DNA of 64,000 nt, from NCBI GenBank assembly GCA_002701385.1, contig NZVD01000052.1:713-64712 (forward strand), in the 5' to 3' direction. The DNA is from Rhodopirellula sp. (GTDB lineage Bacteria > Planctomycetota > Planctomycetia > Pirellulales > Pirellulaceae). Both the position numbers and the translations under genes were made by a program. Below the pieces are notes generated by a model. The model searched no databases, was not told the DNA's origin, and was given only the letters and a program-made list of their open reading frames with translations. Below, one piece after another: positions 1 through 64,000 of this stretch. Within the stretch, counting starts at the first letter, position 1; each line of letters opens with the position of its first letter.

Positions 1-24
1 ACCTCGAAATCATCCCTTCCGCCC

Positions 25-72
25 AACTAGTCAATTATCTAACTAGTCAATTATCTAACTAGTTAAATGGCT
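25..72. repeat. 16-bp tandem repeat, about 2.5 copies
   Basis: The unit AACTAGTCAATTATCT occurs at 25-40 and again, without a change, at 41-56. A decayed third copy starts at 57 with AACTAGT. The array sits immediately downstream of the stop of the minus-strand MDR dehydrogenase gene. Each unit contains ACTAGT, itself a palindrome. No function is evident; it may be a slippage product in a 3' untranslated region. Confidence 0.8.
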
Positions 73-78
73 AAATGG

Positions 79-1200
79 TTATCTGTCATAACACACCACC
101 GTCTTAACCCCTTGCGGTTCGCGGTTTGTATAGTGCCACAAGCTATCGGCCGGAGCCACTTTATTAGTAATCATGCTGGCAATCGCTTCTCCATACTGAC
201 TTTTTAATTGGTACAGATGGTCAATTGCCGACTGCATATCCTGTGGAGCATTGTTGACTGTACCTAGGTAGAGATGATTACCGAGGATCGCATTACGCAT
301 GATTTGGTTCACATCAAATTCACGCACCTGAGGTAATCGTGATGCTCCCAGCCAAACCATGATGCCGCATCCAGCCAAAAGCTGAGCTGACTGCATCATG
401 ACTCGATCATTGCCTGTGCACTCTAATATCAACTCAAATCCATCCTGCTCTACATTACCGGTTTGAAAATCCAATGTATCCGCATTTGCATAACGAGCAT
501 CAAACTGTCGTACCAAATTCGCTCGAAATGTATCTTCGGAATCACGACCAAATACGGTCACATCCCAACCGCGAGCTCGACAGCAAATAATGGCTGCGAA
601 AGCAATCGGCCCCATACCTGTGATCAAGACTCGCGGTGGATTATCAACCCATTCGTTAGAACCCAAGCGAGCGACCTGAGCCTGTTCTGCTTCCCGCACT
701 GCCTTTTCGGAAACGGAGATTGGCTCAGACAGGATTGCAATATTCTCAATACCATCAGGAACTGAATATAAAAACTCGGGGCGATCAATCCATTGAGGCA
801 GAGAAAAACCATGCTCCCAAACGATTCCCCTTTCGACATAAGCTCCCCATGGCATCATGTCCGGACGACGCTTCAACTTAAATGCTTCAATGCCATCGGT
901 TGTACTACCTGTGGTGGGGCGACGGACAGCAGGCACGACAAGGTCCCCTGCACTAACTGACTCCACACCTTCGCCAACTTCCAGTACTCGCGCTAAACAC
1001 TCATGTCCCAATATTAATTGATCGTGCCCAGACGGAACGTGGGGCGTTGCCGCATGCAAAATCTCCCGGTCTGTCCCACAGACGCCCAGATAAACCGTTT
1101 CGCAGACAACTTCACCAGCCTTAGGTGGAGCTGGTTCAATAGAAGCGACCAACTGTGGTTCCTGATTTCCTGGGATGGCGGCTATGGATTGCAAAGACAT
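79..1200 (-). CDS. Zinc-type MDR dehydrogenase, glucose-dehydrogenase-like
   Basis: This 373-residue protein has the medium-chain dehydrogenase layout: a GroES-like N-terminal domain with C41-G-T-D44 and G-H66-E67 as likely catalytic-zinc ligands, then a Rossmann domain near 190-205 (TGMGPIA). C-G-T-D-R-E-I and the later Y-V-E-R-G-I resemble archaeal-type glucose 1-dehydrogenases. The four-cysteine structural-zinc lobe usual between residues about 90 and 120 is not visible. It is the last visible gene of an apparent hydroxyproline operon, 48 bases after the DadA-like gene. It may oxidise a sugar or a hydroxy acid; the substrate is unknown. Family assignment is firm, substrate weak. Confidence 0.8.
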   Translation of the reverse strand: MSLQSIAAIPGNQEPQLVASIEPAPPKAGEVVCETVYLGVCGTDREILHAATPHVPSGHDQLILGHECLARVLEVGEGVESVSAGDLVVPAVRRPTTGSTTDGIEAFKLKRRPDMMPWGAYVERGIVWEHGFSLPQWIDRPEFLYSVPDGIENIAILSEPISVSEKAVREAEQAQVARLGSNEWVDNPPRVLITGMGPIAFAAIICCRARGWDVTVFGRDSEDTFRANLVRQFDARYANADTLDFQTGNVEQDGFELILECTGNDRVMMQSAQLLAGCGIMVWLGASRLPQVREFDVNQIMRNAILGNHLYLGTVNNAPQDMQSAIDHLYQLKSQYGEAIASMITNKVAPADSLWHYTNREPQGVKTVVCYDR

Positions 1201-1248
1201 GAGATCGTTAACTCTTTTAATCTTAGGGAAGCGAAAAAATAGATAGGA

Positions 1249-2508
1249 TTATTTCGAATGGAACAAACGGTAAGGGTCAGCTGAAACATGGGGCGGTTGA
1301 CCTGAAAGCAATTCACTGACAAGTTTGCCTGTGGCTGGTCCCATGGAGAGGCCCAGCATATTGTGCCCTGTAGCAACCAAGACATTATCCATCCTTGGAC
1401 TGGTATCAATAATCGGAATCCCATGATAAATCATCGGTCGCCAACCGAACCATTCTTCGACAACTTCTTCACCATAAGGCTCACGCAGATAGGGTTCGGC
1501 CCCGGACTTCAGTAGATTGATACGCCGTCGATTAATCTTCTTGTCATAACCTGAGAACTCCATAGTGGAGCCAAGTCGATAGCCTGTCTGCATCGGTGTC
1601 ATTGCAACGCGGTGCTGCGGGAAAATCATTGGAATGCGCGGCGAATATTGAGGTCTTGGAAACGTGAGGGAATATCCTTTGCCCGGCTGGATTGGAATGT
1701 CGGCTCCGATTTCCTTTTCCCAACGCGGCGAAATTGCTCCAACTGCCAGCACAAATTTATCCGCTTCGATTATGCCATCGCGAGTCAGTACACCGATCGC
1801 GTTAATTCCCTTTCGCTTGAATTTAAATACTTCCGTTCCTTCTCGAACATCAACGTCATACTCCAGTAAGATACGTTTCCATTCAGCCATCAGGCGATCC
1901 GGACGAAGATGTGCATCATCTTCGTAATACCAACCACCTGCCACATCATCCGCAACGGCAGGTTCGAGTTCATAGAGTTCACAAGCCTCCAAACGTTTCG
2001 CAGGCAACGCAAAGTGTTTTGTTAAGAAGGCGTCCGTCGCTCGATAGCCTTCCATGGCCGCAGTATCTTTATAGACATAAAGCAGGCCGTTTTTTTGCCA
2101 CTCACATTCGAGTTGCTCTTTTTCCAGTAATTCCTGATAAAGATGCAACGAGGATTCAAGTAATGGCATTCTGGCCGAGGCAGCCTGTAGCATATGACGT
2201 GCATTACAACGCAATGCAAATTTGGCTAGCCAGAACCACAACCGTGGGCTGATTCGGGGTTTGATGTAAAGTGGGTTGTGTCGCTTAAAAAGTGTTTTGA
2301 GCGTTTTCCCGATGGCTCCGGGACCGGCCAGTGGTAATGCGTCACTAGGGCATACCAATCCACAATTGCCGTGGGAACATCCGCTTCCAAGTGCATCTTT
2401 TTCCAGCAACGTGACGCGATAACCTGCTTGCCGCAAGAAATAGGCACTCGAAGATCCGATGACTCCACCGCCAATAACGACAACATGTGATTGATTCGTA
2501 TTCACCAC
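1249..2508 (-). CDS. DadA-like FAD-dependent D-amino acid (D-hydroxyproline) dehydrogenase
   Basis: The 419-residue product opens with a dinucleotide-binding G13-G-G-V-I-G18 motif and has the length and layout of the DAO/DadA oxidoreductase family, including a C-terminal A-T-G-H-N-M-L-G-L-S segment that normally closes the FAD site. The start is GTG, and its first base overlaps the last base of the upstream epimerase stop (TAGTG), so translational coupling is likely. In hydroxyproline catabolism such an enzyme oxidises cis-4-hydroxy-D-proline to the pyrroline carboxylate, and the adjacent 4-hydroxyproline epimerase-like gene supports that role. A general D-amino acid dehydrogenase is the alternative. 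Confidence 0.82.
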   Translation of the reverse strand: MVNTNQSHVVVIGGGVIGSSSAYFLRQAGYRVTLLEKDALGSGCSHGNCGLVCPSDALPLAGPGAIGKTLKTLFKRHNPLYIKPRISPRLWFWLAKFALRCNARHMLQAASARMPLLESSLHLYQELLEKEQLECEWQKNGLLYVYKDTAAMEGYRATDAFLTKHFALPAKRLEACELYELEPAVADDVAGGWYYEDDAHLRPDRLMAEWKRILLEYDVDVREGTEVFKFKRKGINAIGVLTRDGIIEADKFVLAVGAISPRWEKEIGADIPIQPGKGYSLTFPRPQYSPRIPMIFPQHRVAMTPMQTGYRLGSTMEFSGYDKKINRRRINLLKSGAEPYLREPYGEEVVEEWFGWRPMIYHGIPIIDTSPRMDNVLVATGHNMLGLSMGPATGKLVSELLSGQPPHVSADPYRLFHSK

Positions 2509-3455
2509 TATCTCTCAATCCCAAATCGCAGAGGGTCAGCATCTTGGAGTATTAAGTTCGCATCTGCAGTGACAAAGGCCGTGCCACGGATTGTTGGTAT
2601 ACAGCGTGTACCGTCTGCCGTCCATTGAGCAGAGCCTTCAAACACACTGCCGACAATGCTTTCCTGCCTCCACACTTGCCCCGGCTCAAGCACACCATCA
2701 GCAAGGAGACAGGCAACCTTAGCACTCGTTCCTGTTCCACAGGGTGAGCGGTCATACTGCAGGCCCGGGCACAACACAAAGTTTTTCGAGTCGGCTGCGG
2801 GATTGTCTGTAGGAGCAAAAAGCTCGATATGGTCAATCTCCTTTCCGTCCTCACCGGTAATACCACTGTCTCGTAACGACTCAGTGACTGCCGTGCAATA
2901 CTGAGTTAGCTGTTGGACATTTCGCACATGGACGTCCTGACCGTGATCACTCATCAGGAAAAACCAATTCCCTCCCCAGGCTATGTCGCCGGTGGCTGGG
3001 CCGTAACCGGCAACATCAATCTCAACCGATTTTCGAAATCGATAACTGGGTACGTTGGTTAACTCGACAGTACTATCATCAAGTAATGAATATTCGATCA
3101 CGCCAACCGGCGATTCAATTTTCTGCTTCCCATAATCAGCTTGGCCCAGATATTTGAGGGTTACACCCAGCCCAATGGTGCCATGACCGCACATCCATAA
3201 GGAGCCAACATTATTAAAGAAGATAATTCCGTGGTCACAATCCGGATGTTCTGAAGGAACTAGTAAAGCTCCGACCATAGCATCCCAACCACGCGGCTCA
3301 TTGACTATAGCGCGACGAAATTCATCAAATTTCTCATTGAAGACCTGCATCTGTTCCAGCACTGTGCCGCCACCAAGGTCAGGCCCACCCGAAATTACGA
3401 TGCGTGTCGGTTCGCCACCGGTGTGGGAATCAATGACGCGAATTGGATTGGTCAT
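2508..3455 (-). CDS. Proline racemase family, probable 4-hydroxyproline 2-epimerase
   Basis: At 315 residues it matches the proline-racemase family. Both catalytic cysteines are present: C89 in M-C-G-H-G-T-I-G and C239 in D-R-S-P-C-G-T-G-T-S. In trans-3-hydroxy-L-proline dehydratases the first position is typically changed to Ser or the second to Thr, so retention of the pair favours an epimerase or racemase. Its gene is 4 bases downstream of the enolase-superfamily gene and overlaps the following FAD dehydrogenase gene by one base. Together they suggest conversion of trans-4-hydroxy-L-proline to the D epimer, followed by oxidation. Proline racemase is the less likely alternative. Confidence 0.85.
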   Translation of the reverse strand: MTNPIRVIDSHTGGEPTRIVISGGPDLGGGTVLEQMQVFNEKFDEFRRAIVNEPRGWDAMVGALLVPSEHPDCDHGIIFFNNVGSLWMCGHGTIGLGVTLKYLGQADYGKQKIESPVGVIEYSLLDDSTVELTNVPSYRFRKSVEIDVAGYGPATGDIAWGGNWFFLMSDHGQDVHVRNVQQLTQYCTAVTESLRDSGITGEDGKEIDHIELFAPTDNPAADSKNFVLCPGLQYDRSPCGTGTSAKVACLLADGVLEPGQVWRQESIVGSVFEGSAQWTADGTRCIPTIRGTAFVTADANLILQDADPLRFGIER

Positions 3456-3459
3456 GGGA

Positions 3460-4563
3460 TTACTTTATTTCAAGCACAGGTTCACCCAGCACATCCATCC
3501 GAGGTGTGCAGCCGATTCCTGGAGCGGTGGAAGCACTCATCCTTCCGTTCACACGCTGGGGTGCATTTTCTGCAATACTTACGGGTCCGTAACTGTTAAA
3601 GTCGGTCGACGTGAACAGTAAATCTGTCGGCGTACTGTGAGCGAGGTGAGCAATGGCGGCGGTGGTAATATCCCCTCCCCAGCTATCTTCAATCGTCATC
3701 GCGACACCGATTGAAGCACATAGCTCGCGTGCCTGATGCGCTTTGGTTAGGCCGCCGAATTTACTAATTTTTATATTGACCACATCCATGGCCTGATCGG
3801 CGTACCCTTTCATCAGTACATCCAGCGAGTCGATACATTCATCCATCACAAATGGGTGATTGGTTCGTCTACGAATCGACAGACATTCTTCATAGCTAAA
3901 GCAAGGCTGTTCGATATAGACGTCCACGTCGGCCACGCCACGAACAACACGAGCCGCTTCATGCATAAGCCAGCCGGTGTTAGCATCCGCAACCAGTTTA
4001 TCACCTGTTTCAAGTCGTTCGGCTACTTTGTGGATCCGCTGAATATCCACATCAGGATCCCCCCCTACCTTGAGTTGGAATCGGCGGTACCCTTCATCAC
4101 GATAGCTCTGAACGTTGTCTGCCATCGCTTCTGGTTCCTGTTGGGAGATGGCGCGATACAGAACAAAGTCGTCTCCATAACGGCCACCGAGCAATTCACA
4201 TATTGGGAGCCCGGCAACTTGTCCTTTAATATCCCAACAGGCTATATCAATGGGAGACTTCACATAGGGATGGCCCTTAAGAGCACGGTCCATCAGGCGA
4301 TTCAGGGGCCCGAGCTTAAGAGGATCTTGTCCGATTAGATGCGGTCCAAGTTCACGAATTCCACTACGAACTCCTTCCGCATAGGCGGGTAGATAGAAGG
4401 GCCCAAGTGGACAGCATTCGCCGTAACCGGCGAGTCCTGTATCGGTGATCACCTCTACCACATTACTGTCGAATACGGTAACTGACTTCCCACCCGACCA
4501 TTTATAGGTAGTTTCGTGTAGTGGCAGGTCGACTTGATAAACTCGAATAGCTTCGATTTTCAT
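3460..4563 (-). CDS. Enolase-superfamily (MR/MLE) enzyme, possible cis-3-hydroxy-L-proline dehydratase
   Basis: This 367-residue protein has the mandelate racemase/muconate lactonising fold. Visible metal ligands are D193 (A-D-A-N-T-G), E218 (I-E-Q-P) and D241 (M-D-E-C). Candidate acid/base lysines are K165 (Q-L-K-V-G-G; the first Lys of the usual K-x-K is Gln) and K265 (N-I-K-I-S-K-F-G-G). The late E-D-S-W-G-G-D segment and N-terminal Y-L-P-A-Y-A resemble the cis-3-hydroxyproline dehydratase and 4-hydroxyproline-betaine epimerase group. It is 6 bases downstream of the nitroreductase and 4 bases upstream of the epimerase. A G-G-A-G-A Shine-Dalgarno sequence lies 9 bases before the ATG. Exact substrate is inferred from context. 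Confidence 0.75.
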
Positions 4564-4569
4564 CTACTT

Positions 4570-5175
4570 TTATCTCCAGGTGATTTTATCCAGAACTGAC
4601 TGAGGAGTAATCTTTTTTCGTTCCGGCCATTCGTTTTTCGGGTAACCGATATAAAAAATCCCAAGGCAGCGATCCTCTTCTCCAGCAAAGCCAAAGAAGG
4701 ATCGGACTTCCGGAATATCGTAAACAGGTGCGGTGGACCAGAATCCTCCCAACCCTTCGGCGGCCGCAGAGAGGTGGAGGTTTTGGACAGCACAGGCAAC
4801 GGCCATTACCTCTTCTTCAGCGGGAATTTTTCCTGCATGGCGTTCCATTCCCAGCACTATCGCCACCTGAGTATTCTCGGCGTAGGACGCCATCTTATCG
4901 CGTTTGGCTTCTTTGAATTGTTCTTCAGAAGTATGCGTCGTGTAAGCTTCTCGTAAATAGCTAGCTAAGTCTTGTAACGCAGAACCCTGGTAAATCGTAA
5001 ATCGCCACGGTTCGGTGAGGCCATGCGTCGGAGCCCAGTTGGCGTTGTTAAGTAGTTGTTCGATTGTGGCACGAGAAACCGGTTTGTCGGAGTAGTTTGG
5101 TTGCCCGGCAGCATCGATTGGTTTCACCGTCCGGCGAAATTCGATGAGTTTTGTAACGTCATTTAGGTTAATCAT
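4570..5175 (-). CDS. Nitroreductase family flavoprotein
   Basis: The 201-residue product resembles small FMN-dependent nitroreductases of the YdjA type. It shows an N-terminal F-R-R-T-V-K segment (phosphate contact in this family), N-W-A-P-T-H-G around residue 47, and a C-terminal L-G-I-F-Y-I-G-Y-P stretch. It is the first gene of the five-gene minus-strand operon, with the next gene only 6 bases away, so it is probably co-expressed with imino-acid catabolism. It might reduce a pyrroline-type intermediate, but nothing in the sequence proves that. The family call is firm. Confidence 0.8.
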   Translation of the reverse strand: MINLNDVTKLIEFRRTVKPIDAAGQPNYSDKPVSRATIEQLLNNANWAPTHGLTEPWRFTIYQGSALQDLASYLREAYTTHTSEEQFKEAKRDKMASYAENTQVAIVLGMERHAGKIPAEEEVMAVACAVQNLHLSAAAEGLGGFWSTAPVYDIPEVRSFFGFAGEEDRCLGIFYIGYPKNEWPERKKITPQSVLDKITWR

Positions 5176-5348
5176 GCAGTGCTTTGTTTTGACCAGAGGT
5201 TGGTTGGAAACTACTTATTATCAGTTGATTGTACCGATGGCCAATTCGAGTGTTAACCATGAGATTGGGGAGAAAGCGAAGATTGCAGTAAGCTACAGCT
5301 TCTATTGATACCGTCTTTAGATACGTTCTTGAAATCTATTCAAGGGCT

Positions 5349-5376
5349 TAGACGAATTTTGCTGGGGTGTTATACT
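5349..5376 (+). promoter_or_regulatory. Candidate sigma-70-type promoter of tRNA-Arg
   Basis: A TAGACG box (5349-5354, four of six matches to TTGACA) is followed by a 16-base spacer and TATACT (5371-5376, five of six matches to TATAAT). It would start transcription about 10 bases before the tRNA. A small inverted repeat, CTTGAA/TTCAAG (5328-5344), lies just upstream. Confidence 0.5.
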
Positions 5377-5392
5377 TAGAAACTCTAAAGAC

Positions 5393-5466
<74 letters not shown>

Positions 5467-5536
5467 CTTTTTTTCTTTTAATAAATCTAAGTGACACGCG
5501 AGTAGCTCCAGCGGAGAATTTGATTAAAGCTAGTAC

Positions 5537-6811
5537 TCATGAAAACAATTCCAATACTGGCTTTTCACCATCACCAACAGTCATCGGGCGACCAGACGGT
5601 GAGATCGCTGGTTTCCTGATGTCCATTCCAGCTGCGAATGCGATGCTGGCGTGAAAGGCACCAATGGAGACTGCATCTTCGTCAACATAGTACCCTTCGT
5701 CGTCGCTCTTGCCGTACACAAAACCGGCCTTGGCACCTCCACCTGCAAGAAGAGTTGAAAAGCAGATCGGATGATGACTGCGGCCATCACCATCGAAGGA
5801 CGGTTTACGCCCAAATTCCGTTGCGACGACGACCAGTGTTGAGTCCAGCATCCCGCGACCCTCGAGGTCAGTGATGAGTGTTGTGAAAGCCTGATCGAAG
5901 ACCGGTGCGACTTCGCCCATTTCGTCAGCTAGCGATTTGTGATGATCCCATCCGTCCTGCTTCACCTCAACGAAACGTACTCCCGAACTAACCAACCGGC
6001 GAGCGAGTAGACAACCCTGACCGAATGAATTATTGCCATAGGCCACCCGTTGTTCGTCAGGCTCGCCCGACAGATCAAAAGCCTCCAGTTCCTTACTCTT
6101 CATCAATGTAAGGGCATCGTCATAGAAACCGTTATAGGCATTGACCCCCTTATCCTGGAATCTTCTCCGGAAATCGGCATCGAGTCCGTTCAGCAATGTC
6201 AACCGCTTAGTTGCAGCGGACTTGCCACCGATCGTTTCGACGTCATTGATACCCTGGCTAGGATCGCCGATTGCGAGAGGAGAGTAGCTCGAAGGGAAGA
6301 AGCCATTGCCCTGATCAGAACGGCGATTGACGCAAACACTCGATGGCAAAGTCTTGCTACTGCGTCCAAGATAGTGAGAACCCCAGGCCCCTAGGTTGGG
6401 GTGTCGTATCGTCCCTCGAGGTTCGTATGCAGTCCGCATAAAATACTGAGCCGGCTTGTGGACACCAATCTTGGCTTCCATCGAACGAATCACGCAGGTC
6501 CGATCTGCGATGGTCGCTAATTTCGGAAAAAATTCTGTGACCTGGAAGTCCGCTGATGTATTAATCGCCGCTGCCGGACCTTTGGATTTTCCCCGTTTCG
6601 GATCCAGCGAGTCGATGTGACTCAAACCGCCACCAAGCATGAGCCAGATCACGCTCTTTGCCTTGCCGAACGAGGCAGGCTTCTGAGCCTCCGAATCTGC
6701 AGCAAAAATCTGTGCGGCTGGAACGATACTCAGACCGAACGAAGTCGCAGCACAGCGTTCTATGAATTCTCGGCGTGTAGGGGTATCTAGTGATTTTAAT
6801 AGTTGTTTCAT
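5537..6811 (-). CDS. DUF1501 family, Tat-exported protein (pair 1)
   Basis: This 424-residue protein starts with a twin-arginine-like signal (T-R-R-E-F-I-E-R near residues 12-19, followed by a hydrophobic stretch and A-Q-I-F-A-A). The body shows the DUF1501 pattern: L-M-L-G-G-G-L-S-H-I-D-S-L-D-P-K near the start, F-V-E-V-K-Q-D-G-W-D-H-H in the middle, and T-E-F-G-R-K-P-S followed by G-R-S-H-H-P toward the end. These His/Asp-rich segments resemble the alkaline-phosphatase/sulfatase superfamily. The biochemical function of DUF1501 is not established. It follows its DUF1549/DUF1553 partner by 70 bases. Confidence 0.88.
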   Translation of the reverse strand: MKQLLKSLDTPTRREFIERCAATSFGLSIVPAAQIFAADSEAQKPASFGKAKSVIWLMLGGGLSHIDSLDPKRGKSKGPAAAINTSADFQVTEFFPKLATIADRTCVIRSMEAKIGVHKPAQYFMRTAYEPRGTIRHPNLGAWGSHYLGRSSKTLPSSVCVNRRSDQGNGFFPSSYSPLAIGDPSQGINDVETIGGKSAATKRLTLLNGLDADFRRRFQDKGVNAYNGFYDDALTLMKSKELEAFDLSGEPDEQRVAYGNNSFGQGCLLARRLVSSGVRFVEVKQDGWDHHKSLADEMGEVAPVFDQAFTTLITDLEGRGMLDSTLVVVATEFGRKPSFDGDGRSHHPICFSTLLAGGGAKAGFVYGKSDDEGYYVDEDAVSIGAFHASIAFAAGMDIRKPAISPSGRPMTVGDGEKPVLELFS

Positions 6812-6881
6812 ATCGGATCGATGCGTTGGGTAACTAGTTATTATTTAAGTAATCACGTATTAAATTGCATAGCAATGCTAT

Positions 6882-8723
6882 CTATTGAATGAATATAAAC
6901 TCGCGCGAATTCAACAGAGCCCATGCAATGTCGCCCAGGTCAAGTCCTTGTTCGAGCGCGGTAATACACTGTCTCATGTCCTGGTCACGTGGGAGCCGCC
7001 CCAAGCATGTGCGGTAGAGCAAAGCGACCTGCTCGACTTGGGTGTTCCTGCTTTGAGCTGTCTTAATAATCAATGAACTGTTCATGAGACTTTTTGTAAG
7101 CTCACCGTTCATCATCATCAATGATTCGGTAATGCCGCCTTCGATCGATCCATCATTAGCAACTTCACGCGCTGACTGACCTGCGATTCTCAGAAAGTGC
7201 GTGGGTGGCATTGGTTGTGGAAGTTCTGAAGCCCGTAGCCATGAATCTTCTCCACGCAGCTTGACGCGTCTTTGGCTTGTCGCAAAAAACAGACCGCGTC
7301 CGCCGTCACCATTGGATACCTCTCCGTCTGGCAACAGCGTCCTTGCAAAGTCGAAGATCTTTTCGCGATCTTTCGCGATTTCTTTCGTGTCGTGAGAAAA
7401 TTCAAATGGAAAGACCAGTCGTTCCATCATGGGAGCATTGTTCGTTTTTAGTCGGTCAATCTCTGGTCCTCGCTGCAGGAGAACCACCGAGTCCCATATC
7501 TGCTCAGCCGTCATCCGACGTAACAAGGGTCCAGGAAAGCGGAAAGCCTCCCCTTCTGGCGGGGTCACGCTAACCTGCTGCTGATACGTCTTCGTATTCA
7601 GAACAACTCGCTGGAACTCACGGAGATCGAAATCGACATCCCGCATGACCTGAGCGAGAAACTTCAACAGCTCTGGATTTGTAGCGTCCTCTAGCACATC
7701 AAGATCCGTCACAGGTTCCTTCACAGCCACGCCAAAGAACTTCTTCCACATACGATTAGCGATCGCCTCGGCAAACCGTGGGTTCTCAGGCAATGTCATC
7801 CAATACGCGAAGAGTTTCCTTAGATGCCGAGGGTCGGTCGTTGTCACGTTTGCCCGTCGGGCCCCCGCCCATGTGATAAACTTCGGAACGACCTTCTCGC
7901 CCGGCTGGGCGTCATCATAGACATAGTCTTCCGGGAATTCCGTTGCGCGACCCTGCTCGTAAATCACCTGTTCCATGTTCGGCTGAAGCAAGGTGACTAG
8001 ATTCGCTTTCGAGAATCGTTCATCCCGTAGCGTAAGTGCCGGCTTGCGAGTGTCGACACGTTCAAACGCTGTGGAACCGAAAAAGGATGCCATTTCGTAG
8101 AATTCACGTTGAGTCCATTCGGCGAAAGGGTGGTCATGACACTGAGCACAGGCAACATTGGCACCGAGAAAAGTGGTCAGCGTGTTAGAAAGACTATCCA
8201 GTGGCATACTGGCATCACGCAAAAGGTAAGCAGTGGCTCCATTCTCTCCGAGCCTTCCTTCTGCGGTCAGCATGTCGTAAACCATTTCGTCCCATGGACG
8301 ATTTTCGTGAAGCTGTGTCTTCAGCCAGGTGTGAAAAGTCCAGGTTTTACCAATGCGGTAGTAGTCATCCTTCACACGAAGCATGTCTCCCAGCCAGTTA
8401 AACATGTGAGATTCGTGCCCTGGGGACTCCAACAGTTGATCAATCAACTTGGTTCGACGATCTTCACGGCTGTCGGCAAAAAAACTTCCAAGTTCGTTAT
8501 CAGTCGGAATTCGACCGATAACATCCAGATACACTCGGCGGACGAATTGAATATCACTGACCGGCGGATTCGGTTGTAGTTTGTACTGTCTTAAATCAAG
8601 CCTGATAATCGTATCAATTCGCGAGGAAGCGTCAATCGATTCACCGCGACTTACATTAGTTGTTACAACTATGAGGGTTAGCAGTACGTTCCAATATCTT
8701 TTTCTTGTTAGAGTTCTTAGCAT
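6882..8723 (-). CDS. DUF1549/DUF1553 protein without N-terminal cytochrome domain (pair 1)
   Basis: The 613-residue product has a signal-like hydrophobic N terminus (residues 10-23), a DUF1549 region about 33-230 (F-V-R-R-V-Y-L-D-V-I-G-R-I-P) and a DUF1553 region about 295-545 (N-P-R-F-A-E-A-I-A-N-R-M-W). One haem-c-type C192-A-Q-C-H196 lies inside DUF1549 and is followed by D-H-P-F. Unlike the other two homologues here, it has no N-terminal C-x-x-C-H/PSCyt1 region and is much shorter. It is upstream of, and presumably co-transcribed with, the DUF1501 gene. Function is unknown; an envelope redox or sugar-related role is conjecture. Confidence 0.86.
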   Translation of the reverse strand: MLRTLTRKRYWNVLLTLIVVTTNVSRGESIDASSRIDTIIRLDLRQYKLQPNPPVSDIQFVRRVYLDVIGRIPTDNELGSFFADSREDRRTKLIDQLLESPGHESHMFNWLGDMLRVKDDYYRIGKTWTFHTWLKTQLHENRPWDEMVYDMLTAEGRLGENGATAYLLRDASMPLDSLSNTLTTFLGANVACAQCHDHPFAEWTQREFYEMASFFGSTAFERVDTRKPALTLRDERFSKANLVTLLQPNMEQVIYEQGRATEFPEDYVYDDAQPGEKVVPKFITWAGARRANVTTTDPRHLRKLFAYWMTLPENPRFAEAIANRMWKKFFGVAVKEPVTDLDVLEDATNPELLKFLAQVMRDVDFDLREFQRVVLNTKTYQQQVSVTPPEGEAFRFPGPLLRRMTAEQIWDSVVLLQRGPEIDRLKTNNAPMMERLVFPFEFSHDTKEIAKDREKIFDFARTLLPDGEVSNGDGGRGLFFATSQRRVKLRGEDSWLRASELPQPMPPTHFLRIAGQSAREVANDGSIEGGITESLMMMNGELTKSLMNSSLIIKTAQSRNTQVEQVALLYRTCLGRLPRDQDMRQCITALEQGLDLGDIAWALLNSREFIFIQ

Positions 8724-9150
8724 TATTTCAAATTCAAAATAGAGTTCAACATGACGGTCGTTACGAAACTGAGTCGCGACAAAGTCTCAACCTGTTATTC
8801 CGAGACGACGACTCGGATTTGATCGACAGAGTGTTACATTGTCTCGACCAGAATCCGTTAGGTCATCCGGCCGGTCGAGTGTAATCTGACCGATGACTCT
8901 AGCACCACCGACCACGCAAGGCCGATCTGCTTCCCCCGTTCGGGCATCAAAATTCTCAGGATTTCGGTACGGTTCATATATAGATATCATGCGCAAGATC
9001 AAAAGTGTGGACATACTTTGTGAAAAATATTTATCCTTATTTAAGCAACTGGCTGAAAACCATAATACGGCGGAACAAAGTACCAAAAGCCCACACAAGT
9101 AGTAATCATCGGGTTTAAGCAATCCAAATGAACATCAAACCGATGCGGAA
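8724..9150. other. Gene-poor stretch with several short stem-loops
   Basis: No convincing gene was found. Inverted repeats include TCCGAG/CTCGGA (8799-8817) and CTCGACC/GGTCGAG (8843-8849 with 8873-8879), plus the palindrome GTCGCGAC near 8773. A minus-strand open frame at 8787-9122 has no family resemblance. The region could hold the leader and promoter of the downstream minus-strand DUF1549 gene, but no promoter stands out. Confidence 0.4.
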
Positions 9151-9468
9151 TTATTCCTCTTCACCCTTGTGTGACTTGAAAGCATGAACAAGCCCCATTA
9201 CCCCTGCAAATATTAAAAATAACCCAAGCAAGATACAGAATCCTCCGGCACCGGGTATGTTTATACCAACAAGCACAAGTCCTCCACCAACCAATGCGGT
9301 GAAGATCCAAAGAGGATATCTGATAATCGCAAAAACAAGCGTGAAAACTTTATGCAGCTTAGACCCAGGATTCCTCGCTGCACTTAGCCCCAGCCTCAAA
9401 ATAATAGCGGCAATCAGCATACCGATTATGCTAACTAGGTTCGGATCCAACTGCGCCCAAACAAACAT
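9151..9468 (-). CDS. Small multi-pass membrane protein, unknown
   Basis: I do not recognise this 105-residue protein. It has about three hydrophobic segments (near residues 10-30, 42-68 and 72-95) and a short charged tail ending K-S-H-K-G-E-E-E. An AGAGG Shine-Dalgarno sequence lies 8 bases before the ATG, which supports real translation. It is a single minus-strand gene, divergent from the cupin gene across a 386-base gap that contains a long inverted repeat. The fold suggests an integral membrane protein of the inner membrane; no function can be given. Confidence 0.65.
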   Translation of the reverse strand: MFVWAQLDPNLVSIIGMLIAAIILRLGLSAARNPGSKLHKVFTLVFAIIRYPLWIFTALVGGGLVLVGINIPGAGGFCILLGLFLIFAGVMGLVHAFKSHKGEEE

Positions 9469-9854
9469 GTGAATGACCTCTTTTTATTCAGCAAGAATTG
9501 TATTCTGAAATCTATCAGATTAACGAAAAACTCTCTTTTGGAACGCAACTCAAGATTATCGTTAGGGATATACTTTCCGTTCGCAACATCTATTTATTAA
9601 TATCGATCTAATTCGCGAACAACTGCTTCCAAAATACAAAACGTAACCCAGATCAAAAATAGATTTTGTCCTTTATGACGCTATAAGGTTGTTGGTTTGT
9701 AGCGTCATAAAGGCTTACTTCAGGATTCTGACTATATTGAACTGAACTCCAACCCTGATCAGCAGTTGAGCAAAGCAATTCTTCCTGCAATCAATTCCAC
9801 CCCGCTTTTCATTCAGAGTAAGATTGAGTTAAATTCTTTCTAGGACGTGCTGCC
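9469..9854. other. Divergent intergenic region
   Basis: This AT-rich spacer lies between the small membrane protein (minus) and the cupin gene (plus). Its main feature is the 14-bp perfect inverted repeat at 9670-9713, listed separately. No ORF with coding character was seen, and no promoter with both boxes is convincing. Confidence 0.5.
9670..9713. repeat. Perfect 14-bp inverted repeat (possible operator)
   Basis: CCTTTATGACGCTA (9670-9683) is matched exactly by TAGCGTCATAAAGG (9700-9713) with a 16-base spacer. No T-run follows on either strand, so it does not look like an intrinsic terminator. It lies about 140 bases before the cupin start and about 200 bases before the divergent membrane-protein start. 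It could be a two-half-site operator containing TGACG/CGTCA, a structured leader, or a mobile-element remnant. Confidence 0.75.
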
Positions 9855-10214
9855 ATGCAAGTGATTGACATCCAACAGAAACTCGATAGCTTTGACGATC
9901 ACTGGTCGCCCAGAGTTATCGCAGCCTTAAATGGCCAACATGTTAAAGTAGTTAAACTACTTGGTGAATTCGACTGGCATTTCCATAAAGACGAAGATGA
10001 GCTTTTTATGGTTGTCGAAGGAGAATTAACAATTCACTTTCGTGATCGGACAATCGAATTAACACGTGGGCAAATGTGTGTCATCCCTCGGGGTATCGAA
10101 CACAAACCCGCGGCGTCCGAAGAATGCCAGGTCCTTCTATTCGAACCTGCAGGGACAATCAACACTGGAAATCTGGTCAATCAACGGACCGTTTCTTCAC
10201 CCGACTCAATCTAA
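9855..10214 (+). CDS. Small single-domain cupin protein
   Basis: This 119-residue protein fits a monocupin. Motif 1 provides H42-F-H44 and E49 ahead of E-L-F-M-V-V-E-G, and motif 2 provides H83 in P-R-G-I-E-H-K-P, so a mononuclear metal site is expected. No signal peptide is visible, so it is probably cytoplasmic. An AGGA Shine-Dalgarno sequence sits 9 bases before the ATG. It lies 17 bases upstream of the sulfatase gene and may head the long plus-strand locus. Such proteins can be sugar isomerases, dioxygenases or storage-type cupins; the substrate cannot be read here. Confidence 0.8.
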   Translation: MQVIDIQQKLDSFDDHWSPRVIAALNGQHVKVVKLLGEFDWHFHKDEDELFMVVEGELTIHFRDRTIELTRGQMCVIPRGIEHKPAASEECQVLLFEPAGTINTGNLVNQRTVSSPDSI

Positions 10215-10231
10215 CTTATATTAAAAACACA

Positions 10232-11704
10232 ATGCGAATGCTCCCCTTACATCACCAAAGTCTTTCTCTAGTCATATCGTTTTGCCTAAGTATTACCTTC
10301 GTTGCAAGTTTCGCGGTTTCTCAAGTTCAGGCGACTGAATCCAAAAAGCCGAACATCCTACTCATCTCCATTGATGATCTCAATGACTGGACAAGTTCAC
10401 TCGGGGGACACCCTCAGGCCAAAACTCCCAACATTGACCGACTAGCCGACCGAGGTACTCTGTTCTCCAATGCTCACTGCCAATCTCCTGTTTGCAATCC
10501 TTCACGCGCAAGCATGCTCACTGGCCGCCACCCCCACACATCCGGTATCTACTTCCTCAGCCCGGACCTCAAACAGTCTCCAGTGTTAGAAGATCTGGAT
10601 ACTCTGCCTGAACGATTTGCCAAACATGGTTATCAGACGATGGCCGCCGGAAAAATATTCCACACCGGGGACAAGCGATTCTTTCAGGAGTACGGTGGAA
10701 ACATGGGAGGCTTTGGCCCGCGACCTAAAGAGAAGATTTCGCAGCCACATGGTCACCCATTGTGGGACTGGGGGGCTTTCCCTGAATCGGACGATCTTAT
10801 GCCCGATTTCAATATTGCACAATGGGCTTCTACCAAACTAAAGTCCATCCCTGCCGAATCAGACAAGCCGTTTTTCATGGGAGTTGGATTCTATCGACCT
10901 CACGTTCCAATGTTCGCCCCCAAGAAGTGGTTTGACCTTTTCCCACGAAACCAAATTCAAATACCACTGGTCAACGACAAAGACCGTAATGATCTGAGCG
11001 AATACGCCATCGCATTGACCAATGAGAATCACGTTTCACCGGAGCACGCATGGGTTAAATCGGCAGGCCAATGGGAACACGCCGTTCAATCCTATCTCGC
11101 TTCGGTTGCTTTTGCAGATTACTGTCTGGGAATTGTCTTAGATGCCTTGGATCAATCCCCGCATAAAGACAATACCATCGTCGTTCTGTTTGCCGATCAC
11201 GGGTTTCACCTAGGCGAGAAGCAGCGTTGGGCCAAACGGACAATCTGGGAAGATGGTACACGCGTACCCCTTATCGTCGTGGATAATAGGTACTCCCCCA
11301 AGCAAATCTCCAGCAAACCTGCACAGCTTCTAGACGTGTTTCCGACGCTTTTGGAACTCGCCGACTTACCCAACGATCAGTCCCAGGAAGGCAAGTCACT
11401 TGTGCCACTCATGAAAGACCCTCAAGCAGATTGGAGTCACATCGCTTTGTCATCCTTTGGGAAAGGTAACTTTGCAGTAAGGTCCGAGCGTTATCGATTT
11501 ATTCAATATCTGGATGGATCTGAGGAATTCTATGATCACGCCAATGATCCTCATGAATGGAACAACCTCATCAACAAAAAGAAACTTACAGAAGTCATCG
11601 AGCAGCATCGCAAACGCTTGCCAGCAAATCAAGCCGACGTATTACCTGGCAACTCGACAGGTCACAAAGCCTATCAGGCCGCCAGTCGTTTTGTGAATGA
11701 GTAA
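10232..11704 (+). CDS. Secreted type I (FGly) sulfatase, iduronate-2-sulfatase-like
   Basis: The start at 10232 is chosen because it gives a clean signal peptide (residues 1-34, ending V-Q-A-T-E); longer in-frame starts run back over the cupin gene. The mature protein begins N-I-L-L-I-S-I-D-D-L-N-D-W, with the paired metal-binding aspartates, and carries the sulfatase signature C88-N-P-S-R, where Cys is converted to formylglycine. Later, F-A-D-H-G-F-H-L-G-E supplies further active-site residues. Length (490) and the D-L-N-D-W segment resemble iduronate-2-sulfatase-like enzymes. It probably desulfates a polysaccharide in the periplasm or outside. The neighbouring secreted enzymes fit that role. 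Confidence 0.9.
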   Translation: MRMLPLHHQSLSLVISFCLSITFVASFAVSQVQATESKKPNILLISIDDLNDWTSSLGGHPQAKTPNIDRLADRGTLFSNAHCQSPVCNPSRASMLTGRHPHTSGIYFLSPDLKQSPVLEDLDTLPERFAKHGYQTMAAGKIFHTGDKRFFQEYGGNMGGFGPRPKEKISQPHGHPLWDWGAFPESDDLMPDFNIAQWASTKLKSIPAESDKPFFMGVGFYRPHVPMFAPKKWFDLFPRNQIQIPLVNDKDRNDLSEYAIALTNENHVSPEHAWVKSAGQWEHAVQSYLASVAFADYCLGIVLDALDQSPHKDNTIVVLFADHGFHLGEKQRWAKRTIWEDGTRVPLIVVDNRYSPKQISSKPAQLLDVFPTLLELADLPNDQSQEGKSLVPLMKDPQADWSHIALSSFGKGNFAVRSERYRFIQYLDGSEEFYDHANDPHEWNNLINKKKLTEVIEQHRKRLPANQADVLPGNSTGHKAYQAASRFVNE

Positions 11705-11746
11705 TTCCGAGGTTTCCAAAACCTATTACCTTTATAGGACAACGCC

Positions 11747-11800
11747 ATGAATCCCTTTGCCCGCCAAACCATTCTTAGTTTAACAGCCGGTCTACTCTGA
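11747..11800 (+). pseudogene. Possible stub of a secreted-protein gene
   Basis: An ATG at 11747, preceded by AGGAC 7 bases upstream, opens a 17-codon frame (MNPFARQTILSLTAGLL) that stops at 11798. The peptide looks like the beginning of a signal peptide cut short. Beyond the stop no frame continues it, and the next gene starts at 11892. It could be the remnant of a deleted gene, a leader peptide, or chance. Low confidence. Confidence 0.25.
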
Positions 11801-11891
11801 GCTCACATTACTCATGGAAGGTAAATTCGAAGAGAATAACATCTAGACTCATTACCATTACACTCTTAAGCGATCTTACCAATCATTGACT

Positions 11892-13493
11892 ATGCGTTAC
11901 TTACTACCATGCATACTGCTACTTTCCATACATCCCTTTGTCTGGAGTCAGGACGCTTCTAATAAGCAAATTCATTGGGAACAATTCCGAGGACCGCAGG
12001 GCAACGGACATGTCAACGCTCCTAATCTTCCTGACAGCTGGAATGAAGAGACAAACGTTGTTTGGAAAACCAAAGTGCATGATCGTGGTTGGTCATCCCC
12101 AGTCATTTGGGATGAACAAATCTGGGTGACTACGGCCACCAATGATGGTCATAAAATGTACGCCGTCTGTCTGGATAAAACGACGGGGAAAATCCTGCAT
12201 GACATTCATTTATTTGATGTTGAATCTCCTCAGCGAATCACTGTCGACAACAGTTATGCGACCCCAACTTCAGTCATAGACGACAAACAGGTGTATGTGC
12301 ATTTCGGCACCTACGGTACGGCGTGTATCGATCGAATTTCAGGGGACATCGTCTGGACTCGAAGAGACCTTAATTGCGATCACGAAGCCGGAGCCGGCCC
12401 TGCCAGTTCTCCGATGCTGTTAGGTGATCTGTTTATCGTCAACGTCGATGGACGTGATGTGCAATATGTCATTGCCATCAATAAGCACTCTGGCAAGACT
12501 GTTTGGAAAACGGAGCGATCCGCTGACTTTTCCGAAGTTCCGGTACATAAGCGAAAGGCCTACAGCATGCCCAGCTTAATCGAACATAACGGGAAACAAC
12601 AGTTAATCAGTAACGGAGCGATGGGGTGCTATAGTTACCATCCAACCACCGGCAAAGAACTTTGGCGAATCAAGCACCATGGGTTTTCCAATGCTCCCCG
12701 TCCGGTCGCTGGGCATGGCTTAGTTTTCACCACGGTCGATCGTGATGACCCGGAACTCTGGGCCATTCGCCTTGGAGGAAATGGTGACGTAACCAATAGC
12801 CATATCGCATGGAAAGTGACAGCCGCGATGCCGCCGCGATGTTCACCGCTTTTGGTAGACGATCTACTCTATCTGGTCAATCGACTTGGAATTATTACTT
12901 GCCTCGATGCGAAAACCGGCGAGCAGGTTTGGCGAGAACGGCTCGCTGGCAACTTTTCAGCCTCTCCTATTTACTCTCATGGAAAAATCTATCTTTTCAA
13001 CGAAGATGCGACCACGTTCATTCTTAAGCCAGGCCGGGAATTAAATGTCCTCGCTGAAAACAAACTGGCAGAAGACTTTCTGGTCGCCACCCCCGGAGTT
13101 TCAGAGAATGCTCTTTTCCTGCGGACGGAACACTATGTTTATCGAATTGAAAAAGGTGGTAAACGGATTTCTCTGAATAACAATCCGCTCGGTACTCCTA
13201 AGGCCACTGCAGAATCCTTTATAGGTAAGTGGGATATGAGCCGACCGGGAGCTCCGGATAAGATTGCTTTTGTCGTCACTATCAATGCTGACAAAACAGC
13301 CACCAAGAGTCATGTTCCCTCGTCTAAAGGAAAATGGGAAATCGTTGACGAACAATTGAGAATCGTCTGGAGTGAAGGATGGCGTGATATTATCGCTCCC
13401 ACCAAAAGTGGGTTTCGCAAAATCGCTTTTGCTCCCGGCAGTGAATTTGACGACAAGCCTAATAACTCCGCTGTTGCCAAGAAACAGAAATAA
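11892..13493 (+). CDS. Secreted PQQ-type beta-propeller protein
   Basis: The ATG at 11892 gives a normal signal peptide (MRYLL to W-S-Q-D); a TTG two codons upstream is less likely. The body has repeated blades of the PQQ-like/BamB type (G-D-I-V-W-T, G-K-T-V-W-K, G-K-E-L-W-R, G-E-Q-V-W-R). Residues from about 430 to the end form a separate small beta domain beginning E-S-F-I-G-K-W-D, reminiscent of lipocalin-like add-ons. Planctomycetes often encode such propellers next to sulfatases and DUF-type cytochromes. No catalytic PQQ residues could be assigned, so a binding or scaffold role is possible. Confidence 0.85.
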   Translation: MRYLLPCILLLSIHPFVWSQDASNKQIHWEQFRGPQGNGHVNAPNLPDSWNEETNVVWKTKVHDRGWSSPVIWDEQIWVTTATNDGHKMYAVCLDKTTGKILHDIHLFDVESPQRITVDNSYATPTSVIDDKQVYVHFGTYGTACIDRISGDIVWTRRDLNCDHEAGAGPASSPMLLGDLFIVNVDGRDVQYVIAINKHSGKTVWKTERSADFSEVPVHKRKAYSMPSLIEHNGKQQLISNGAMGCYSYHPTTGKELWRIKHHGFSNAPRPVAGHGLVFTTVDRDDPELWAIRLGGNGDVTNSHIAWKVTAAMPPRCSPLLVDDLLYLVNRLGIITCLDAKTGEQVWRERLAGNFSASPIYSHGKIYLFNEDATTFILKPGRELNVLAENKLAEDFLVATPGVSENALFLRTEHYVYRIEKGGKRISLNNNPLGTPKATAESFIGKWDMSRPGAPDKIAFVVTINADKTATKSHVPSSKGKWEIVDEQLRIVWSEGWRDIIAPTKSGFRKIAFAPGSEFDDKPNNSAVAKKQK

Positions 13494-13534
13494 CTCAACC
13501 ACCCAGCCGAGGTATCCTGCGTTACTGCTGCACT

Positions 13535-13557
13535 CCAATTTGATAAAATCAAATTGG
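13535..13557. repeat. 10-bp stem-loop downstream of the propeller gene
   Basis: CCAATTTGAT (13535-13544) and ATCAAATTGG (13548-13557) pair perfectly around a 3-base loop, 41 bases after the stop codon. No U-tract follows, so it is at best a Rho-independent-like processing or RNA-stabilising hairpin. Confidence 0.6.
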
Positions 13558-13627
13558 TGAGTTGCTACAAGAACTAATGCACCTCATTCAAGCTTTGATC
13601 ATCCCCTCCCCCTGAAAGCCCTTCATC

Positions 13628-16600
13628 ATGATTCGCTCGCTTTTTGTTTTGGCTATACTTTTACAGCTGACTACACCTGAATTAGGCAGCTTATCAGGGA
13701 AAGTAACAGGTTTGCAGGTGAGCGGAAGCGTATTGTTCGCTCAGGATAGCACCATTAGCAAATTACAAACCGAATATTCGCAACAAGTGCAGGCGTTACT
13801 TAAGCAGTACTGTTACGAGTGCCATAATGCCGAATTGGCTGAGGCCGAATTGGACATGTCGGTTTTCAAGTCGATTGCTGATATTCAAAAAGACACCAAA
13901 TCATGGATTCGCATTTCGCAAATGCTGGACAGTCGGCAAATGCCTCCCAAAGAATCCGAACAACCAAACGACTCGCAACGCACAAAGCTTCAACAGTGGA
14001 CTCGGACTCTACTTGAACATGAAGCCCGAACGCATGCAGGTGACCCTGGACCGGTTATCCTCCGCCGCCTGAATAACTCGGAATACAACTACACCATTCG
14101 GGACCTTACAGGCCTAGAGACTCTCGATCCGACGAAAGAATTCCCTATTGATGGAGCAGCCGGTGAAGGCTTCGTCAACACAGGCGAGGCATTGTCTACG
14201 TCCCCCAATCTGATTCGCAAGTATCTCGACGCCGGCAAAGCAATTGCGGAACATGCCGTTTTTACTCCATCCGGACTGCGATGGTCTGAATCCACAACAC
14301 GCCGAAATGAAGTGAATCGGTTGATGGAGCAAATTCGGGAATTCTATCGTATAACCAACCGTGCCTCTTCCGAGCAATCGTATGAAGAACAAGGAAATCT
14401 GAATCTACGTGGTTACTTAGAAGCTCTGGCGGTAGAGCGTACAGGCTTGACCAACAATTCTGTCAGCGTCGAACAAGTGGCTGTGAAACGGAATCTCAAT
14501 CCTGTCTACCTACAAAAGCTTTGGCAACTACATCAAACGGCTGATCAACAAACGAGCCTACTGCGGTACATTGGGAAACGGTTGCAAACTGTAACGCCCG
14601 ACAATCTGGAGCAATTCGCTCAGGAACTCGATGCCTGGCGAAACTCTCTATGGTCATTCAATGTTGTCGGACATATCGGCCGCAAGGGTGTCCCCAGCCA
14701 TTGGCAAGCTAAAGTCGCCCCGCTGACTACCGTTATAGAATTAGAAAGAACGATTCCTGATGAACTAGAGCAGGATGTTGTCATTCACCTTGCAGCTCAC
14801 ACGGCCGGCGACGGAAATGATTCCGACTATGTCCTCTGGAGAAACGCTCGCTTGGATAAAGAAGGCGAACCCCCTATTTATCTGGCTAATATTCAGGAAG
14901 TTGCAGCAAGGTACGAGAAGCTCCGAAAAGATTTGCTTGGCCAAACCTCTCTGTATTTAGCAGCAGTTTCCGAAGCTTCCACGCTACCTTTGCCCATCGA
15001 TATCCCAGAGTTAGCAATTAAGCACAAACTCGATCCCACAGCACTTTCCCGGTGGTTGGATTTAATGGACGTTCGCACCTCGACGGGAGTCGAAATCCAA
15101 GGACACGCGTTGGGACAAACCAAGAATGTGGCCGGCTACAATTTCGTCAACGGCTGGGGTGCTGGCCTTCCAAATCTTAGTTCCAATGCTTCTGACAATG
15201 AAGTCAAAATCCCTGGTGATCTACGTGGACATGGCATTGCCGTTCACCCAACTCCCACGATGTATATGGCGATCCTTTGGCAAGCACCTGCTGACATGCG
15301 AGTTTCTCTGACCGCTCTTGTTGGTGATGCCCATAGCAATTGTGGAGACGGTACTGAGTTTTGGCTTCGACATCTGTCCGGAGACAAAAAGGATGAACTT
15401 TGGCATGGAGTCGCAGGGCTGAGAGTCACACAGGAATTCCCAGCCAAAGAAATCACCATTCGAAAAGGAGAAGCTATCGGTTTATATATCGGCCCCAGAT
15501 CATCTCATGTATGTGACCTCACTAAAGTGGAACTGACATTAAAGGAGCTCGACGGAGACAAACGCGAGTGGGATCTTGCCAAAGACTGTGCAGATAACAT
15601 TCTGGATGGCAATCCACATGCCGACAGCTTAGGTAACCCTGGAATCTGGCACTTCACCAAAGGGCTTGTTACCGACCTCAACAAACCGACCGAGACCATT
15701 AAGTCCATTCCTTTTGGGACACTACTGGAAACCTGGTCCAAAGAGCAGGATAAGGCGGCACAGGCTCAGTTAGCTGGGGAAATCCAGAAAATCGCGACTG
15801 GCCCTGCCCCTGCAGATCCAGAGTCAGCAGAAGGACGACTCTACAAACATTTACAAGAATTCGTCACCGACATTCCACCCGGGAATCTGCAGGAGGGAGT
15901 GACGGCTGATGAGCGATTCGGTGTTCACCCTGTATCTGGTAATGTTGCACCTTTTGATTTGGTGACACAGGCTCCAAGTGCTACCGCCTTTCGCATACCT
16001 GCTATCCTCGCGAAAGGAAGAACACTTCGCGTCAGTGGGCTTGTCGACCCTCATCACGGCAAAGAGGCCTCGGTTCAACTCACCATTGGAAATGACAAGA
16101 ATATCTACGACCGTCTGCTGGTAACATTGCCGATACTCTCTGAACCTGGCAATGAAAACCATGAAAAGCTTCTCGCCACGCTGGATGAATTCAGAGAGCT
16201 CTTTCCACGGGCTTTAGCCTACGTACGTCTAGTGCCAGTCGACGAAGTTGTCACGCTGGTTCTGTGGTTCCGGGAAGACCAATACCTGTCAAAACTCATG
16301 CTGACCCCAAAGCAGCAAAAGGAGTTGGATGCTTTATGGGATGAGTTCTTATTTGTGGCACAAGAGCCGCTTCAGTTTGAAGTCGCCTACGAACAAATTT
16401 ACCAATTTGCCACCCAGGATCGACCTGACATCGTCGAAGCATTAAAACCGATTGCAGACGACGTCAAAACTTATGCGGACACTTTCCGTCAGCGTTTATT
16501 AGATACCGAAGGGACTCATATAAATGCAATCGTTGACTTTGCGCATCAAGCCTGGCGACGAGATCTATCCGCTGACCAGCAAGCTCAGATTCATCAGTTA

Positions 16601-17749
16601 TATGCCGCTTTACGTGAAGCAGGTCTCCATCATGAACCAGCGTGCCGATTGACAATTGCACGGATTCTGACGTCCCCCAATTTCCTTTTCAAACAGGAAG
16701 ATGCCCGCGAGGGTACAGAAGCAACTGCCGTATCAACCGACGAAATCGCGTCTCGATTGAGTTACTTCCTCTGGTCATCCATGCCTGATGAAAAGCTTCG
16801 GGAAGCCGCTAGAACCGGCCAGCTTGAAACAACGGAACAAGTCGTCACGATGACAAAGGGCATGTTAAAAGACTCTAGAACCAACCGGTTGGCCACCGAG
16901 TTTGCAGCCCAGTGGTTACACATTAGAAATTTTGACGCCAATGATGACAAGAACGAGGCTCTCTATCCCGAATTTGCTGACATTCGCGATGACATGTATC
17001 AGGAATCGCTACTCTTCTTTGAAGACCTCTTTCGAAATAATGGCTCAGTGCTCGGAATCCTCGATGCCGATCATACGTTCCTCAACGAAACACTTGCGAA
17101 GCACTATGGTATCGAAGGTGTGACTGGAAGCCACTGGCGACGAGTCGAGAATGTGAGAGCTGCTGGGCGAGGTGGTATCCTGGCAATGGCAACGACATTG
17201 GCAACAAATTCAGGCGCCAGTCGAACCAGCCCGATCCTCCGAGGTAACTGGGTTTATGAGACTCTGCTTGGAGAACGACTACCGAAGCCGCCCGCCAATG
17301 TGCCACAATTGCCCGATTTAGTTCCCGATGGAAAAACCGCTCGTGAACTCATCGAATTACACAGTAGCGTAGCCGAATGTGCTAAATGCCATGCCTTAAT
17401 CGATCCTTACGGATTTGCCCTCGAGCAGTACGATGTTTTGGGACGCCTACGACCTGAATTAGTCGATACCAAGACGCGACTGATAGACGACACCGAACTA
17501 GAAGGGGTCGAGGGTCTCAGAGATTACCTAACACAACAGCGAAAGGACGATTTCCTACGCCAATTTTGCAAGAAACTATTGGGTTATGCTCTGGGACGCG
17601 AAGTACAGTTATCCGATAAACCTCTTATAGACGAAATGATTCAAGGACTGAAAGAGAATCAATACCAAGTCAATGATGCGATCATTCGGATCGTCACAAG
17701 CAAGCAATTCCGTTACATCCGAGGGCGGGATTTAATCGTGCAGGATTAA
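13628..17749 (+). CDS. Giant DUF1587/1595/1592/1588/1585 cytochrome-like protein
   Basis: This 1373-residue secreted protein has a C62-Y-E-C-H66 haem-c motif after the signal region, then DUF1587 (about 142-205, starting R-R-L-N-N-S-E-Y). DUF1595 (about 965-1030), DUF1592 (about 1037-1165), DUF1588 with a second C-A-K-C-H followed by I-D-P-Y-G-F-A-L-E, and a C-terminal DUF1585 follow. Between DUF1587 and DUF1595 lies an unusually long insert of about 700 residues, including a jelly-roll-like stretch near 500-680 that may bind carbohydrate. It is about 500 residues longer than the homologue at 20501. The gene is followed by two DUF1552 genes. Function of this family is not experimentally defined. 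Confidence 0.88.
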   Translation: MIRSLFVLAILLQLTTPELGSLSGKVTGLQVSGSVLFAQDSTISKLQTEYSQQVQALLKQYCYECHNAELAEAELDMSVFKSIADIQKDTKSWIRISQMLDSRQMPPKESEQPNDSQRTKLQQWTRTLLEHEARTHAGDPGPVILRRLNNSEYNYTIRDLTGLETLDPTKEFPIDGAAGEGFVNTGEALSTSPNLIRKYLDAGKAIAEHAVFTPSGLRWSESTTRRNEVNRLMEQIREFYRITNRASSEQSYEEQGNLNLRGYLEALAVERTGLTNNSVSVEQVAVKRNLNPVYLQKLWQLHQTADQQTSLLRYIGKRLQTVTPDNLEQFAQELDAWRNSLWSFNVVGHIGRKGVPSHWQAKVAPLTTVIELERTIPDELEQDVVIHLAAHTAGDGNDSDYVLWRNARLDKEGEPPIYLANIQEVAARYEKLRKDLLGQTSLYLAAVSEASTLPLPIDIPELAIKHKLDPTALSRWLDLMDVRTSTGVEIQGHALGQTKNVAGYNFVNGWGAGLPNLSSNASDNEVKIPGDLRGHGIAVHPTPTMYMAILWQAPADMRVSLTALVGDAHSNCGDGTEFWLRHLSGDKKDELWHGVAGLRVTQEFPAKEITIRKGEAIGLYIGPRSSHVCDLTKVELTLKELDGDKREWDLAKDCADNILDGNPHADSLGNPGIWHFTKGLVTDLNKPTETIKSIPFGTLLETWSKEQDKAAQAQLAGEIQKIATGPAPADPESAEGRLYKHLQEFVTDIPPGNLQEGVTADERFGVHPVSGNVAPFDLVTQAPSATAFRIPAILAKGRTLRVSGLVDPHHGKEASVQLTIGNDKNIYDRLLVTLPILSEPGNENHEKLLATLDEFRELFPRALAYVRLVPVDEVVTLVLWFREDQYLSKLMLTPKQQKELDALWDEFLFVAQEPLQFEVAYEQIYQFATQDRPDIVEALKPIADDVKTYADTFRQRLLDTEGTHINAIVDFAHQAWRRDLSADQQAQIHQLYAALREAGLHHEPACRLTIARILTSPNFLFKQEDAREGTEATAVSTDEIASRLSYFLWSSMPDEKLREAARTGQLETTEQVVTMTKGMLKDSRTNRLATEFAAQWLHIRNFDANDDKNEALYPEFADIRDDMYQESLLFFEDLFRNNGSVLGILDADHTFLNETLAKHYGIEGVTGSHWRRVENVRAAGRGGILAMATTLATNSGASRTSPILRGNWVYETLLGERLPKPPANVPQLPDLVPDGKTARELIELHSSVAECAKCHALIDPYGFALEQYDVLGRLRPELVDTKTRLIDDTELEGVEGLRDYLTQQRKDDFLRQFCKKLLGYALGREVQLSDKPLIDEMIQGLKENQYQVNDAIIRIVTSKQFRYIRGRDLIVQD

Positions 17750-17812
17750 GAAGTACTGCTGTATAATTAGTTTACTCACCTCCAAATACAATCATCTCAA
17801 AAGGCCAATCTT

Positions 17813-19117
17813 ATGAACAAACATGTGCTTTCACGACGAACCATGCTACGTGGTTTGGGGTGCTCGGTAGCACTCCCATGGATGGAGTCAGCTGCCGTAT
17901 GGGGAGATGAAGTCACTGGCAAGCAAGCATCCAGTGAAGCGCCGGTTCGCATGGCAGTCTTATTCAGCGGTTGTGGATATCATTCCAATGAATGGTGGGC
18001 CAAAGGCCAAGGTTCTGAGATGGAACTGGGAAAGGTTTTGACTCCTTTAGAACCCCATCGAAGTAAACTCAACTTTATTAAAGGGCTCTATAACGCTGAA
18101 GCCTTAAAAGGAAATATCCATAGCTCTCAGACGGGGAATGTTCTTTCCGGTGCACCACTAGCTTCTGGCGGAAAAATTCGATCGGGAATAAGTGTCGATC
18201 AAATGGTCGCTCAAAAGCTGGGGCATCGCACTAAAGTATCGAGTCTCGTGCTGGGGTGTGAAAAAGCCAATCCATCGGTCCACAAAGATTATTCGATGCT
18301 GTATAGCTCCCATATTTCCTGGAGCAGCCCTACAACCCCAACCCCGTTGGAAGTCTATCCCGCCCTTGCATTTGATCAGTTATTTAAGGACTCTTCCCAA
18401 CAGGGCGATCAAAGTGTTTTGGATGCAATCCTCTCAGATGCCAAAGATTTCCGACGGAAGATCAGTCGTCGAGATCAACTGAAATTGGATGAGTATTTGA
18501 ATAGTGTGAGGGAGGTGGAAACCCGTATTGAACAGGCTGGGAAACGAGGGGAACTGCAAGGATTTAAACCCACGCTTCTCGAACCTGATATGCCACGTCC
18601 CGAGGACGGATATCCGCAGGATATTGTGGAACACATGCGACTGATGAGTGACCTTCTGGTATTAGCCTTCCAAACTGATACCACTCGAATATGCACACTC
18701 AAGCTGAATAACGATCATGGGACTCTCCGATTCCCTCACCTCGGCGTGGACTACATGATCCATCATCTGCTCTCGCATACAGACAGTGCCGACTGGCTCA
18801 AGGTTAATCAGTTCTTCTTAGAACAAGTCGCTTACATTGCCGAGAAGATGGACAGTATTCAGGAAGGTGAACGAACCTTACTGGATAACTCTATGGTTAT
18901 GTTGTGTTCTAGCATGCTAAACGGTCACCATAATGCCAATGAGCTCCCTGTTGTTATGCTGGGAAGTGCTGGTGGCCAAATCAAGACAGGGCAGAACCTT
19001 AATTACGTAGAAGATGAAAATCGTCAAATGTGTCGACTGTTCATGTCCATGATGAACAAAATGGACGTCAAACTGGATGCTTTTGGTGATGCCACTGAAG
19101 CACTCGCTGAAATATAA
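17813..19117 (+). CDS. DUF1552 family, Tat-exported protein (first)
   Basis: The 434-residue product begins with a twin-arginine signal (S-R-R-T-M-L-R-G-L-G, residues 7-16). DUF1552 features include an early A-V-L-F-S-G-C-G-Y-H segment, a central R-R-D-Q-L-K-L-D-E-Y-L-N-S-V-R-E-V-E-T-R-I helix that is typical of the family, and a late L-C-S-S-M-L-N-G-H-H-N-A-N-E-L-P-V-V region. DUF1552 appears distantly related to DUF1501 in layout. The gene starts 63 bases after the giant cytochrome-like gene, indicating an operon. Its biochemical activity is unknown. Confidence 0.86.
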   Translation: MNKHVLSRRTMLRGLGCSVALPWMESAAVWGDEVTGKQASSEAPVRMAVLFSGCGYHSNEWWAKGQGSEMELGKVLTPLEPHRSKLNFIKGLYNAEALKGNIHSSQTGNVLSGAPLASGGKIRSGISVDQMVAQKLGHRTKVSSLVLGCEKANPSVHKDYSMLYSSHISWSSPTTPTPLEVYPALAFDQLFKDSSQQGDQSVLDAILSDAKDFRRKISRRDQLKLDEYLNSVREVETRIEQAGKRGELQGFKPTLLEPDMPRPEDGYPQDIVEHMRLMSDLLVLAFQTDTTRICTLKLNNDHGTLRFPHLGVDYMIHHLLSHTDSADWLKVNQFFLEQVAYIAEKMDSIQEGERTLLDNSMVMLCSSMLNGHHNANELPVVMLGSAGGQIKTGQNLNYVEDENRQMCRLFMSMMNKMDVKLDAFGDATEALAEI

Positions 19118-19128
19118 TTGAAAGCATC

Positions 19129-19178
19129 ACTGCTGTTTCCAGCAGTTGCCTATTTCGACATGAAAATCCATTTTCATG
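19129..19178. repeat. Two short stem-loops between the DUF1552 genes
   Basis: ACTGCTG/CAGCAGT (19129-19146) and CATGAAAAT/ATTTTCATG (19159-19178, 2-base centre) are perfect inverted repeats. The second covers the upstream candidate ATG of the next gene, which argues for the later start at 19206. They may modulate read-through between the two genes. Confidence 0.6.
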
Positions 19179-19205
19179 ACAACACAATTCAGGTACGTCC
19201 ATCCT

Positions 19206-20501
19206 ATGCTACGTCGTAACTTCCTGAGCACCGCGGGTGTTTCCATTGCTCTTCCTTTTCTCCCTTCACTGGGATGGGCAAATCCGTCTTCCAGTCGAGA
19301 GCAAGAGAATTCAATCTCTCCGAAAAGGATGGTTTGTATTGGCAATATGTTGGGGTTTTATCCGCCAGCCTTTTGGCCAAAACTTACTCCGGCGAATAGC
19401 ACTGACGGCTTAACCATTCACCGTGACTTTACGATGGGTGAATCATCAGCTTCACTTGCAGGCATCCGTGAAGACCTGACAATCATCCAGGGTTTGGAGC
19501 ACGGCACAAAAGGGGGACACTTCTCCATTCATACGTTTCTGTCTGGCGTTCGACAGATTGATGCCAAATCGATGCCACTGGGTAATGTAACGGTGGATCA
19601 ATTTGCTGCCGAAGCGACTTCCGGAAGAACACGATTTCCCACTCTGACGATTGGTAGCGAAACTGGAATACATGGTGGGTGTCAGATTTCCTGGACAAAA
19701 ACGGGCACACGCGTCCCCCCTATCCCAGGTCCCGAACAGCTCTTCAAAAAACTGTTCGTACAAACCGATGCCAGTCAAAAGGCAGCCAAGACAGATCAGT
19801 TCAAATTACAGGCATCCATTCTGGATGTCGTACGAGACGAGGCCAATCGAGTTGAACGCAAACTCAATTCACAAGATCGCCAAAAGCTGGATGAATACCT
19901 CACGTCCATTCGCGATGTTGAGAAACGAATCGGCATGCGGAAAAACTGGATCGATGTGCCTAAACCAGAAGCTCCCTTCCCAGCTCCTAAAAACAAAAAC
20001 ATGGTAGAGGATCTGCCATTGCTGTATGAGTTAATTTCATTGGCGCTACAAACCAACTCCACTCATATTGCCACGCTGGAAATCGGTGGAGACTTCAATC
20101 CACTGGACCTGGGAATCAAAGGGGGCTACCACGGATTCTCTCATCATGGCAAAAAGCAAAGCAGCATCGAGGCCTTAATCAAACTCGAAACCTATCAGAT
20201 CGAACAATTTACAAAATTCGTCGAACGATTAAGTGCGATGGAAGACGAAACTGGCACAATGCTTGATAACACGATGGTGCTATTTGGGAGTGGGATGGGC
20301 GATGCGAATTCGCACACCAACACCAACCTTCCAGTCGTTCTGGCAGGAGGTGGATTTGAACATGGACGGTTGCTTGAATTCGATTCTAAGTCCTCCCATC
20401 GCCCTCCGCTGACAAATCTATTCGTTACGATGCTCCAGCAATTCGGCCTGGAGACGGAACAATTCGCAACAAGTACAGGGACGCTTCGAGGTTTCGCGTA
20501 A
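19206..20501 (+). CDS. DUF1552 family, Tat-exported protein (second)
   Basis: The start at 19206 gives M-L-R-R-N-F-L-S-T-A-G, a twin-arginine signal placed normally; an in-frame ATG at 19176 would add ten residues and lies inside a palindrome. The protein, about 431 residues, shares the L-D-E-Y-L-T-S-I-R-D-V-E-K-R-I helix and the F-G-S-G-M-G-D-A-N-S-H region with the preceding DUF1552 protein, so the two are paralogues. Its stop overlaps the start of the next cytochrome-like gene (TAATG), implying translational coupling. Molecular function is unknown. Confidence 0.86.
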   Translation: MLRRNFLSTAGVSIALPFLPSLGWANPSSSREQENSISPKRMVCIGNMLGFYPPAFWPKLTPANSTDGLTIHRDFTMGESSASLAGIREDLTIIQGLEHGTKGGHFSIHTFLSGVRQIDAKSMPLGNVTVDQFAAEATSGRTRFPTLTIGSETGIHGGCQISWTKTGTRVPPIPGPEQLFKKLFVQTDASQKAAKTDQFKLQASILDVVRDEANRVERKLNSQDRQKLDEYLTSIRDVEKRIGMRKNWIDVPKPEAPFPAPKNKNMVEDLPLLYELISLALQTNSTHIATLEIGGDFNPLDLGIKGGYHGFSHHGKKQSSIEALIKLETYQIEQFTKFVERLSAMEDETGTMLDNTMVLFGSGMGDANSHTNTNLPVVLAGGGFEHGRLLEFDSKSSHRPPLTNLFVTMLQQFGLETEQFATSTGTLRGFA

Positions 20502-22990
20502 TGCGTACTTCTCCAATTCAGCACCTCATCGCAGGACTTGTTTTACTAAACACATGTGTTTGTTACTTCTCCAGTTCTGTTCACGGTATGGATGCAACAG
20601 ATCCGTTCCTCACTAAATATTGCATCGACTGTCATTCGGATTCAGAAGCAAGTGGTGACCGTGAGTTTGCCACATTAAACCTCAAGCAAAACTCGCTGGA
20701 AATGCAAATCAGGCTCCAGGAAGTCATCGATCAATTGACACTTGCAAGCATGCCGCCGGAAGACGCGAACCAACCTTCTGAGCAGGCACGACTTGAGGCG
20801 ATTAATCGCTTGACAAAAACTCTGGCAGGCATGCGTGCGAAAACCCGAAGTACAGGTGGGCAAACCGTCTTTCGAAGACTTACTCGTCGTGAATACCAAA
20901 ATACCATCAGTGACCTGCTGGGCATCAATATGCTCATGTTTGACCCGACCATAGAATTCCCTGCCGATAACCTCAACGGAAGTTTCGATAATGTGGGGCA
21001 CACTCTGGTCACTTCAGGTTTTTTGCTGGAAAAATATCTCGAAGCAGCAGATGCCAGTGTTGAAAAGGCTTTCGAGCAACTCAAAGAATCGGCTCCGCAA
21101 TCCTGGGTCTTTAAAGACTATTTTTACCAACAGGCAGAATTGAGAATCGCTCATGACCTGGCATTTAAACATCGTTATCTGGTTCTCTATGACCATCGGC
21201 ACAACGACAAGCCTGAAGGTGCCTATGGGCATCTGGACGACTTATCCAAGGGTGTGCCAATCGATGGGATATATGAAGTCCGAGTTCACGCTCAGGCCTT
21301 ACATCGGGATACACCCTACAGTCAGGCCGCCATACAAATGGATACTTCAGAACCGTTTCGCATGGGCGTGCGTCCGGGTAATACTGCAATTGGGGATATG
21401 GTCCATACACAACCCATCGAACCACTGCTGGGGGAGACTGTTATCGAGGATAACACGTTAAAGTGGTACACCTTTCAGATTCCTCTCGACAAAGGCCATG
21501 GTCCCAGATTCACCTTCGAAAACGGGGCTCACAGTACACGAGGGGCGTCAGGACGAGTCTTTCGAATTCACAGAGATCTTATTCCTGAAGAACACCGAGA
21601 CAAAAAGACTATCGTCTTACAACGCAACTGGCTTCTCAAGGAGGGACTCATTCCTCAAATTCGAATTCACGAAGTGAGATTACATGGCCCACTGCCGGAC
21701 CCCAACAAAACCAAACGCAGACTCGATTTATTGGGAGGCGATGAGTTTCAATTGGAACAAGTATCCGAGTTAGTCGCAAGTTTTGCTCGACGGGCATTTC
21801 GCCGACCGGTCGCAGATGAAGAAGTTGAGAGTCTGATGCGTATCTTTGAGTCCCGAGTCGCAGACGGACACTCAGAATTGCAGGCATACAAAGATACATT
21901 AAAAGCAGTCCTCTGTTCCCCTTCATTCCTCTATTTTTCCCCGAATCGATCCGCAGCGAAAACAAACGACGAGTCCGGCCAATATGCACTGGCGGAACGT
22001 CTGGCCTACTTCCTGACCTCTTCCATGCCAGATGAACGATTGAGTTCGTTGGCAGATCGAGACCTGCTTCAAGGTGATAAGTTGAAGGAGGAAGCCGTTC
22101 GATTATTGACAGGCGAGAACTCGCAGCGATTCGTAGCAGACTTCATGGATAGCTGGCTAGGCCTGCGAATGCTCGGCACTATGCCCCCTGACCCTGAAGA
22201 CTACAACGTTTATTACGCTGCTTCACTCGAAGAAGAAATGAAAAGAGAATCGCATCTTTTCATGATGGATCTAATCAACCGCAATGGATCAGCGATGGAA
22301 TTCTTACAAGCCAGTCATAGTTTTGCAAATCGAGATCTTGCCAAGCTTTATGGCGTGGCAGAGCAAATTCCAGTGGAACAAGCAGGGAAATTTCACCGTA
22401 TTGAATTCACCGATCCCAAACGAGGAGGACTGCTGGGGCAAGCAAGTGTACTGACAGTGTCCGCCAACGGAGTTGAAACGTCACCGGTAGTCCGAGGTGT
22501 CTGGGTCTCAGAGAAAATCATGGGAATCTCCCCTCCTCTCCCTCCGGATGATGTGCCAGATATTGATCCGGACGTCCGAGGCGCAACAACCATTCGCGAA
22601 CAACTGGCCAAACATCGGGAATTGGCAACCTGTAATCAATGCCACCGAAAAATCGACCCCTATGGATTCGCTCTCGAAGGATTTGACCCGATTGGCAGAC
22701 TACGTACTTTTTATGACCCTCAGCGCAAACAACCTATTGATACTTCAGGCGAGTTACCTGGCGATAAATCCTTCAGTGGTGTTAGTGAATTAAAGGCTCA
22801 TTTAATAGATCAAAAGGAATTCTTCCTGAGAACGCTAACCAGTAGCCTTCTGATTCATGCACTGGGAAGGGAGATGGAGTCATCTGACCGAGCAGAAATT
22901 GATGCCATTCTAGCATCGGTCTCAGAGCAGGAATTTGGAATGCAGGATTTAATCATTGCGGTGATACTCAGCGACCTATTCCAACATTAA
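20501..22990 (+). CDS. DUF1587/1595/1592/1588/1585 cytochrome-like protein
   Basis: This 829-residue protein has a signal region (1-30), then a haem-c motif C41-I-D-C-H45. DUF1587 (about 103-170), DUF1595 (about 420-475), DUF1592 (about 490-620), DUF1588 (about 630-735) with a second C-N-Q-C-H before K-I-D-P-Y-G-F-A-L-E, and DUF1585 (about 745-825) follow. This is the normal size for the family. Residues 200-400 form a beta-rich insert. The ATG shares a base with the upstream DUF1552 stop. It is presumed extracytoplasmic and possibly redox-active; the substrate is unknown. Confidence 0.88.
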   Translation: MRTSPIQHLIAGLVLLNTCVCYFSSSVHGMDATDPFLTKYCIDCHSDSEASGDREFATLNLKQNSLEMQIRLQEVIDQLTLASMPPEDANQPSEQARLEAINRLTKTLAGMRAKTRSTGGQTVFRRLTRREYQNTISDLLGINMLMFDPTIEFPADNLNGSFDNVGHTLVTSGFLLEKYLEAADASVEKAFEQLKESAPQSWVFKDYFYQQAELRIAHDLAFKHRYLVLYDHRHNDKPEGAYGHLDDLSKGVPIDGIYEVRVHAQALHRDTPYSQAAIQMDTSEPFRMGVRPGNTAIGDMVHTQPIEPLLGETVIEDNTLKWYTFQIPLDKGHGPRFTFENGAHSTRGASGRVFRIHRDLIPEEHRDKKTIVLQRNWLLKEGLIPQIRIHEVRLHGPLPDPNKTKRRLDLLGGDEFQLEQVSELVASFARRAFRRPVADEEVESLMRIFESRVADGHSELQAYKDTLKAVLCSPSFLYFSPNRSAAKTNDESGQYALAERLAYFLTSSMPDERLSSLADRDLLQGDKLKEEAVRLLTGENSQRFVADFMDSWLGLRMLGTMPPDPEDYNVYYAASLEEEMKRESHLFMMDLINRNGSAMEFLQASHSFANRDLAKLYGVAEQIPVEQAGKFHRIEFTDPKRGGLLGQASVLTVSANGVETSPVVRGVWVSEKIMGISPPLPPDDVPDIDPDVRGATTIREQLAKHRELATCNQCHRKIDPYGFALEGFDPIGRLRTFYDPQRKQPIDTSGELPGDKSFSGVSELKAHLIDQKEFFLRTLTSSLLIHALGREMESSDRAEIDAILASVSEQEFGMQDLIIAVILSDLFQH

Positions 22991-23110
22991 CGATTGCCTC
23001 AGGTCAGCTCGATAAGCCAATCATCTTGAAACGTCCACTTGAAGCAAGCCGGTTCGTAATCCAGTAGGATAAAAGAGTGATGTTTAGAACCTCTTTGAGG
23101 AAACTGGCTT

Positions 23111-24553
23111 ATGTATCTCAAACTTCTAGCAACCTGTGTCGTAACAGTAATACTATCTTCCTGTAGTTCAGCATCGGAGCCAAAGCAGCTTCAAGCTGGT
23201 GCAGCTGCTGCTAACATTACACCATCTTTGGGCAGTCTCACTATCGGCGGATTTCGTCCCATTCCCGCAACTCACATCCACGACGAGCTGTTTGCTCGTT
23301 GTATTGTGCTTGACGATGGTGACACCCAGATTGCAATCGTCGTCGCTGACATTCTTGGTTTACCCAAAGAGGTTTGCGATTTGGCAAAAGAGCAAGTGGC
23401 TCAACATACTAATATCCCAGCCAGCCATGTCTTAATTGCAGCTACGCATACACATTCTGCTGCAACGCCACGGGGCCCGAAAGGAGTCTTCTGGAAAGAC
23501 GAGATTTCTGACTACGGACAATTCCTCGCTCAGAAGTTTTCTGATGGCATTCGTCGCGCCGTCAACAATTTAGAACCCGCTCGGATCGGTTGGGGAGTCG
23601 CGTTGGAGCCTCGTGAAGTATTTAATCGACGCTGGTTTTCCACAGATGCCAATGTCCTGGCGAATCCATTTGGAGGAGTCGACAGAGTACGTATGAATCC
23701 TCCCAGAAATCATCCATCCCTACAGCGTCCGGCGGGAATTACCGACCCGGAAATCCGTTTTTTGTCCGTTCAGTCTACAGCAGGTCGTCCTATTGCGTTG
23801 TTGGCCAATTATTCACTGCACTATGTTGGAGGGGTCAACACCGGAGACGTCTCAGCAGATTACTTTGGTTACTTCTCGAGATACATCGAAGAGAAGATTG
23901 GGGCAGAACACGTAGAACCTCCTTTTGTAGGGGCATTGTCAAACGGTACAAGCGGGGACATCAACAACATCAATTTCCAACCGAAAACCGGTGGAAAGCG
24001 TTACGACCGCTACGAAAAGATGAAAGAAGTGGCAGACAATGTCGCTAGCAAAGTTTGGGAGGCGTACGAAAAGGTCGAATATGTAAATTGGGTGCCCTTA
24101 GATGCCAGGCAAAAAGACATTGAATTGCGGCTGCGTCAACCAACGCCAGCCATGCAAAAGCACTTTGAAGAAGCTCTGAAATTACCTGAAGGAGAATTTA
24201 TCTCTCACCGCATGGAGAAAATCTACGCACAGAGGATCGCCAAGCTCAAAGACGGACCTAGCTCGATCCACGCGTCACTGCAGGCCATTCGAATTGGCAA
24301 CAGTTGTATTTCAGCTATTCCGTTTGAGACATTTGTTGAAATCGGATTACAACTAAAAGAAGAATCTCCATTTGATAATTCGTTTACCATCGAATTAGCC
24401 AATGGATGGTATGGCTACCTACCGACTCCCGCACAACATCGTCTGGGAGGCTACGAAACTTGGTTGGGAACGAACTGGGTTGAAGAAAACGCCTCCGACC
24501 AAATCACCACTGAAATCCAGTCCATGATCAAAGAACTTAAATTAGCTAAATAA
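23111..24553 (+). CDS. Neutral/alkaline ceramidase-like lipoprotein
   Basis: The 480-residue product carries a signal ending L-S-S-C18, which fits a lipobox, so it is probably a lipoprotein. The body matches the N-terminal domain of neutral/alkaline non-lysosomal ceramidases: G-A-A-A-A-N-I-T-P near residue 30, H-I-H-D-E-L-F-A-R, and A-A-T-H-T-H-S-A with likely zinc-binding histidines. The family's C-terminal domain is not evident. A GAGGA Shine-Dalgarno sequence precedes the ATG by 9 bases. Planctomycetal members are widespread and their substrates are untested, so amidohydrolysis of a lipid or sugar amide is an inference. Confidence 0.82.
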   Translation: MYLKLLATCVVTVILSSCSSASEPKQLQAGAAAANITPSLGSLTIGGFRPIPATHIHDELFARCIVLDDGDTQIAIVVADILGLPKEVCDLAKEQVAQHTNIPASHVLIAATHTHSAATPRGPKGVFWKDEISDYGQFLAQKFSDGIRRAVNNLEPARIGWGVALEPREVFNRRWFSTDANVLANPFGGVDRVRMNPPRNHPSLQRPAGITDPEIRFLSVQSTAGRPIALLANYSLHYVGGVNTGDVSADYFGYFSRYIEEKIGAEHVEPPFVGALSNGTSGDINNINFQPKTGGKRYDRYEKMKEVADNVASKVWEAYEKVEYVNWVPLDARQKDIELRLRQPTPAMQKHFEEALKLPEGEFISHRMEKIYAQRIAKLKDGPSSIHASLQAIRIGNSCISAIPFETFVEIGLQLKEESPFDNSFTIELANGWYGYLPTPAQHRLGGYETWLGTNWVEENASDQITTEIQSMIKELKLAK

Positions 24554-24561
24554 CATTTGAA

Positions 24562-26568
24562 TTGAATGCTCCTATGAAAACACCACTACTATGCCTGCTA
24601 CTGCTGTCCAGCGTCGTCACCGCAGAGGACTTGAATGTGTTGACTTCTTCTCAAAGAGAAGCAAGCAATTATTACAAACATCTGCAAGCAGAGGCCTATA
24701 CACTACTGAATACTCGACAGAAGAATTTAAATACACTCACGACAGCCAAGGCTGTTAAAGAGTATCAGGACAACTTGCGCGGTAAGTTCTTGAAAGCCTT
24801 AGGAGGATTTCCTAAACGCACCGACCTCAATGCCAAGATCGTAAAACGCACTGAACTGAAAGAGTATACGATCGAAAATATTATTTTTGAAAGTCAGCCC
24901 AATCATCATGTCACCGGGAATATGTACCTCCCTCATGGAGACGGTCCCTTCCCTGTTGTTGTCGTATCAAGCGGCCACAGTCGTACTGCTAAACTGGCAG
25001 ATTACAACCAGCGATTTGGTATTCGAATGGCAACTCTTGGAATCGCCTCATTCGTATGTGATCCGATTGGACAGGGAGAACGGTCGCAGGTCGTCAACGA
25101 GGAAGTAAAGCCGTTATACAGTGCAACCACCACAGAACATTTCCTAATGGGGGTAAGCTCGATTTTAGTGGGACGCAACACGGCGACTTATATGATCTGG
25201 GATGCCATGCGAGCAATCGACTATGTTTGTACTCGTGGCGATATCGACTCGACAAAGATAGGTTACACCGGGTGTAGTGGTGGGGGCACACTTACCAGTT
25301 ACGTGATGTCACTGGATCCCCGTGTTACCAGCGCGGCTCCTGCCTGTTATCTAACGACCTTTCAAAAACTGATTGAAACGCGAGGGCCTCAGGATTCGGA
25401 ACAAAACATCTTTGGACAACTGGCCTTTGGAATGGATCACCCAGACTATGTGATTATGCGAGCTCCTCGCCCCACCCTTATCACTTCTACAACCGGTGAT
25501 TACTTCGATATCAAAGGAGCCTGGGAGAATTATCGTCAGGCAAAAAGAGTTTACGGTGTACTGGGCTATCCTCACAAAGTGGACATGGTCGAAGTGGAAG
25601 GCACTCACGGCGTAAAACCGCAAAGTCTGGCAACCATTGGCTACTGGATGCAACGCTGGCTCTTAGATAAAGATGCGAATGTACCCATTCGAAACTTCGA
25701 GCAGAATCTTCAGGAACTTTCTGTACTAAACTGCACGGAGAAGGGGCAGGTTCTTACACTAGAAAATGAAAAGTCTGTCTTTGATCTTAACGCTGATATT
25801 GCCCGTCAACTGTCAAAAACCCGACAGGAAAAAGGGAAAGACCAAAGCGATCCTGATTTGCGAATAGAGATTAGGAATCTAGCCGGGATTCGCCCCCCTG
25901 CGGAAATCCCAGTACCTCGGATGGAAGATATAGGCCGAGTGCATCGAGATGAATACCACATCGATAAGCTCGTTCTTCATACCGATAGCAAAATCCCGCT
26001 TCCGGGACTGACATTTCATCCTAAAGTCCCTCAGGATTCAGCCTACCTCTATTTAACCGACGAAGGTAAGACCGGAGATAGCCAACCTCAGGGGCCCATT
26101 GAAGACCTTGTCAATGATGGATATGCCGTGGTCACACTGGATATGCGAGGGCAAGGTGAAACAAGAACGGAGGTTCGCGACGAGCTTCTGGGTGACTGGA
26201 AACTTTTCTATCTGGCATATCTCCAAGGGAAGACTCTTGTCGGTCCGCGGACAGAGGATGCAATCTCGGGCGCGAAGTTTATTGCCAACTATGCCCTTCA
26301 AACCGATGAGAAACGAAAGGTCCATCTGGTTGGCGTTGGCCAAGCAGGAATTGTCGCGTTACACGCTGCCGCGATTCATCCTGATCTCTTTGCTACAGTA
26401 ACCATCAAAAACGCACCCCAAAGCTGGACGAACATCGTTGGGGACCAAAATGCACAGGGGCAGTTAGACTCGATTGTAAACGGAGCCCTACAGGTTTATG
26501 ACCTGCCCGATCTCGTCCGACTGGCTGGAGGCGCGGATAAGGTCAAATTTGAAACCACGAAAGACTAA
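24562..26568 (+). CDS. Secreted tandem alpha/beta-hydrolase (acetylxylan-esterase-like)
   Basis: This 668-residue protein starts 8 bases after the ceramidase-like gene; a second ATG four codons in (24574) also gives a signal peptide. The first hydrolase domain (about 50-370) has nucleophile S239 in Y-T-G-C-S-G-G-G and a late G-T-H-G-V that could supply His. A second hydrolase-like domain (about 450-660) has D-M-R-G-Q-G-E-T, but its elbow reads G-V-G-Q594-A-G, where Gln replaces the nucleophilic Ser. The second domain is therefore probably inactive. A role as an esterase acting on acylated polysaccharide fits the sulfatase-containing neighbourhood. Confidence 0.82.
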   Translation: MNAPMKTPLLCLLLLSSVVTAEDLNVLTSSQREASNYYKHLQAEAYTLLNTRQKNLNTLTTAKAVKEYQDNLRGKFLKALGGFPKRTDLNAKIVKRTELKEYTIENIIFESQPNHHVTGNMYLPHGDGPFPVVVVSSGHSRTAKLADYNQRFGIRMATLGIASFVCDPIGQGERSQVVNEEVKPLYSATTTEHFLMGVSSILVGRNTATYMIWDAMRAIDYVCTRGDIDSTKIGYTGCSGGGTLTSYVMSLDPRVTSAAPACYLTTFQKLIETRGPQDSEQNIFGQLAFGMDHPDYVIMRAPRPTLITSTTGDYFDIKGAWENYRQAKRVYGVLGYPHKVDMVEVEGTHGVKPQSLATIGYWMQRWLLDKDANVPIRNFEQNLQELSVLNCTEKGQVLTLENEKSVFDLNADIARQLSKTRQEKGKDQSDPDLRIEIRNLAGIRPPAEIPVPRMEDIGRVHRDEYHIDKLVLHTDSKIPLPGLTFHPKVPQDSAYLYLTDEGKTGDSQPQGPIEDLVNDGYAVVTLDMRGQGETRTEVRDELLGDWKLFYLAYLQGKTLVGPRTEDAISGAKFIANYALQTDEKRKVHLVGVGQAGIVALHAAAIHPDLFATVTIKNAPQSWTNIVGDQNAQGQLDSIVNGALQVYDLPDLVRLAGGADKVKFETTKD

Positions 26569-26588
26569 AATTCTGTTCGCTGTTTTCA

Positions 26589-27545
26589 CTAACGCAGATA
26601 CTTTCTTTTGATGTTGTAAAACGTCATGGCATTACGGAACATAACACTGTCCACGACCTTTTGTCCTTTCGGCTTTAGGTATGCCATGACGACATCTTTC
26701 ACATTATCGACGCTTCCAAAATGAGCACTGACTCCCCAATTGGTAGCGAATATAAGCCTGTTTGCTCCAAATGCATCGTAAACAGAGTCAAGAACGGGTA
26801 GATAGTAATTAAGATCTGTTGGGGCCGGATCGGTAAATGGAGCCACTTCCGAAAAGTTGTTGATACTCGACATCTTACAAAAGACGTTCTTTTGCGCAGC
26901 GCACTTTTTGATGGCCCGTTTAAGCTCATCACTGATATCTCCATCAATAATCTTGGCTCGAAAACAATGATTAATCACTATCTTCAGCCGTGGAAAGTCC
27001 CGGGATAATGAAACAACATCATCCGCATGAGACGCCTCGATCAACAAGTCAATGACCAGCCCCTGACGTTCCAAAATAGCTAAATGCTGTCGAGCCAATG
27101 GGTCATTCAAATAATCATTTAGTTCGTCAAATCGAAAACGATAGCCATTAAGAAAACCGGTCCTTTGATAGCGACGGTGGTGAATCAAAAATTCTGTGCC
27201 CTTCAGATCTGCCCGCGCAATATACCCGCACAACAAATCAGACTCTTTCACCTGACGTAAAACCCAATCGTTGTACTCAGGTTTATCCTGATCGCATGCT
27301 TCCACGACCAAGGTGGATCGCAATTCCAGACGATCAGCTACTGCGCGATAATCCTCAGGCTTGACAACTTTACCGAGGGAGTTATCCGGATGCCATTCTT
27401 TTGTCGTTGCCTCATAGGCAATCTGTTCTTCACCTTTGAAATGAGTATGCGGATCGATAATCCATGGTTTTTTGGCCAACACAACCTCCGAGGCCAAAAG
27501 GAAGAGCATTGTGCAAAGGATAAATTTATTCGACATTCTGATCAC
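26589..27545 (-). CDS. Secreted amidohydrolase-family (TIM-barrel) protein
   Basis: The 318-residue protein has a signal peptide (residues 1-24) and the amidohydrolase-2 hallmark I-I-D-P-H33-T-H35. Later segments I-V-I-N-H-C (metal His), F-C-K-M-S-S and L-I-F-A-T-N-W-G complete a TIM-barrel pattern, with N in place of the usual D in the S/T-D-W segment. That change may affect catalysis. It is convergent with the hydrolase gene, with only 20 bases between stops. It may be lactonase- or decarboxylase-like. An in-frame start three codons later is possible. Confidence 0.8.
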   Translation of the reverse strand: MIRMSNKFILCTMLFLLASEVVLAKKPWIIDPHTHFKGEEQIAYEATTKEWHPDNSLGKVVKPEDYRAVADRLELRSTLVVEACDQDKPEYNDWVLRQVKESDLLCGYIARADLKGTEFLIHHRRYQRTGFLNGYRFRFDELNDYLNDPLARQHLAILERQGLVIDLLIEASHADDVVSLSRDFPRLKIVINHCFRAKIIDGDISDELKRAIKKCAAQKNVFCKMSSINNFSEVAPFTDPAPTDLNYYLPVLDSVYDAFGANRLIFATNWGVSAHFGSVDNVKDVVMAYLKPKGQKVVDSVMFRNAMTFYNIKRKYLR

Positions 27546-27635
27546 TTCCCGTCTTACTTATTATCTGTATTAAATTCAGTCTCGGAACTGGTCACCAATT
27601 TTCTCTGACTCAGATAATTTACATGACTTTGCCGA

Positions 27636-27655
27636 TTGACGTACAATTGATTGTA
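27636..27655. promoter_or_regulatory. Small dyad beside a possible -35 box
   Basis: TTGAC (27636-27640) is followed at once by the dyad TACAAT-TG-ATTGTA (27642-27655), about 44 bases upstream of the GTG-start membrane-protein gene. No good -10 box was found, so this is only a candidate operator. Confidence 0.3.
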
Positions 27656-27698
27656 ACAGGAATGTGAATCGCTGACTTAACCGCTGTAAACCACTCGG

Positions 27699-28325
27699 GT
27701 GCCGAGTAATCAATTGGAATTCAATCCCTACGAATCACCGGACGCGAACCTCGCTGCAGAAGCTATTTGGTCAAAAGAAGAACAACAACTCTGGCAAGTT
27801 GCTCTCAGGCAAAAGTATCTAATGTGGTTCCTGCTCATCTTTATTGCCAGCAATGTCATTTTAGGATTTGGATCTTCTGTTTATGAACCACTCAGTGGCG
27901 AAGAGTATGAGTTAGATGAGACGATCTCAGCAATCGCTTTAACTGCATTTGCCATCAGCTGGTGTGTCATCACGTTTAATCTTGTAAAGATGGAACTAAT
28001 CCGGCGCAGTAAAATAACGGCCGCGTTGGTTATCACAGGGATGCTGATTCCAGGACTCAATCTGTTTGTCCTGTTGGGAATCAACGGAAGTGCTACAAGC
28101 TTTCTTCGCAGACATCAGGTTCGTGTCGGATTATTTGGAGCAGAAATGGGAGACATTCGTCGTAATCTGGAGAAAAAGGTTGGTGAGACAGATCCAGATA
28201 AAATAAAAACGGCCTCCACTTCCCAAACTCCTGTGATGGCTCAAATGGCTCTTCCCATTGAACCTGGCCCATCGCCTATGACGGCAAAGATTGTGCCTGA
28301 TATAAAATCTAAAGAGTCCAAGTAG
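27699..28325 (+). CDS. Membrane protein with N-P-Y-E-S-P N terminus
   Basis: This 208-residue protein starts at a GTG, the first possible start after an in-frame TAA at 27687; no clear Shine-Dalgarno sequence is seen. Near the N terminus it has N-P-Y-E-S-P, a motif common at the start of planctomycetal membrane proteins. Three hydrophobic segments follow (about 46-62, 78-98 and 108-128), and the last 60 residues are polar and probably disordered. Function is unknown. It is a monocistronic plus-strand gene divergent from the amidohydrolase. Confidence 0.7.
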   Translation: MPSNQLEFNPYESPDANLAAEAIWSKEEQQLWQVALRQKYLMWFLLIFIASNVILGFGSSVYEPLSGEEYELDETISAIALTAFAISWCVITFNLVKMELIRRSKITAALVITGMLIPGLNLFVLLGINGSATSFLRRHQVRVGLFGAEMGDIRRNLEKKVGETDPDKIKTASTSQTPVMAQMALPIEPGPSPMTAKIVPDIKSKESK

Positions 28326-28392
28326 CTAGCCCTAAGTTCAGGTTCGTAACGAAATTCAACTGCCCTCGTTCCCGGCTCCTTTAAAAAGATTT

Positions 28393-28445
28393 GGGGGAGT
28401 AGAAATTGACGGTGCCCGGGTATTGGCTACGTCTTCTACTCCCCC
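28393..28445. repeat. Long stem-loop downstream of the N-P-Y-E-S-P gene
   Basis: GGGGGAGTAGAA (28393-28404) pairs perfectly with TTCTACTCCCCC (28434-28445), and an inner GACG (28408-28411) pairs with CGTC (28430-28433) after a 3-base bulge. The combined stem is 16 bp in 53 nt. No U-run follows on either strand. It lies about 70 bases after the stop codon of the plus-strand gene and could be a 3' UTR hairpin, an RNA element or a terminator variant. Confidence 0.7.
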
Positions 28446-28539
28446 TCCTCCGGAATGTAGGCTAGAAGACTTTCTGGACATATCAGTCCTCTACTAATAA
28501 CAGGTACAATCAACGTCCCAACAGGGCGCATAAAATAGA

Positions 28540-28583
28540 TTTTTTTAAAAAGAAAACAGCCCCTGAACAATCAAGGGCTGTTT
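28540..28583 (-). terminator. Rho-independent terminator of the acidic protein gene
   Basis: On the minus strand a 9-bp stem (AAACAGCCC/GGGCTGTTT, 28554-28583) is followed by a T-rich run complementary to 28547-28553. It lies 36 bases downstream of the minus-strand stop at 28620. Confidence 0.8.
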
Positions 28584-28619
28584 CGAGATTCTTAAAGTGC
28601 TTCCAGGCAAGCCTTTGAA

Positions 28620-29393
28620 CTAGCTGTAATGGATTTCCACGCCTTCCAATCGCTCTTTCAAAGCTTCCACGGCTGCTCGCTTAATACGGGGCGTATGCAA
28701 TAGCCATACTTCCTTTAAGCTAGGAAGATTCCGGATTTGATCTAAATCATCGTCTCGGTGACGATCATAGAACAGAATCCTAGTCACTCGGCCAAACTGA
28801 TTCAAAATAAGGCGGGCGCCAATATCTTCGAGGGCACCGATCGCATCAGGGTGGTCTGGCCCTAAATCAACTTCAGGCTCTTCTTCTGGTTCTTCTGGCT
28901 CTGATTCTTCTGAAGCTTCCTCATTTGAAGATTCTTCGCTTCCATCATCAGAATCATCACCTTCGGCATCTTCTTCTACTTCGATGTATTCATATTCAAC
29001 ATCACCGTCGAGTTCTTCATCTTCGTCGACTTCGATGTATTCGTATTCATATTCAACGTCATCATCGTCTTCATCAACATCATCGACTTCGACGTACTCG
29101 TATTCTACATCGTCTTCATCTTCGTCTTCGTCGTCAGACTCGTCTTCATCTTCATCTTCGACGTCTTCATCTTCATCCTCGTCGGATTCCTCATCTTCCG
29201 ATGCTTCATCGTCATCATCGTAGTCATCATTGAGTCCAGCAGCGAATTCATCTTCGTCGCCTTCATTCAATGCATCTTCAAGCTCGTCGTCGACATCCGT
29301 ATCGGAGTCTTCCTCGAGTTCATCGTCATCTTCTACTTCTTCCCATTCATCATCGACAAATAGGTCATCGTCTTCGGGATGGTCAACCATCAA
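28620..29393 (-). CDS. Highly acidic low-complexity protein with LRR-like C terminus
   Basis: In this 257-residue protein about 190 residues are dominated by Asp and Glu, in runs with interspersed Y-E-Y and V-E-Y-E-Y motifs (V-E-Y-E-Y-I-E-V occurs more than once). The last 65 residues switch to an ordered sequence, with L-P-S-L-K-E-V-W-L-L-H-T-P-R-I and a final L-E-G-V-E-I-H-Y-S that resemble the closing repeat of planctomycetal LRR proteins. No signal peptide is visible, so it is probably cytoplasmic. A clear terminator follows. The acidic part could bind cations or basic proteins, but no function is known. Confidence 0.75.
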   Translation of the reverse strand: MMVDHPEDDDLFVDDEWEEVEDDDELEEDSDTDVDDELEDALNEGDEDEFAAGLNDDYDDDDEASEDEESDEDEDEDVEDEDEDESDDEDEDEDDVEYEYVEVDDVDEDDDDVEYEYEYIEVDEDEELDGDVEYEYIEVEEDAEGDDSDDGSEESSNEEASEESEPEEPEEEPEVDLGPDHPDAIGALEDIGARLILNQFGRVTRILFYDRHRDDDLDQIRNLPSLKEVWLLHTPRIKRAAVEALKERLEGVEIHYS

Positions 29394-29553
29394 TTACTCC
29401 AGATCGGACTAATGGTAGGTAACAGAAACCAGACTGCAAGCTACAGTCTCCACAGAGAAATATGTGTCCATTTAAGCTAACACATCACGTGGAATTCGTC
29501 ACCACCTTTAAGCATCTATCAAACGGTATTTTAATCACAAAGTTAAGGCTTAA

Positions 29554-30516
29554 CTAGATTCCTAATTGTTCGCTGGTGAAGCGATAGTCCAACGGAGCCT
29601 GATCCCAATCCGTATCACCAACAAACAGACAACCGGAACTCGGGTGTTCCTGATACATTGCTGAATCCATGTCTTCAGTGGCAGTTGTTAATACTAGTTT
29701 CACCCCGTCAGCAGTATTCAACAACAAAGGACAAGTCACTCTCGGCGCCTGGGCACACCGCCATTCCGCTTCGACTTCACCTGTGGCCAGATTAAACTGC
29801 CTGGCTACTCCATATTCAGAAGCCTGTGGATTATAAAATGCAATGATCACACTACGTCCATCTGGAGTTGCCACCATCCCATCCGGAAAGATCTCGAGAT
29901 GTGTCAGATCCAAAATAACGTCCGGTTCGCTAAGTGTGCCTTCCTTCGTATTCAGTCGATAACGTACCACCTGTTGGGTCGGCGTATCGATATCCAGTAA
30001 AGACCATCCTTCGATGTCGGCTGTAATCACTTTACCATTGGAACAAATCTGATCATCACGTAAGCGAATCAACTCCCAATCCTCGGCACGCCAAAAATAC
30101 AACCCAGCCTTTTTCGTGGCAAACTCAAGGTCTTTGGCACCAAAGACGATTCCCTCTTCAAACGGGATACCGTCGTTTATGATAGTGTTTTCCACTGACG
30201 AATCGATGGACTCGCTAACCGCTCGGTATTCACCTGTGGCCGTATCGACAAACATCACCTGCCGCTCAATGCCGGCAACATACACATCTTTCGCTTCCGT
30301 GGGAAATGCAAACCCCGGTCGTCCCGGCAATTCGTAATTTGTGTTGGTTCGTCCATTCCAGTCAAAGACATTTAATGACCCACATTCAATATCCTGAGCA
30401 TGTTGGATGGCAACCCAACTGAACATTTCTACACCACAGGCAATAGGCCCTTCCGGCAGAAATCGCAATTGAGAGCTATCTGGTGCAAACAAAACTTCGG
30501 CATCACGAACTTGCAT
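29554..30516 (-). CDS. SMP-30/gluconolactonase-like beta-propeller protein
   Basis: The 320-residue product has the layout of the SMP-30/LRE family: repeated blades, G-I-P-F-E-E-G-I-V-F-G-A-K-D-L in the middle, an F-P-D-G-M-V-A-T-P-D-G-R-S segment, and a late R-V-T-C-P-L-L-L-N followed by L-V-L-T-T-A and G-C-L-F-V-G-D-T-D. These metal-site regions are diverged, so I call it gluconolactonase-like only. There is no signal peptide. It lies 42 bases downstream of an SDR gene on the same strand; together they could form a sugar-oxidation pair (dehydrogenase then lactonase). That pairing is inference. Confidence 0.65.
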   Translation of the reverse strand: MQVRDAEVLFAPDSSQLRFLPEGPIACGVEMFSWVAIQHAQDIECGSLNVFDWNGRTNTNYELPGRPGFAFPTEAKDVYVAGIERQVMFVDTATGEYRAVSESIDSSVENTIINDGIPFEEGIVFGAKDLEFATKKAGLYFWRAEDWELIRLRDDQICSNGKVITADIEGWSLLDIDTPTQQVVRYRLNTKEGTLSEPDVILDLTHLEIFPDGMVATPDGRSVIIAFYNPQASEYGVARQFNLATGEVEAEWRCAQAPRVTCPLLLNTADGVKLVLTTATEDMDSAMYQEHPSSGCLFVGDTDWDQAPLDYRFTSEQLGI

Positions 30517-30558
30517 TCGATAAACTCCTCACTTTCATGTGTTATACATTCGGGTTAC

Positions 30559-31308
30559 CTACGGAACCATAACTCGGCCACCAGAAGCTACTATCGTCTG
30601 TCCGGTCATGAAACTGGACTCTTCACTCAGTAAAAACCGAGCAACAGCTGCTAATTCTTCCGGTTCTCCGATCCGTCCCAATGGAGTCGCTCCGATCACC
30701 ATTGTGTGATATTCAGGAGTCAGGGTATGGGCCATTTCAGTCTCTGTCAGCCCCGGACAAACGCAATTGACTCGCACACCATCTCCCGCCCAGGCTTCCG
30801 CCATACACTGCGTCATCGCTATCACTCCGGCTTTAGAAGCAGAGTACGCAATTTGATTCATTCGCGGACGTAGACCCGCTATCGAAGAGAAGGTGACTAT
30901 TCTTCCAAACTGACGTTGCTGCATTTCTTCGATGACCGAATATACCATGTTAAAGGTACCATCCAGATTGATATTCATCGTTGTCTTCCAACGCTCCCAT
31001 GTCATATCATCTGCAGCGCCAGGAATACTAATTCCGGCAGCACAAACCAGCATGTCGATCGGGCCAAACGCTTCTCGTGCAGCAGCTGCAACGGCATTCG
31101 CTGAATCCGGTAAGGAGTTATCGCCTTTCACAGCGACGGCTTTACCACCGCCAGCCTGAATTTCCTCGACCGTAGCCACGGCATCATCATCTCGTGACAA
31201 ATAATTCAAGGATACGGATGCCCCTTCACTTGCCAACCGAATCCCTAACGCCTTACCAATTCCCCGTGTACCCCCGGTAATCAGGACGTGTTTTCCTTCA
31301 AATGACAT
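30559..31308 (-). CDS. SDR-family oxidoreductase, FabG-like
   Basis: This 249-residue protein has the classical short-chain dehydrogenase signature: T11-G-G-T-R-G-I-G18 for NAD(P) binding, N-N-type C-A-A-G-I near 89-93, catalytic S141/S142, and Y155-S-A-S-K159. It ends near M-T-G-Q-T-I-V-A-S-G-G. Length and pattern are normal for 3-ketoacyl-ACP-reductase-like or sugar SDRs. The propeller gene follows at 42 bases, suggesting a two-gene unit. Whether it serves fatty-acid synthesis or sugar oxidation is not decided; the single-copy context beside a lactonase-like gene favours the latter. Confidence 0.88.
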   Translation of the reverse strand: MSFEGKHVLITGGTRGIGKALGIRLASEGASVSLNYLSRDDDAVATVEEIQAGGGKAVAVKGDNSLPDSANAVAAAAREAFGPIDMLVCAAGISIPGAADDMTWERWKTTMNINLDGTFNMVYSVIEEMQQRQFGRIVTFSSIAGLRPRMNQIAYSASKAGVIAMTQCMAEAWAGDGVRVNCVCPGLTETEMAHTLTPEYHTMVIGATPLGRIGEPEELAAVARFLLSEESSFMTGQTIVASGGRVMVP

Positions 31309-31408
31309 CGCAATTCCTTACCTATGTGTTTTGAGTCCCGAATGGTTAGGCTCAACAAACTTACTCATCAACTGTCGCTATTTTAACGGTCCTGCAGATC
31401 TGATTGGT

Positions 31409-32851
31409 TTAGGCCAACATCTTTTTCACCAGATTACCGTGTACATCTGTCAGGCGATGATGACGCCCCTGGTACTTAAACGTCAAGCGAGTATGTTCCA
31501 GCCCCAGGCAATGTAACAACGTTGCATTTAGATCATGTATGTGAATTGGATCTTCTTCAATGTTGTAGCTAAAATCATCTGTCTTACCGATTACCTGCCC
31601 TGCCCTGACACCACCTCCAGCAGCCCAAATGGTAAAACAACGCGGGTGGTGATCACGACCGTAGTCAGTCTCGGTTAACGTCCCCTGACAATAAACCGTA
31701 CGTCCAAATTCACCTGCCCAGATTACCAACGTATCTTTAAGCATGTCACGCTGTTTTAAGTCCTGAATCAAAGCAGCCGAAGCTTGATCGGTTGCCGCTG
31801 CCTGTTTGCGAATCCCTTTTGGCAAAAAGGTGTGTTGATCCCATCCCCGATGATAGAGTTGAATAAACCTTACACCACGCTCGGCCAACCGGCGTGCCAG
31901 CAAGCAATTCGCAGTGTAACTACCCGGCGTGTTGACGTCATTCCCGTACTGCTCAAGAATGTGTGCCGGTTCATTTGAAAAGTCTGTCAATTCCGGTACA
32001 GATGCCTGCATGCGAAAGGCCATCTCATACTGTGAAATCCGAGTTTCGATTTCAGGATCTCCCACCTCTTCTCTCCGCCGTTGATTGAGTAAAGCGAGAT
32101 CATCCAGTAAAGCTCGGCGATCCTTACGAGTAACACCAGGTGGATTCGACAGAAATAGCACTGGATCCCCAGTTCGTCGCAATTTGACTCCCTGATGATG
32201 CGAAGGCAAAAAGCCTGCTCCCCATAGTCGGTCATATAACGGCTGACCTCCCTCTCCGGAGGTCATTGCAATGAATGTCGGCAGATCATCATTAAGGCTT
32301 CCGAGCCCGTACGACAACCAGGCACCAAAACTAGGGCGTCCTGCAATTTGAGTTCCGGTTTGCATCAGAGTGATGGCCGGATCATGGTTAATCGCTTCGG
32401 TGTACAACGTACGTATAAATGTCACGTCATCGACAATGCCTGAAGTATGCGGTAGCAATTCACTAACCCACGCTCCACTCTGACCGTATTGCTTGAAGTC
32501 GAATATAGATGGAGCAATTGGAAAACTAGCCTGACCTGCGGTCATCCCTGTCAAACGCTGACCATTTCGTACGCTGTCTGGTAAATCATCACCAACCCAT
32601 TGTTCTAGCTTTGGCTTGTGGTCATAGAGGTCGATTTGCGAAGGAGCACCACTTTGGCACAAGTATATAACTCGTTTCGCTTTCGCTGGAAAGTGAGGTA
32701 CCTTTTGCGCCGGGGCATTATCTGCAGCAAATAAGCTATTCATTGCTGCGGCAGCAATCGAAACACCTCCCCCCATGAGAAAATGACGCCTGTTATGTAA
32801 CCACCCAGCCTTTGTGATGACACTCTGTTCAGTAGGATTGTTCGATTCCAT
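31409..32851 (-). CDS. DUF1501 family, Tat-exported protein (pair 2)
   Basis: The 480-residue product starts with a cytosolic segment and then a twin-arginine signal (N-R-R-H-F-L-M-G-G, about residues 20-28). DUF1501 features are L-C-Q-S-G-A-P-S-Q-I-D-L-Y-D-H-K, a central F-I-Q-L-Y-H-R-G-W-D-Q-H, W-A-G-E-F-G-R-T, and G-R-D-H-H-P-R-C-F. It is 6 bases downstream of its DUF1549 partner, so translation is probably coupled. It is the end of the block that also holds the ABC and HEAT genes, and no gene follows on this strand for 100 bases. Confidence 0.9.
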   Translation of the reverse strand: MESNNPTEQSVITKAGWLHNRRHFLMGGGVSIAAAAMNSLFAADNAPAQKVPHFPAKAKRVIYLCQSGAPSQIDLYDHKPKLEQWVGDDLPDSVRNGQRLTGMTAGQASFPIAPSIFDFKQYGQSGAWVSELLPHTSGIVDDVTFIRTLYTEAINHDPAITLMQTGTQIAGRPSFGAWLSYGLGSLNDDLPTFIAMTSGEGGQPLYDRLWGAGFLPSHHQGVKLRRTGDPVLFLSNPPGVTRKDRRALLDDLALLNQRRREEVGDPEIETRISQYEMAFRMQASVPELTDFSNEPAHILEQYGNDVNTPGSYTANCLLARRLAERGVRFIQLYHRGWDQHTFLPKGIRKQAAATDQASAALIQDLKQRDMLKDTLVIWAGEFGRTVYCQGTLTETDYGRDHHPRCFTIWAAGGGVRAGQVIGKTDDFSYNIEEDPIHIHDLNATLLHCLGLEHTRLTFKYQGRHHRLTDVHGNLVKKMLA

Positions 32852-32857
32852 CGTATC

Positions 32858-35800
32858 CTATTCCCTGTTAATCACTTCATCGAGATTCATCAACATACTG
32901 GCAACAGCTGTGTACGCTGCCAACTCACTGACATCTAAATCAGCCGCCGGTATACTTTCACCAAAACTAACCAATTCCTTTGCTGCATCGGAATCAGCAG
33001 CATATCGTTTTAAGTTCCGTTGTAGAGAGTTGGCTAGGACGCTTACTTCATAGTCAGACGGTTCACGACTGGTAACCTGACGCCAACCCCAACGTAATCT
33101 CGCCGCTGGCGATTTTTCTGTAAGCATCATCTGCTGAGCCAGATTTCTGGCAGCCTCGACATAAGAAACTTCATTCAGTAATGCCAAAGCCTGAAGAGGG
33201 GTATTTGTGCGAGACCTTGAAAGCACACAAATCTCGCGGCTAGATGCATCGAACGTCACCATAGTTGGAGGAGGAACCGTACGTTTCCAGAAAGTGTACA
33301 TCCCTCTACGATACAAATCCTCTCCAGTTCCCTGATCATAAGCCTGACTTGCAATTTCCTTCCACAATCCTTCAGGTTGATAAGGTTTGACACTGGGGCC
33401 ACCAATTTTCCCATTGAGTAATCCACTAACGGCTAATGCCTGATCACGGAGAGTCTCTGCCGGGAGACGTAATCGCGATGCTCTTCCTAACCAAATATTC
33501 TCCGGGTCCTGTCGGAGATGCGTTTCACTAACATACGAATCCTGCATGTAGGTGCTGCTAGTAACTAGTAACTCCACCAATGCCTTAACATCCCAATCAT
33601 TACTACGGAACTCGACAGCCAACCAATCTAATAAACGCGGATGAGTAGGTGGAGCTCCCTGAGAACCGAAATCCTCCAGAGTTTTCACAACCCCCCGCCC
33701 AAAAAACTGGTGCCAAAACCGATTAACAATCACACGTGCTGTGAGAGGATTTTGGTCACTGACAATCCAGCGAGCCAAATCCAAACGAGATTCGAATGCC
33801 TGTCCGTCTGGACCTTTTAGTAGAGACCTGGGTATGTTCATCGTGACTTCTGCGCCAGGGTTATCGTATTGCCCACGAATGAGCACATGTGTTTTGCCCC
33901 GGTCGACATTCTCCTGCATGACCATGGACGTCGGAATCGTCTCTACAAACCTGCGTGTCGTTGATTCTAATGCGCGAAGTTTTCGATAATCGTCGCCTTG
34001 TGCAGATGAATCCACCTGATCCAAATAGTAGTGCAATAGCTTTTCGCTCTGTGCGACGGTCGGTTGCTTCATACCAGCAATTTCCGCAGGCGTCTGAGGA
34101 ACAGCCAGACTGCGAATTTCCTGAGGACTCAAGTCACGAAGGTAGAAGCGAGTTTCATCTAGTAGGCCATTCAAATGATGCTGATCACCTTCGGCTCCAA
34201 TGACCATTGTAGAATTCGTTTTATAGGTTCCCGTGAAGATATCCAGCAGTACATCCAATTCCTGGCGTTCCCCGTTCACGTAGATTGCCATTCCGCGAGC
34301 CATCTGCGTACCATCGGAAGTAAACGCAATATGATTCCACTGACCAGATTCAATCGGCTGCTTCGTTTTCAAGCGAACGGAATCGTCAAGCCAACGAGGA
34401 CCAAAGTTAACTTGGACGTGATTATCAACCAATCTCCAGCTAAATCCTTGGGGCCGACGATCCTCAGGATTGAGCATACTCATGATCGTGCCTGTCGATG
34501 GCTGTTCCACCTTGATCCAGGTACTCAGCGTTAGCTTTTGGTGACCGGCAAATTGCACGATCGCCCCTCCGCCAATTCTGTAGCTCTGATCTAACTTGAT
34601 GGCCTGCCCTTGAACGCCCTCAACAAATTGAGCTTCGTCGCGGTCGATCACAGTCGCTTCATATAACTCCTTGTCGACCTCACCAGTATTGATGACATCG
34701 TAATCCTTCGCCTTTCCCTCCACTTCGTATGTCTTTTGTTTATGGCTTCCGTCCCAATTAAATTGAATCATTAAATCCTGGTGGATGACCGGCTTGACCA
34801 TATCGACCGTCTCTCCCAGATTCGTCATGCGAGATTGAATGGCTTTACTATTTTGATCCAATCGTTCTCGCAATCGTGCCGCCTCTGACTGGTAGTCTTT
34901 CAATTGCATAGCCATCTGGCGAGTCGGAGCTTTGATGACTGGGAACGAATTCCCATATTTAATCACTCTCCCTCGCTCGGGAATGTTATTAAAGAATGCC
35001 ATCACTTCATAGAATTCTCGTTGAGAAATCGGATCATACTTATGATCATGGCAGCGGGCACATCCCATTGTCAGTCCCAGCCAGACGGTGGCTGTGGTAT
35101 CCACTCGGTCCACAGCATACTCAACCAGATATTCTTCAAAGACAATACCACCTTCGGAATTTGACCGATGATTCCGATTGAATCCCGTCGCAAGCACCTG
35201 CTCGGTAGTGGCATCAGGAAGTAGATCTCCTGCGAGCTGCTCGATAGTAAAATCCCTGAAAGACTTATTACTATTGAACGCATCGATCACCCATTCTCTC
35301 CAACGCCACATATGACGTTCACCGTCAGTTTGATAGCCATTGGTATCTGCATAGCGGGCCACATCCAGCCACTGCATCGCCATCCGTTCACCATAGCGAT
35401 CACTATCCAGCAAACGACGAACCACTCGTTGGTACGCTTCAGTTGAATCGTCTTCCAGAAACGCGGCAACTTCCTGTTGCGTTGGAGGAAGGCCGGTTAA
35501 ATCAAGCGTTACACGTCGAATCAGTTTCTCTTTCGAAGCAACTTTGGAGGGAGTGATACCGCGTTCTTTCATTTTAGCCAGTACAAAAGCATCTATTTCA
35601 TTCGACACCCACGGATCACTGGCTACCTTAGGCAAGGATACCTGTACGGGAGCTTCAAATGCCCAATGATCCTTCCAGACCGCTCCTTCTTCAATCCAAG
35701 TTTTGATAAGCTCCTTTTGTTCCGAACTTAGCCGAACCTGAGCTTCCTCTGGGGGCATGGCGACTGCCGGATCAGTGGCCGTAATTCGTTGGTACAACAA

Positions 35801-36052
35801 ACTATTTTTTGCATCGCCCGGCAAAACTAATACCTGACCATCATGTTTTTGATAGAGGCTCTGCTTGAGATCCAGGCGTAAATCAGCCTGCTGATTTTCC
35901 TGATCCGGACCGTGACAGTGATAACAAGTATCGGACAGGATCGGTCGAATATCTCTGGCGAAATCTACCGTCGCAGGAGGGGCGGCAAGAACCGACAGGG
36001 AGCCTAAGAATAACAGAGGCTGCAGCAATAGTGGAATGACATTTCGAGACAT
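32858..36052 (-). CDS. PSCyt1/DUF1549/LamG/DUF1553 protein (pair 2)
   Basis: This 1064-residue secreted protein has a signal peptide, an N-terminal haem-c motif C43-Y-H-C-H47-G-P-D within PSCyt1 (about 35-100) and a DUF1549 region about 150-355 with C-A-R-C-H-D-H-K-Y-D. A concanavalin/LamG-type domain follows at about 480-660 (L-T-L-S-T-W-I-K-V, W-N-H-I-A-F-T-S-D-G, G-L-L-D-E-T-R-F-Y), then a DUF1553 region about 760-1015. The LamG domain suggests glycan or protein binding. Two C-x-x-C-H motifs imply two haems if the pathway attaches them. It is followed at 6 bases by DUF1501. Actual activity is unknown. Confidence 0.9.
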   Translation of the reverse strand: MSRNVIPLLLQPLLFLGSLSVLAAPPATVDFARDIRPILSDTCYHCHGPDQENQQADLRLDLKQSLYQKHDGQVLVLPGDAKNSLLYQRITATDPAVAMPPEEAQVRLSSEQKELIKTWIEEGAVWKDHWAFEAPVQVSLPKVASDPWVSNEIDAFVLAKMKERGITPSKVASKEKLIRRVTLDLTGLPPTQQEVAAFLEDDSTEAYQRVVRRLLDSDRYGERMAMQWLDVARYADTNGYQTDGERHMWRWREWVIDAFNSNKSFRDFTIEQLAGDLLPDATTEQVLATGFNRNHRSNSEGGIVFEEYLVEYAVDRVDTTATVWLGLTMGCARCHDHKYDPISQREFYEVMAFFNNIPERGRVIKYGNSFPVIKAPTRQMAMQLKDYQSEAARLRERLDQNSKAIQSRMTNLGETVDMVKPVIHQDLMIQFNWDGSHKQKTYEVEGKAKDYDVINTGEVDKELYEATVIDRDEAQFVEGVQGQAIKLDQSYRIGGGAIVQFAGHQKLTLSTWIKVEQPSTGTIMSMLNPEDRRPQGFSWRLVDNHVQVNFGPRWLDDSVRLKTKQPIESGQWNHIAFTSDGTQMARGMAIYVNGERQELDVLLDIFTGTYKTNSTMVIGAEGDQHHLNGLLDETRFYLRDLSPQEIRSLAVPQTPAEIAGMKQPTVAQSEKLLHYYLDQVDSSAQGDDYRKLRALESTTRRFVETIPTSMVMQENVDRGKTHVLIRGQYDNPGAEVTMNIPRSLLKGPDGQAFESRLDLARWIVSDQNPLTARVIVNRFWHQFFGRGVVKTLEDFGSQGAPPTHPRLLDWLAVEFRSNDWDVKALVELLVTSSTYMQDSYVSETHLRQDPENIWLGRASRLRLPAETLRDQALAVSGLLNGKIGGPSVKPYQPEGLWKEIASQAYDQGTGEDLYRRGMYTFWKRTVPPPTMVTFDASSREICVLSRSRTNTPLQALALLNEVSYVEAARNLAQQMMLTEKSPAARLRWGWRQVTSREPSDYEVSVLANSLQRNLKRYAADSDAAKELVSFGESIPAADLDVSELAAYTAVASMLMNLDEVINRE

Positions 36053-36089
36053 TGTATTCGCTGGTAGTGACGCGTATTTCAGGAACTAT

Positions 36090-36105
36090 GTATCTTCTAA
36101 GATAC
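36090..36105. repeat. Short dyad upstream of the pair 2 operon
   Basis: GTATCTT-CT-AAGATAC is a 16-base dyad with 7-bp arms, about 38 bases upstream of the minus-strand start at 36052. It is a plausible operator or leader hairpin. A second hairpin (AATTGCT/AGCAATT, 36179-36199) overlaps the last codons of the HEAT gene. Confidence 0.5.
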
Positions 36106-36176
36106 CAAATTCCCAGCTTCCATTCCGGCGTATCGTGCAATCAACCCCGGCACCTAGCGACATTATCGGTCTCAAC

Positions 36177-38003
36177 TCAATTGCTGTTTTTGAGCAATTT
36201 CGCGTCGAACGGTGAGAGCAACCAGGGACCTTCGTTATAATCTTCAGGAATGGGATCCGGAAAAGACTCACCGGTCAATTCAGTGAGTGCCCAAGAGGCT
36301 CCTGTATGAAGAGAATTGAAACCTGGCTCTCCACTTCGCATTGTTTGTTCACGATATTTATGCAAGGCAGCAATGGTCTCAGGGGTATTCGATCCCATAC
36401 GAGCAAGACCAATTGCACACATTCTTTTCACCAGCACATCCTCCGGAGGAATTGGAGCTTCATCGGTGAGTCGAGTAAACAATAGTTTGGCGACCTCTGG
36501 ATCTCCAGTGAGGTCTCCTTCCCAAATTTTCCCCAGAGCCCAAGCTGCAGAAGCTCGTACTCGAAATCGCAATGCCTGTTCTTTGCGTGTAAACTGTTGG
36601 AGTAATTTAGAAGCCGGTTTGTACTTCATTTGCCCGAACATCTGATAGAGATGAGCAAATTGTTCGTTAATCGAAAACTCCAAATCCCGAGGGAGTTTCT
36701 CCCCGAGAAATTCAAGCTTTCTACCATCGCAATACGCTAGAGCAGGAGCCAGAGTAGCTGTTACCTGTAATCGTCTTAATGCCCAAGCCGCTGTGACTAA
36801 CACTTCTGGACGTTCAGACGTTAGCAAACCCAATGCGTCTAGTGCCACCTGCGTCTGTTCTAATTCAACGGCCATATGCAATCCCTGTTCCTGCACTCTC
36901 CAAGAATCCGAAGAAACAGAACGCTGAGTTACCTGGATAATGCCAGGACGCAACTCGGGCTGTTCGGCGAGCTGAATCAACCAATTCCGCACTTGTGTCC
37001 GTAGTTCTGGATCTGCATCATCCAAATATTGTGCAAGTGTCACCAAAGTATCCGACGCGACAGTCTCATATAACGCCGTGACGTAAGCCAAGCGAGAACG
37101 CTTATTGCGATGAGATTCTAATACCTCGGATAGTTCCAGAATACTTTGGGGATTCCAAGCAATCAGCGACTGCGCTGCAAGTCCTGAAGCGACATAACTA
37201 AGGGAAGCACAAAGCCGCTGATTAATCTCAACCGCCTGATCTTGCTCTTGTTCACCGGGGGTCGGTGACGCCAGAGCAGCAGCGATAACCAAATCGCTGG
37301 AGGTCCCAATGGATAATGCAGCGGCTTCAGTCAGATAAGGACGTTTGGAATAAGCAGCTATGGCCTGCGCAGCTTCGAGTCTCAGTGAATTCCTGTTCGC
37401 TCGATTTACAGCATAATCGACAAGTTGCTGATGATCATCGTCTGAACCATTACTCGCAAGTCCATTGAATGCCAAACGCATCAGCGAGATGGACGTAGGT
37501 CGCTCAATACGTTTTCGCCAAATGTCCAATAAGGCTTCCGATTGCCAACGACGCAGCGCATCTTCCACGATTAGAGACATCTCGAATTCACCAGCCGTCA
37601 CTGCTTCCACAAAAACACTTTCGGCCTGTTTTGCATCCTGCAAAACTAATGCGGAAGCTGCTGTATGGCGTAGCACTTTTGAATTTTCTTTGTCGGCACA
37701 GATGGCAATCAGTGGATCAATCGTCATTTCCAATCCAGGCAGCTTTTTAACTGACGCCATCCTGATTGTCTCCACCGCGTCGACCCGTATTTCGTTGGCT
37801 TCTGATGCCAAGGCAGCCAACCAAGTTGGAATTAACCGATCTGCTACAACCAAAATCTTTTGTTCATGTAACATGACCGGATCAGCAAACATCGGCCAAT
37901 CATTCTTAATGATGTTGTCCTGAGCATTCACTGGTACTGCCAATATGGAATTACCAACTATCAACAGCACAAGTAAAGCGAATTGTCTTAAGCTAAAAAA
38001 CAT
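36177..38003 (-). CDS. Secreted HEAT-repeat protein
   Basis: The 608-residue product has a signal peptide (residues 1-28, ending V-N-A-Q-D). It contains many alpha-helical repeats typical of HEAT/PBS-lyase-type solenoids, for example S-V-K-K-L, L-R-H-T-A-A-S-A-L-V-L, L-R-L-E-A-A-Q-A-I-A-A-Y, and near the C terminus F-R-V-R-A-S-A-A-W-A-L-G-K-I-W-E. It lies 46 bases downstream of the ABC permease and upstream of the pair 2 DUF1549 gene on the same strand. It may act as a periplasmic scaffold linking the transporter and DUF-type proteins, which is inference from gene order. Confidence 0.8.
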   Translation of the reverse strand: MFFSLRQFALLVLLIVGNSILAVPVNAQDNIIKNDWPMFADPVMLHEQKILVVADRLIPTWLAALASEANEIRVDAVETIRMASVKKLPGLEMTIDPLIAICADKENSKVLRHTAASALVLQDAKQAESVFVEAVTAGEFEMSLIVEDALRRWQSEALLDIWRKRIERPTSISLMRLAFNGLASNGSDDDHQQLVDYAVNRANRNSLRLEAAQAIAAYSKRPYLTEAAALSIGTSSDLVIAAALASPTPGEQEQDQAVEINQRLCASLSYVASGLAAQSLIAWNPQSILELSEVLESHRNKRSRLAYVTALYETVASDTLVTLAQYLDDADPELRTQVRNWLIQLAEQPELRPGIIQVTQRSVSSDSWRVQEQGLHMAVELEQTQVALDALGLLTSERPEVLVTAAWALRRLQVTATLAPALAYCDGRKLEFLGEKLPRDLEFSINEQFAHLYQMFGQMKYKPASKLLQQFTRKEQALRFRVRASAAWALGKIWEGDLTGDPEVAKLLFTRLTDEAPIPPEDVLVKRMCAIGLARMGSNTPETIAALHKYREQTMRSGEPGFNSLHTGASWALTELTGESFPDPIPEDYNEGPWLLSPFDAKLLKNSN

Positions 38004-38048
38004 CTAATTCAATCTCAATTCTATGTGTCTGGATCCTGAATCTATTTC

Positions 38049-39818
38049 CTACTGAGGCTTGGTCAACAACTTGATTCTGATGTAGAGCAATACAAAGCAT
38101 ACGAGTGAAATTCCTGCATTGATCACCCAATTCCAGGACATCCAGATGGAAACGCGTTGAACACCCATCCCTTCTAATGGAACCTGTACGGCAGCCCAGA
38201 GATCGGTCGTAGGAGCATTCCAGATTTCCTGAGGCGCCAACAAAGTAAATTCGGCTGCATCAAATCCAGGTGTCCCCATAATCGTCAGTGCGGTGGCGAG
38301 AGGATTTACAACCAACGCCTTTTCAACCGTCTCTACATTAAACGGTGCCCCTTTTCCAAGCCAAAACAGGAAGGTCCCAGCAAAGATCATAATCACTATT
38401 GAAAACGAAACTGCCGTTGCCGTCGCTGTCGCTTTGAACAAGCTACTCACCAAAGCACTAATCGCCAGCACCATGATGCAAGTCATGAGAAGGCAAACGC
38501 ACACCTGCCATATTTGGGTGACCAACGTAAAATCAATCACCATCAGGACGATATAACCGGGCAAAGTTGCCAGGACGATGAGAAAGATTGTCACAGCAAC
38601 GCTAAGGAGTTTCCCAATTAGAATGCGTCGAGAGTTGATTGGTGTCAATAAAAGGAGCCGCCAACTTCCTGATTCAAGCTCGGAACTAATTAATCCGGAA
38701 GCCAGACTGGGTGTAATGATCACGACAAGTCCAACCTGTAGCACGACCATTATGCCACCGATCACATCAACACCCCACTGTTCGGTATAGACCGTGGACT
38801 GAATTGCTAAGAAGAGTGAGATAACGACGCAGACCACCATCGTTCGTATAATCCAGTGAACTCGACCAAATCGTCGACTGCGAAATTCCTTGATGAGAAT
38901 AGGATTCACGTACCCAGGAATTAAAGGGGCTCGTTTCTTGGGATCCATTCCCATATACAGAATCATACGAAAGCGTTGAGCAAAACGACTCATCTGATGC
39001 GTCATGACGCCTGCACTTCTGGCACGATCCAGAATTCTACGATTCAGTTGCACCAAGGCGATGACAATAAAGACAACCGATAGAATGGAAGCCTGAATGA
39101 CATAATTGAGGACCGAATCAACATTGGTATCCAATCCCTGAGCCCCCACGTCTCCATGACCAATAATATCCATCACGGGAGGCAAGGGAGAAATGCATCG
39201 AAAGAAACTCGCTACCTCAGCCCAAATGCCGGGCTGCCCTTGTAGGTACAGGTGAGGTCCCAAAACCACGACGGACATAAACAGCACTAGGCCATATGTA
39301 ATTTTTAATGCGCTATCGATGGACCCAGCCAGACAGCTCACCATCAACCCCATGGTTGAGTACTGCAACGCGGCCAACAGAAGAATTCCGTACAGTGGCA
39401 GCACCTGCTGATTCATTGAGATTCCTCCCATGACAAAACAGGCTGCCAGAGAAGGAACACTCAATATGAGCAATTGGAGAACGAAAATCATGACGCCAGC
39501 TAGTTTGCCGAAATAGATGTCCGTTGGCTTCATTGGAGAATTCAGCAGCAAGGCCAGAGTACCACTATTGCGTTCCCGGATCACCGAAGTGGCAGGAAAT
39601 ACTGGCACTAGAAAAATGAGAGCGGTCAGGATACCGTAGGAAAACAGCTTGAACACCTGCATTGACTTCACGCCAGTGATGTCTGCAATAGGGTCAACCG
39701 GCCAGCGTAATAACAATAGCAAGGCGAAGAGTACCACCAAGGCTGCTTGAATAATCAGGGCCTTGCGAGTTCTCATCATACCGATAAGTTCGCGTTGTAC
39801 GATTGGATTTTGTAACAT
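38049..39818 (-). CDS. Duplicated ABC-2-type permease
   Basis: The 589-residue protein consists of two ABC-2 permease-like halves, each opening with the same signature: N-P-I-V-Q-R-E-L near residue 4 and N-P-I-L-I-K-E-F near residue 305. Each half has several hydrophobic helices (about twelve in total). It follows the ATPase by 25 bases. The fused internal duplication means one polypeptide could form the whole membrane pore with the homodimeric ATPase. Substrate is unknown; family members export lipids, polysaccharides or act in gliding-type machinery. Confidence 0.82.
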   Translation of the reverse strand: MLQNPIVQRELIGMMRTRKALIIQAALVVLFALLLLLRWPVDPIADITGVKSMQVFKLFSYGILTALIFLVPVFPATSVIRERNSGTLALLLNSPMKPTDIYFGKLAGVMIFVLQLLILSVPSLAACFVMGGISMNQQVLPLYGILLLAALQYSTMGLMVSCLAGSIDSALKITYGLVLFMSVVVLGPHLYLQGQPGIWAEVASFFRCISPLPPVMDIIGHGDVGAQGLDTNVDSVLNYVIQASILSVVFIVIALVQLNRRILDRARSAGVMTHQMSRFAQRFRMILYMGMDPKKRAPLIPGYVNPILIKEFRSRRFGRVHWIIRTMVVCVVISLFLAIQSTVYTEQWGVDVIGGIMVVLQVGLVVIITPSLASGLISSELESGSWRLLLLTPINSRRILIGKLLSVAVTIFLIVLATLPGYIVLMVIDFTLVTQIWQVCVCLLMTCIMVLAISALVSSLFKATATATAVSFSIVIMIFAGTFLFWLGKGAPFNVETVEKALVVNPLATALTIMGTPGFDAAEFTLLAPQEIWNAPTTDLWAAVQVPLEGMGVQRVSIWMSWNWVINAGISLVCFVLLYIRIKLLTKPQ

Positions 39819-39843
39819 CTTGTTGTGCTCTGGAGTACCTTTC

Positions 39844-40803
39844 CTAAACCATCTTGGCTCGATCTTCTTTGGTCACCGTCAGGAAAGCATCTTCCAGGTC
39901 CGTTTGTACTTCATGAAATTGGGCTATCGGGATATTCGCCGTGACAAGCGAATTAAGCAATTGAGCCATTCCCTGATCCGTCAAATTTGCCCGAAATCGA
40001 ATGAGTTCTTCTGTCTTACTGCCAGCAATTTCTGCGATATCCGAATGGCCTCGGACGATTTCCTGCGCTTCATCAATCCGTTCGGCACCATGGAGGTGAA
40101 TTTCGACCATTCTCATCTGGCCCAGTTGCTCGTTGATTTCGGCCATCGTTCCGGAGGCTCGTAATTTGCCGCCACTGATGATAGCAATCTCGTCACAGAT
40201 TCTGGAGAGTTCCGGCAGGATGTGACTTGTCACAATCAGCGTCTTACCGAGTTCTGCGAGCCGTAATAGTAAGTCACGCATTTCGATACGGGCTTCGGGA
40301 TCGAGACCGTTGGCAGGCTCGTCGAATATTAATACCTCTGGGTCATGCAACAACGTTCGTGCAATACCCACTCTTTGTTGCATTCCATGACTTAGTGCTT
40401 CGACATAGCGATCCTGCATATACGTCGCACGAGTGATTTCAAGCACTTCCTGAATTCGTACTTTCCGTTCCCTTTTTGGGATCTTAAAGGCGGCACCGAA
40501 GAAGTCTAAGTACTCACGCACACGCATGTTAGGATATGGCCCGAATTTATCGGGCATGTAGCCAACCAGCTTTTTAATTTTGTGAGATTCTGTGACACAA
40601 TCAGCGCCGGCAATTAAGGCGCGACCAGCTGTCGGACGCGCCAATCCCACTAGGATTTTAATCGTAGTCGTCTTGCCAGCACCATTAGGACCAATAAACC
40701 CAAGAATCCGGCCCCGTTCGACCGTCATCGACAATTGATCGACGGCAGTGAATTCACCGAACTTCTTAGTCATATTCTCTATGACAACAACCTTCTCACT
40801 CAT
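39844..40803 (-). CDS. ABC transporter ATP-binding protein
   Basis: This 319-residue protein has Walker A (residues 38-46, G-P-N-G-A-G-K-T-T), the signature L-S-H-G-M-Q-Q-R (an unusual H-G in place of the more common G-G), Walker B V-L-I-F-D-E-P and a D-loop A-N-G-L-D-P. A C-terminal extension of about 100 residues is typical of exporters of the CcmA/NatA type. It lies between the 922-residue membrane-anchored protein (49 bases upstream) and the duplicated permease (25 bases downstream), so the three probably form one transport complex. Confidence 0.93.
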   Translation of the reverse strand: MSEKVVVIENMTKKFGEFTAVDQLSMTVERGRILGFIGPNGAGKTTTIKILVGLARPTAGRALIAGADCVTESHKIKKLVGYMPDKFGPYPNMRVREYLDFFGAAFKIPKRERKVRIQEVLEITRATYMQDRYVEALSHGMQQRVGIARTLLHDPEVLIFDEPANGLDPEARIEMRDLLLRLAELGKTLIVTSHILPELSRICDEIAIISGGKLRASGTMAEINEQLGQMRMVEIHLHGAERIDEAQEIVRGHSDIAEIAGSKTEELIRFRANLTDQGMAQLLNSLVTANIPIAQFHEVQTDLEDAFLTVTKEDRAKMV

Positions 40804-40852
40804 GGATTCTCATTACTCCAGTCTTTACGACTTAGTCTTTTCTGTTTCTCTG

Positions 40853-43621
40853 TTAGGGAGATAACTTGACTTCACCTTCCAAGGCAACGTCTACATCATT
40901 GATTTGCCAGGTATAACGGCTTTCACGATCTCTATTGGCTTCAAAGGACTCACCCGGAATTGGTTCTAAACCAACGTTGATGCCTAAAAAGATCTGACCA
41001 TCTTCATCAACTTTTAAATGCGTAGGATTGTCAAACACAAACACTTCCTGACCATTCGGACTTTTACGAGTGTCGATAATCTCGGCATCATATAATCCTT
41101 CTTCGTTGAGAACACGTCCAACCGAATTGACGATTCGTTCACCAGCCTGCAGATCCACAGTCACGGTTGCTTTGGTAATGGTGGCTGGCATGACTTCCGG
41201 TGGCACATTGACTTTAAGCCACATCTGATGAGACGAATTCATTTTCTCGTCACTCCATTGCTCTTTCTTAAAGTCGTAGGTGGTCGATCCGCCCGTCCCT
41301 GTAATTTGATTACTTGGATAGAACGAGGTCAGGATGGAGGGAATCATGAATTTCTCACCCGGTGCAGTCTTGGTTATCTTCAAAGGAATTACGGTCAATG
41401 CCGAGCCGATAACTTTCTGTTCTCCGGGGAAATCAATTCCCAAATCCAACGGGTCACTCCACACGAAAATCGAGGGTACATTAGGAAACTTCAACACGTT
41501 AGCATTTTCGCGTTTCAAAAGTGCATTGATGAAATTGATTCGACTTCCTGTTTCTTCATCAACAATCGACGTCGTTGTATCGAATTGAGAATCCGCCAAT
41601 TCCTCTGTACCAATAATCAGTTTGCCATCGACAAATTGCACAGGCACACGTTCCCCAGCAGGATTGACAAGGAGCCCGTTCTTAAGATTAGCCAGAGGTC
41701 CAAATTGATACTGTCCTTGCAAGCCCGTTTCACTGAACTCTGCCGCAGTAAATATGACTTCTTCGGACGCGACGAGCTTTTCAAACGGGAATGGACGAAC
41801 CGTACCACCAGGAATCTTTAGTTTTTCCCAGTGCCAGGATTCCAGGTCATCCCAAACCATTTGAATATTTTGGCCTGTCAATTCCTGAACATCCGGCCAG
41901 AATATCGTGCCATCGGAGACCTGAATATCACCTTCCAAGGTCTCTTCACTATAAACCGCTCCAAACCCCCGAACTGCGAGCTCACGCGAATCGTTGTCTA
42001 CATTAACAAATTGGACGGACGCAACGAGGTTCTCAAGTGTGTTTCGTTTTGAGGATCCAACAAAATACAAATAAACGCATGTAACTAAAACCAGTATAGG
42101 GCCGGCAATCAGCATGCGTTCCAATCGCCCCTTTTGATGCATGTTGTAACCAAAACCGCACAACAGCAGAAAAAAGACTCCGAAGACGATGGCGATGTGT
42201 TCCCGAGCCACGATTTCAAATCCGACCTTTGAAAAAAGGTAGTCGCTCATCTCTTCCACGCGGCTGGTCCCCAGATGCGTCTGCATGGCCAATCGTTTAT
42301 CCTGCGCATCAGCCGATTCATCATCTGTCTCAGCGGTCATCTCAGATAAAGCCAGATCTGTTACCGCGACATCCGTCATCGCCTTTTCTGTCTGAGAAAA
42401 GAAGCGAAGGCCCAATTCTTGGAGAGGCACTAGCGGCAACAATTCATAGGACGTAGAAAAGGGTTTGGGATGTGATAATCCACGAGATTCCAGAGTTGTA
42501 AACAGAATCTCACCATTACCATATTTCTTCCAAAAGGCGGCTGGAGCCCCGTTTAACTCATAATAGACTTCGACATTTTCAGCATAGACAATGGCATTCG
42601 TAACCGGTTCGTCATATTCAAACGCCACAAGTGGCTCCGAAGTGTGAACAGATTGCAAGTTAACTGAGGTGAGTTGTTCCGTCCCCAGATCGGTTAGCTC
42701 AATAGAATCCCCCAAAAGCCGTTGCGCAAATTCGACACCTGTCGCATCCAACATCACCCACAACCGGCCTCCATTGGCAACCCAATTTCTGATCGTCCCC
42801 AACATAGCAACGTGATGCTTCACCTGTGGATCAGCAATCACTAATTGGTCCAGACTATCCAACGCGATTGGAGTCGCAAGCGTACCAACGCCCTGAGGGA
42901 TAAAAACGGAAGCCCCGGTCTGCTGATCCTTCTTAATCGCTCTCAACATTCGCAACGTGATACTGTCGATACTTTCAACATCTATCCCCTCGTTGGTGAG
43001 ACGTTTTTGCAAATCCAATAATTCCGTTGCGTCCGGGCCCATATAACCTAGTGCTGGCTGATTAAAGTCTGTGCTGATCTGAGCTTTATCCAGTGGCGTC
43101 TTGAGTGGGCTTAGAACAGGGATCTCCTGGCCATTTTCAAGTCGCCAGATTCGTGAATTGAGAAATAGAACACTGTACTTGAAACGTTTTTGACTTGGCG
43201 TGTGATCTGGAATTCGGATCGGATAGGAAACAACCCTGACCGTCTTCGGAGGAATGCTAAACTTACGTGTAAATTGAATCGCATTCTTCGCCAGATCTTC
43301 CGTTTCCCAATTAGCACGGATAATCATCTCATGCGACTTGGCTGTAGGATTCCAGACTTCACAAGAGATAATTCCCCAACGTCGAGGTACGTAGGCTGAG
43401 AACCCTGATTGCACGGCAATACGTTGTACTACTGGTTCAGTCAGAGTTTCCATCTGAGGTCCAGGGTCCACTAAACCTGCAGGCTCATTAGACGGCGGGG
43501 CCGTTTCTGACGGCAAAGGGGGCTGGGCCACTAGGGGTGAGACGAGAATCACCACGCAGACTAACATGCTGACATGGCACACTAGTCGTTGCATTTTGGA
43601 AGTCGGTAATTTACCTACCAT
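40853..43621 (-). CDS. Large membrane-anchored envelope protein of the ABC operon
   Basis: This 922-residue protein is not recognised as a named family. It has a signal-like N terminus (about 10-32), a beta-rich domain, and a middle region near 230-410 that includes W-V-A-N-G-G-R-L-W-V-M and G-N-G-E-I-L-F-T-T-L-E, reminiscent of class-I glutamine-amidotransferase-like folds without evident catalysis. Two membrane helices (about 474-490 and 499-519) and a beta-sandwich-like C-terminal half follow. Its gene is upstream of the ATPase and permease. The arrangement recalls ABC accessory subunits such as GldG, but similarity is only architectural. Confidence 0.7.
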   Translation of the reverse strand: MVGKLPTSKMQRLVCHVSMLVCVVILVSPLVAQPPLPSETAPPSNEPAGLVDPGPQMETLTEPVVQRIAVQSGFSAYVPRRWGIISCEVWNPTAKSHEMIIRANWETEDLAKNAIQFTRKFSIPPKTVRVVSYPIRIPDHTPSQKRFKYSVLFLNSRIWRLENGQEIPVLSPLKTPLDKAQISTDFNQPALGYMGPDATELLDLQKRLTNEGIDVESIDSITLRMLRAIKKDQQTGASVFIPQGVGTLATPIALDSLDQLVIADPQVKHHVAMLGTIRNWVANGGRLWVMLDATGVEFAQRLLGDSIELTDLGTEQLTSVNLQSVHTSEPLVAFEYDEPVTNAIVYAENVEVYYELNGAPAAFWKKYGNGEILFTTLESRGLSHPKPFSTSYELLPLVPLQELGLRFFSQTEKAMTDVAVTDLALSEMTAETDDESADAQDKRLAMQTHLGTSRVEEMSDYLFSKVGFEIVAREHIAIVFGVFFLLLCGFGYNMHQKGRLERMLIAGPILVLVTCVYLYFVGSSKRNTLENLVASVQFVNVDNDSRELAVRGFGAVYSEETLEGDIQVSDGTIFWPDVQELTGQNIQMVWDDLESWHWEKLKIPGGTVRPFPFEKLVASEEVIFTAAEFSETGLQGQYQFGPLANLKNGLLVNPAGERVPVQFVDGKLIIGTEELADSQFDTTTSIVDEETGSRINFINALLKRENANVLKFPNVPSIFVWSDPLDLGIDFPGEQKVIGSALTVIPLKITKTAPGEKFMIPSILTSFYPSNQITGTGGSTTYDFKKEQWSDEKMNSSHQMWLKVNVPPEVMPATITKATVTVDLQAGERIVNSVGRVLNEEGLYDAEIIDTRKSPNGQEVFVFDNPTHLKVDEDGQIFLGINVGLEPIPGESFEANRDRESRYTWQINDVDVALEGEVKLSP

Positions 43622-43691
43622 TTTTACACGCCTTCGAATTTAAGCTAATCTCTTAATGATGAAACTGAGTAAAGAGTTGATATGATGGTGA

Positions 43692-45041
43692 TTATTCTGT
43701 GATGACAACGCTGGACAGGTTATCACGGATCGCTTGTTTCCCAGAATCTCCCAAACTACTACAAAACTCAACATTGAGATCTTCAAGATCTTTAAGAGTA
43801 AACAAATGACTAACTCCGTCATCTGTGATTTGAGTGGAGCGAAGGACTAAAGCTTTTAAGGCCGTTAGTTTTCCGACATGTTTCAAGCCGTCATCTGAAA
43901 CACCCGTTTGATCGAGATTTAATTTCGTGAGTCCTGTTAATTGGGACAGATTTTCCAATCCAGCATCAGTAACCTGAGTGGCCCAGAGATTTAAGTCCGT
44001 CAGGGAAGTCAATTCCTTAAGGCTGGCAAGTCCTTCGTCGCCCACTTGAGATTCACTTAAATCCAGACGGGAAAGAGATTTCATTCCTGCCAATGCCGAC
44101 ATTCCATCCGAGCCAACCAGCGTGCCTCGAACTTTGAGATACTTCATCTTCTCAAGACCTGCTAAATGTTGCATTCCAGCACTGGTGATAGCCGTCTGAT
44201 ACATCTCCAGATTTTGTAAGCTCTTGAGTTGACCAATACTCTTCAACCCTTCATCGCCGACCCGAGTGTCATCAAGTCCTAGGTGAACCAGACTGGAAAG
44301 CCCGGTAATGTGAGCCATCCCTGCATCCGTGATTTGTGACCCCCAAACACGAAGGAACTTTAGCGACTTAATACCAGCCACATGCTTTAATCCTTCGTCT
44401 GAGATATTAATGCACTCCTTAAGATCCAATAAGACAATGTCTGTACGATCCTTTAGTAAAGCCAGACCATCGTTCGAAATCTTACAACGCACCATCTTAA
44501 AGCGTTTGAGATTTTCAAGCTGCAATAAAGTACCAAGCCCTGCGTCAGTCACATCCGTTCGTTGCAGGTTTATCTCCTCCAGACTTGGGACTGCCAACAA
44601 CAATTCCATTCCAGCATCCGAGACTCTGGTTTCTCCCAGATCCAAAGACTTGAGAGACTTGAGTTCTTTTAAATGAACCAAATCTTCGTCACTTACATCG
44701 GCTCCGTTGAGGACGAGCTTTTCAGTGTTGGGGACACCTTTGAGAACACTTAGGTCTACCTTCTCTCCGAATGCGCCGCCGAAATCGACAGTGGTCACAA
44801 AGCCGTCATCATCTTTATAGGCTTCACCGTACATATCCTCGATTTTTGTAATTGCTTCGGGATCATCGTCTTGCTTAGGTTCGACGACAGGTTCTTCTAC
44901 TTCAGGTGTAACCTCGGGAGTTTCGACCTGTCCGACTGGATCGGCTCCTTGTTCTTGTTCCGACTCATCCGAGGAACATCCAAACATTGTAGCCGACATC
45001 AAAACAAAACAGGTTAATCCTGCAAAACGAGTAAGACTCAT
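43692..45041 (-). CDS. Leucine-rich-repeat lipoprotein
   Basis: The 449-residue product is a lipoprotein (signal ending F-G-C22-S-S). An acidic linker (residues about 25-75) leads to about fourteen LRRs of roughly 24 residues, with the pattern L-x-x-L-x-L-x-x-T-x-V-x-D-x-G-L, for example S-L-K-S-L-D-L-G-E-T-R-V-S-D-A-G. Repeats of this ribonuclease-inhibitor-like bacterial type are common in planctomycetes. It is the first gene of the minus-strand block that continues with the 922-residue protein and ABC genes, 70 bases apart, but co-transcription is not certain. A role in surface protein binding is inference. Confidence 0.85.
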   Translation of the reverse strand: MSLTRFAGLTCFVLMSATMFGCSSDESEQEQGADPVGQVETPEVTPEVEEPVVEPKQDDDPEAITKIEDMYGEAYKDDDGFVTTVDFGGAFGEKVDLSVLKGVPNTEKLVLNGADVSDEDLVHLKELKSLKSLDLGETRVSDAGMELLLAVPSLEEINLQRTDVTDAGLGTLLQLENLKRFKMVRCKISNDGLALLKDRTDIVLLDLKECINISDEGLKHVAGIKSLKFLRVWGSQITDAGMAHITGLSSLVHLGLDDTRVGDEGLKSIGQLKSLQNLEMYQTAITSAGMQHLAGLEKMKYLKVRGTLVGSDGMSALAGMKSLSRLDLSESQVGDEGLASLKELTSLTDLNLWATQVTDAGLENLSQLTGLTKLNLDQTGVSDDGLKHVGKLTALKALVLRSTQITDDGVSHLFTLKDLEDLNVEFCSSLGDSGKQAIRDNLSSVVITE

Positions 45042-45239
45042 TTAAAATTATTCCTTAAGCACAAAAATCAAGATCATGAGCAGCTACGTCGAAACCTAAT
45101 GTTTACCCGATAAAATCCAGCAATAAATAAAAGGTTAGACGTCGCAACAAAGTCCTATTCCAGTCACATACCAAGAGATAGGTACTATTATTGAGGAGAT
45201 ATTAATAGTTCAGGTTAATCCAGAAGCCTATGTTTCACA

Positions 45240-45268
45240 ATGACAAGAACTGGTGTCCTAGGTATATA
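45240..45268 (+). promoter_or_regulatory. Candidate sigma-70 promoter
   Basis: ATGACA (45240-45245, five of six matches to TTGACA) is separated by 17 bases from TATATA (45263-45268). It lies about 50 bases upstream of the GTG start of the plus-strand membrane-protein gene at 45319. Confidence 0.5.
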
Positions 45269-45318
45269 TAAAGAAGCAAAATTACTGTCCTTTTGATACC
45301 AATGGGCTCTCAATCACT

Positions 45319-46230
45319 GTGGATTTAGGCATTATTCTGGCATGCTGCGCATCGGGCCTGCTTTTGGGGGCGTTCAAGCGCATTCGATCGACAACTCTTC
45401 TGGCTCCATGGTGTTGGTTAATCACGACGATTTGGAGTATTGCACTAGCCCATACACTCGAGCCAAGCTCAGATTCACCTCGGGATCAGCATTGGATTGA
45501 GGCATTGCAATTCAGTGCGCATGCGTTCGTTTTTTGCCCTTTCATGTCATTGCTAGGTGCTCGGCGACCTCAGAATAAGATGTGGGAATTCATTGTCTTT
45601 TCCTTATGGCTCGTCTTAATTCTTCCTGCATTGGAAACCGTCCTTCTCAGCCCAGGCCGTCAGGCAGACACGCAGGGTATTCGGGCTTGGTTCATGCTGA
45701 TCCTGATTTTTGTCTCCGCACTGAACGTCATACTCAGTCGCTTTTGGATCAGTGGCATCTTGGTGGGACTAGCACAGTACCTGCTAGTCAATCCTAATCT
45801 CCCGGAATGGGCGCATTTGAATGAGCGTTTTGCCGGACAGGCCATGGAAGCGGGATTGGCGACGGCCATCCTCGCATTCCTAGTAGCTTTTCTAATACCA
45901 AAACCAAATCGCAAATCGCTTCGAGATGAAGATCGAGTCTGGCTTGATTATCGGGATATGTTCGGCGGCATGTGGGCACTACGAATTAAGGAACGTATTA
46001 ATACTTCAGCAACCATGTACGACTGGGATCTACGACTTACCTGGAGAGGATTTGTAACTGCGGACGGCTCACAATTACCCGACCAACTACCAGCTAAAAT
46101 CGAGAAGATATTACATAACCACTTCTACAGCCTCATGCGGAAATTCGTGCCGCGGGAATGGATCACGACACGACTTCAACGCCCTGATTCCGAAAGGCTT
46201 GCGTCTCAAACAGAACATGACCAGGCGTGA
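45319..46230 (+). CDS. Multi-pass membrane protein, unknown
   Basis: This 303-residue protein starts at a GTG, the only start codon after an in-frame stop at 45259. The first two-thirds have about six hydrophobic segments; the last 100 residues are soluble and contain W-L-D-Y-R-D-M-F-G-G-M-W-A-L-R, then W-D-L-R-L-T-W-R-G-F and a C-terminal K-F-V-P-R-E-W. These segments are of a type seen in planctomycetal proteins, but I do not recognise a named family. The next gene on the other strand converges with it, 47 bases between stops. Function is unknown. Confidence 0.72.
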   Translation: MDLGIILACCASGLLLGAFKRIRSTTLLAPWCWLITTIWSIALAHTLEPSSDSPRDQHWIEALQFSAHAFVFCPFMSLLGARRPQNKMWEFIVFSLWLVLILPALETVLLSPGRQADTQGIRAWFMLILIFVSALNVILSRFWISGILVGLAQYLLVNPNLPEWAHLNERFAGQAMEAGLATAILAFLVAFLIPKPNRKSLRDEDRVWLDYRDMFGGMWALRIKERINTSATMYDWDLRLTWRGFVTADGSQLPDQLPAKIEKILHNHFYSLMRKFVPREWITTRLQRPDSERLASQTEHDQA

Positions 46231-46277
46231 TTATCTTGAAATCATCGACCACCTCCCTACTTAGCCAGCCCAAACTC

Positions 46278-46868
46278 TCATTCCTGCCTTCCTTGCAACT
46301 GAAGCAATCGCTGTTTTTGATCGGGAAGCAGACAATTATGAATATAAGTGTCTCGCTCTGCTTCTAGTTTCTCTATGTGCTTAAGATACTTTTGAATTTC
46401 GACGAAGTATCGTTTTTGAATCCAGTAAATACGCTCGCGTTGCTGCGGCGTTACCAACTGCGAGTAATAGGCCGGTAATCTTGCTTTGAACCCTTCCAAA
46501 TTATCACCGGTTGCCGCGGGTATGCGGCTGTCACCTTGCAATTTTTTCACCGGACTCGAATGGGCTGAACTATTGGATGATCCTGATAAGCCTAATGACT
46601 TAGGTTGACCGCTTGGCCGCGTTAAACCTTCAGCATTCGAATCCAAAGATCCGTGTCTCGCGTATCCTGGGAGTTCAGCTTGGCCTGGCACAGGATCTCT
46701 ACGCTCCGTCCTGACCTCACTAGGAATGTTGGTTTTCCGAATTAAAACCTGAGGAGTCACACTGCCACTCCATGCCAGGTTGATAGACCCAACGATGGCT
46801 AGCAACATGAGAAACACTCCGGTTACCACCGTACTACCCCATTGGCGTTCTGGCATTACACTTTTCAT
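46278..46868 (-). CDS. Membrane-anchored coiled-coil protein, CpxP/Spy-like C terminus
   Basis: The 196-residue protein has one N-terminal hydrophobic helix (about 14-33), a disordered Ser/Pro/Arg-rich middle and a helical C-terminal third. V-T-P-Q-Q-R-E-R-I and L-L-P-D-Q-K-Q-R-L occur in the last 65 residues, a pattern reminiscent of the repeated LTxxQ motifs of Spy/CpxP/ZraP-type periplasmic proteins. A role as a periplasmic chaperone or sensor partner is inference. It is monocistronic and separated from the upstream DUF1501 gene by a strong terminator. Confidence 0.6.
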   Translation of the reverse strand: MKSVMPERQWGSTVVTGVFLMLLAIVGSINLAWSGSVTPQVLIRKTNIPSEVRTERRDPVPGQAELPGYARHGSLDSNAEGLTRPSGQPKSLGLSGSSNSSAHSSPVKKLQGDSRIPAATGDNLEGFKARLPAYYSQLVTPQQRERIYWIQKRYFVEIQKYLKHIEKLEAERDTYIHNCLLPDQKQRLLQLQGRQE

Positions 46869-46951
46869 TCTTCCCCCCTTGGCTCTGTGTTTCTACTTTT
46901 AGTTTGGCTCTCTATGTAGTTAAGAGTTCAAAACGGATAAGCATCCGGATG

Positions 46952-46990
46952 AAAATAAAAAAACCTGTGACTTTTCAGTCACAGGTTTTT
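46952..46990 (-). terminator. Rho-independent terminator of the pair 3 operon
   Basis: A perfect 14-bp stem (46959-46972 with 46977-46990) closes on a 4-base loop. On the minus strand a T-rich run complementary to 46952-46958 follows. It is 26 bases after the DUF1501 stop at 47017. The plus strand also ends in five T residues, so it could act in both directions. Confidence 0.85.
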
Positions 46991-47016
46991 GGGTTGTTAC
47001 CAGAGTTGAATTTCAA

Positions 47017-48321
47017 TTAAGCGAATGCCTGCTGAATTGGAGTACCATCACGGACGATCATGACCGGACGACCTGTCGCAGTATGATACTCTTTGTGATG
47101 ATCAATCCCCATGGCCTGATAGAATGTCGCAGCCACATCATCCGGAGTAATCGCTTCATTCGCCGGACCAGTCGCTTTGTCGTCACTCTTACCAATCACC
47201 TGACCACCACGGATTCCACCGCCAGCCATTAGCATGAACATACAACGTGGATAGTGATCTCGACCACCTTCTGTGGTACGTGTATTAATCTTCGGTGTAC
47301 GACCAAACTCGCCAGTCACATAAACAACCGTCGAATCTAGTAATCCCTTTTCTTCCAATCCAACAAACAAACCTGACAGACCTCGGTCAAAGTTTGGAAG
47401 CTGACGGTCTTTCAAGGCCGTAAAGTTATCACGGTGAGTATCCCATCCGCCATAGGTCAATGTTACAAATTTCACTCCAGATTCCACCAAGCGTGTTGCC
47501 AACAAACAGCTCGCACCGAAAGAAGAATCGCCGAACTTCGTTGCAAAGGTATCGGACTCTTTACTAATGTCAAAGGCCTGGCGAGAACGCGGTGAAGTAA
47601 TCATTGCGTGCGCTTGTTTACTGAATTGGTCCAAGCCTTCCAGTAGTTGACTATTCTGCTCAGCACCAGCAAAGGTATTATCCAAATCATTCAGCAATGA
47701 CTTACGCTTCTTGACTTCGGTCACTGTCAATCCGGCACCTAGCGAAACACCTCGCACTGAAAACGGCGAGCCAATCGTCGGAGTACGTCCCGTATTTAAC
47801 GGAGCGTATCGCACTCCCAAAAATCCCGCTCGCTGATTACTACGCGGAATCGCGACAAACTGAGGGATATCAGTCGGTTGCGACAGTTCTTTCGTTACCA
47901 CAGCGCCATAGCCTGGGTACTCAAGCGAAGCCAATGGACGGTTCCCCGTATTGACGTATTCCGTTCCCAGTCGGTGAGCTCCTAACGTATGCGAAACTCC
48001 ACGAAAAATAGCGAACTTATCTGCACACTGAGCTAGATTCGGCAGGTGCTCAGAGATTTCCACACCCTTAACGTTTGTCTTGATCGGATTGAATGTCCCT
48101 CGATACTCGCTCGGTGCATCTGGTTTCAAGTCGAAAGTATCCATGTGAGACGGCCCACCGTTCAGATTGACAAAAATCGCGTTTTTGCCCTGAGCCTGAG
48201 CCAACTCTCCTGCCTGAGCCATACTTAGATAGCTAGCAAGATTCACTCCGGCCAATCCAGCCGTACCGACGCGTAAAAAATCGCGGCGTTTCACTCCGTC
48301 ACAAGTCTTGTGAACTGTCAT
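47017..48321 (-). CDS. DUF1501 family, Tat-exported protein (pair 3)
   Basis: The 434-residue product has a twin-arginine signal (K-R-R-D-F-L-R-V-G, residues 11-19). DUF1501 features are F-V-N-L-N-G-G-P-S-H-M-D-T-F-D-L-K, a central F-V-T-L-T-Y-G-G-W-D-T-H, V-T-G-E-F-G-R-T, and G-R-D-H-Y-P-R-C-M-F. The position where the other two copies have H-H reads H-Y here. It is 57 bases downstream of its DUF1549 partner and followed by a clear terminator, so the two genes form a defined operon. Function of the family is unknown. Confidence 0.9.
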   Translation of the reverse strand: MTVHKTCDGVKRRDFLRVGTAGLAGVNLASYLSMAQAGELAQAQGKNAIFVNLNGGPSHMDTFDLKPDAPSEYRGTFNPIKTNVKGVEISEHLPNLAQCADKFAIFRGVSHTLGAHRLGTEYVNTGNRPLASLEYPGYGAVVTKELSQPTDIPQFVAIPRSNQRAGFLGVRYAPLNTGRTPTIGSPFSVRGVSLGAGLTVTEVKKRKSLLNDLDNTFAGAEQNSQLLEGLDQFSKQAHAMITSPRSRQAFDISKESDTFATKFGDSSFGASCLLATRLVESGVKFVTLTYGGWDTHRDNFTALKDRQLPNFDRGLSGLFVGLEEKGLLDSTVVYVTGEFGRTPKINTRTTEGGRDHYPRCMFMLMAGGGIRGGQVIGKSDDKATGPANEAITPDDVAATFYQAMGIDHHKEYHTATGRPVMIVRDGTPIQQAFA

Positions 48322-48378
48322 CTCTTGATCCTCTTATGTACTGTCTGTTTTCACAGCGGGTTTCATGGGATTTCTGAA

Positions 48379-51063
48379 TTAGTGATTCAGGACAAATTCC
48401 TTGGTATTGACCAAGGCCCATAACAGACCTCGAACTCCATTAATCGTGTCGTCTGAATTATCAATGAACTCAATACTACGAGCTAATTCTGTTTCGTTCG
48501 GATAGCGAGTCAGCGTACGCAAATAGGCCTGCTCTACAATTTCCTGTTTTTGTTCCTGACTCAATCTCGGATTTTCCGATTGTTCTTTTTTCATATAGTC
48601 CGGCAGGCCAAACGTTTTGATTTGTCTGCGACGAGAAGCTACTGCTTTGTCGAGGAACTCTTTCTTCGCCGGGTCCGCTTTCAAAATTTCAATTCTGGCG
48701 TCCAACTTTTTCATAAGCTCGTTGTAATTACCCGGCCGACGCGGCTGCTGAGCCGTCTGAACATCAAACGGTAAGTCATAGCTTTGGGCAACCTGAGACA
48801 ACCACCCACTATTTCGACGATTCATCAGGTCATATACAACACTGTCATTTTGCAGGAATACCGTTTGCAACAACGTTGCATCTGAGGAACGATCACATTC
48901 GCAGTTACTCTCACGTGTCGACCGCCCAAAGACCATCAAAGGAAAAGCATCTCCTCCGCCTCCTTGTAAGAACCGTTCGCTCGAAGTTGGAATCGCAATA
49001 CTTCGCCCCTGCATTTCGTGGTGCATTCGCATCGCTTCAGTATCCGAAGCGGTTGCTAACCGCAAGGCATCCACAGTCACTTCCGCTGGCAATCGACGTG
49101 GATGCTGGTGACTAAAGTTCGTCTTATCCTGAGCATTGAAATCGTTAGCCACCCAGGTTTGCTGATAAGTTCGGCTCATCACAATTTCACGATGAACCCA
49201 CTTCATATCAAAACCACTTTCAATGAATCCCTGGGTCAGATAATCCAACAATGCCTTGTTACTGGGAGCATTGGCCAAACTCAAGTCATCCGGTGGATCC
49301 ACGATACCGCGACCGAAGTAATTCGCCCAAGCTCGATTCACAAATGCTTTGGCAAAGTAAGGATTGTCTTCTCCACGCAACCATTCCATCAACGGCTTCC
49401 GCATATCCTGTCCGGCTTCAAAGGAAATCGTGGTGTCACCGAGAATCGTCGCTTCAGTAACAGGACTGCCGTTCGGTCGACCATTTTCATCGACCTGACG
49501 TCCGGCGAAAGAATAGACGACAGGAAACGGTACAACAGAGCCCTTTCTCATTTCCGAAGTAATCTGACGTCGCAAATCACCGCCTCTCAATCCCTTCAGT
49601 CCGAGATCTGCAATCATTTGGTTGTATTGTGCGCGATCTTCTTTCGCTGGCGGTGTTACCGAAAGGCGTACCCCTGTAAAGAAGTTGGAGAATTCGGCAA
49701 AGTCCTGTTTGGACCAAACATCGAAGGGATGCTTGTGGCATTGAGCACATTGAATCCGGATTCCCATAAAGGCATAGGCAAAACTGATGGCTCGTTCCGG
49801 AGGCAATCGAAATTCTCGACGAGCCCAGTAATAAGGCATGGTCTTCATACCGGAAACATCGAGCTCATCCTTTTTGTGCAGCTCAGTCATTTCCCGACAG
49901 AACTCATCATAGGATTGTCCCTGATCCATCGACGTCCCCAGAATAATCCCTTCAGCCAATTCGTCATAAGGGACGTTCTGAGCGATTCGTTGCTCAATCC
50001 ACTTGAACCAAATATCTCCAGGGCCTGTACGAATCGGCGAAGTATTTACAAGTTGCTGATCGTTGTTACCTGTGAAGTCGCTCAGTTTGGTAGCCCACCA
50101 GGAAGCGTACCCAGGACTATTGAGTAATTGTTCGATCTTCTGCGCCCGCTTATTTGGCGACTTGTCGTTGAGAAATTCAGCCGTCTCCGTGGCTGTAGGA
50201 AGTGTACCGGCAATATCCAGTGAAACTCGTCTTAGAAACTCAGCGTCCGATCCTAATTCCGACGGAACGATTCCAAGCTTGCGTAACTTTTCCACCACTA
50301 ATTCATCCACTCGGGTTGGTGTCTCCACCCGGGGATACTTTTTCCCAACGAGATTGGTCAGAGGTCGTAACACTGGCACGGGCACCACGGCCTTGTCATA
50401 GGAAATAACCACATGGGTATCTCCTTTCGATTCACCGGAAGTCACCAAACCGTTTTCATCGATATCTGCGATGAGATTATCATTGGTGTAATAGCGAACC
50501 AGAGGTGTCACATCTTCCCGCGTCCCATCATCCCAAACCGCGATCACCTTCATCTGTACTGTTTGGTTTGGCTTCGAGAATTGAATTTCAGTAGGTGTGA
50601 TTTCAACCTCGATGAGTTTTGAAATGTTGGTCTCATCAAATTCCGCACCACCGGCAACCCATTTTCGAAGCACGTTGTATTCCCAACTACCTTTGTCGTA
50701 TCGCTTACCACCTTCATGAGCAAAGTCATCGGTTGGCTTCAAAATGATCAAACTTTCATCGGGTGACTCCAGATTAACTCGTGGACTTTCTTCATCAAAA
50801 AGAGCCTGGTGATCGACGGCAAAATCGTATCCAAAGAGTGAAAGCTGAAAGCCTCCCCGACCTTGAAACGATCCATGGCAAGCGCGGCCGTTACACCCGA
50901 GTCGACTCATTAATGGAACCACATGGCGTTGAAAATCAGGGACTTCTTCGTGGGAAGCCGCGCTAAACCGCTGGTTTACTGGCTTTAGAGGTTGGGCTGA
51001 ATGTAAATCCGAAAATGAACCAAACAGGAATACAATCAGTACTACTAAATACAAGTTTTTCAT
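48379..51063 (-). CDS. Big_2-like/DUF1549/DUF1553 protein with C-x4-C-H motif (pair 3)
   Basis: This 894-residue secreted protein has a signal peptide (residues 1-23). An unusual C57-N-G-R-A-C62-H63 (C-x4-C-H rather than C-x-x-C-H) is followed by a beta-sandwich region about 155-225 like bacterial Ig (Big_2) domains. DUF1549 is about 245-460 with C-A-Q-C-H-K-H-P-F-D, and DUF1553 about 560-830. It is the first gene of the pair 3 operon; a GGAG Shine-Dalgarno sequence precedes the ATG. A leader with several inverted repeats lies upstream. Whether the C-x4-C-H holds haem is open; C-x4-C-H haem sites are known in some cytochromes. Confidence 0.88.
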   Translation of the reverse strand: MKNLYLVVLIVFLFGSFSDLHSAQPLKPVNQRFSAASHEEVPDFQRHVVPLMSRLGCNGRACHGSFQGRGGFQLSLFGYDFAVDHQALFDEESPRVNLESPDESLIILKPTDDFAHEGGKRYDKGSWEYNVLRKWVAGGAEFDETNISKLIEVEITPTEIQFSKPNQTVQMKVIAVWDDGTREDVTPLVRYYTNDNLIADIDENGLVTSGESKGDTHVVISYDKAVVPVPVLRPLTNLVGKKYPRVETPTRVDELVVEKLRKLGIVPSELGSDAEFLRRVSLDIAGTLPTATETAEFLNDKSPNKRAQKIEQLLNSPGYASWWATKLSDFTGNNDQQLVNTSPIRTGPGDIWFKWIEQRIAQNVPYDELAEGIILGTSMDQGQSYDEFCREMTELHKKDELDVSGMKTMPYYWARREFRLPPERAISFAYAFMGIRIQCAQCHKHPFDVWSKQDFAEFSNFFTGVRLSVTPPAKEDRAQYNQMIADLGLKGLRGGDLRRQITSEMRKGSVVPFPVVYSFAGRQVDENGRPNGSPVTEATILGDTTISFEAGQDMRKPLMEWLRGEDNPYFAKAFVNRAWANYFGRGIVDPPDDLSLANAPSNKALLDYLTQGFIESGFDMKWVHREIVMSRTYQQTWVANDFNAQDKTNFSHQHPRRLPAEVTVDALRLATASDTEAMRMHHEMQGRSIAIPTSSERFLQGGGGDAFPLMVFGRSTRESNCECDRSSDATLLQTVFLQNDSVVYDLMNRRNSGWLSQVAQSYDLPFDVQTAQQPRRPGNYNELMKKLDARIEILKADPAKKEFLDKAVASRRRQIKTFGLPDYMKKEQSENPRLSQEQKQEIVEQAYLRTLTRYPNETELARSIEFIDNSDDTINGVRGLLWALVNTKEFVLNH

Positions 51064-51219
51064 CGTTGAGAAAACTCCAAGCCAGCCGTGTGATACAAAA
51101 CGGCCGATCTATCGAATCTGCCAACACAACCTAACTCATAAAACCCTAGAAAAAATGTCGACACATAGGTGTTAGAAACTATTCCACTAGTCTAATAGCC
51201 GGCATAGTTTCTCTCAACG
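51064..51219 (-). promoter_or_regulatory. Structured 5' leader of the pair 3 operon (candidate)
   Basis: On the minus strand, CGTTGAG (complement of 51213-51219) can pair with CTCAACG directly before the ATG (complement of 51064-51070). Nested inside are two more perfect stems: AGAAACTAT/ATAGTTTCT (51174-51182 with 51204-51212) and GCCGT/ACGGC (51085-51089 with 51100-51104). The closing helix would sit between the Shine-Dalgarno sequence and the start codon. A weak promoter (TTGAGG, 15 bases, TAGGAT) lies just upstream. The pairing is visible; regulation is inferred. Confidence 0.4.
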
Positions 51220-51280
51220 GCATCCTAAACATTCCTCTTACCTCAATTCCCTTTATTTATTTATCAATTCCCAAGCAATT

Positions 51281-51298
51281 GCCCGTATTAGAACGGGC
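51281..51298. repeat. GC-rich 6-bp stem-loop in the divergent region
   Basis: GCCCGT/ACGGGC with a 6-base loop, in the 322-base gap between the minus-strand pair 3 operon and the plus-strand permease gene. No T-run follows on either strand. The remainder of this gap holds no ORF. Confidence 0.5.
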
Positions 51299-51385
51299 CA
51301 AGCCATGCCGAATTGACCGAAAAATATAGTGTGTCTGTAATGACCACCCATAATCAAATCGCAAAAAACAACAGGAGTTTCCAGC

Positions 51386-53230
51386 TTGTTCGGTCCAGTA
51401 TTTAATCGGGAAGCGTTAGCGTTACCTCGTCGTCCTCGGCACTACATATTCCGAGCTGTCTACGTGTTGTCACTGCTGATTCTGATGAGTACATCCTGGA
51501 TGATCCTTGCAGGGACTCAGGTAGTGGAAAACCTTGGAGATCTGGCACGCTTCGGCTCGACGTTTTTCCAGATTCTGGCACCACTCCAACTCGCTCTGTT
51601 GATCTTTCTCTCAGCCTTTGGAGCGGCCAGCGCAGTCAGTCAGGAAAAAGACAAACGGACAATCATCCTGCTGTTGTTAACTCGACTAACAAACAAAGAG
51701 CTCGTTTTGGGCAAATTACTTGCCTCATTACTTTCTCCGCTCCTACTCGTTTTTGCCTCCATACCAGTACTAATGTCCGTTCAATTATTTGGCGGCGTAT
51801 CTGGGCATCAGGTATTGCGAGTTGTCATTATTACTTACGCTGCCACACTGGTCGCCGGGTCACTCGGCAGCACATTTGCTCTATGGCGTGAAAAGACATT
51901 TCAAACCTTGTCGATTACAACCTTGACGATTGTACTTTGGCTGGGGCTTTGGGAAGGGCTTTACGCGTTAGGCTCCTCGACGCCAATCCTGCAATCCTTG
52001 GCAAACTGGGCGAGTCCTGTTCGGGGCATCTCTGCCGCAGTCATACCGACGATCGCCAATCATGGAGCCTGGACATTATCCGACCCAGCGATTTGCTTTA
52101 CTCTGTTTGCGTTATTGATGACGTGCCTACTCAATGCCATTGCTATTGCCAAAGTTAGAATCTGGAACCCTTCCCGTGAAGTGCGTCAGCAACAGCAACA
52201 GGAAGACGACGTGGACTCGATTTTGGATAAGCAATTATCCAAGGATGAAATTCAGCAAATTGCCGAACAAGCGCGAGCGACCCATGTCGATGCGATGCGA
52301 CGAGCTGGGACCCACTCGGAAGTGGCCGTTGAATCGCGACGTGTTTGGGACAACCCTGTGCTATGGAGAGAAATCTGCACGTGGGCATACGGTCGTAAAA
52401 TCGTCATTGTACGACTGGCCTACCTGTTAATGGTTTTCCTAGCCTTCCTAGCACTCAATCAGGCACTAACCAATGCAGACAATGGAATTGCGCGAACGGG
52501 GATCAATTCCATCTTCCCGGCAGCTGCCTCCTCACTCGCTACACTTTTTCTGGTCAGTCTAGTGATCATCAATGCTCTGGCAGTGAATTCCATTACCAAT
52601 GAACGAGATGGCCAGGCACTCGATTTACTACTGGTCACAGATATCTCACCTGCCGAATTCGTTTTTGGGAAACTTTGGGGTGTCTTTTATGTGACTAAGG
52701 AAATGATTGTCCTGCCTCTGGCGATGGCAATTTACTTACTTGTACGCGGAGGTATTGAATTTGAAGGGTTACTATTCCTCATCACCGGGCTGATCGTGCT
52801 CACGTTTTTTGTCACAATGCTGGGAATTCACTGCGGGCTAAATTATGCCAGCAGTAAGTCGGCGATCAGTGTCAGCATGGGAAGCGTCTTCTTTCTTTTC
52901 CTAGGCGTTATCACCTGTATCATGGTGATGATTTCCTTTAGCGGTTCATTTGAACAGCAGCTTGCTCCATTCCTAGCATTCATTCTGGGCGGAAGTGTTG
53001 GGTTATATGTCGCATTAGGATTCCGCAATCCTTCGTCGGCAATCTTCTGGTCTACCCTACTGTTACCTTTCGCGACGTTTCATGCCATCACAAGCTTTTT
53101 CATTGAGCATCACCTCACCAGCGTCATGGTGATCTCGGTGATTTACGGATTTACAACGCTGGCGATGATGATGCCAGCCATTGGAGAATTCGATGTCGCG
53201 ATGGGCCGAACCAAAAGTGCAGACGATTAA
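51386..53230 (+). CDS. Duplicated ABC-2-type permease (second)
   Basis: The 614-residue protein starts at TTG; an AGGAG Shine-Dalgarno sequence 8 bases upstream supports this unusual start. Like the permease at 38049, it is an internal duplication: G-P-V-F-N-R-E-A at the N terminus and N-P-V-L-W-R-E-I near residue 320, each followed by several membrane helices. A polar stretch rich in Gln and Asp separates the halves. No ATPase gene is adjacent, so it may use the ATPase at 39844 or one outside the window. Substrate is unknown. Confidence 0.8.
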   Translation: MFGPVFNREALALPRRPRHYIFRAVYVLSLLILMSTSWMILAGTQVVENLGDLARFGSTFFQILAPLQLALLIFLSAFGAASAVSQEKDKRTIILLLLTRLTNKELVLGKLLASLLSPLLLVFASIPVLMSVQLFGGVSGHQVLRVVIITYAATLVAGSLGSTFALWREKTFQTLSITTLTIVLWLGLWEGLYALGSSTPILQSLANWASPVRGISAAVIPTIANHGAWTLSDPAICFTLFALLMTCLLNAIAIAKVRIWNPSREVRQQQQQEDDVDSILDKQLSKDEIQQIAEQARATHVDAMRRAGTHSEVAVESRRVWDNPVLWREICTWAYGRKIVIVRLAYLLMVFLAFLALNQALTNADNGIARTGINSIFPAAASSLATLFLVSLVIINALAVNSITNERDGQALDLLLVTDISPAEFVFGKLWGVFYVTKEMIVLPLAMAIYLLVRGGIEFEGLLFLITGLIVLTFFVTMLGIHCGLNYASSKSAISVSMGSVFFLFLGVITCIMVMISFSGSFEQQLAPFLAFILGGSVGLYVALGFRNPSSAIFWSTLLLPFATFHAITSFFIEHHLTSVMVISVIYGFTTLAMMMPAIGEFDVAMGRTKSADD

Positions 53231-53251
53231 GCAAGCTTTAGAATTCGCCGC

Positions 53252-54205
53252 TTAGGTCATAATGGCTTGTATCAGATCGTCATGATACACCACACCGATC
53301 ACCTGATTACGAGCGTTCGTTACTCCAGCCAGAGGCAGGCGATTTTCTCTCATTTCCACAAGCGCTTCAGTCAATTGACAGGTCACTGGAAAGGTAGGTA
53401 GCGCACAATACTGTGCAATAGTCTGTTGATCGCGCAACCTCATTTCAATCATCGAGATGTACCCCACCGGATTCTTCCGATGTGATTTATAAACAACCAG
53501 TGTTGCCATTTGTGTCAGTTTCGCAGCCCGCTCCAACTCCTCTATCGTACTTTCAACATCCACCATATTGACCTGTGGCAGAGGTCGAAACAGTTCATTC
53601 AACGTGGCATTACTAGAAGCAAACAGACGTCTGGTCAGATCCCTTTGCCCGTGTGTCAGCAAACCTGCAATTTCACCGTCTTGAAGAACTCGCTGAAGCG
53701 ATTGCCGAGCCATTGTCAACTGGACTCTAAGCGGTGTTTCTCCGACCATTAGTTGGAGCACTTTAGCAAAGCACCAGAGGACTAAAGCGATCGGAGCAAA
53801 CAAAAGAACGAAGACTAAAAACAATGGCCCGATCGACCGAATCAGTCGATTCGGCGAGTCATTAAAGGTACTCTTCGGTAGGAGTTCGCCAAAGACAAAT
53901 ACAACTGGAGTAAAGAGAATGGAAACCAAGACTTCCGCATTTTGTGCCGGATACCACAATTGGCTGGCAAGCACGATTGCAAAAGACGTGAGATAATTGG
54001 CCAGATTATTTCCCACCAACGTCGTCGCCACGAATACCGACGGGTTGTTCGTCAACCACAATAAACGACGGGAAACAAAGTCCCCATCGCGACCATCTAA
54101 CACCAACCTGACGCGAGTAACTCGGTAAAAACCCGTTTCACTGCCACTGAAAAAGGCACTCAGTAACAACCCAAGTAACAGCAGTACTATGATCGCCCAA
54201 ATCAT
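53252..54205 (-). CDS. CNNM/CorC-like DUF21 protein, short form
   Basis: This 317-residue protein has a DUF21 membrane domain (about 1-185) with F-S-G-S-E-T-G-F-Y-R-V, V-G-N-N-L-A-N-Y and F-G-E-L-L-P-K-S, the signatures of CNNM-type transporters. The rest (215-310) resembles a CBS pair but is short, and no C-terminal CorC/HlyC domain is present. Its ATG overlaps the stop of the 427-residue paralogue (4 bases), so the pair is translationally coupled. The two may form a heteromer. A role in divalent cation efflux is taken from the family. Confidence 0.84.
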   Translation of the reverse strand: MIWAIIVLLLLGLLLSAFFSGSETGFYRVTRVRLVLDGRDGDFVSRRLLWLTNNPSVFVATTLVGNNLANYLTSFAIVLASQLWYPAQNAEVLVSILFTPVVFVFGELLPKSTFNDSPNRLIRSIGPLFLVFVLLFAPIALVLWCFAKVLQLMVGETPLRVQLTMARQSLQRVLQDGEIAGLLTHGQRDLTRRLFASSNATLNELFRPLPQVNMVDVESTIEELERAAKLTQMATLVVYKSHRKNPVGYISMIEMRLRDQQTIAQYCALPTFPVTCQLTEALVEMRENRLPLAGVTNARNQVIGVVYHDDLIQAIMT

Positions 54206-55485
54206 GAAGTCGGCCCCCGTGCGCCATCATGTCTGGAGTCTGGAGTTTGCTGATCACGAATCTTGACTTCCACTCGACAACGCCCTCGCTCGGCAGCCTC
54301 AATGACGTCCATTTCCAACGGACCCCATTGGCAATGATCACCTGTTTTAGGAAGAGCCTGCAAAACCTCCTGTAACACTCCCTGAATAGTGACGCTGCGC
54401 GTTTCCGGCAATACGACCTGAAGCTGTTTCTCGAGACGTTTCAATGTAGCTAATCCCATCACATGCCAAACCCCATCCTCGAGTAACTGAATCGGAGGTT
54501 CATCCGTGATGCGTCTGGTACGACTCGGAGCATCCACAAAGACAGCATCAGCGATGTCGTCGATTGTAATAATTCCGATTGTCTCACCATGTTCATTGAC
54601 GACATTGGCAACTTGCCGTTGTGTGGCACGAAGCTTTTCATAGACATCAGCAACACTGGCACACCAGGGAATCGTGACAAGCCTCTTACCCATTTGTGAA
54701 TACCCCGGCTTGAATTCGATCAAGTCATCAGCGTCAATCGAATATTGGATTTCCTCCGAACCCCTGTGGGTCACCAACACAAATCCACTGGGTGGGAATT
54801 TCTCTTTCAGGTCTTCAATCGTGACTGGCGCCTGGAAAGTCACAAATTGACGACGCGGGCGCATCCACTCATCTGCTCTTAATTGAGACAGGCTTACGAT
54901 GTTTCTCAACATTCGATATTCGTGAGGATCCAATTGCGCATCCTGTGTTGAAAGTTCCACAGCTCGTTCTATGTCGGACATTTCCAAATCAGGTTCAGGA
55001 GTGATTCTTGGGAAGAGCAAACGTTTCAAAAACAGATTAATAAATCGTAAGATAGGTAACAGAGGGTCAACACAGCGTACTGCCATAGCAAGGGGGAATG
55101 CCACTAACCCGGCATAACTACGACTACGCAAAACAGCAAAACTCTTCGGAAACATCTCACTGAAGAAGATCACTAGAAACAAGCTGACAAAAGCAAACAA
55201 GACTCCCCAGCCACCATCCTGTTCTTCCAATTGCATTCCAACTCTTGCGGAAATCGTGAAATAGATCATGTTGATCACGAGATTCCAAAAGAGAATAGCT
55301 GAGAGTAAGCGATCGGGCTGCTCCATCAGTCGAGCAGCCATACGTTGGGATGCATTTCCGGAGGCTAGGAAACGAAGGTCCTGCCGCTGCAAATAGAAAT
55401 AGGCAGCTTCACTAGCCGAAAATAACCCGGACAGCACAATTAGAATTGCCATGGAAGTCAGCCATGGCATAACCTCAGCCCACAC
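54202..55485 (-). CDS. CNNM/CorC-like DUF21-CBS protein
   Basis: The 427-residue product has an N-terminal DUF21 membrane domain (about 1-180; F-S-A-S-E-A-A-Y-F and F-S-E-M-F-P-K-S), then a CBS pair (about 205-330; I-G-I-I-T-I-D-D-I-A-D-A-V) and a CorC/HlyC-like C-terminal domain (about 345-415). This is the full-length CNNM/YfjD architecture. It is encoded upstream of, and overlapping by 4 bases, the shorter paralogue. Such proteins export Mg or other divalent cations, or regulate transport; neither is testable here. The gene is first in its operon. Confidence 0.87.
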   Translation of the reverse strand: MWAEVMPWLTSMAILIVLSGLFSASEAAYFYLQRQDLRFLASGNASQRMAARLMEQPDRLLSAILFWNLVINMIYFTISARVGMQLEEQDGGWGVLFAFVSLFLVIFFSEMFPKSFAVLRSRSYAGLVAFPLAMAVRCVDPLLPILRFINLFLKRLLFPRITPEPDLEMSDIERAVELSTQDAQLDPHEYRMLRNIVSLSQLRADEWMRPRRQFVTFQAPVTIEDLKEKFPPSGFVLVTHRGSEEIQYSIDADDLIEFKPGYSQMGKRLVTIPWCASVADVYEKLRATQRQVANVVNEHGETIGIITIDDIADAVFVDAPSRTRRITDEPPIQLLEDGVWHVMGLATLKRLEKQLQVVLPETRSVTIQGVLQEVLQALPKTGDHCQWGPLEMDVIEAAERGRCRVEVKIRDQQTPDSRHDGARGPTS

Positions 55486-55571
55486 TGTTGATTAACGCCC
55501 CTTTAGTAATGATCAGACATCCAGTTCAACAGAATTCCAATATACCAAATGGGTACAATACACTCACTAAT

Positions 55572-56483
55572 CTAGTTAGGCGTTGGTGAGTTCGCCTGTA
55601 GCTGTTGAAGCAATTGCTGAGCAGCGGCATGGTCCGGAGCGTGTTTCAAGGCTTGCCGTAAAGCCAGTGAGGCTCCCGAAAGGTTATCTTTAGACAAATG
55701 TAACTCCGCTAGTCGATAATAAGTATCCTCGTGACTTCCGTCGTGCTTGAGCGCCAACTCCAGTCGTTCTCGAGCATCTTCCAATCGACCCAACTGCTGT
55801 AATGCCCGAGCGTGAGTTTGGAGAACTCTAACTACCAGACCATCCTCAAGTTTTACCACAGGTATCGTTGTTACAATACTCAACGCATTTTGAAAGCGAC
55901 GTTGTTGTATATAGATATTGGCGACCTCGAGCTGTAATGGAACATATTGGTCATAATCCTCTTCATTAAATTTGCCCAATACAAAGTGAAAGTCGTCTAA
56001 CGCCTTCGAAGGTAAATTCAGTTGTTTATAAATCCTGGCACGCAGAATTCTGGATTCGATCGCTTGTGCATCCTGATCCAAGACACGCATAATCGCTTGC
56101 AACGCTCGATTGAGATCACCAAATTCATAATTCATTTGAGCCAGTTTGCTGAGTTTCGAGGGATCATGCCCAGACGAATTAGCCGCCATTGCCATCTGGT
56201 TGATAGCTCTAGTGCGATTACCCATTTCCCAATTCGACTCCGAAAGACGCTCGAGAATTACCGGATCATTGGGAGTCAATTGACTCGCCTTTTGATACTG
56301 TTCCAACGCCAACGTGTGATGGCCTTCCTTGGTAGCTTCATCACCAGCATGTAAAAATGTCCTGGACTCGCTCCAATCCTGAATAGGATTCGCTAGATTC
56401 AATGTCTTACAACCAACCAATAGCAGGAGCACCAGACAGCTCCAGCTAAGTGGTGAATAAGTCTTGTACGATATTGAATTCAT
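55572..56483 (-). CDS. Tetratricopeptide-repeat lipoprotein
   Basis: The open frame extends to 56759, but the start at 56483 is preferred because it opens a lipoprotein signal (L-L-V-G-C25); the longer reading would overlap the divergent gene. The mature protein, about 280 residues, is a TPR solenoid with helical repeats such as L-A-L-E-Q-Y-Q-K-A-S-Q-L-T-P-N-D and D-T-Y-Y-R-L-A-E-L-H-L-S-K-D-N-L. TPR lipoproteins often scaffold envelope assemblies. It is a single gene on the minus strand, 87 bases from the CNNM gene it precedes. Confidence 0.8.
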   Translation of the reverse strand: MNSISYKTYSPLSWSCLVLLLLVGCKTLNLANPIQDWSESRTFLHAGDEATKEGHHTLALEQYQKASQLTPNDPVILERLSESNWEMGNRTRAINQMAMAANSSGHDPSKLSKLAQMNYEFGDLNRALQAIMRVLDQDAQAIESRILRARIYKQLNLPSKALDDFHFVLGKFNEEDYDQYVPLQLEVANIYIQQRRFQNALSIVTTIPVVKLEDGLVVRVLQTHARALQQLGRLEDARERLELALKHDGSHEDTYYRLAELHLSKDNLSGASLALRQALKHAPDHAAAQQLLQQLQANSPTPN

Positions 56484-56633
56484 TGGAATGTGAAATTGGC
56501 CAATTGCCAGATCAGCAAATTGAGTGAAAATGATGGAAAGCCTATCCACCGTTGCGATGGGGAAAGTATCAAATTTCATTGATGCGAACAATATAGATAG
56601 CCGCCGCTCCGTCTGAATCCTGAGAACAAACCT

Positions 56634-57086
56634 ATGCCTAACGTGTTTGACCAAGCTGGAATTCGATTTATCTACCCAGACAACTGGACCGTCAACGAAA
56701 GCCAATTGGACGCCCAGCGATGTCAAAGCATCTCGTTGGAGAACGAAAGCTCGATCCAATGGAGCGTCTATATCTTTCCCGGCACTGAAAACCTCAACGA
56801 ATTAGTCGAAGAAACGATTCGCGCCATGCATATGGAGTACGAAGATCACGAAGAATCAGAGCCATACCGTCAAATGGCGGGAGAATTCGAACTGATTGGC
56901 AGCCGCATGTACTTTAACTTCATGGACTTCATCTTATGTATCACTGCGGTGGCCATTGAACATCAGGGGAAAAGCTACTTATTTGTGTCTGAAGCAGAAG
57001 ACCGTGAATTTGATGAAAATGAAGCTGTATTCAGCGCAATGGCCTTTAGCCTGCTGTCCCCCCAGACAACCATTCACTCGAATTAG
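56634..57086 (+). CDS. Small soluble protein, DcrB/PsbP-like fold suggested
   Basis: This 150-residue protein starts at an ATG following a GAGAA. It has F-D-Q-A-G-I-R-F-I-Y-P-D-N-W near the start, a pattern seen in DcrB/PsbP-like and DUF1795-type domains, and a late A-V-F-S-A-M-A-F-S-L-L. There is no signal peptide, so it is probably cytoplasmic. I cannot name a function. It is divergent from the TPR lipoprotein gene and precedes a 370-base region with a terminator and likely RNA, which could be its long 3' UTR or a separate transcript. Confidence 0.7.
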   Translation: MPNVFDQAGIRFIYPDNWTVNESQLDAQRCQSISLENESSIQWSVYIFPGTENLNELVEETIRAMHMEYEDHEESEPYRQMAGEFELIGSRMYFNFMDFILCITAVAIEHQGKSYLFVSEAEDREFDENEAVFSAMAFSLLSPQTTIHSN

Positions 57087-57269
57087 TACAGTCGTTTCTT
57101 TGTAACTTTTACATTCATCTGCTTGAATTAGCGTTGTAAAAATTACATTTCGAATTCTTCATGGATACAGCAAAAACTTTTTTTCGTCGTAATCCTCGGA
57201 GAAAAGACTTATTTTCGCTACTTCTATGACGTGTTCTGTTTTTTGGCACACCACTTGCTTATTACTAAG

Positions 57270-57495
57270 ACCGTAAAACAAAAGATCTATCAGCGAGACA
57301 TGCCGAGCTTCCCTGATAGCATCACCACCGGAAAATCTGGTGCGAAATTGTTGGCGAAGTGCCGTGGATCTAAGGAATTGCTATCGGAGTATGATAGCTG
57401 AAAGAAGAGTCCCGAGTGGGGACGGTTGATCCAGTTTTCTACGGTTACAAATTGAGAAGGCCCGATTGGATTCCCGCATCCAACCGGGCCTTTTT
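57270..57495 (+). ncRNA. Candidate structured RNA with intrinsic terminator
   Basis: No ORF is seen. Complementary segments fold into a nested structure. The closing helix P1 is 57270-57279 with 57434-57445 (10 bp, 2-base bulge). P2 is 57284-57293 with 57313-57323 (1-base bulge). P3 is 57327-57331 with 57337-57341. P4 is TGGATC/GATCCA (57365-57370 with 57428-57433), directly abutting P1 and enclosing P5 GCTATC/GATAGC (57380-57398) and P6 GTCCC/GGGAC (57409-57423). A terminator follows at 57457-57495. No known class (RNase P, tmRNA, SRP, 6S, common riboswitches) could be matched by eye. No clear promoter was found. Confidence 0.55.
57457..57495 (+). terminator. Rho-independent terminator
   Basis: GGCCCGATTGGAT (57459-57471) pairs with ATCCAACCGGGCC (57478-57490) with one A-C mismatch, extended by two A-T pairs, then five T residues. 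Orientation is plus strand, so it does not end the convergent minus-strand gene at 57557. Confidence 0.88.
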
Positions 57496-57556
57496 CTATT
57501 GGCCGAGTGAGCCCCTTACCCTAGGCTCCTATCGCACTCCATGATACTAACGACGA

Positions 57557-60500
57557 TTAATTGTCTTGGTTGTCTTGGTTGTCTTTATCTACTTGGTTGT
57601 CTTGGCTCTCGTCGTTGTCATAAAGGGGTAAGTGTCGGTAGTGAACTTCCAAGCTCAGTAGATTCATGGTCGTTACGTAGAGACGACCTGCGTGTGGTCC
57701 CCAACGATCCGGCACAGGCCGACGAGGATCCCAACTTCCCGCTAGATCGCCTTCGGGTTCCTGAGCGTTAATCAGCAAAGGGTGCAAGCGGTCATTCCAC
57801 CGCTTCCAATGCTCACCTCCCATGTGATACATGAATTGGGTCGCATAATACCAATAGTAAGTATCACGCAATGACGCATCTTTCGTTCGACGAATCGACG
57901 GAAGATTTTCACCGAGATACTGTGCGCCAGCGACTGCATATTCACTTTGCTTGTCCATCCCAGTGTATAGACGCATGAGCAATCCGACGCTGGTCATTGT
58001 CTTGGAAGGAACTCGCCCCTGGCCCTGCCTTGCATTGGCGGGTGCATAAGGGTTGTAAGAAAACATAAATGGTTTCTTCGCATTTTGAGCAGCGTCCACA
58101 AAATTCTTAATTCCATTATATGTCTCTTGAGGAATTTTCAATCCTGCGCGTTTACCACTCTCCACTGCCATCAACATCCAGCCAGTCACCGATAAATCGG
58201 ATTCTCTTCCAGGAGTATATCTCCACCCCCCACGTTCAACATGCTGAGATTCGACAATGAAATTCAGTGCTTGTTGTACAGAATCCTTGATTCGCGGATC
58301 CTGAGTCATCCCATAGGCTTCGCACATGGCAAGCGTCGCAATGGCATGACCATACAATCTAGCCACCTGATTACTCGGAGTCCCCTGAGCAATATAGTAA
58401 TCTCCGGTGGACTGTTGATGCGCTAGCATAAAATCTACAGAGCGTTGCAACAGATCTTTGTATTGATATTGCTGGTGATTGTATCCAGCCCCCTGAAATG
58501 CCAAGAGACATAATCCCGTCGCAGCAGTATCGCTATCGATCACACTAATTCCGTCGAACGCAGCAAACTGTTGTAACGACCAACTGCCATCACGCCGTTG
58601 AAATCGAGCGAGGAAAGCTAGCCCTTTCTCAATCGCCTCTTCCGTTTCAGGGCCAGCGGCACCATTACCACCTGCTCGTTCCTTCCGCCCTTCGAATGCT
58701 TCCTTTGCAATTGTCGCATGTGTATTTAACGCTGGCAGTGCCGCCATCCCTTCTCGTTGAAATCTTGAAGGACGTAACTGAATGGTTGCACTATCAACAT
58801 TGGCCCGGCGATCGGTAATACCTGCATCTGCCGCCAGTCTCTCACCCAATCCTCCCAGTCCTTCGTCTGCGGCAGCATTCACCGGAACTGGCTCCGCAAA
58901 TGGCTGAGCTACCGGGCCTTCCGTATACGCTCCAGCTAACTCTGAAGTTTCCATCTCACCTGGTGAAGGAGTTCCTGTATCAGCAACATCGGCAGCGACG
59001 GGGCCAAAATCGCCAAGAGTCGGGCCACCTCGTTCAGATCGCCCTACGGTGCTACCGCCAGCATCTGCGACCTGTTCACCAGTCCCTTCGGCATTAGACG
59101 ATTTTTCGTTTCGCTCACCCAACGCCGTACCGGCAACTTCAGCCTGCCCTTCCACGGTTGTATCGCCTGCGGGGCCACCTGAATCGGCGGTGTCGGTCTG
59201 AGCTCGTACTCCTCCCGGTGCGTCAGCAGATAGATCCGACTGAGCCACCATTTCACTACCGTCTGCAGCGCCTCCGGAATTGGGTGCGCCCTCGATCATG
59301 ATTTCCGGCACATCGGCTAACGCCTCTAACGGCGCTCCGCGACTGTTTCGCATTGGAGTCGCCGATCCTCCGCCTGCTTCTGTTTGACCGACTTCCGCAT
59401 CGGTAGCACTAACAGCACCTGCGGCTCGTTCAACCGCCTCAGCCATAGGACCGCTGGCTCCACCTGAATCTTCCAAAACTACTTTTGCATCTATTGCACC
59501 GCCTGTTTCTGCACGATCAACGGAGGCTTCCTCGCCTGAATCGCCACCGTTATCAGGACTCGCCGCAGCAACCGGTTCACCCTGAGCTTCCTCCGGTGCC
59601 GCCGCTTCAGCTCCAACATCAAGAGCCTCCAAAGCAAGTGCATTCTCTAATGTCGTGGTTCTCCCAACAGCTTGGCCTGTCGAAGCATCGTCTTCATCGA
59701 GCTGCGAAGATGCACCTTCCGGACCACTTCGAGCGTCATCGTTACGCGTCAATTCGCTTTGAGAGATTTGCCCCAAAGCTCCATCTTCTATTTCTTCCGA
59801 TTCGGTTTCTGATCGATCACCCGTGAGCGAAGCTAGTTCACCTGATTCCGCTTTAGCAGCCGCTTCTTCATTAGAGGTTAATGCGGAGGCTGCGGGAGCT
59901 CCATCCGCTCCAGCTGGCGCGGTTGCCATATCTGCCATGGTGTTGGTGGCTAATGCCTCAAAATTCCTTCCGCTTACATTTCGTGCCACTTCGGTGTTAT
60001 CAGACTCATTGCTTAATTGCTTTGCTCCACCTCCTGAGGCACGACTAAAACTTTCCTCCGAAGTCACATTGGGTTCTCCGGTATCGGCCGACGCCACTCC
60101 TGCCGCTGCATTCACATCTCCAGTCGCTGCATCTCTAGCTGCTGCAGTATCAGCACTTGCGGACGCTTCTAGTGTCTCCTGAGATGGTTGATTAGAAGCC
60201 AGCTGACCAGCATCAGCATTTGTATTTGGCTTCCGAATTGCCGACGCCACATCGCTTTGAGTTCGATTGCGTTGCACCTGAGAGGCCTGCGATGAACTAT
60301 CAGCATTTGCCTGTTGATTGCGAGTGGATTCTGCTCGGGCTGCTGCCGAATCCGAGACTTGTGCCTGACTGTCGGCTGCAGAGGAGAGTTGTGCCAAGTT
60401 TTCACCGGCGGCTGCTCCGGACTGTCCGGATTCTGCTTTAGAGGTCGCGCGTTGAGACTGTTCCAGAGATGGTGTATTGTTCACGGCAACTGCTGTCGCA

Positions 60501-62593
60501 TTGGCGGGAGTATCGGCGTTCGTCGGCGAGGCCAGATTAGCAGCAACCTGACTAGCTCGTTGTGGTGAATTATTTTGATTGGCTGACTCTGACTGACTCG
60601 TCTGTTGCGATTCCCGACGTTGCATCAAATTACTGCCTGAAGTGGTTTCCGCAGGATTATTATTCACGGCCGTCAGTTTTTGAATTTGATTACTAGCCTG
60701 ATTCGTATTCGTCCTGGCGACATTCCCCTGCGCCGCGTTGAGATTAGGCGTTTGTTGAGCCACTTGGTTAGGTCGCTGCACCGGCGTTGCCGTTGTTGTT
60801 GGATTCGAGATGCTGGTAGCAACATTCTGATTTCGGTTGATGGCGGCTTGTTGTGAATTCTGTGCATTTGGATTTGAAGGTTGCTTGCTGGAAACCGCAC
60901 GATCTGTCGTTTGAGCGGCAATCTTGACCGACGCATTTGAAGCATTCTCTGGATTCACCTGATTAGGAGTCCTTGTAGGAGAAGCCTGCTTTCGAGGCGT
61001 ATCTACCGCCGATGCTGTTAGCGTTTGAGCGGGTTTATTTGGCTGCCCTGGTGTCGCATCAGCGACAGGTTGGGCCATCGGATTCGTCGCTGCTACCTCT
61101 GTAGGTCTACGGTTAGGTGTCGCTGTGGCTGCATTCTCGGTCGGAGCATTTTCGGAACGCTGTTGCCGACTCACCGCCTCGGCCACTACTGTGGGACTTG
61201 GATTAGTAGCCGGTGCCTTCGAAGGAGTCGCTTGTGCATTATCCGTGTTGGCTCGCTGCGCTGTAGCAGTTGTTTTAGGTTCCACATTCGGTCTATTCTC
61301 AGCGACTGCACGGATGGGAGCCTCGACAGGTTTAACTTGAGGTACATCCCGAGGCACTTTTTGGGCTCGAGGATTGATGGCAGGTGTGGGCACTTTCGCC
61401 ACCGTCGTTTGCTCCCGATTAGGAGATTCCCGTTTTACTGTTTGTGTATCCGTTACCTGAGGCACGGTTGGGCTGGGTTCAACTTCTGCAGGACTACGTT
61501 GGGGTATCGCCGTCTTTTGCTGTTGAGCCAGTGTATTCTTAGGAGCCTCCAGAGGTGTTTCTTTAGCCTGTGTTTGGGTTGTCTGGTTAGGCACGGGAGT
61601 AACTTGAGTTTTAGGTAAATCAGCAAGTTTGGTTTCCTGCCGACTTGCTGATTTTTGCTGTGCGTCATTGGTAACCTGAGCGGTCTGACTTTGTGCTCGC
61701 TGAGTATTATTGGCGTCGGCTTTGACCGGTACATCGGCCTCGACAGGCACTGTCATTTTCTGGAGATTATCGGCAGACTGAGAGCGAGCAACATTTCGGG
61801 ACGGTGCTTCGGTTACCCGAGGTTGAGTAGGCTTTTGATTGTTTGTTGGCTGCACTACATCCGTTGCCACATTGTCCAACTTGGGAAGCTGTACCGAATT
61901 ACGACTCAACTTAGAAGTTGAGTCTGCCTGACGTGGTGTCGAATTTGCTGATTCTGTCCGCTTTTCAACAACCTCCGGCATCGGCTGAGGTTCGGTTTGC
62001 TCCACGGTAGGTTGTTGAATTTCTTTCGGGGCTTCAGTTTCCTGCTTGCGTTCCACCTCGGGAGGCTCCGGATCCGGGATCTCCGTATCCACCGGCTTCA
62101 GAAAATCTGGTTTCTCCACATTCTGTTGTTGATGGCTGGGGTGATACTCCAAACGTTTCTTCGGTTTCTTTTTCACCAATTGTTTCTGAGCAACGTCTCC
62201 TTGCCAGCCTTTTGAAAACACTTCACTTTCCAAAGCGTAAACGAGCATTCCCAGATGAATAATGGCGCACACAATTACCGAAAACTGCATGGTCCGTTTG
62301 AATCTCTTGTTATCGATATATCGAAAGGTAAGGATCGATGTGCAGATAAGGAGAAGTACGATTGCCAATGAAACCCAGGGACTCGCATACCAGGCTGCTT
62401 CCGGATCAAATGGCTGATAGGCGAAGATTCCCCCTACCAGAAATCCGCCCAGAACGACCAAAGCAATATTGACCGGCCATTGCTGCTCGTCAAACACCAC
62501 ACGCGTCCGGGGAATGTATCGGCGCACAATCTTATTGCGTACACTCACTCGTTCCTGAATGCGAATATCGTCGAATTGCGATGGTTCATTCAT
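57557..62593 (-). CDS. Giant TonB-like protein with disordered linker and alpha/alpha-toroid
   Basis: A 1678-residue protein. Three membrane helices (about 42-60, 72-91, 103-122) are followed by a K-K-K-P-K-K-R segment and a Pro-rich E-I-P-D-P-E-P-P stretch like the periplasmic part of TonB. Residues about 180-790 are low-complexity, rich in Gln, Asn, Thr, Ala and Pro; about 790-1290 are rich in Ala, Gly, Glu, Asp and Ser. The C-terminal domain (about 1310-1650) resembles the prenyltransferase/squalene-cyclase toroid, with F-Q-R-R-D-G-S-W and G-G-W-R-Y; the DxDD of hopene cyclases reads D-S-D-T. The 3' end encodes N-Q-D repeats. Genes for ExbD and ExbB precede it on the same strand. Confidence 0.8.
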   Translation of the reverse strand: MNEPSQFDDIRIQERVSVRNKIVRRYIPRTRVVFDEQQWPVNIALVVLGGFLVGGIFAYQPFDPEAAWYASPWVSLAIVLLLICTSILTFRYIDNKRFKRTMQFSVIVCAIIHLGMLVYALESEVFSKGWQGDVAQKQLVKKKPKKRLEYHPSHQQQNVEKPDFLKPVDTEIPDPEPPEVERKQETEAPKEIQQPTVEQTEPQPMPEVVEKRTESANSTPRQADSTSKLSRNSVQLPKLDNVATDVVQPTNNQKPTQPRVTEAPSRNVARSQSADNLQKMTVPVEADVPVKADANNTQRAQSQTAQVTNDAQQKSASRQETKLADLPKTQVTPVPNQTTQTQAKETPLEAPKNTLAQQQKTAIPQRSPAEVEPSPTVPQVTDTQTVKRESPNREQTTVAKVPTPAINPRAQKVPRDVPQVKPVEAPIRAVAENRPNVEPKTTATAQRANTDNAQATPSKAPATNPSPTVVAEAVSRQQRSENAPTENAATATPNRRPTEVAATNPMAQPVADATPGQPNKPAQTLTASAVDTPRKQASPTRTPNQVNPENASNASVKIAAQTTDRAVSSKQPSNPNAQNSQQAAINRNQNVATSISNPTTTATPVQRPNQVAQQTPNLNAAQGNVARTNTNQASNQIQKLTAVNNNPAETTSGSNLMQRRESQQTSQSESANQNNSPQRASQVAANLASPTNADTPANATAVAVNNTPSLEQSQRATSKAESGQSGAAAGENLAQLSSAADSQAQVSDSAAARAESTRNQQANADSSSQASQVQRNRTQSDVASAIRKPNTNADAGQLASNQPSQETLEASASADTAAARDAATGDVNAAAGVASADTGEPNVTSEESFSRASGGGAKQLSNESDNTEVARNVSGRNFEALATNTMADMATAPAGADGAPAASALTSNEEAAAKAESGELASLTGDRSETESEEIEDGALGQISQSELTRNDDARSGPEGASSQLDEDDASTGQAVGRTTTLENALALEALDVGAEAAAPEEAQGEPVAAASPDNGGDSGEEASVDRAETGGAIDAKVVLEDSGGASGPMAEAVERAAGAVSATDAEVGQTEAGGGSATPMRNSRGAPLEALADVPEIMIEGAPNSGGAADGSEMVAQSDLSADAPGGVRAQTDTADSGGPAGDTTVEGQAEVAGTALGERNEKSSNAEGTGEQVADAGGSTVGRSERGGPTLGDFGPVAADVADTGTPSPGEMETSELAGAYTEGPVAQPFAEPVPVNAAADEGLGGLGERLAADAGITDRRANVDSATIQLRPSRFQREGMAALPALNTHATIAKEAFEGRKERAGGNGAAGPETEEAIEKGLAFLARFQRRDGSWSLQQFAAFDGISVIDSDTAATGLCLLAFQGAGYNHQQYQYKDLLQRSVDFMLAHQQSTGDYYIAQGTPSNQVARLYGHAIATLAMCEAYGMTQDPRIKDSVQQALNFIVESQHVERGGWRYTPGRESDLSVTGWMLMAVESGKRAGLKIPQETYNGIKNFVDAAQNAKKPFMFSYNPYAPANARQGQGRVPSKTMTSVGLLMRLYTGMDKQSEYAVAGAQYLGENLPSIRRTKDASLRDTYYWYYATQFMYHMGGEHWKRWNDRLHPLLINAQEPEGDLAGSWDPRRPVPDRWGPHAGRLYVTTMNLLSLEVHYRHLPLYDNDESQDNQVDKDNQDNQDN
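57561..57605. repeat. 9-bp tandem repeat at the 3' end of the giant gene
   Basis: TTGTCTTGG occurs at 57561-57569 and 57570-57578, with a variant from 57579 and another copy ending at 57605. On the minus strand it encodes N-Q-D-type repeats at the very C terminus. It could vary in copy number by slippage. Confidence 0.75.
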
Positions 62594-62602
62594 CGGAATT
62601 CT

Positions 62603-63013
62603 CTATTCCTCGGTAGCAATCGTGTAATCATGAATACCTGCTGTGTTGCAAAGATTCATGGCATTAGCAACATATTGAAAGGGTACTCGTTGATCAGCAC
62701 GGATGATGACCGTCTGTCCAAGCGGATTGGACGCCACGGATTCGTTGAGAACGAGTAACAGCCCGGTATCATCGAGTGTTTGTCCACCTACGAAATAGTT
62801 TCCATCACGAGTAATATTAATCGCAATTTCATTCGGTTCTGCAGTGACCGCCGCAGCTGTACTGGCAGAAGGCAACAGTACGTCCAGTTCACGATCTTCC
62901 TGAGCAAACCGAGTAGCAACCAAAAAGAACACGAGCAGCAGGAACACCACATCAATCAGTGGTGTGAGACTCAAGGTCCCCAATGCTCGGCTATTCTTAA
63001 TTTTGACTGCCAT
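62603..63013 (-). CDS. ExbD/TolR-family protein
   Basis: The 136-residue product fits ExbD/TolR: one N-terminal membrane helix (about 17-38) carrying the essential-type Asp as L-T-P-L-I-D21-V-V-F-L-L-L, then a periplasmic domain. Its gene lies 9 bases upstream of the giant protein gene and 51 bases downstream of ExbB. The conserved Asp implies a working proton channel with ExbB, so proton-motive energy should be available for the giant partner. TolR is the alternative name, but no Tol or Pal gene is next to it in this window. Confidence 0.92.
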   Translation of the reverse strand: MAVKIKNSRALGTLSLTPLIDVVFLLLVFFLVATRFAQEDRELDVLLPSASTAAAVTAEPNEIAINITRDGNYFVGGQTLDDTGLLLVLNESVASNPLGQTVIIRADQRVPFQYVANAMNLCNTAGIHDYTIATEE

Positions 63014-63064
63014 GGTTCTGGTTTAATCCTCAACGAAACGGCTAATCATTAGCCCGGAAACTCG

Positions 63065-63970
63065 TTAACTTTCTGCGGACTCCTCTGACGCTTCAGCTTC
63101 ATCCACATTCGTAAATCGCATTCGACCCTCAAAGCGTTCAATTTGCGGCATTAGGCTAAAAAGCAACTCGTCCACTTCGTGAAAAAGCCTTTGCAACTTC
63201 CCTTCCAGGTAATGCGAAAACACGGCGGCGGGAATAGCAACCAGCAAGCCACAAAGTGTTGTCACTAATGCCACATATATACCTTCCGCTAAAAAGTCTG
63301 CTTTATTGACTCCTTGAGGAAGCCCTGTCGTATCGTGAAAAGCTTGAATCATTCCCCAAACAGTCCCCAACAATCCCATTAACGGAGTCACTGCGGCAGC
63401 CAGATTGAGCCATCGCACATTGGAGTACAACCGGTCTGCTTCCCGTTCACTTGCCTCTGTAGTGGAGCGATCGACCTCAGCTTGGGGGCGTCCAACTTTC
63501 ACCAACATGGCTCGGATGACCGAGGCAGCCGCGGATGGATACCTTTGGCAAAGTCGGTAAGCGGCACGAGGATCAAATTGCCCCTGCTCTTCGGCAAGTA
63601 ATCCCAACTCGGCCACGAGCATCCCTGGAATAACTCGATCCCGCCGCAATGCCATGGATCGTTCGATAACAAAGGTAACCGTCACTAAGGACATCAATCC
63701 GATGGGGATCGTAAATGCCCCTCCCTGAACAATCAGGGAAAAGATATTAATCCCTTCTGCTTCTAAATTATCAACAACTCCATCTTCCGTCACTTCGACA
63801 CCAACCGCCTGATCACTGGTGGCATCGCTTCCGGCTGTCGGACCTGCTGAATTCTCCTGAGCTCTCAGGACGTGGGCAGGGATGCTCCATGCCATGGTCA
63901 TCAGCACGATCGCCAAAACTGCTGTTGCTACTCTTTTCACTCTGTTCAATTTAAAACTCTCGCGACTCAT
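63065..63970 (-). CDS. ExbB/MotA/TolQ-family proton-channel protein
   Basis: This 301-residue protein has an N-terminal signal or helix (about 13-35, ending L-R-A-Q-E-N). The TolQ/ExbB core follows: helices near 82-103 and 180-205, with A-A-A-V-T-P-L-M-G-L-L-G-T-V-W-G-M-I-Q-A-F, and L-V-T-T-L-C-G-L-L-V-A-I-P in the last helix. It resembles the ExbB type with a cleavable or extra N-terminal segment. It is the first visible gene of the module; only 30 bases precede it in the window, so further upstream partners cannot be seen. Confidence 0.92.
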   Translation of the reverse strand: MSRESFKLNRVKRVATAVLAIVLMTMAWSIPAHVLRAQENSAGPTAGSDATSDQAVGVEVTEDGVVDNLEAEGINIFSLIVQGGAFTIPIGLMSLVTVTFVIERSMALRRDRVIPGMLVAELGLLAEEQGQFDPRAAYRLCQRYPSAAASVIRAMLVKVGRPQAEVDRSTTEASEREADRLYSNVRWLNLAAAVTPLMGLLGTVWGMIQAFHDTTGLPQGVNKADFLAEGIYVALVTTLCGLLVAIPAAVFSHYLEGKLQRLFHEVDELLFSLMPQIERFEGRMRFTNVDEAEASEESAES

Positions 63971-64000
63971 CTGTTCCTATCGCTACGTATCAATCGTTGA

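Follow-up and report, generated by a model that had tools for sequence, protein, structure and literature searches.

The window analyzed here, a stretch of 64,000 nt from Rhodopirellula sp. (GCA_002701385.1, contig NZVD01000052.1, positions 713-64,712), encodes an ExbB/TolQ-like and an ExbD/TolR-like motor subunit, followed by a very large toroid-headed protein, hereafter the giant (Table 1). The open reading frames, their lengths and the gaps between them (51 bases for ExbB-ExbD, 9 bases for ExbD-giant) were found to be as given in a first-pass annotation of this DNA. Since the next open reading frame (56634-57086) lies on the plus strand, the giant forms the end of the set. At the other end, just outside the window, is a TPR gene, which is the fourth member of the set. 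Its product matched TPR_16 (2.4e-45) and, more weakly, YfiO (1e-10), and starts with a signal-peptide-like sequence; no lipobox was found in the first 45 residues. In ExbB, the threonines of GLLGT and ALVTT were invariant across 6 orthologues.

Table 1. Features of the four-gene set; positions refer to the window unless another locus is named.
Feature	Position	Strand	Evidence
TPR protein, 919 aa, outside the window	L022:2726-5485	-	42 bases upstream of ExbB
ExbB/TolQ-like motor subunit, 301 aa	63065..63970	-	Pfam MotA_ExbB 5.6e-26
ExbD/TolR-like motor subunit, 136 aa, membrane Asp in LTPLIDVVFLLL	62603..63013	-	Pfam ExbD 6.2e-28
Toroid-headed TonB-like giant, 1678 aa, final gene of the set	57557..62593	-	
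Giant residues 1-160: membrane helices 1 to 3, then a basic stretch	62114..62593	-	Hydropathy; 90% mean column identity, 7 sequences
Giant helix 3, residues 103-121, Cys109-x3-His113 at the SxxxH place	62231..62287	-	Orthologues SLLFH, SLFLH, SLLVH
Giant candidate motor box: LEYH (148-151) and DFLKPVDTE (163-171)	62081..62152	-	Aligns with TLPDYH...EKPV of orthologues
Giant linker, residues 161-1300 (~1140)	58694..62113	-	Composition; dN
Giant alpha/alpha-toroid head, residues 1301-1660	57614..58693	-	Pfam, head profile search, alignment

The best NCBIfam models were tolQ for ExbB (1.6e-17) and tolR for ExbD (2.4e-16), each below its cut-off. These subunits thus score higher with the tolQ and tolR models than with exbB and exbD, and the set includes a periplasmic TPR protein, as CpoB is (PMC12204202). 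Both points would fit a Tol-Pal-like system holding the outer membrane at division, with a TolQR-like motor, the giant as TolA and the TPR protein as CpoB. We nevertheless consider such a role quite unlikely: all of these NCBIfam scores are far under cut-off, TolB_N had no match in the genome at E<=1, neither pal nor tolB occurs in the neighbourhood of the set as read, and the head of the giant is not TolA-like.

Conservation of the gene set

The order TPR-ExbB-ExbD-giant was found in 6/6 close relatives in a search of genome contigs. A profile built from 6 ExbB loci of this module, whose linkage figures cover orthologues of this ExbB only, had matches at E<=1e-55 in 43 of the 198 genomes from the class, among them 24/24 same-family genomes listed. 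We examined 43 ExbB loci in 42 genomes, the window's genome excluded. ExbD was the next gene in 34 and a toroid protein followed ExbD in 30, so the linkage to ExbB/ExbD, a point that the first-pass annotation suggested checking in homologues, is usual among orthologues. The TPR gene lay upstream in 36 loci, and the four-gene order was intact in 26. Thirteen loci did not contain a toroid protein. Four of these ended with the contig, three of them with a three-helix SxxxH start; one (L051) carried an alternative head; and four belonged to a single genus (g2) in which the set is split, ExbD and giant being found together elsewhere in 2/2 genomes checked (L157, L158; 4 such loci). In two further genomes (G498, G502) the giant was located elsewhere, and the stretch read around it (L159, L161) was free of motor genes. 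The last two loci, L146 and L148, fit none of these cases. Taken over all 43 loci, eight showed no adjoining giant despite ample contig.

A profile of the giant's N-terminal part (A2) retrieved 7/392 genomes of the phylum, which is an undercount, as the ExbB profile later found orthologues missed by A2; two of the genomes retrieved (G251, G266) look spurious on reading. The genus of G369 and G564 has TPR, ExbB, ExbD and an arm that carries an unrelated head domain of ~260 residues. For the G369 head, Pfam gave nothing at 0.01, and a search for relatives in the PDB was likewise negative (best 0.38).

Membrane helices, motifs and linker of the giant

By hydropathy, residues 41-59, 72-90 and 103-121 form three hydrophobic helices, and KKKPKKR follows at 141-147 (numbering of relative L039, which aligns without gaps to the window protein in this region). 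The membrane helices and basic start described earlier are therefore present. Basic residues ahead of helix 1 and between helices 2 and 3 suggest, together with the helices themselves, an N-in, C-out topology.

The final helix reads SLLFH, SLFLH or SLLVH in distant orthologues, and CAIIH or CAIVH in the window's clade, in which Cys replaces the motif Ser (CxxxH). Within a predicted helix, [ST]xxxH was detected in 30/39 ExbD-linked toroid proteins, six of the misses being close relatives with Cys and three having no [STCA]xxxH or AxxxH only, and in 47/62 unlinked toroid proteins with a helix, compared with 12/237 control proteins from the same loci; these counts, like those below, come from related sequences and do not represent independent events. 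Any helix His was seen in 37/39 ExbD-linked proteins and 35/237 controls. Beyond Ser and His, the published SHLS motif is poorly kept: Leu occurs at +7 in 30/85, and the fourth residue is mostly missing (Ser at +11 in 3/85). About 34 residues after the His lies a further short, conserved element, TLPDYH, EFTLPDYA or VVIPDYSP in orthologues and LEYH in the window. This P[DEN]Y-type element was found in 26/35 giants with a transmembrane His versus 5/7200 linker-window controls, and a second one (DFLKPV, DWSKPV, EYEQPV) in 29/35 of the same giants. The motor box of TonB and TolA, a beta-strand-like segment, sits at the matching place behind the helix (PMC12204202), and we regard this segment of the giant as a candidate motor box. 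Anatomy and linkage together lend good support to the earlier description of the giant as a TonB-like coupler.

The linker is of low complexity, contains 17% Ala and is rich in P, Q, N, S and T; its first half is near neutral, and its second half acidic and Gly-rich. In comparisons with three close relatives, dN was 0.04-0.07 in the membrane region and the toroid and 0.14-0.23 in the linker, with synonymous sites near or beyond saturation; the linker is therefore constrained coding sequence. Giants are 1580-1690 residues long within the genus (7 sequences). This constancy of length, with the constraint on the linker, is what one would expect if linker and toroid were a passive tether or ruler setting the intermembrane distance, with the motor unused on this arm. 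Between genera, however, the linkers of ExbD-linked toroid proteins vary from 226 to 1188 residues, unlike a ruler, and a tether would leave both the ExbD linkage and the motor motif unexplained; we find this reading very improbable. The 'long reach' attributed to the giant in the first-pass annotation is borne out in part: it fits these ExbD-linked proteins, but 52/60 helix-bearing toroid ORFs from 60 loci drawn from toroid matches have linkers of 85-135 residues. An extended chain measures ~0.36 nm per residue. The giant's linker, if extended, would far exceed any periplasm, so its length more likely provides slack or a capture radius than spans a distance.

The toroid head and its wider family

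Residues 1352-1471 of the giant matched SQHop_cyclase_C in Pfam (1.7e-5, 24.5 bits versus a curated cut-off of 26.1); the head had no vWA match. A search with a profile made from 39 of the family's toroid domains gave squalene-hopene cyclase first (1.7e-21), followed by other terpene cyclases and, further down, mosquito TEP1 (9e-6) and a pectate lyase (6.6e-5). As judged by these profile matches, the head is an alpha/alpha-toroid of the squalene-cyclase type, in agreement with the C-terminal toroid recognized at first pass. An AlphaFold2 model of the head from 7 sequences was poor (mean pLDDT 38), and a Foldseek search with this model gave no match at E<=0.001 (best 0.049). The sub-threshold matches, a hint at most, were MstE cyclase (0.049), GH76 and complement C4/C5.

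Thirteen head positions were identical in 36/36 transmembrane-bearing heads, among them Y1414, E1425, S1468, W1472, Y1513, E1649 and R1653. The soluble, armless toroids of the window's genome (L028-L030), three in number, have other residues at three of these positions (E1425, W1472, E1649). DxDDT, the catalytic motif of squalene-hopene cyclase, was absent from all 119 heads (0/119; the letters DxDD occur somewhere in 16/119), arguing against terpenoid cyclase activity, and no CGEQ thioester motif was present in the heads searched. The invariant residues would, in our view, make up a cavity or face for binding and not the active site of a cyclase. The toroid might instead be catalytic, as a terpenoid cyclase or an enzyme of the polysaccharide lyase or glycosidase type held at the inner membrane, with ExbBD merely positioning it. 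Homology of the head to enzymes of the toroid fold, the many identical polar or aromatic residues (Y1414, H1416, E1425, D1466, S1468, R1637, E1649) and the soluble armless paralogues are all compatible with a tethered enzyme. We think it unlikely, however, given the missing DxDDT and CGEQ motifs; moreover, all 36 armed heads share W1472 and E1649 whereas the three soluble ones differ there, which argues for an arm-specific role, and a tethered enzyme leaves the SxxxH helix unexplained.

Toroid-headed proteins are apparently phylum-wide in planctomycetes: the toroid profile, at E<=1e-10, hit 38/40 genomes sampled across the phylum, between 1 and 24 times per genome. We read 60 toroid loci (L054-L113; 31 genomes, 75 toroid ORFs), picked from the top among the matches listed for the 40 genomes. 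More than 80 residues preceded the head in 68/75 ORFs, with a helix in 60 of these 68 and [ST]xxxH within the helix in 45/60. ExbD stood directly before the toroid gene at 1/60 loci and was absent beside the other 59; the linkage seen in orthologues is, then, not usual in the wider family. The window's genome itself encodes two motor-linked toroid arms (in the window and on contig C82) and three unlinked arms (C8, C16, C22), besides the bare toroids. In a rapidly built tree of 119 heads, a sample enriched for the larger clade by the ExbB search, motor-linked heads formed two clades, of 36 rows (SH-aLRT 95) and 4 rows (98). The short-arm proteins, with one SxxxH helix and a linker of about 100 residues, would borrow ExbBD encoded elsewhere.

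The common neighbours of unlinked toroid genes were Mfd and SurA-like clusters, and otherwise small clusters only. A gene for a SurA-like chaperone precedes the unlinked toroid gene at 11/60 loci, in 11 genomes with different family labels, and mfd lies further upstream in 9 of the 11. The profile for the SurA-like protein was seeded from five of its 11 loci, and a Pfam PPIase domain was over cut-off in 3/5 of these seed loci and weak in the other two. SurA-type proteins handle outer-membrane proteins, which hints at an envelope link for the unlinked toroid genes; in the motor-linked loci no SurA-like gene turned up.

A proposed force transducer and its relation to known systems

Genome-wide, a single match to TonB_C exceeded the cut-off, on contig C48, and the giant had no Pfam match to this domain (PF03544). 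The canonical tonB on C48 is accompanied by its own ExbB and ExbD and by two TonB-dependent receptors, which are the only two PF00593 matches in the genome. Canonical TonB can thus be ruled out as the arm of the window's ExbBD: the gene does lie elsewhere, as the first-pass annotation had considered, but it does not share this ExbB/ExbD set. Neither TonB-dependent receptor lies near the giant, both adjoining canonical tonB, and a receptor of this kind is an unlikely partner. Among 25 module genomes, a subset of the 42 with ExbB loci, TonB_C was detected in 10, which makes the module independent of detectable canonical TonB.

We consider it likely that TPR, ExbB, ExbD and the toroid arm constitute a force transducer of the Ton/Tol kind driven by the proton-motive force. 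Starting from the parts, their linkage, motifs and conservation as read from the sequence, docking, force transfer and a partner may be pictured as follows. ExbB-ExbD would pass protons across the inner membrane, and the arm would use its final helix, with the conserved His, to dock on the ExbB pentamer, the segment right behind helix 3 engaging ExbD. By way of the long flexible linker the toroid would reach across the periplasm, bind a partner there and pull or remodel it. That partner would not be of the usual TonB type, because both detected receptors adjoin canonical tonB; it could be the TPR protein, some component of the outer membrane or a polysaccharide of the envelope.

More tentatively, and as a real possibility, toroid-headed proteins could represent a third large class of transducers driven by the proton-motive force, beside TonB/TolA and the vWA-headed proteins, that outnumbers canonical TonB in the phylum. 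The class would comprise long motor-linked arms and short motor-borrowing arms, some behind a SurA-like gene, and would serve outer-envelope assembly or macromolecule handling through the grip of the toroid, with motor, arm and head exchangeable, one genus having another head. If so, the Ton, Tol and vWA systems would be only part of a larger number of proton-driven machines that act across the bacterial envelope. Planctomycetes would then depend chiefly on another kind of grip, with two TonB-dependent receptors detected in this genome versus at least five armed toroids. Macromolecule uptake has been reported in planctomycetes (PMC5394234), and given this and their unusual envelope the set is a testable candidate for coupling inner-membrane energy to the outside. 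The reading would also provide a functional label for many genes that now carry squalene-cyclase or prenyltransferase-repeat names.

We found no description of toroid-headed TonB/ExbB systems in planctomycetes in the open-licence literature, and nothing usable in the open-licence literature on planctomycete essential genes. Williams-Jones et al. (2025) described vWA-headed TonB/TolA-like transducers, encoded beside a TPR gene, tolQ and two tolR-like genes and reported in Planctomycetes among others (PMC12204202); the words toroid, squalene and cyclase are absent from the main text of that article. The earlier statement that no described system of this kind was known thus holds for the toroid head within the literature searched, but not for the general plan, for which the vWA-headed transducers are a precedent; the toroid head is apparently undescribed. 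As far as that source describes them, the vWA-headed transducers share with the giant the TolQ/TolR-like motor genes, a TPR gene, a disordered linker and an alternative globular head; to their SHLS-type helix and motor box correspond candidates in the giant. They differ in the head itself (vWA versus alpha/alpha-toroid), in having a pair of tolR-like genes where the window's set has one ExbD, and in the build of the arm, with a single helix and a ~100-residue domain II against three helices and a ~1140-residue linker in the giant. The window's genome also encodes a vWA-type candidate (L032:3571-4665; SVGIH helix, VWA_2 2.2e-7).

The window's set resembles ExbB-ExbD-TonB in its motor genes, in an arm helix that bears the motif, in a Pro-rich linker and in a globular C-terminal head, but it has no TonB_C head and no receptor nearby, the canonical set being separate. 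It is like TolQ-TolR-TolA in the subfamily models with which its motor subunits score best and in having a TPR protein as partner, but it has no TolB and a different head. The fold family of that head, with its QxxxGxW-type repeats, is that of the C-terminal domain of squalene-hopene cyclase and other alpha/alpha-toroids; unlike squalene-hopene cyclase, however, the giant is devoid of DxDDT and bears its toroid as a single domain on a membrane-anchored arm.

Altered forms of the motor-arm set

In one planctomycete genus, represented by loci L051 and L162, TPR, ExbB, ExbD and arm genes occur together as in the window's set, and the arm ends in a different C-terminal domain, which is an exchange of heads. 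The set is divided in a second genus (g2; loci L157 and L158), with TPR-ExbB in one location and ExbD and the giant protein in another.

Coordinates of the loci and features discussed
Location	Genome or contig	Feature
L051:5016-7892	genus of G369 and G564	TPR-ExbB-ExbD-arm with a different head
L162:3966-6941	genus of G369 and G564	TPR-ExbB-ExbD-arm with a different head
L024:508-5907	window's genome, C8	1799-residue protein ahead of the unlinked toroid arm
L027:611-3697	window's genome, C82	second motor-linked toroid arm
L032:3571-7512	window's genome	candidate vWA-type transducer close to ExbB and two ExbD
L033:4546-9089	–	consecutive toroid-like protein, one-helix protein, ExbB, two ExbD
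L023:5682-9668	window's genome, same contig as window's set	ExbB, two ExbD, small membrane protein, DUF4159 protein
53252-55485	window	neighbouring CorC/CNNM-like membrane proteins

Neighbours of unlinked toroid genes

A SurA-like gene precedes a toroid gene without adjoining motor genes at 11 loci (L057, L070, L072, L073, L074, L076, L080, L082, L084, L096 and L100); mfd lies upstream in nine of these, with RNase III ahead of it in some. Immediately ahead of the unlinked C8 arm lies a protein of 1799 residues that has a helix at its N-terminus.

Other motor genes and toroid arms

The L023 group lies ~24 kb from the window's set. The toroid-like protein of L033 looks secreted and matched SQHop_cyclase_C at 1.1e-4, under the cut-off. 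For the CorC/CNNM-like pair, the Pfam scan covered the second protein (CNNM, 1.9e-25), the likeness of the first being judged by inspection.

The C82 arm is 622 residues long, and its relatives in L065, L122 and L152 form a separate clade of their own in a quick tree of heads. Its helix carries SVFAH, of the TonB/TolA-like SxxxH pattern.
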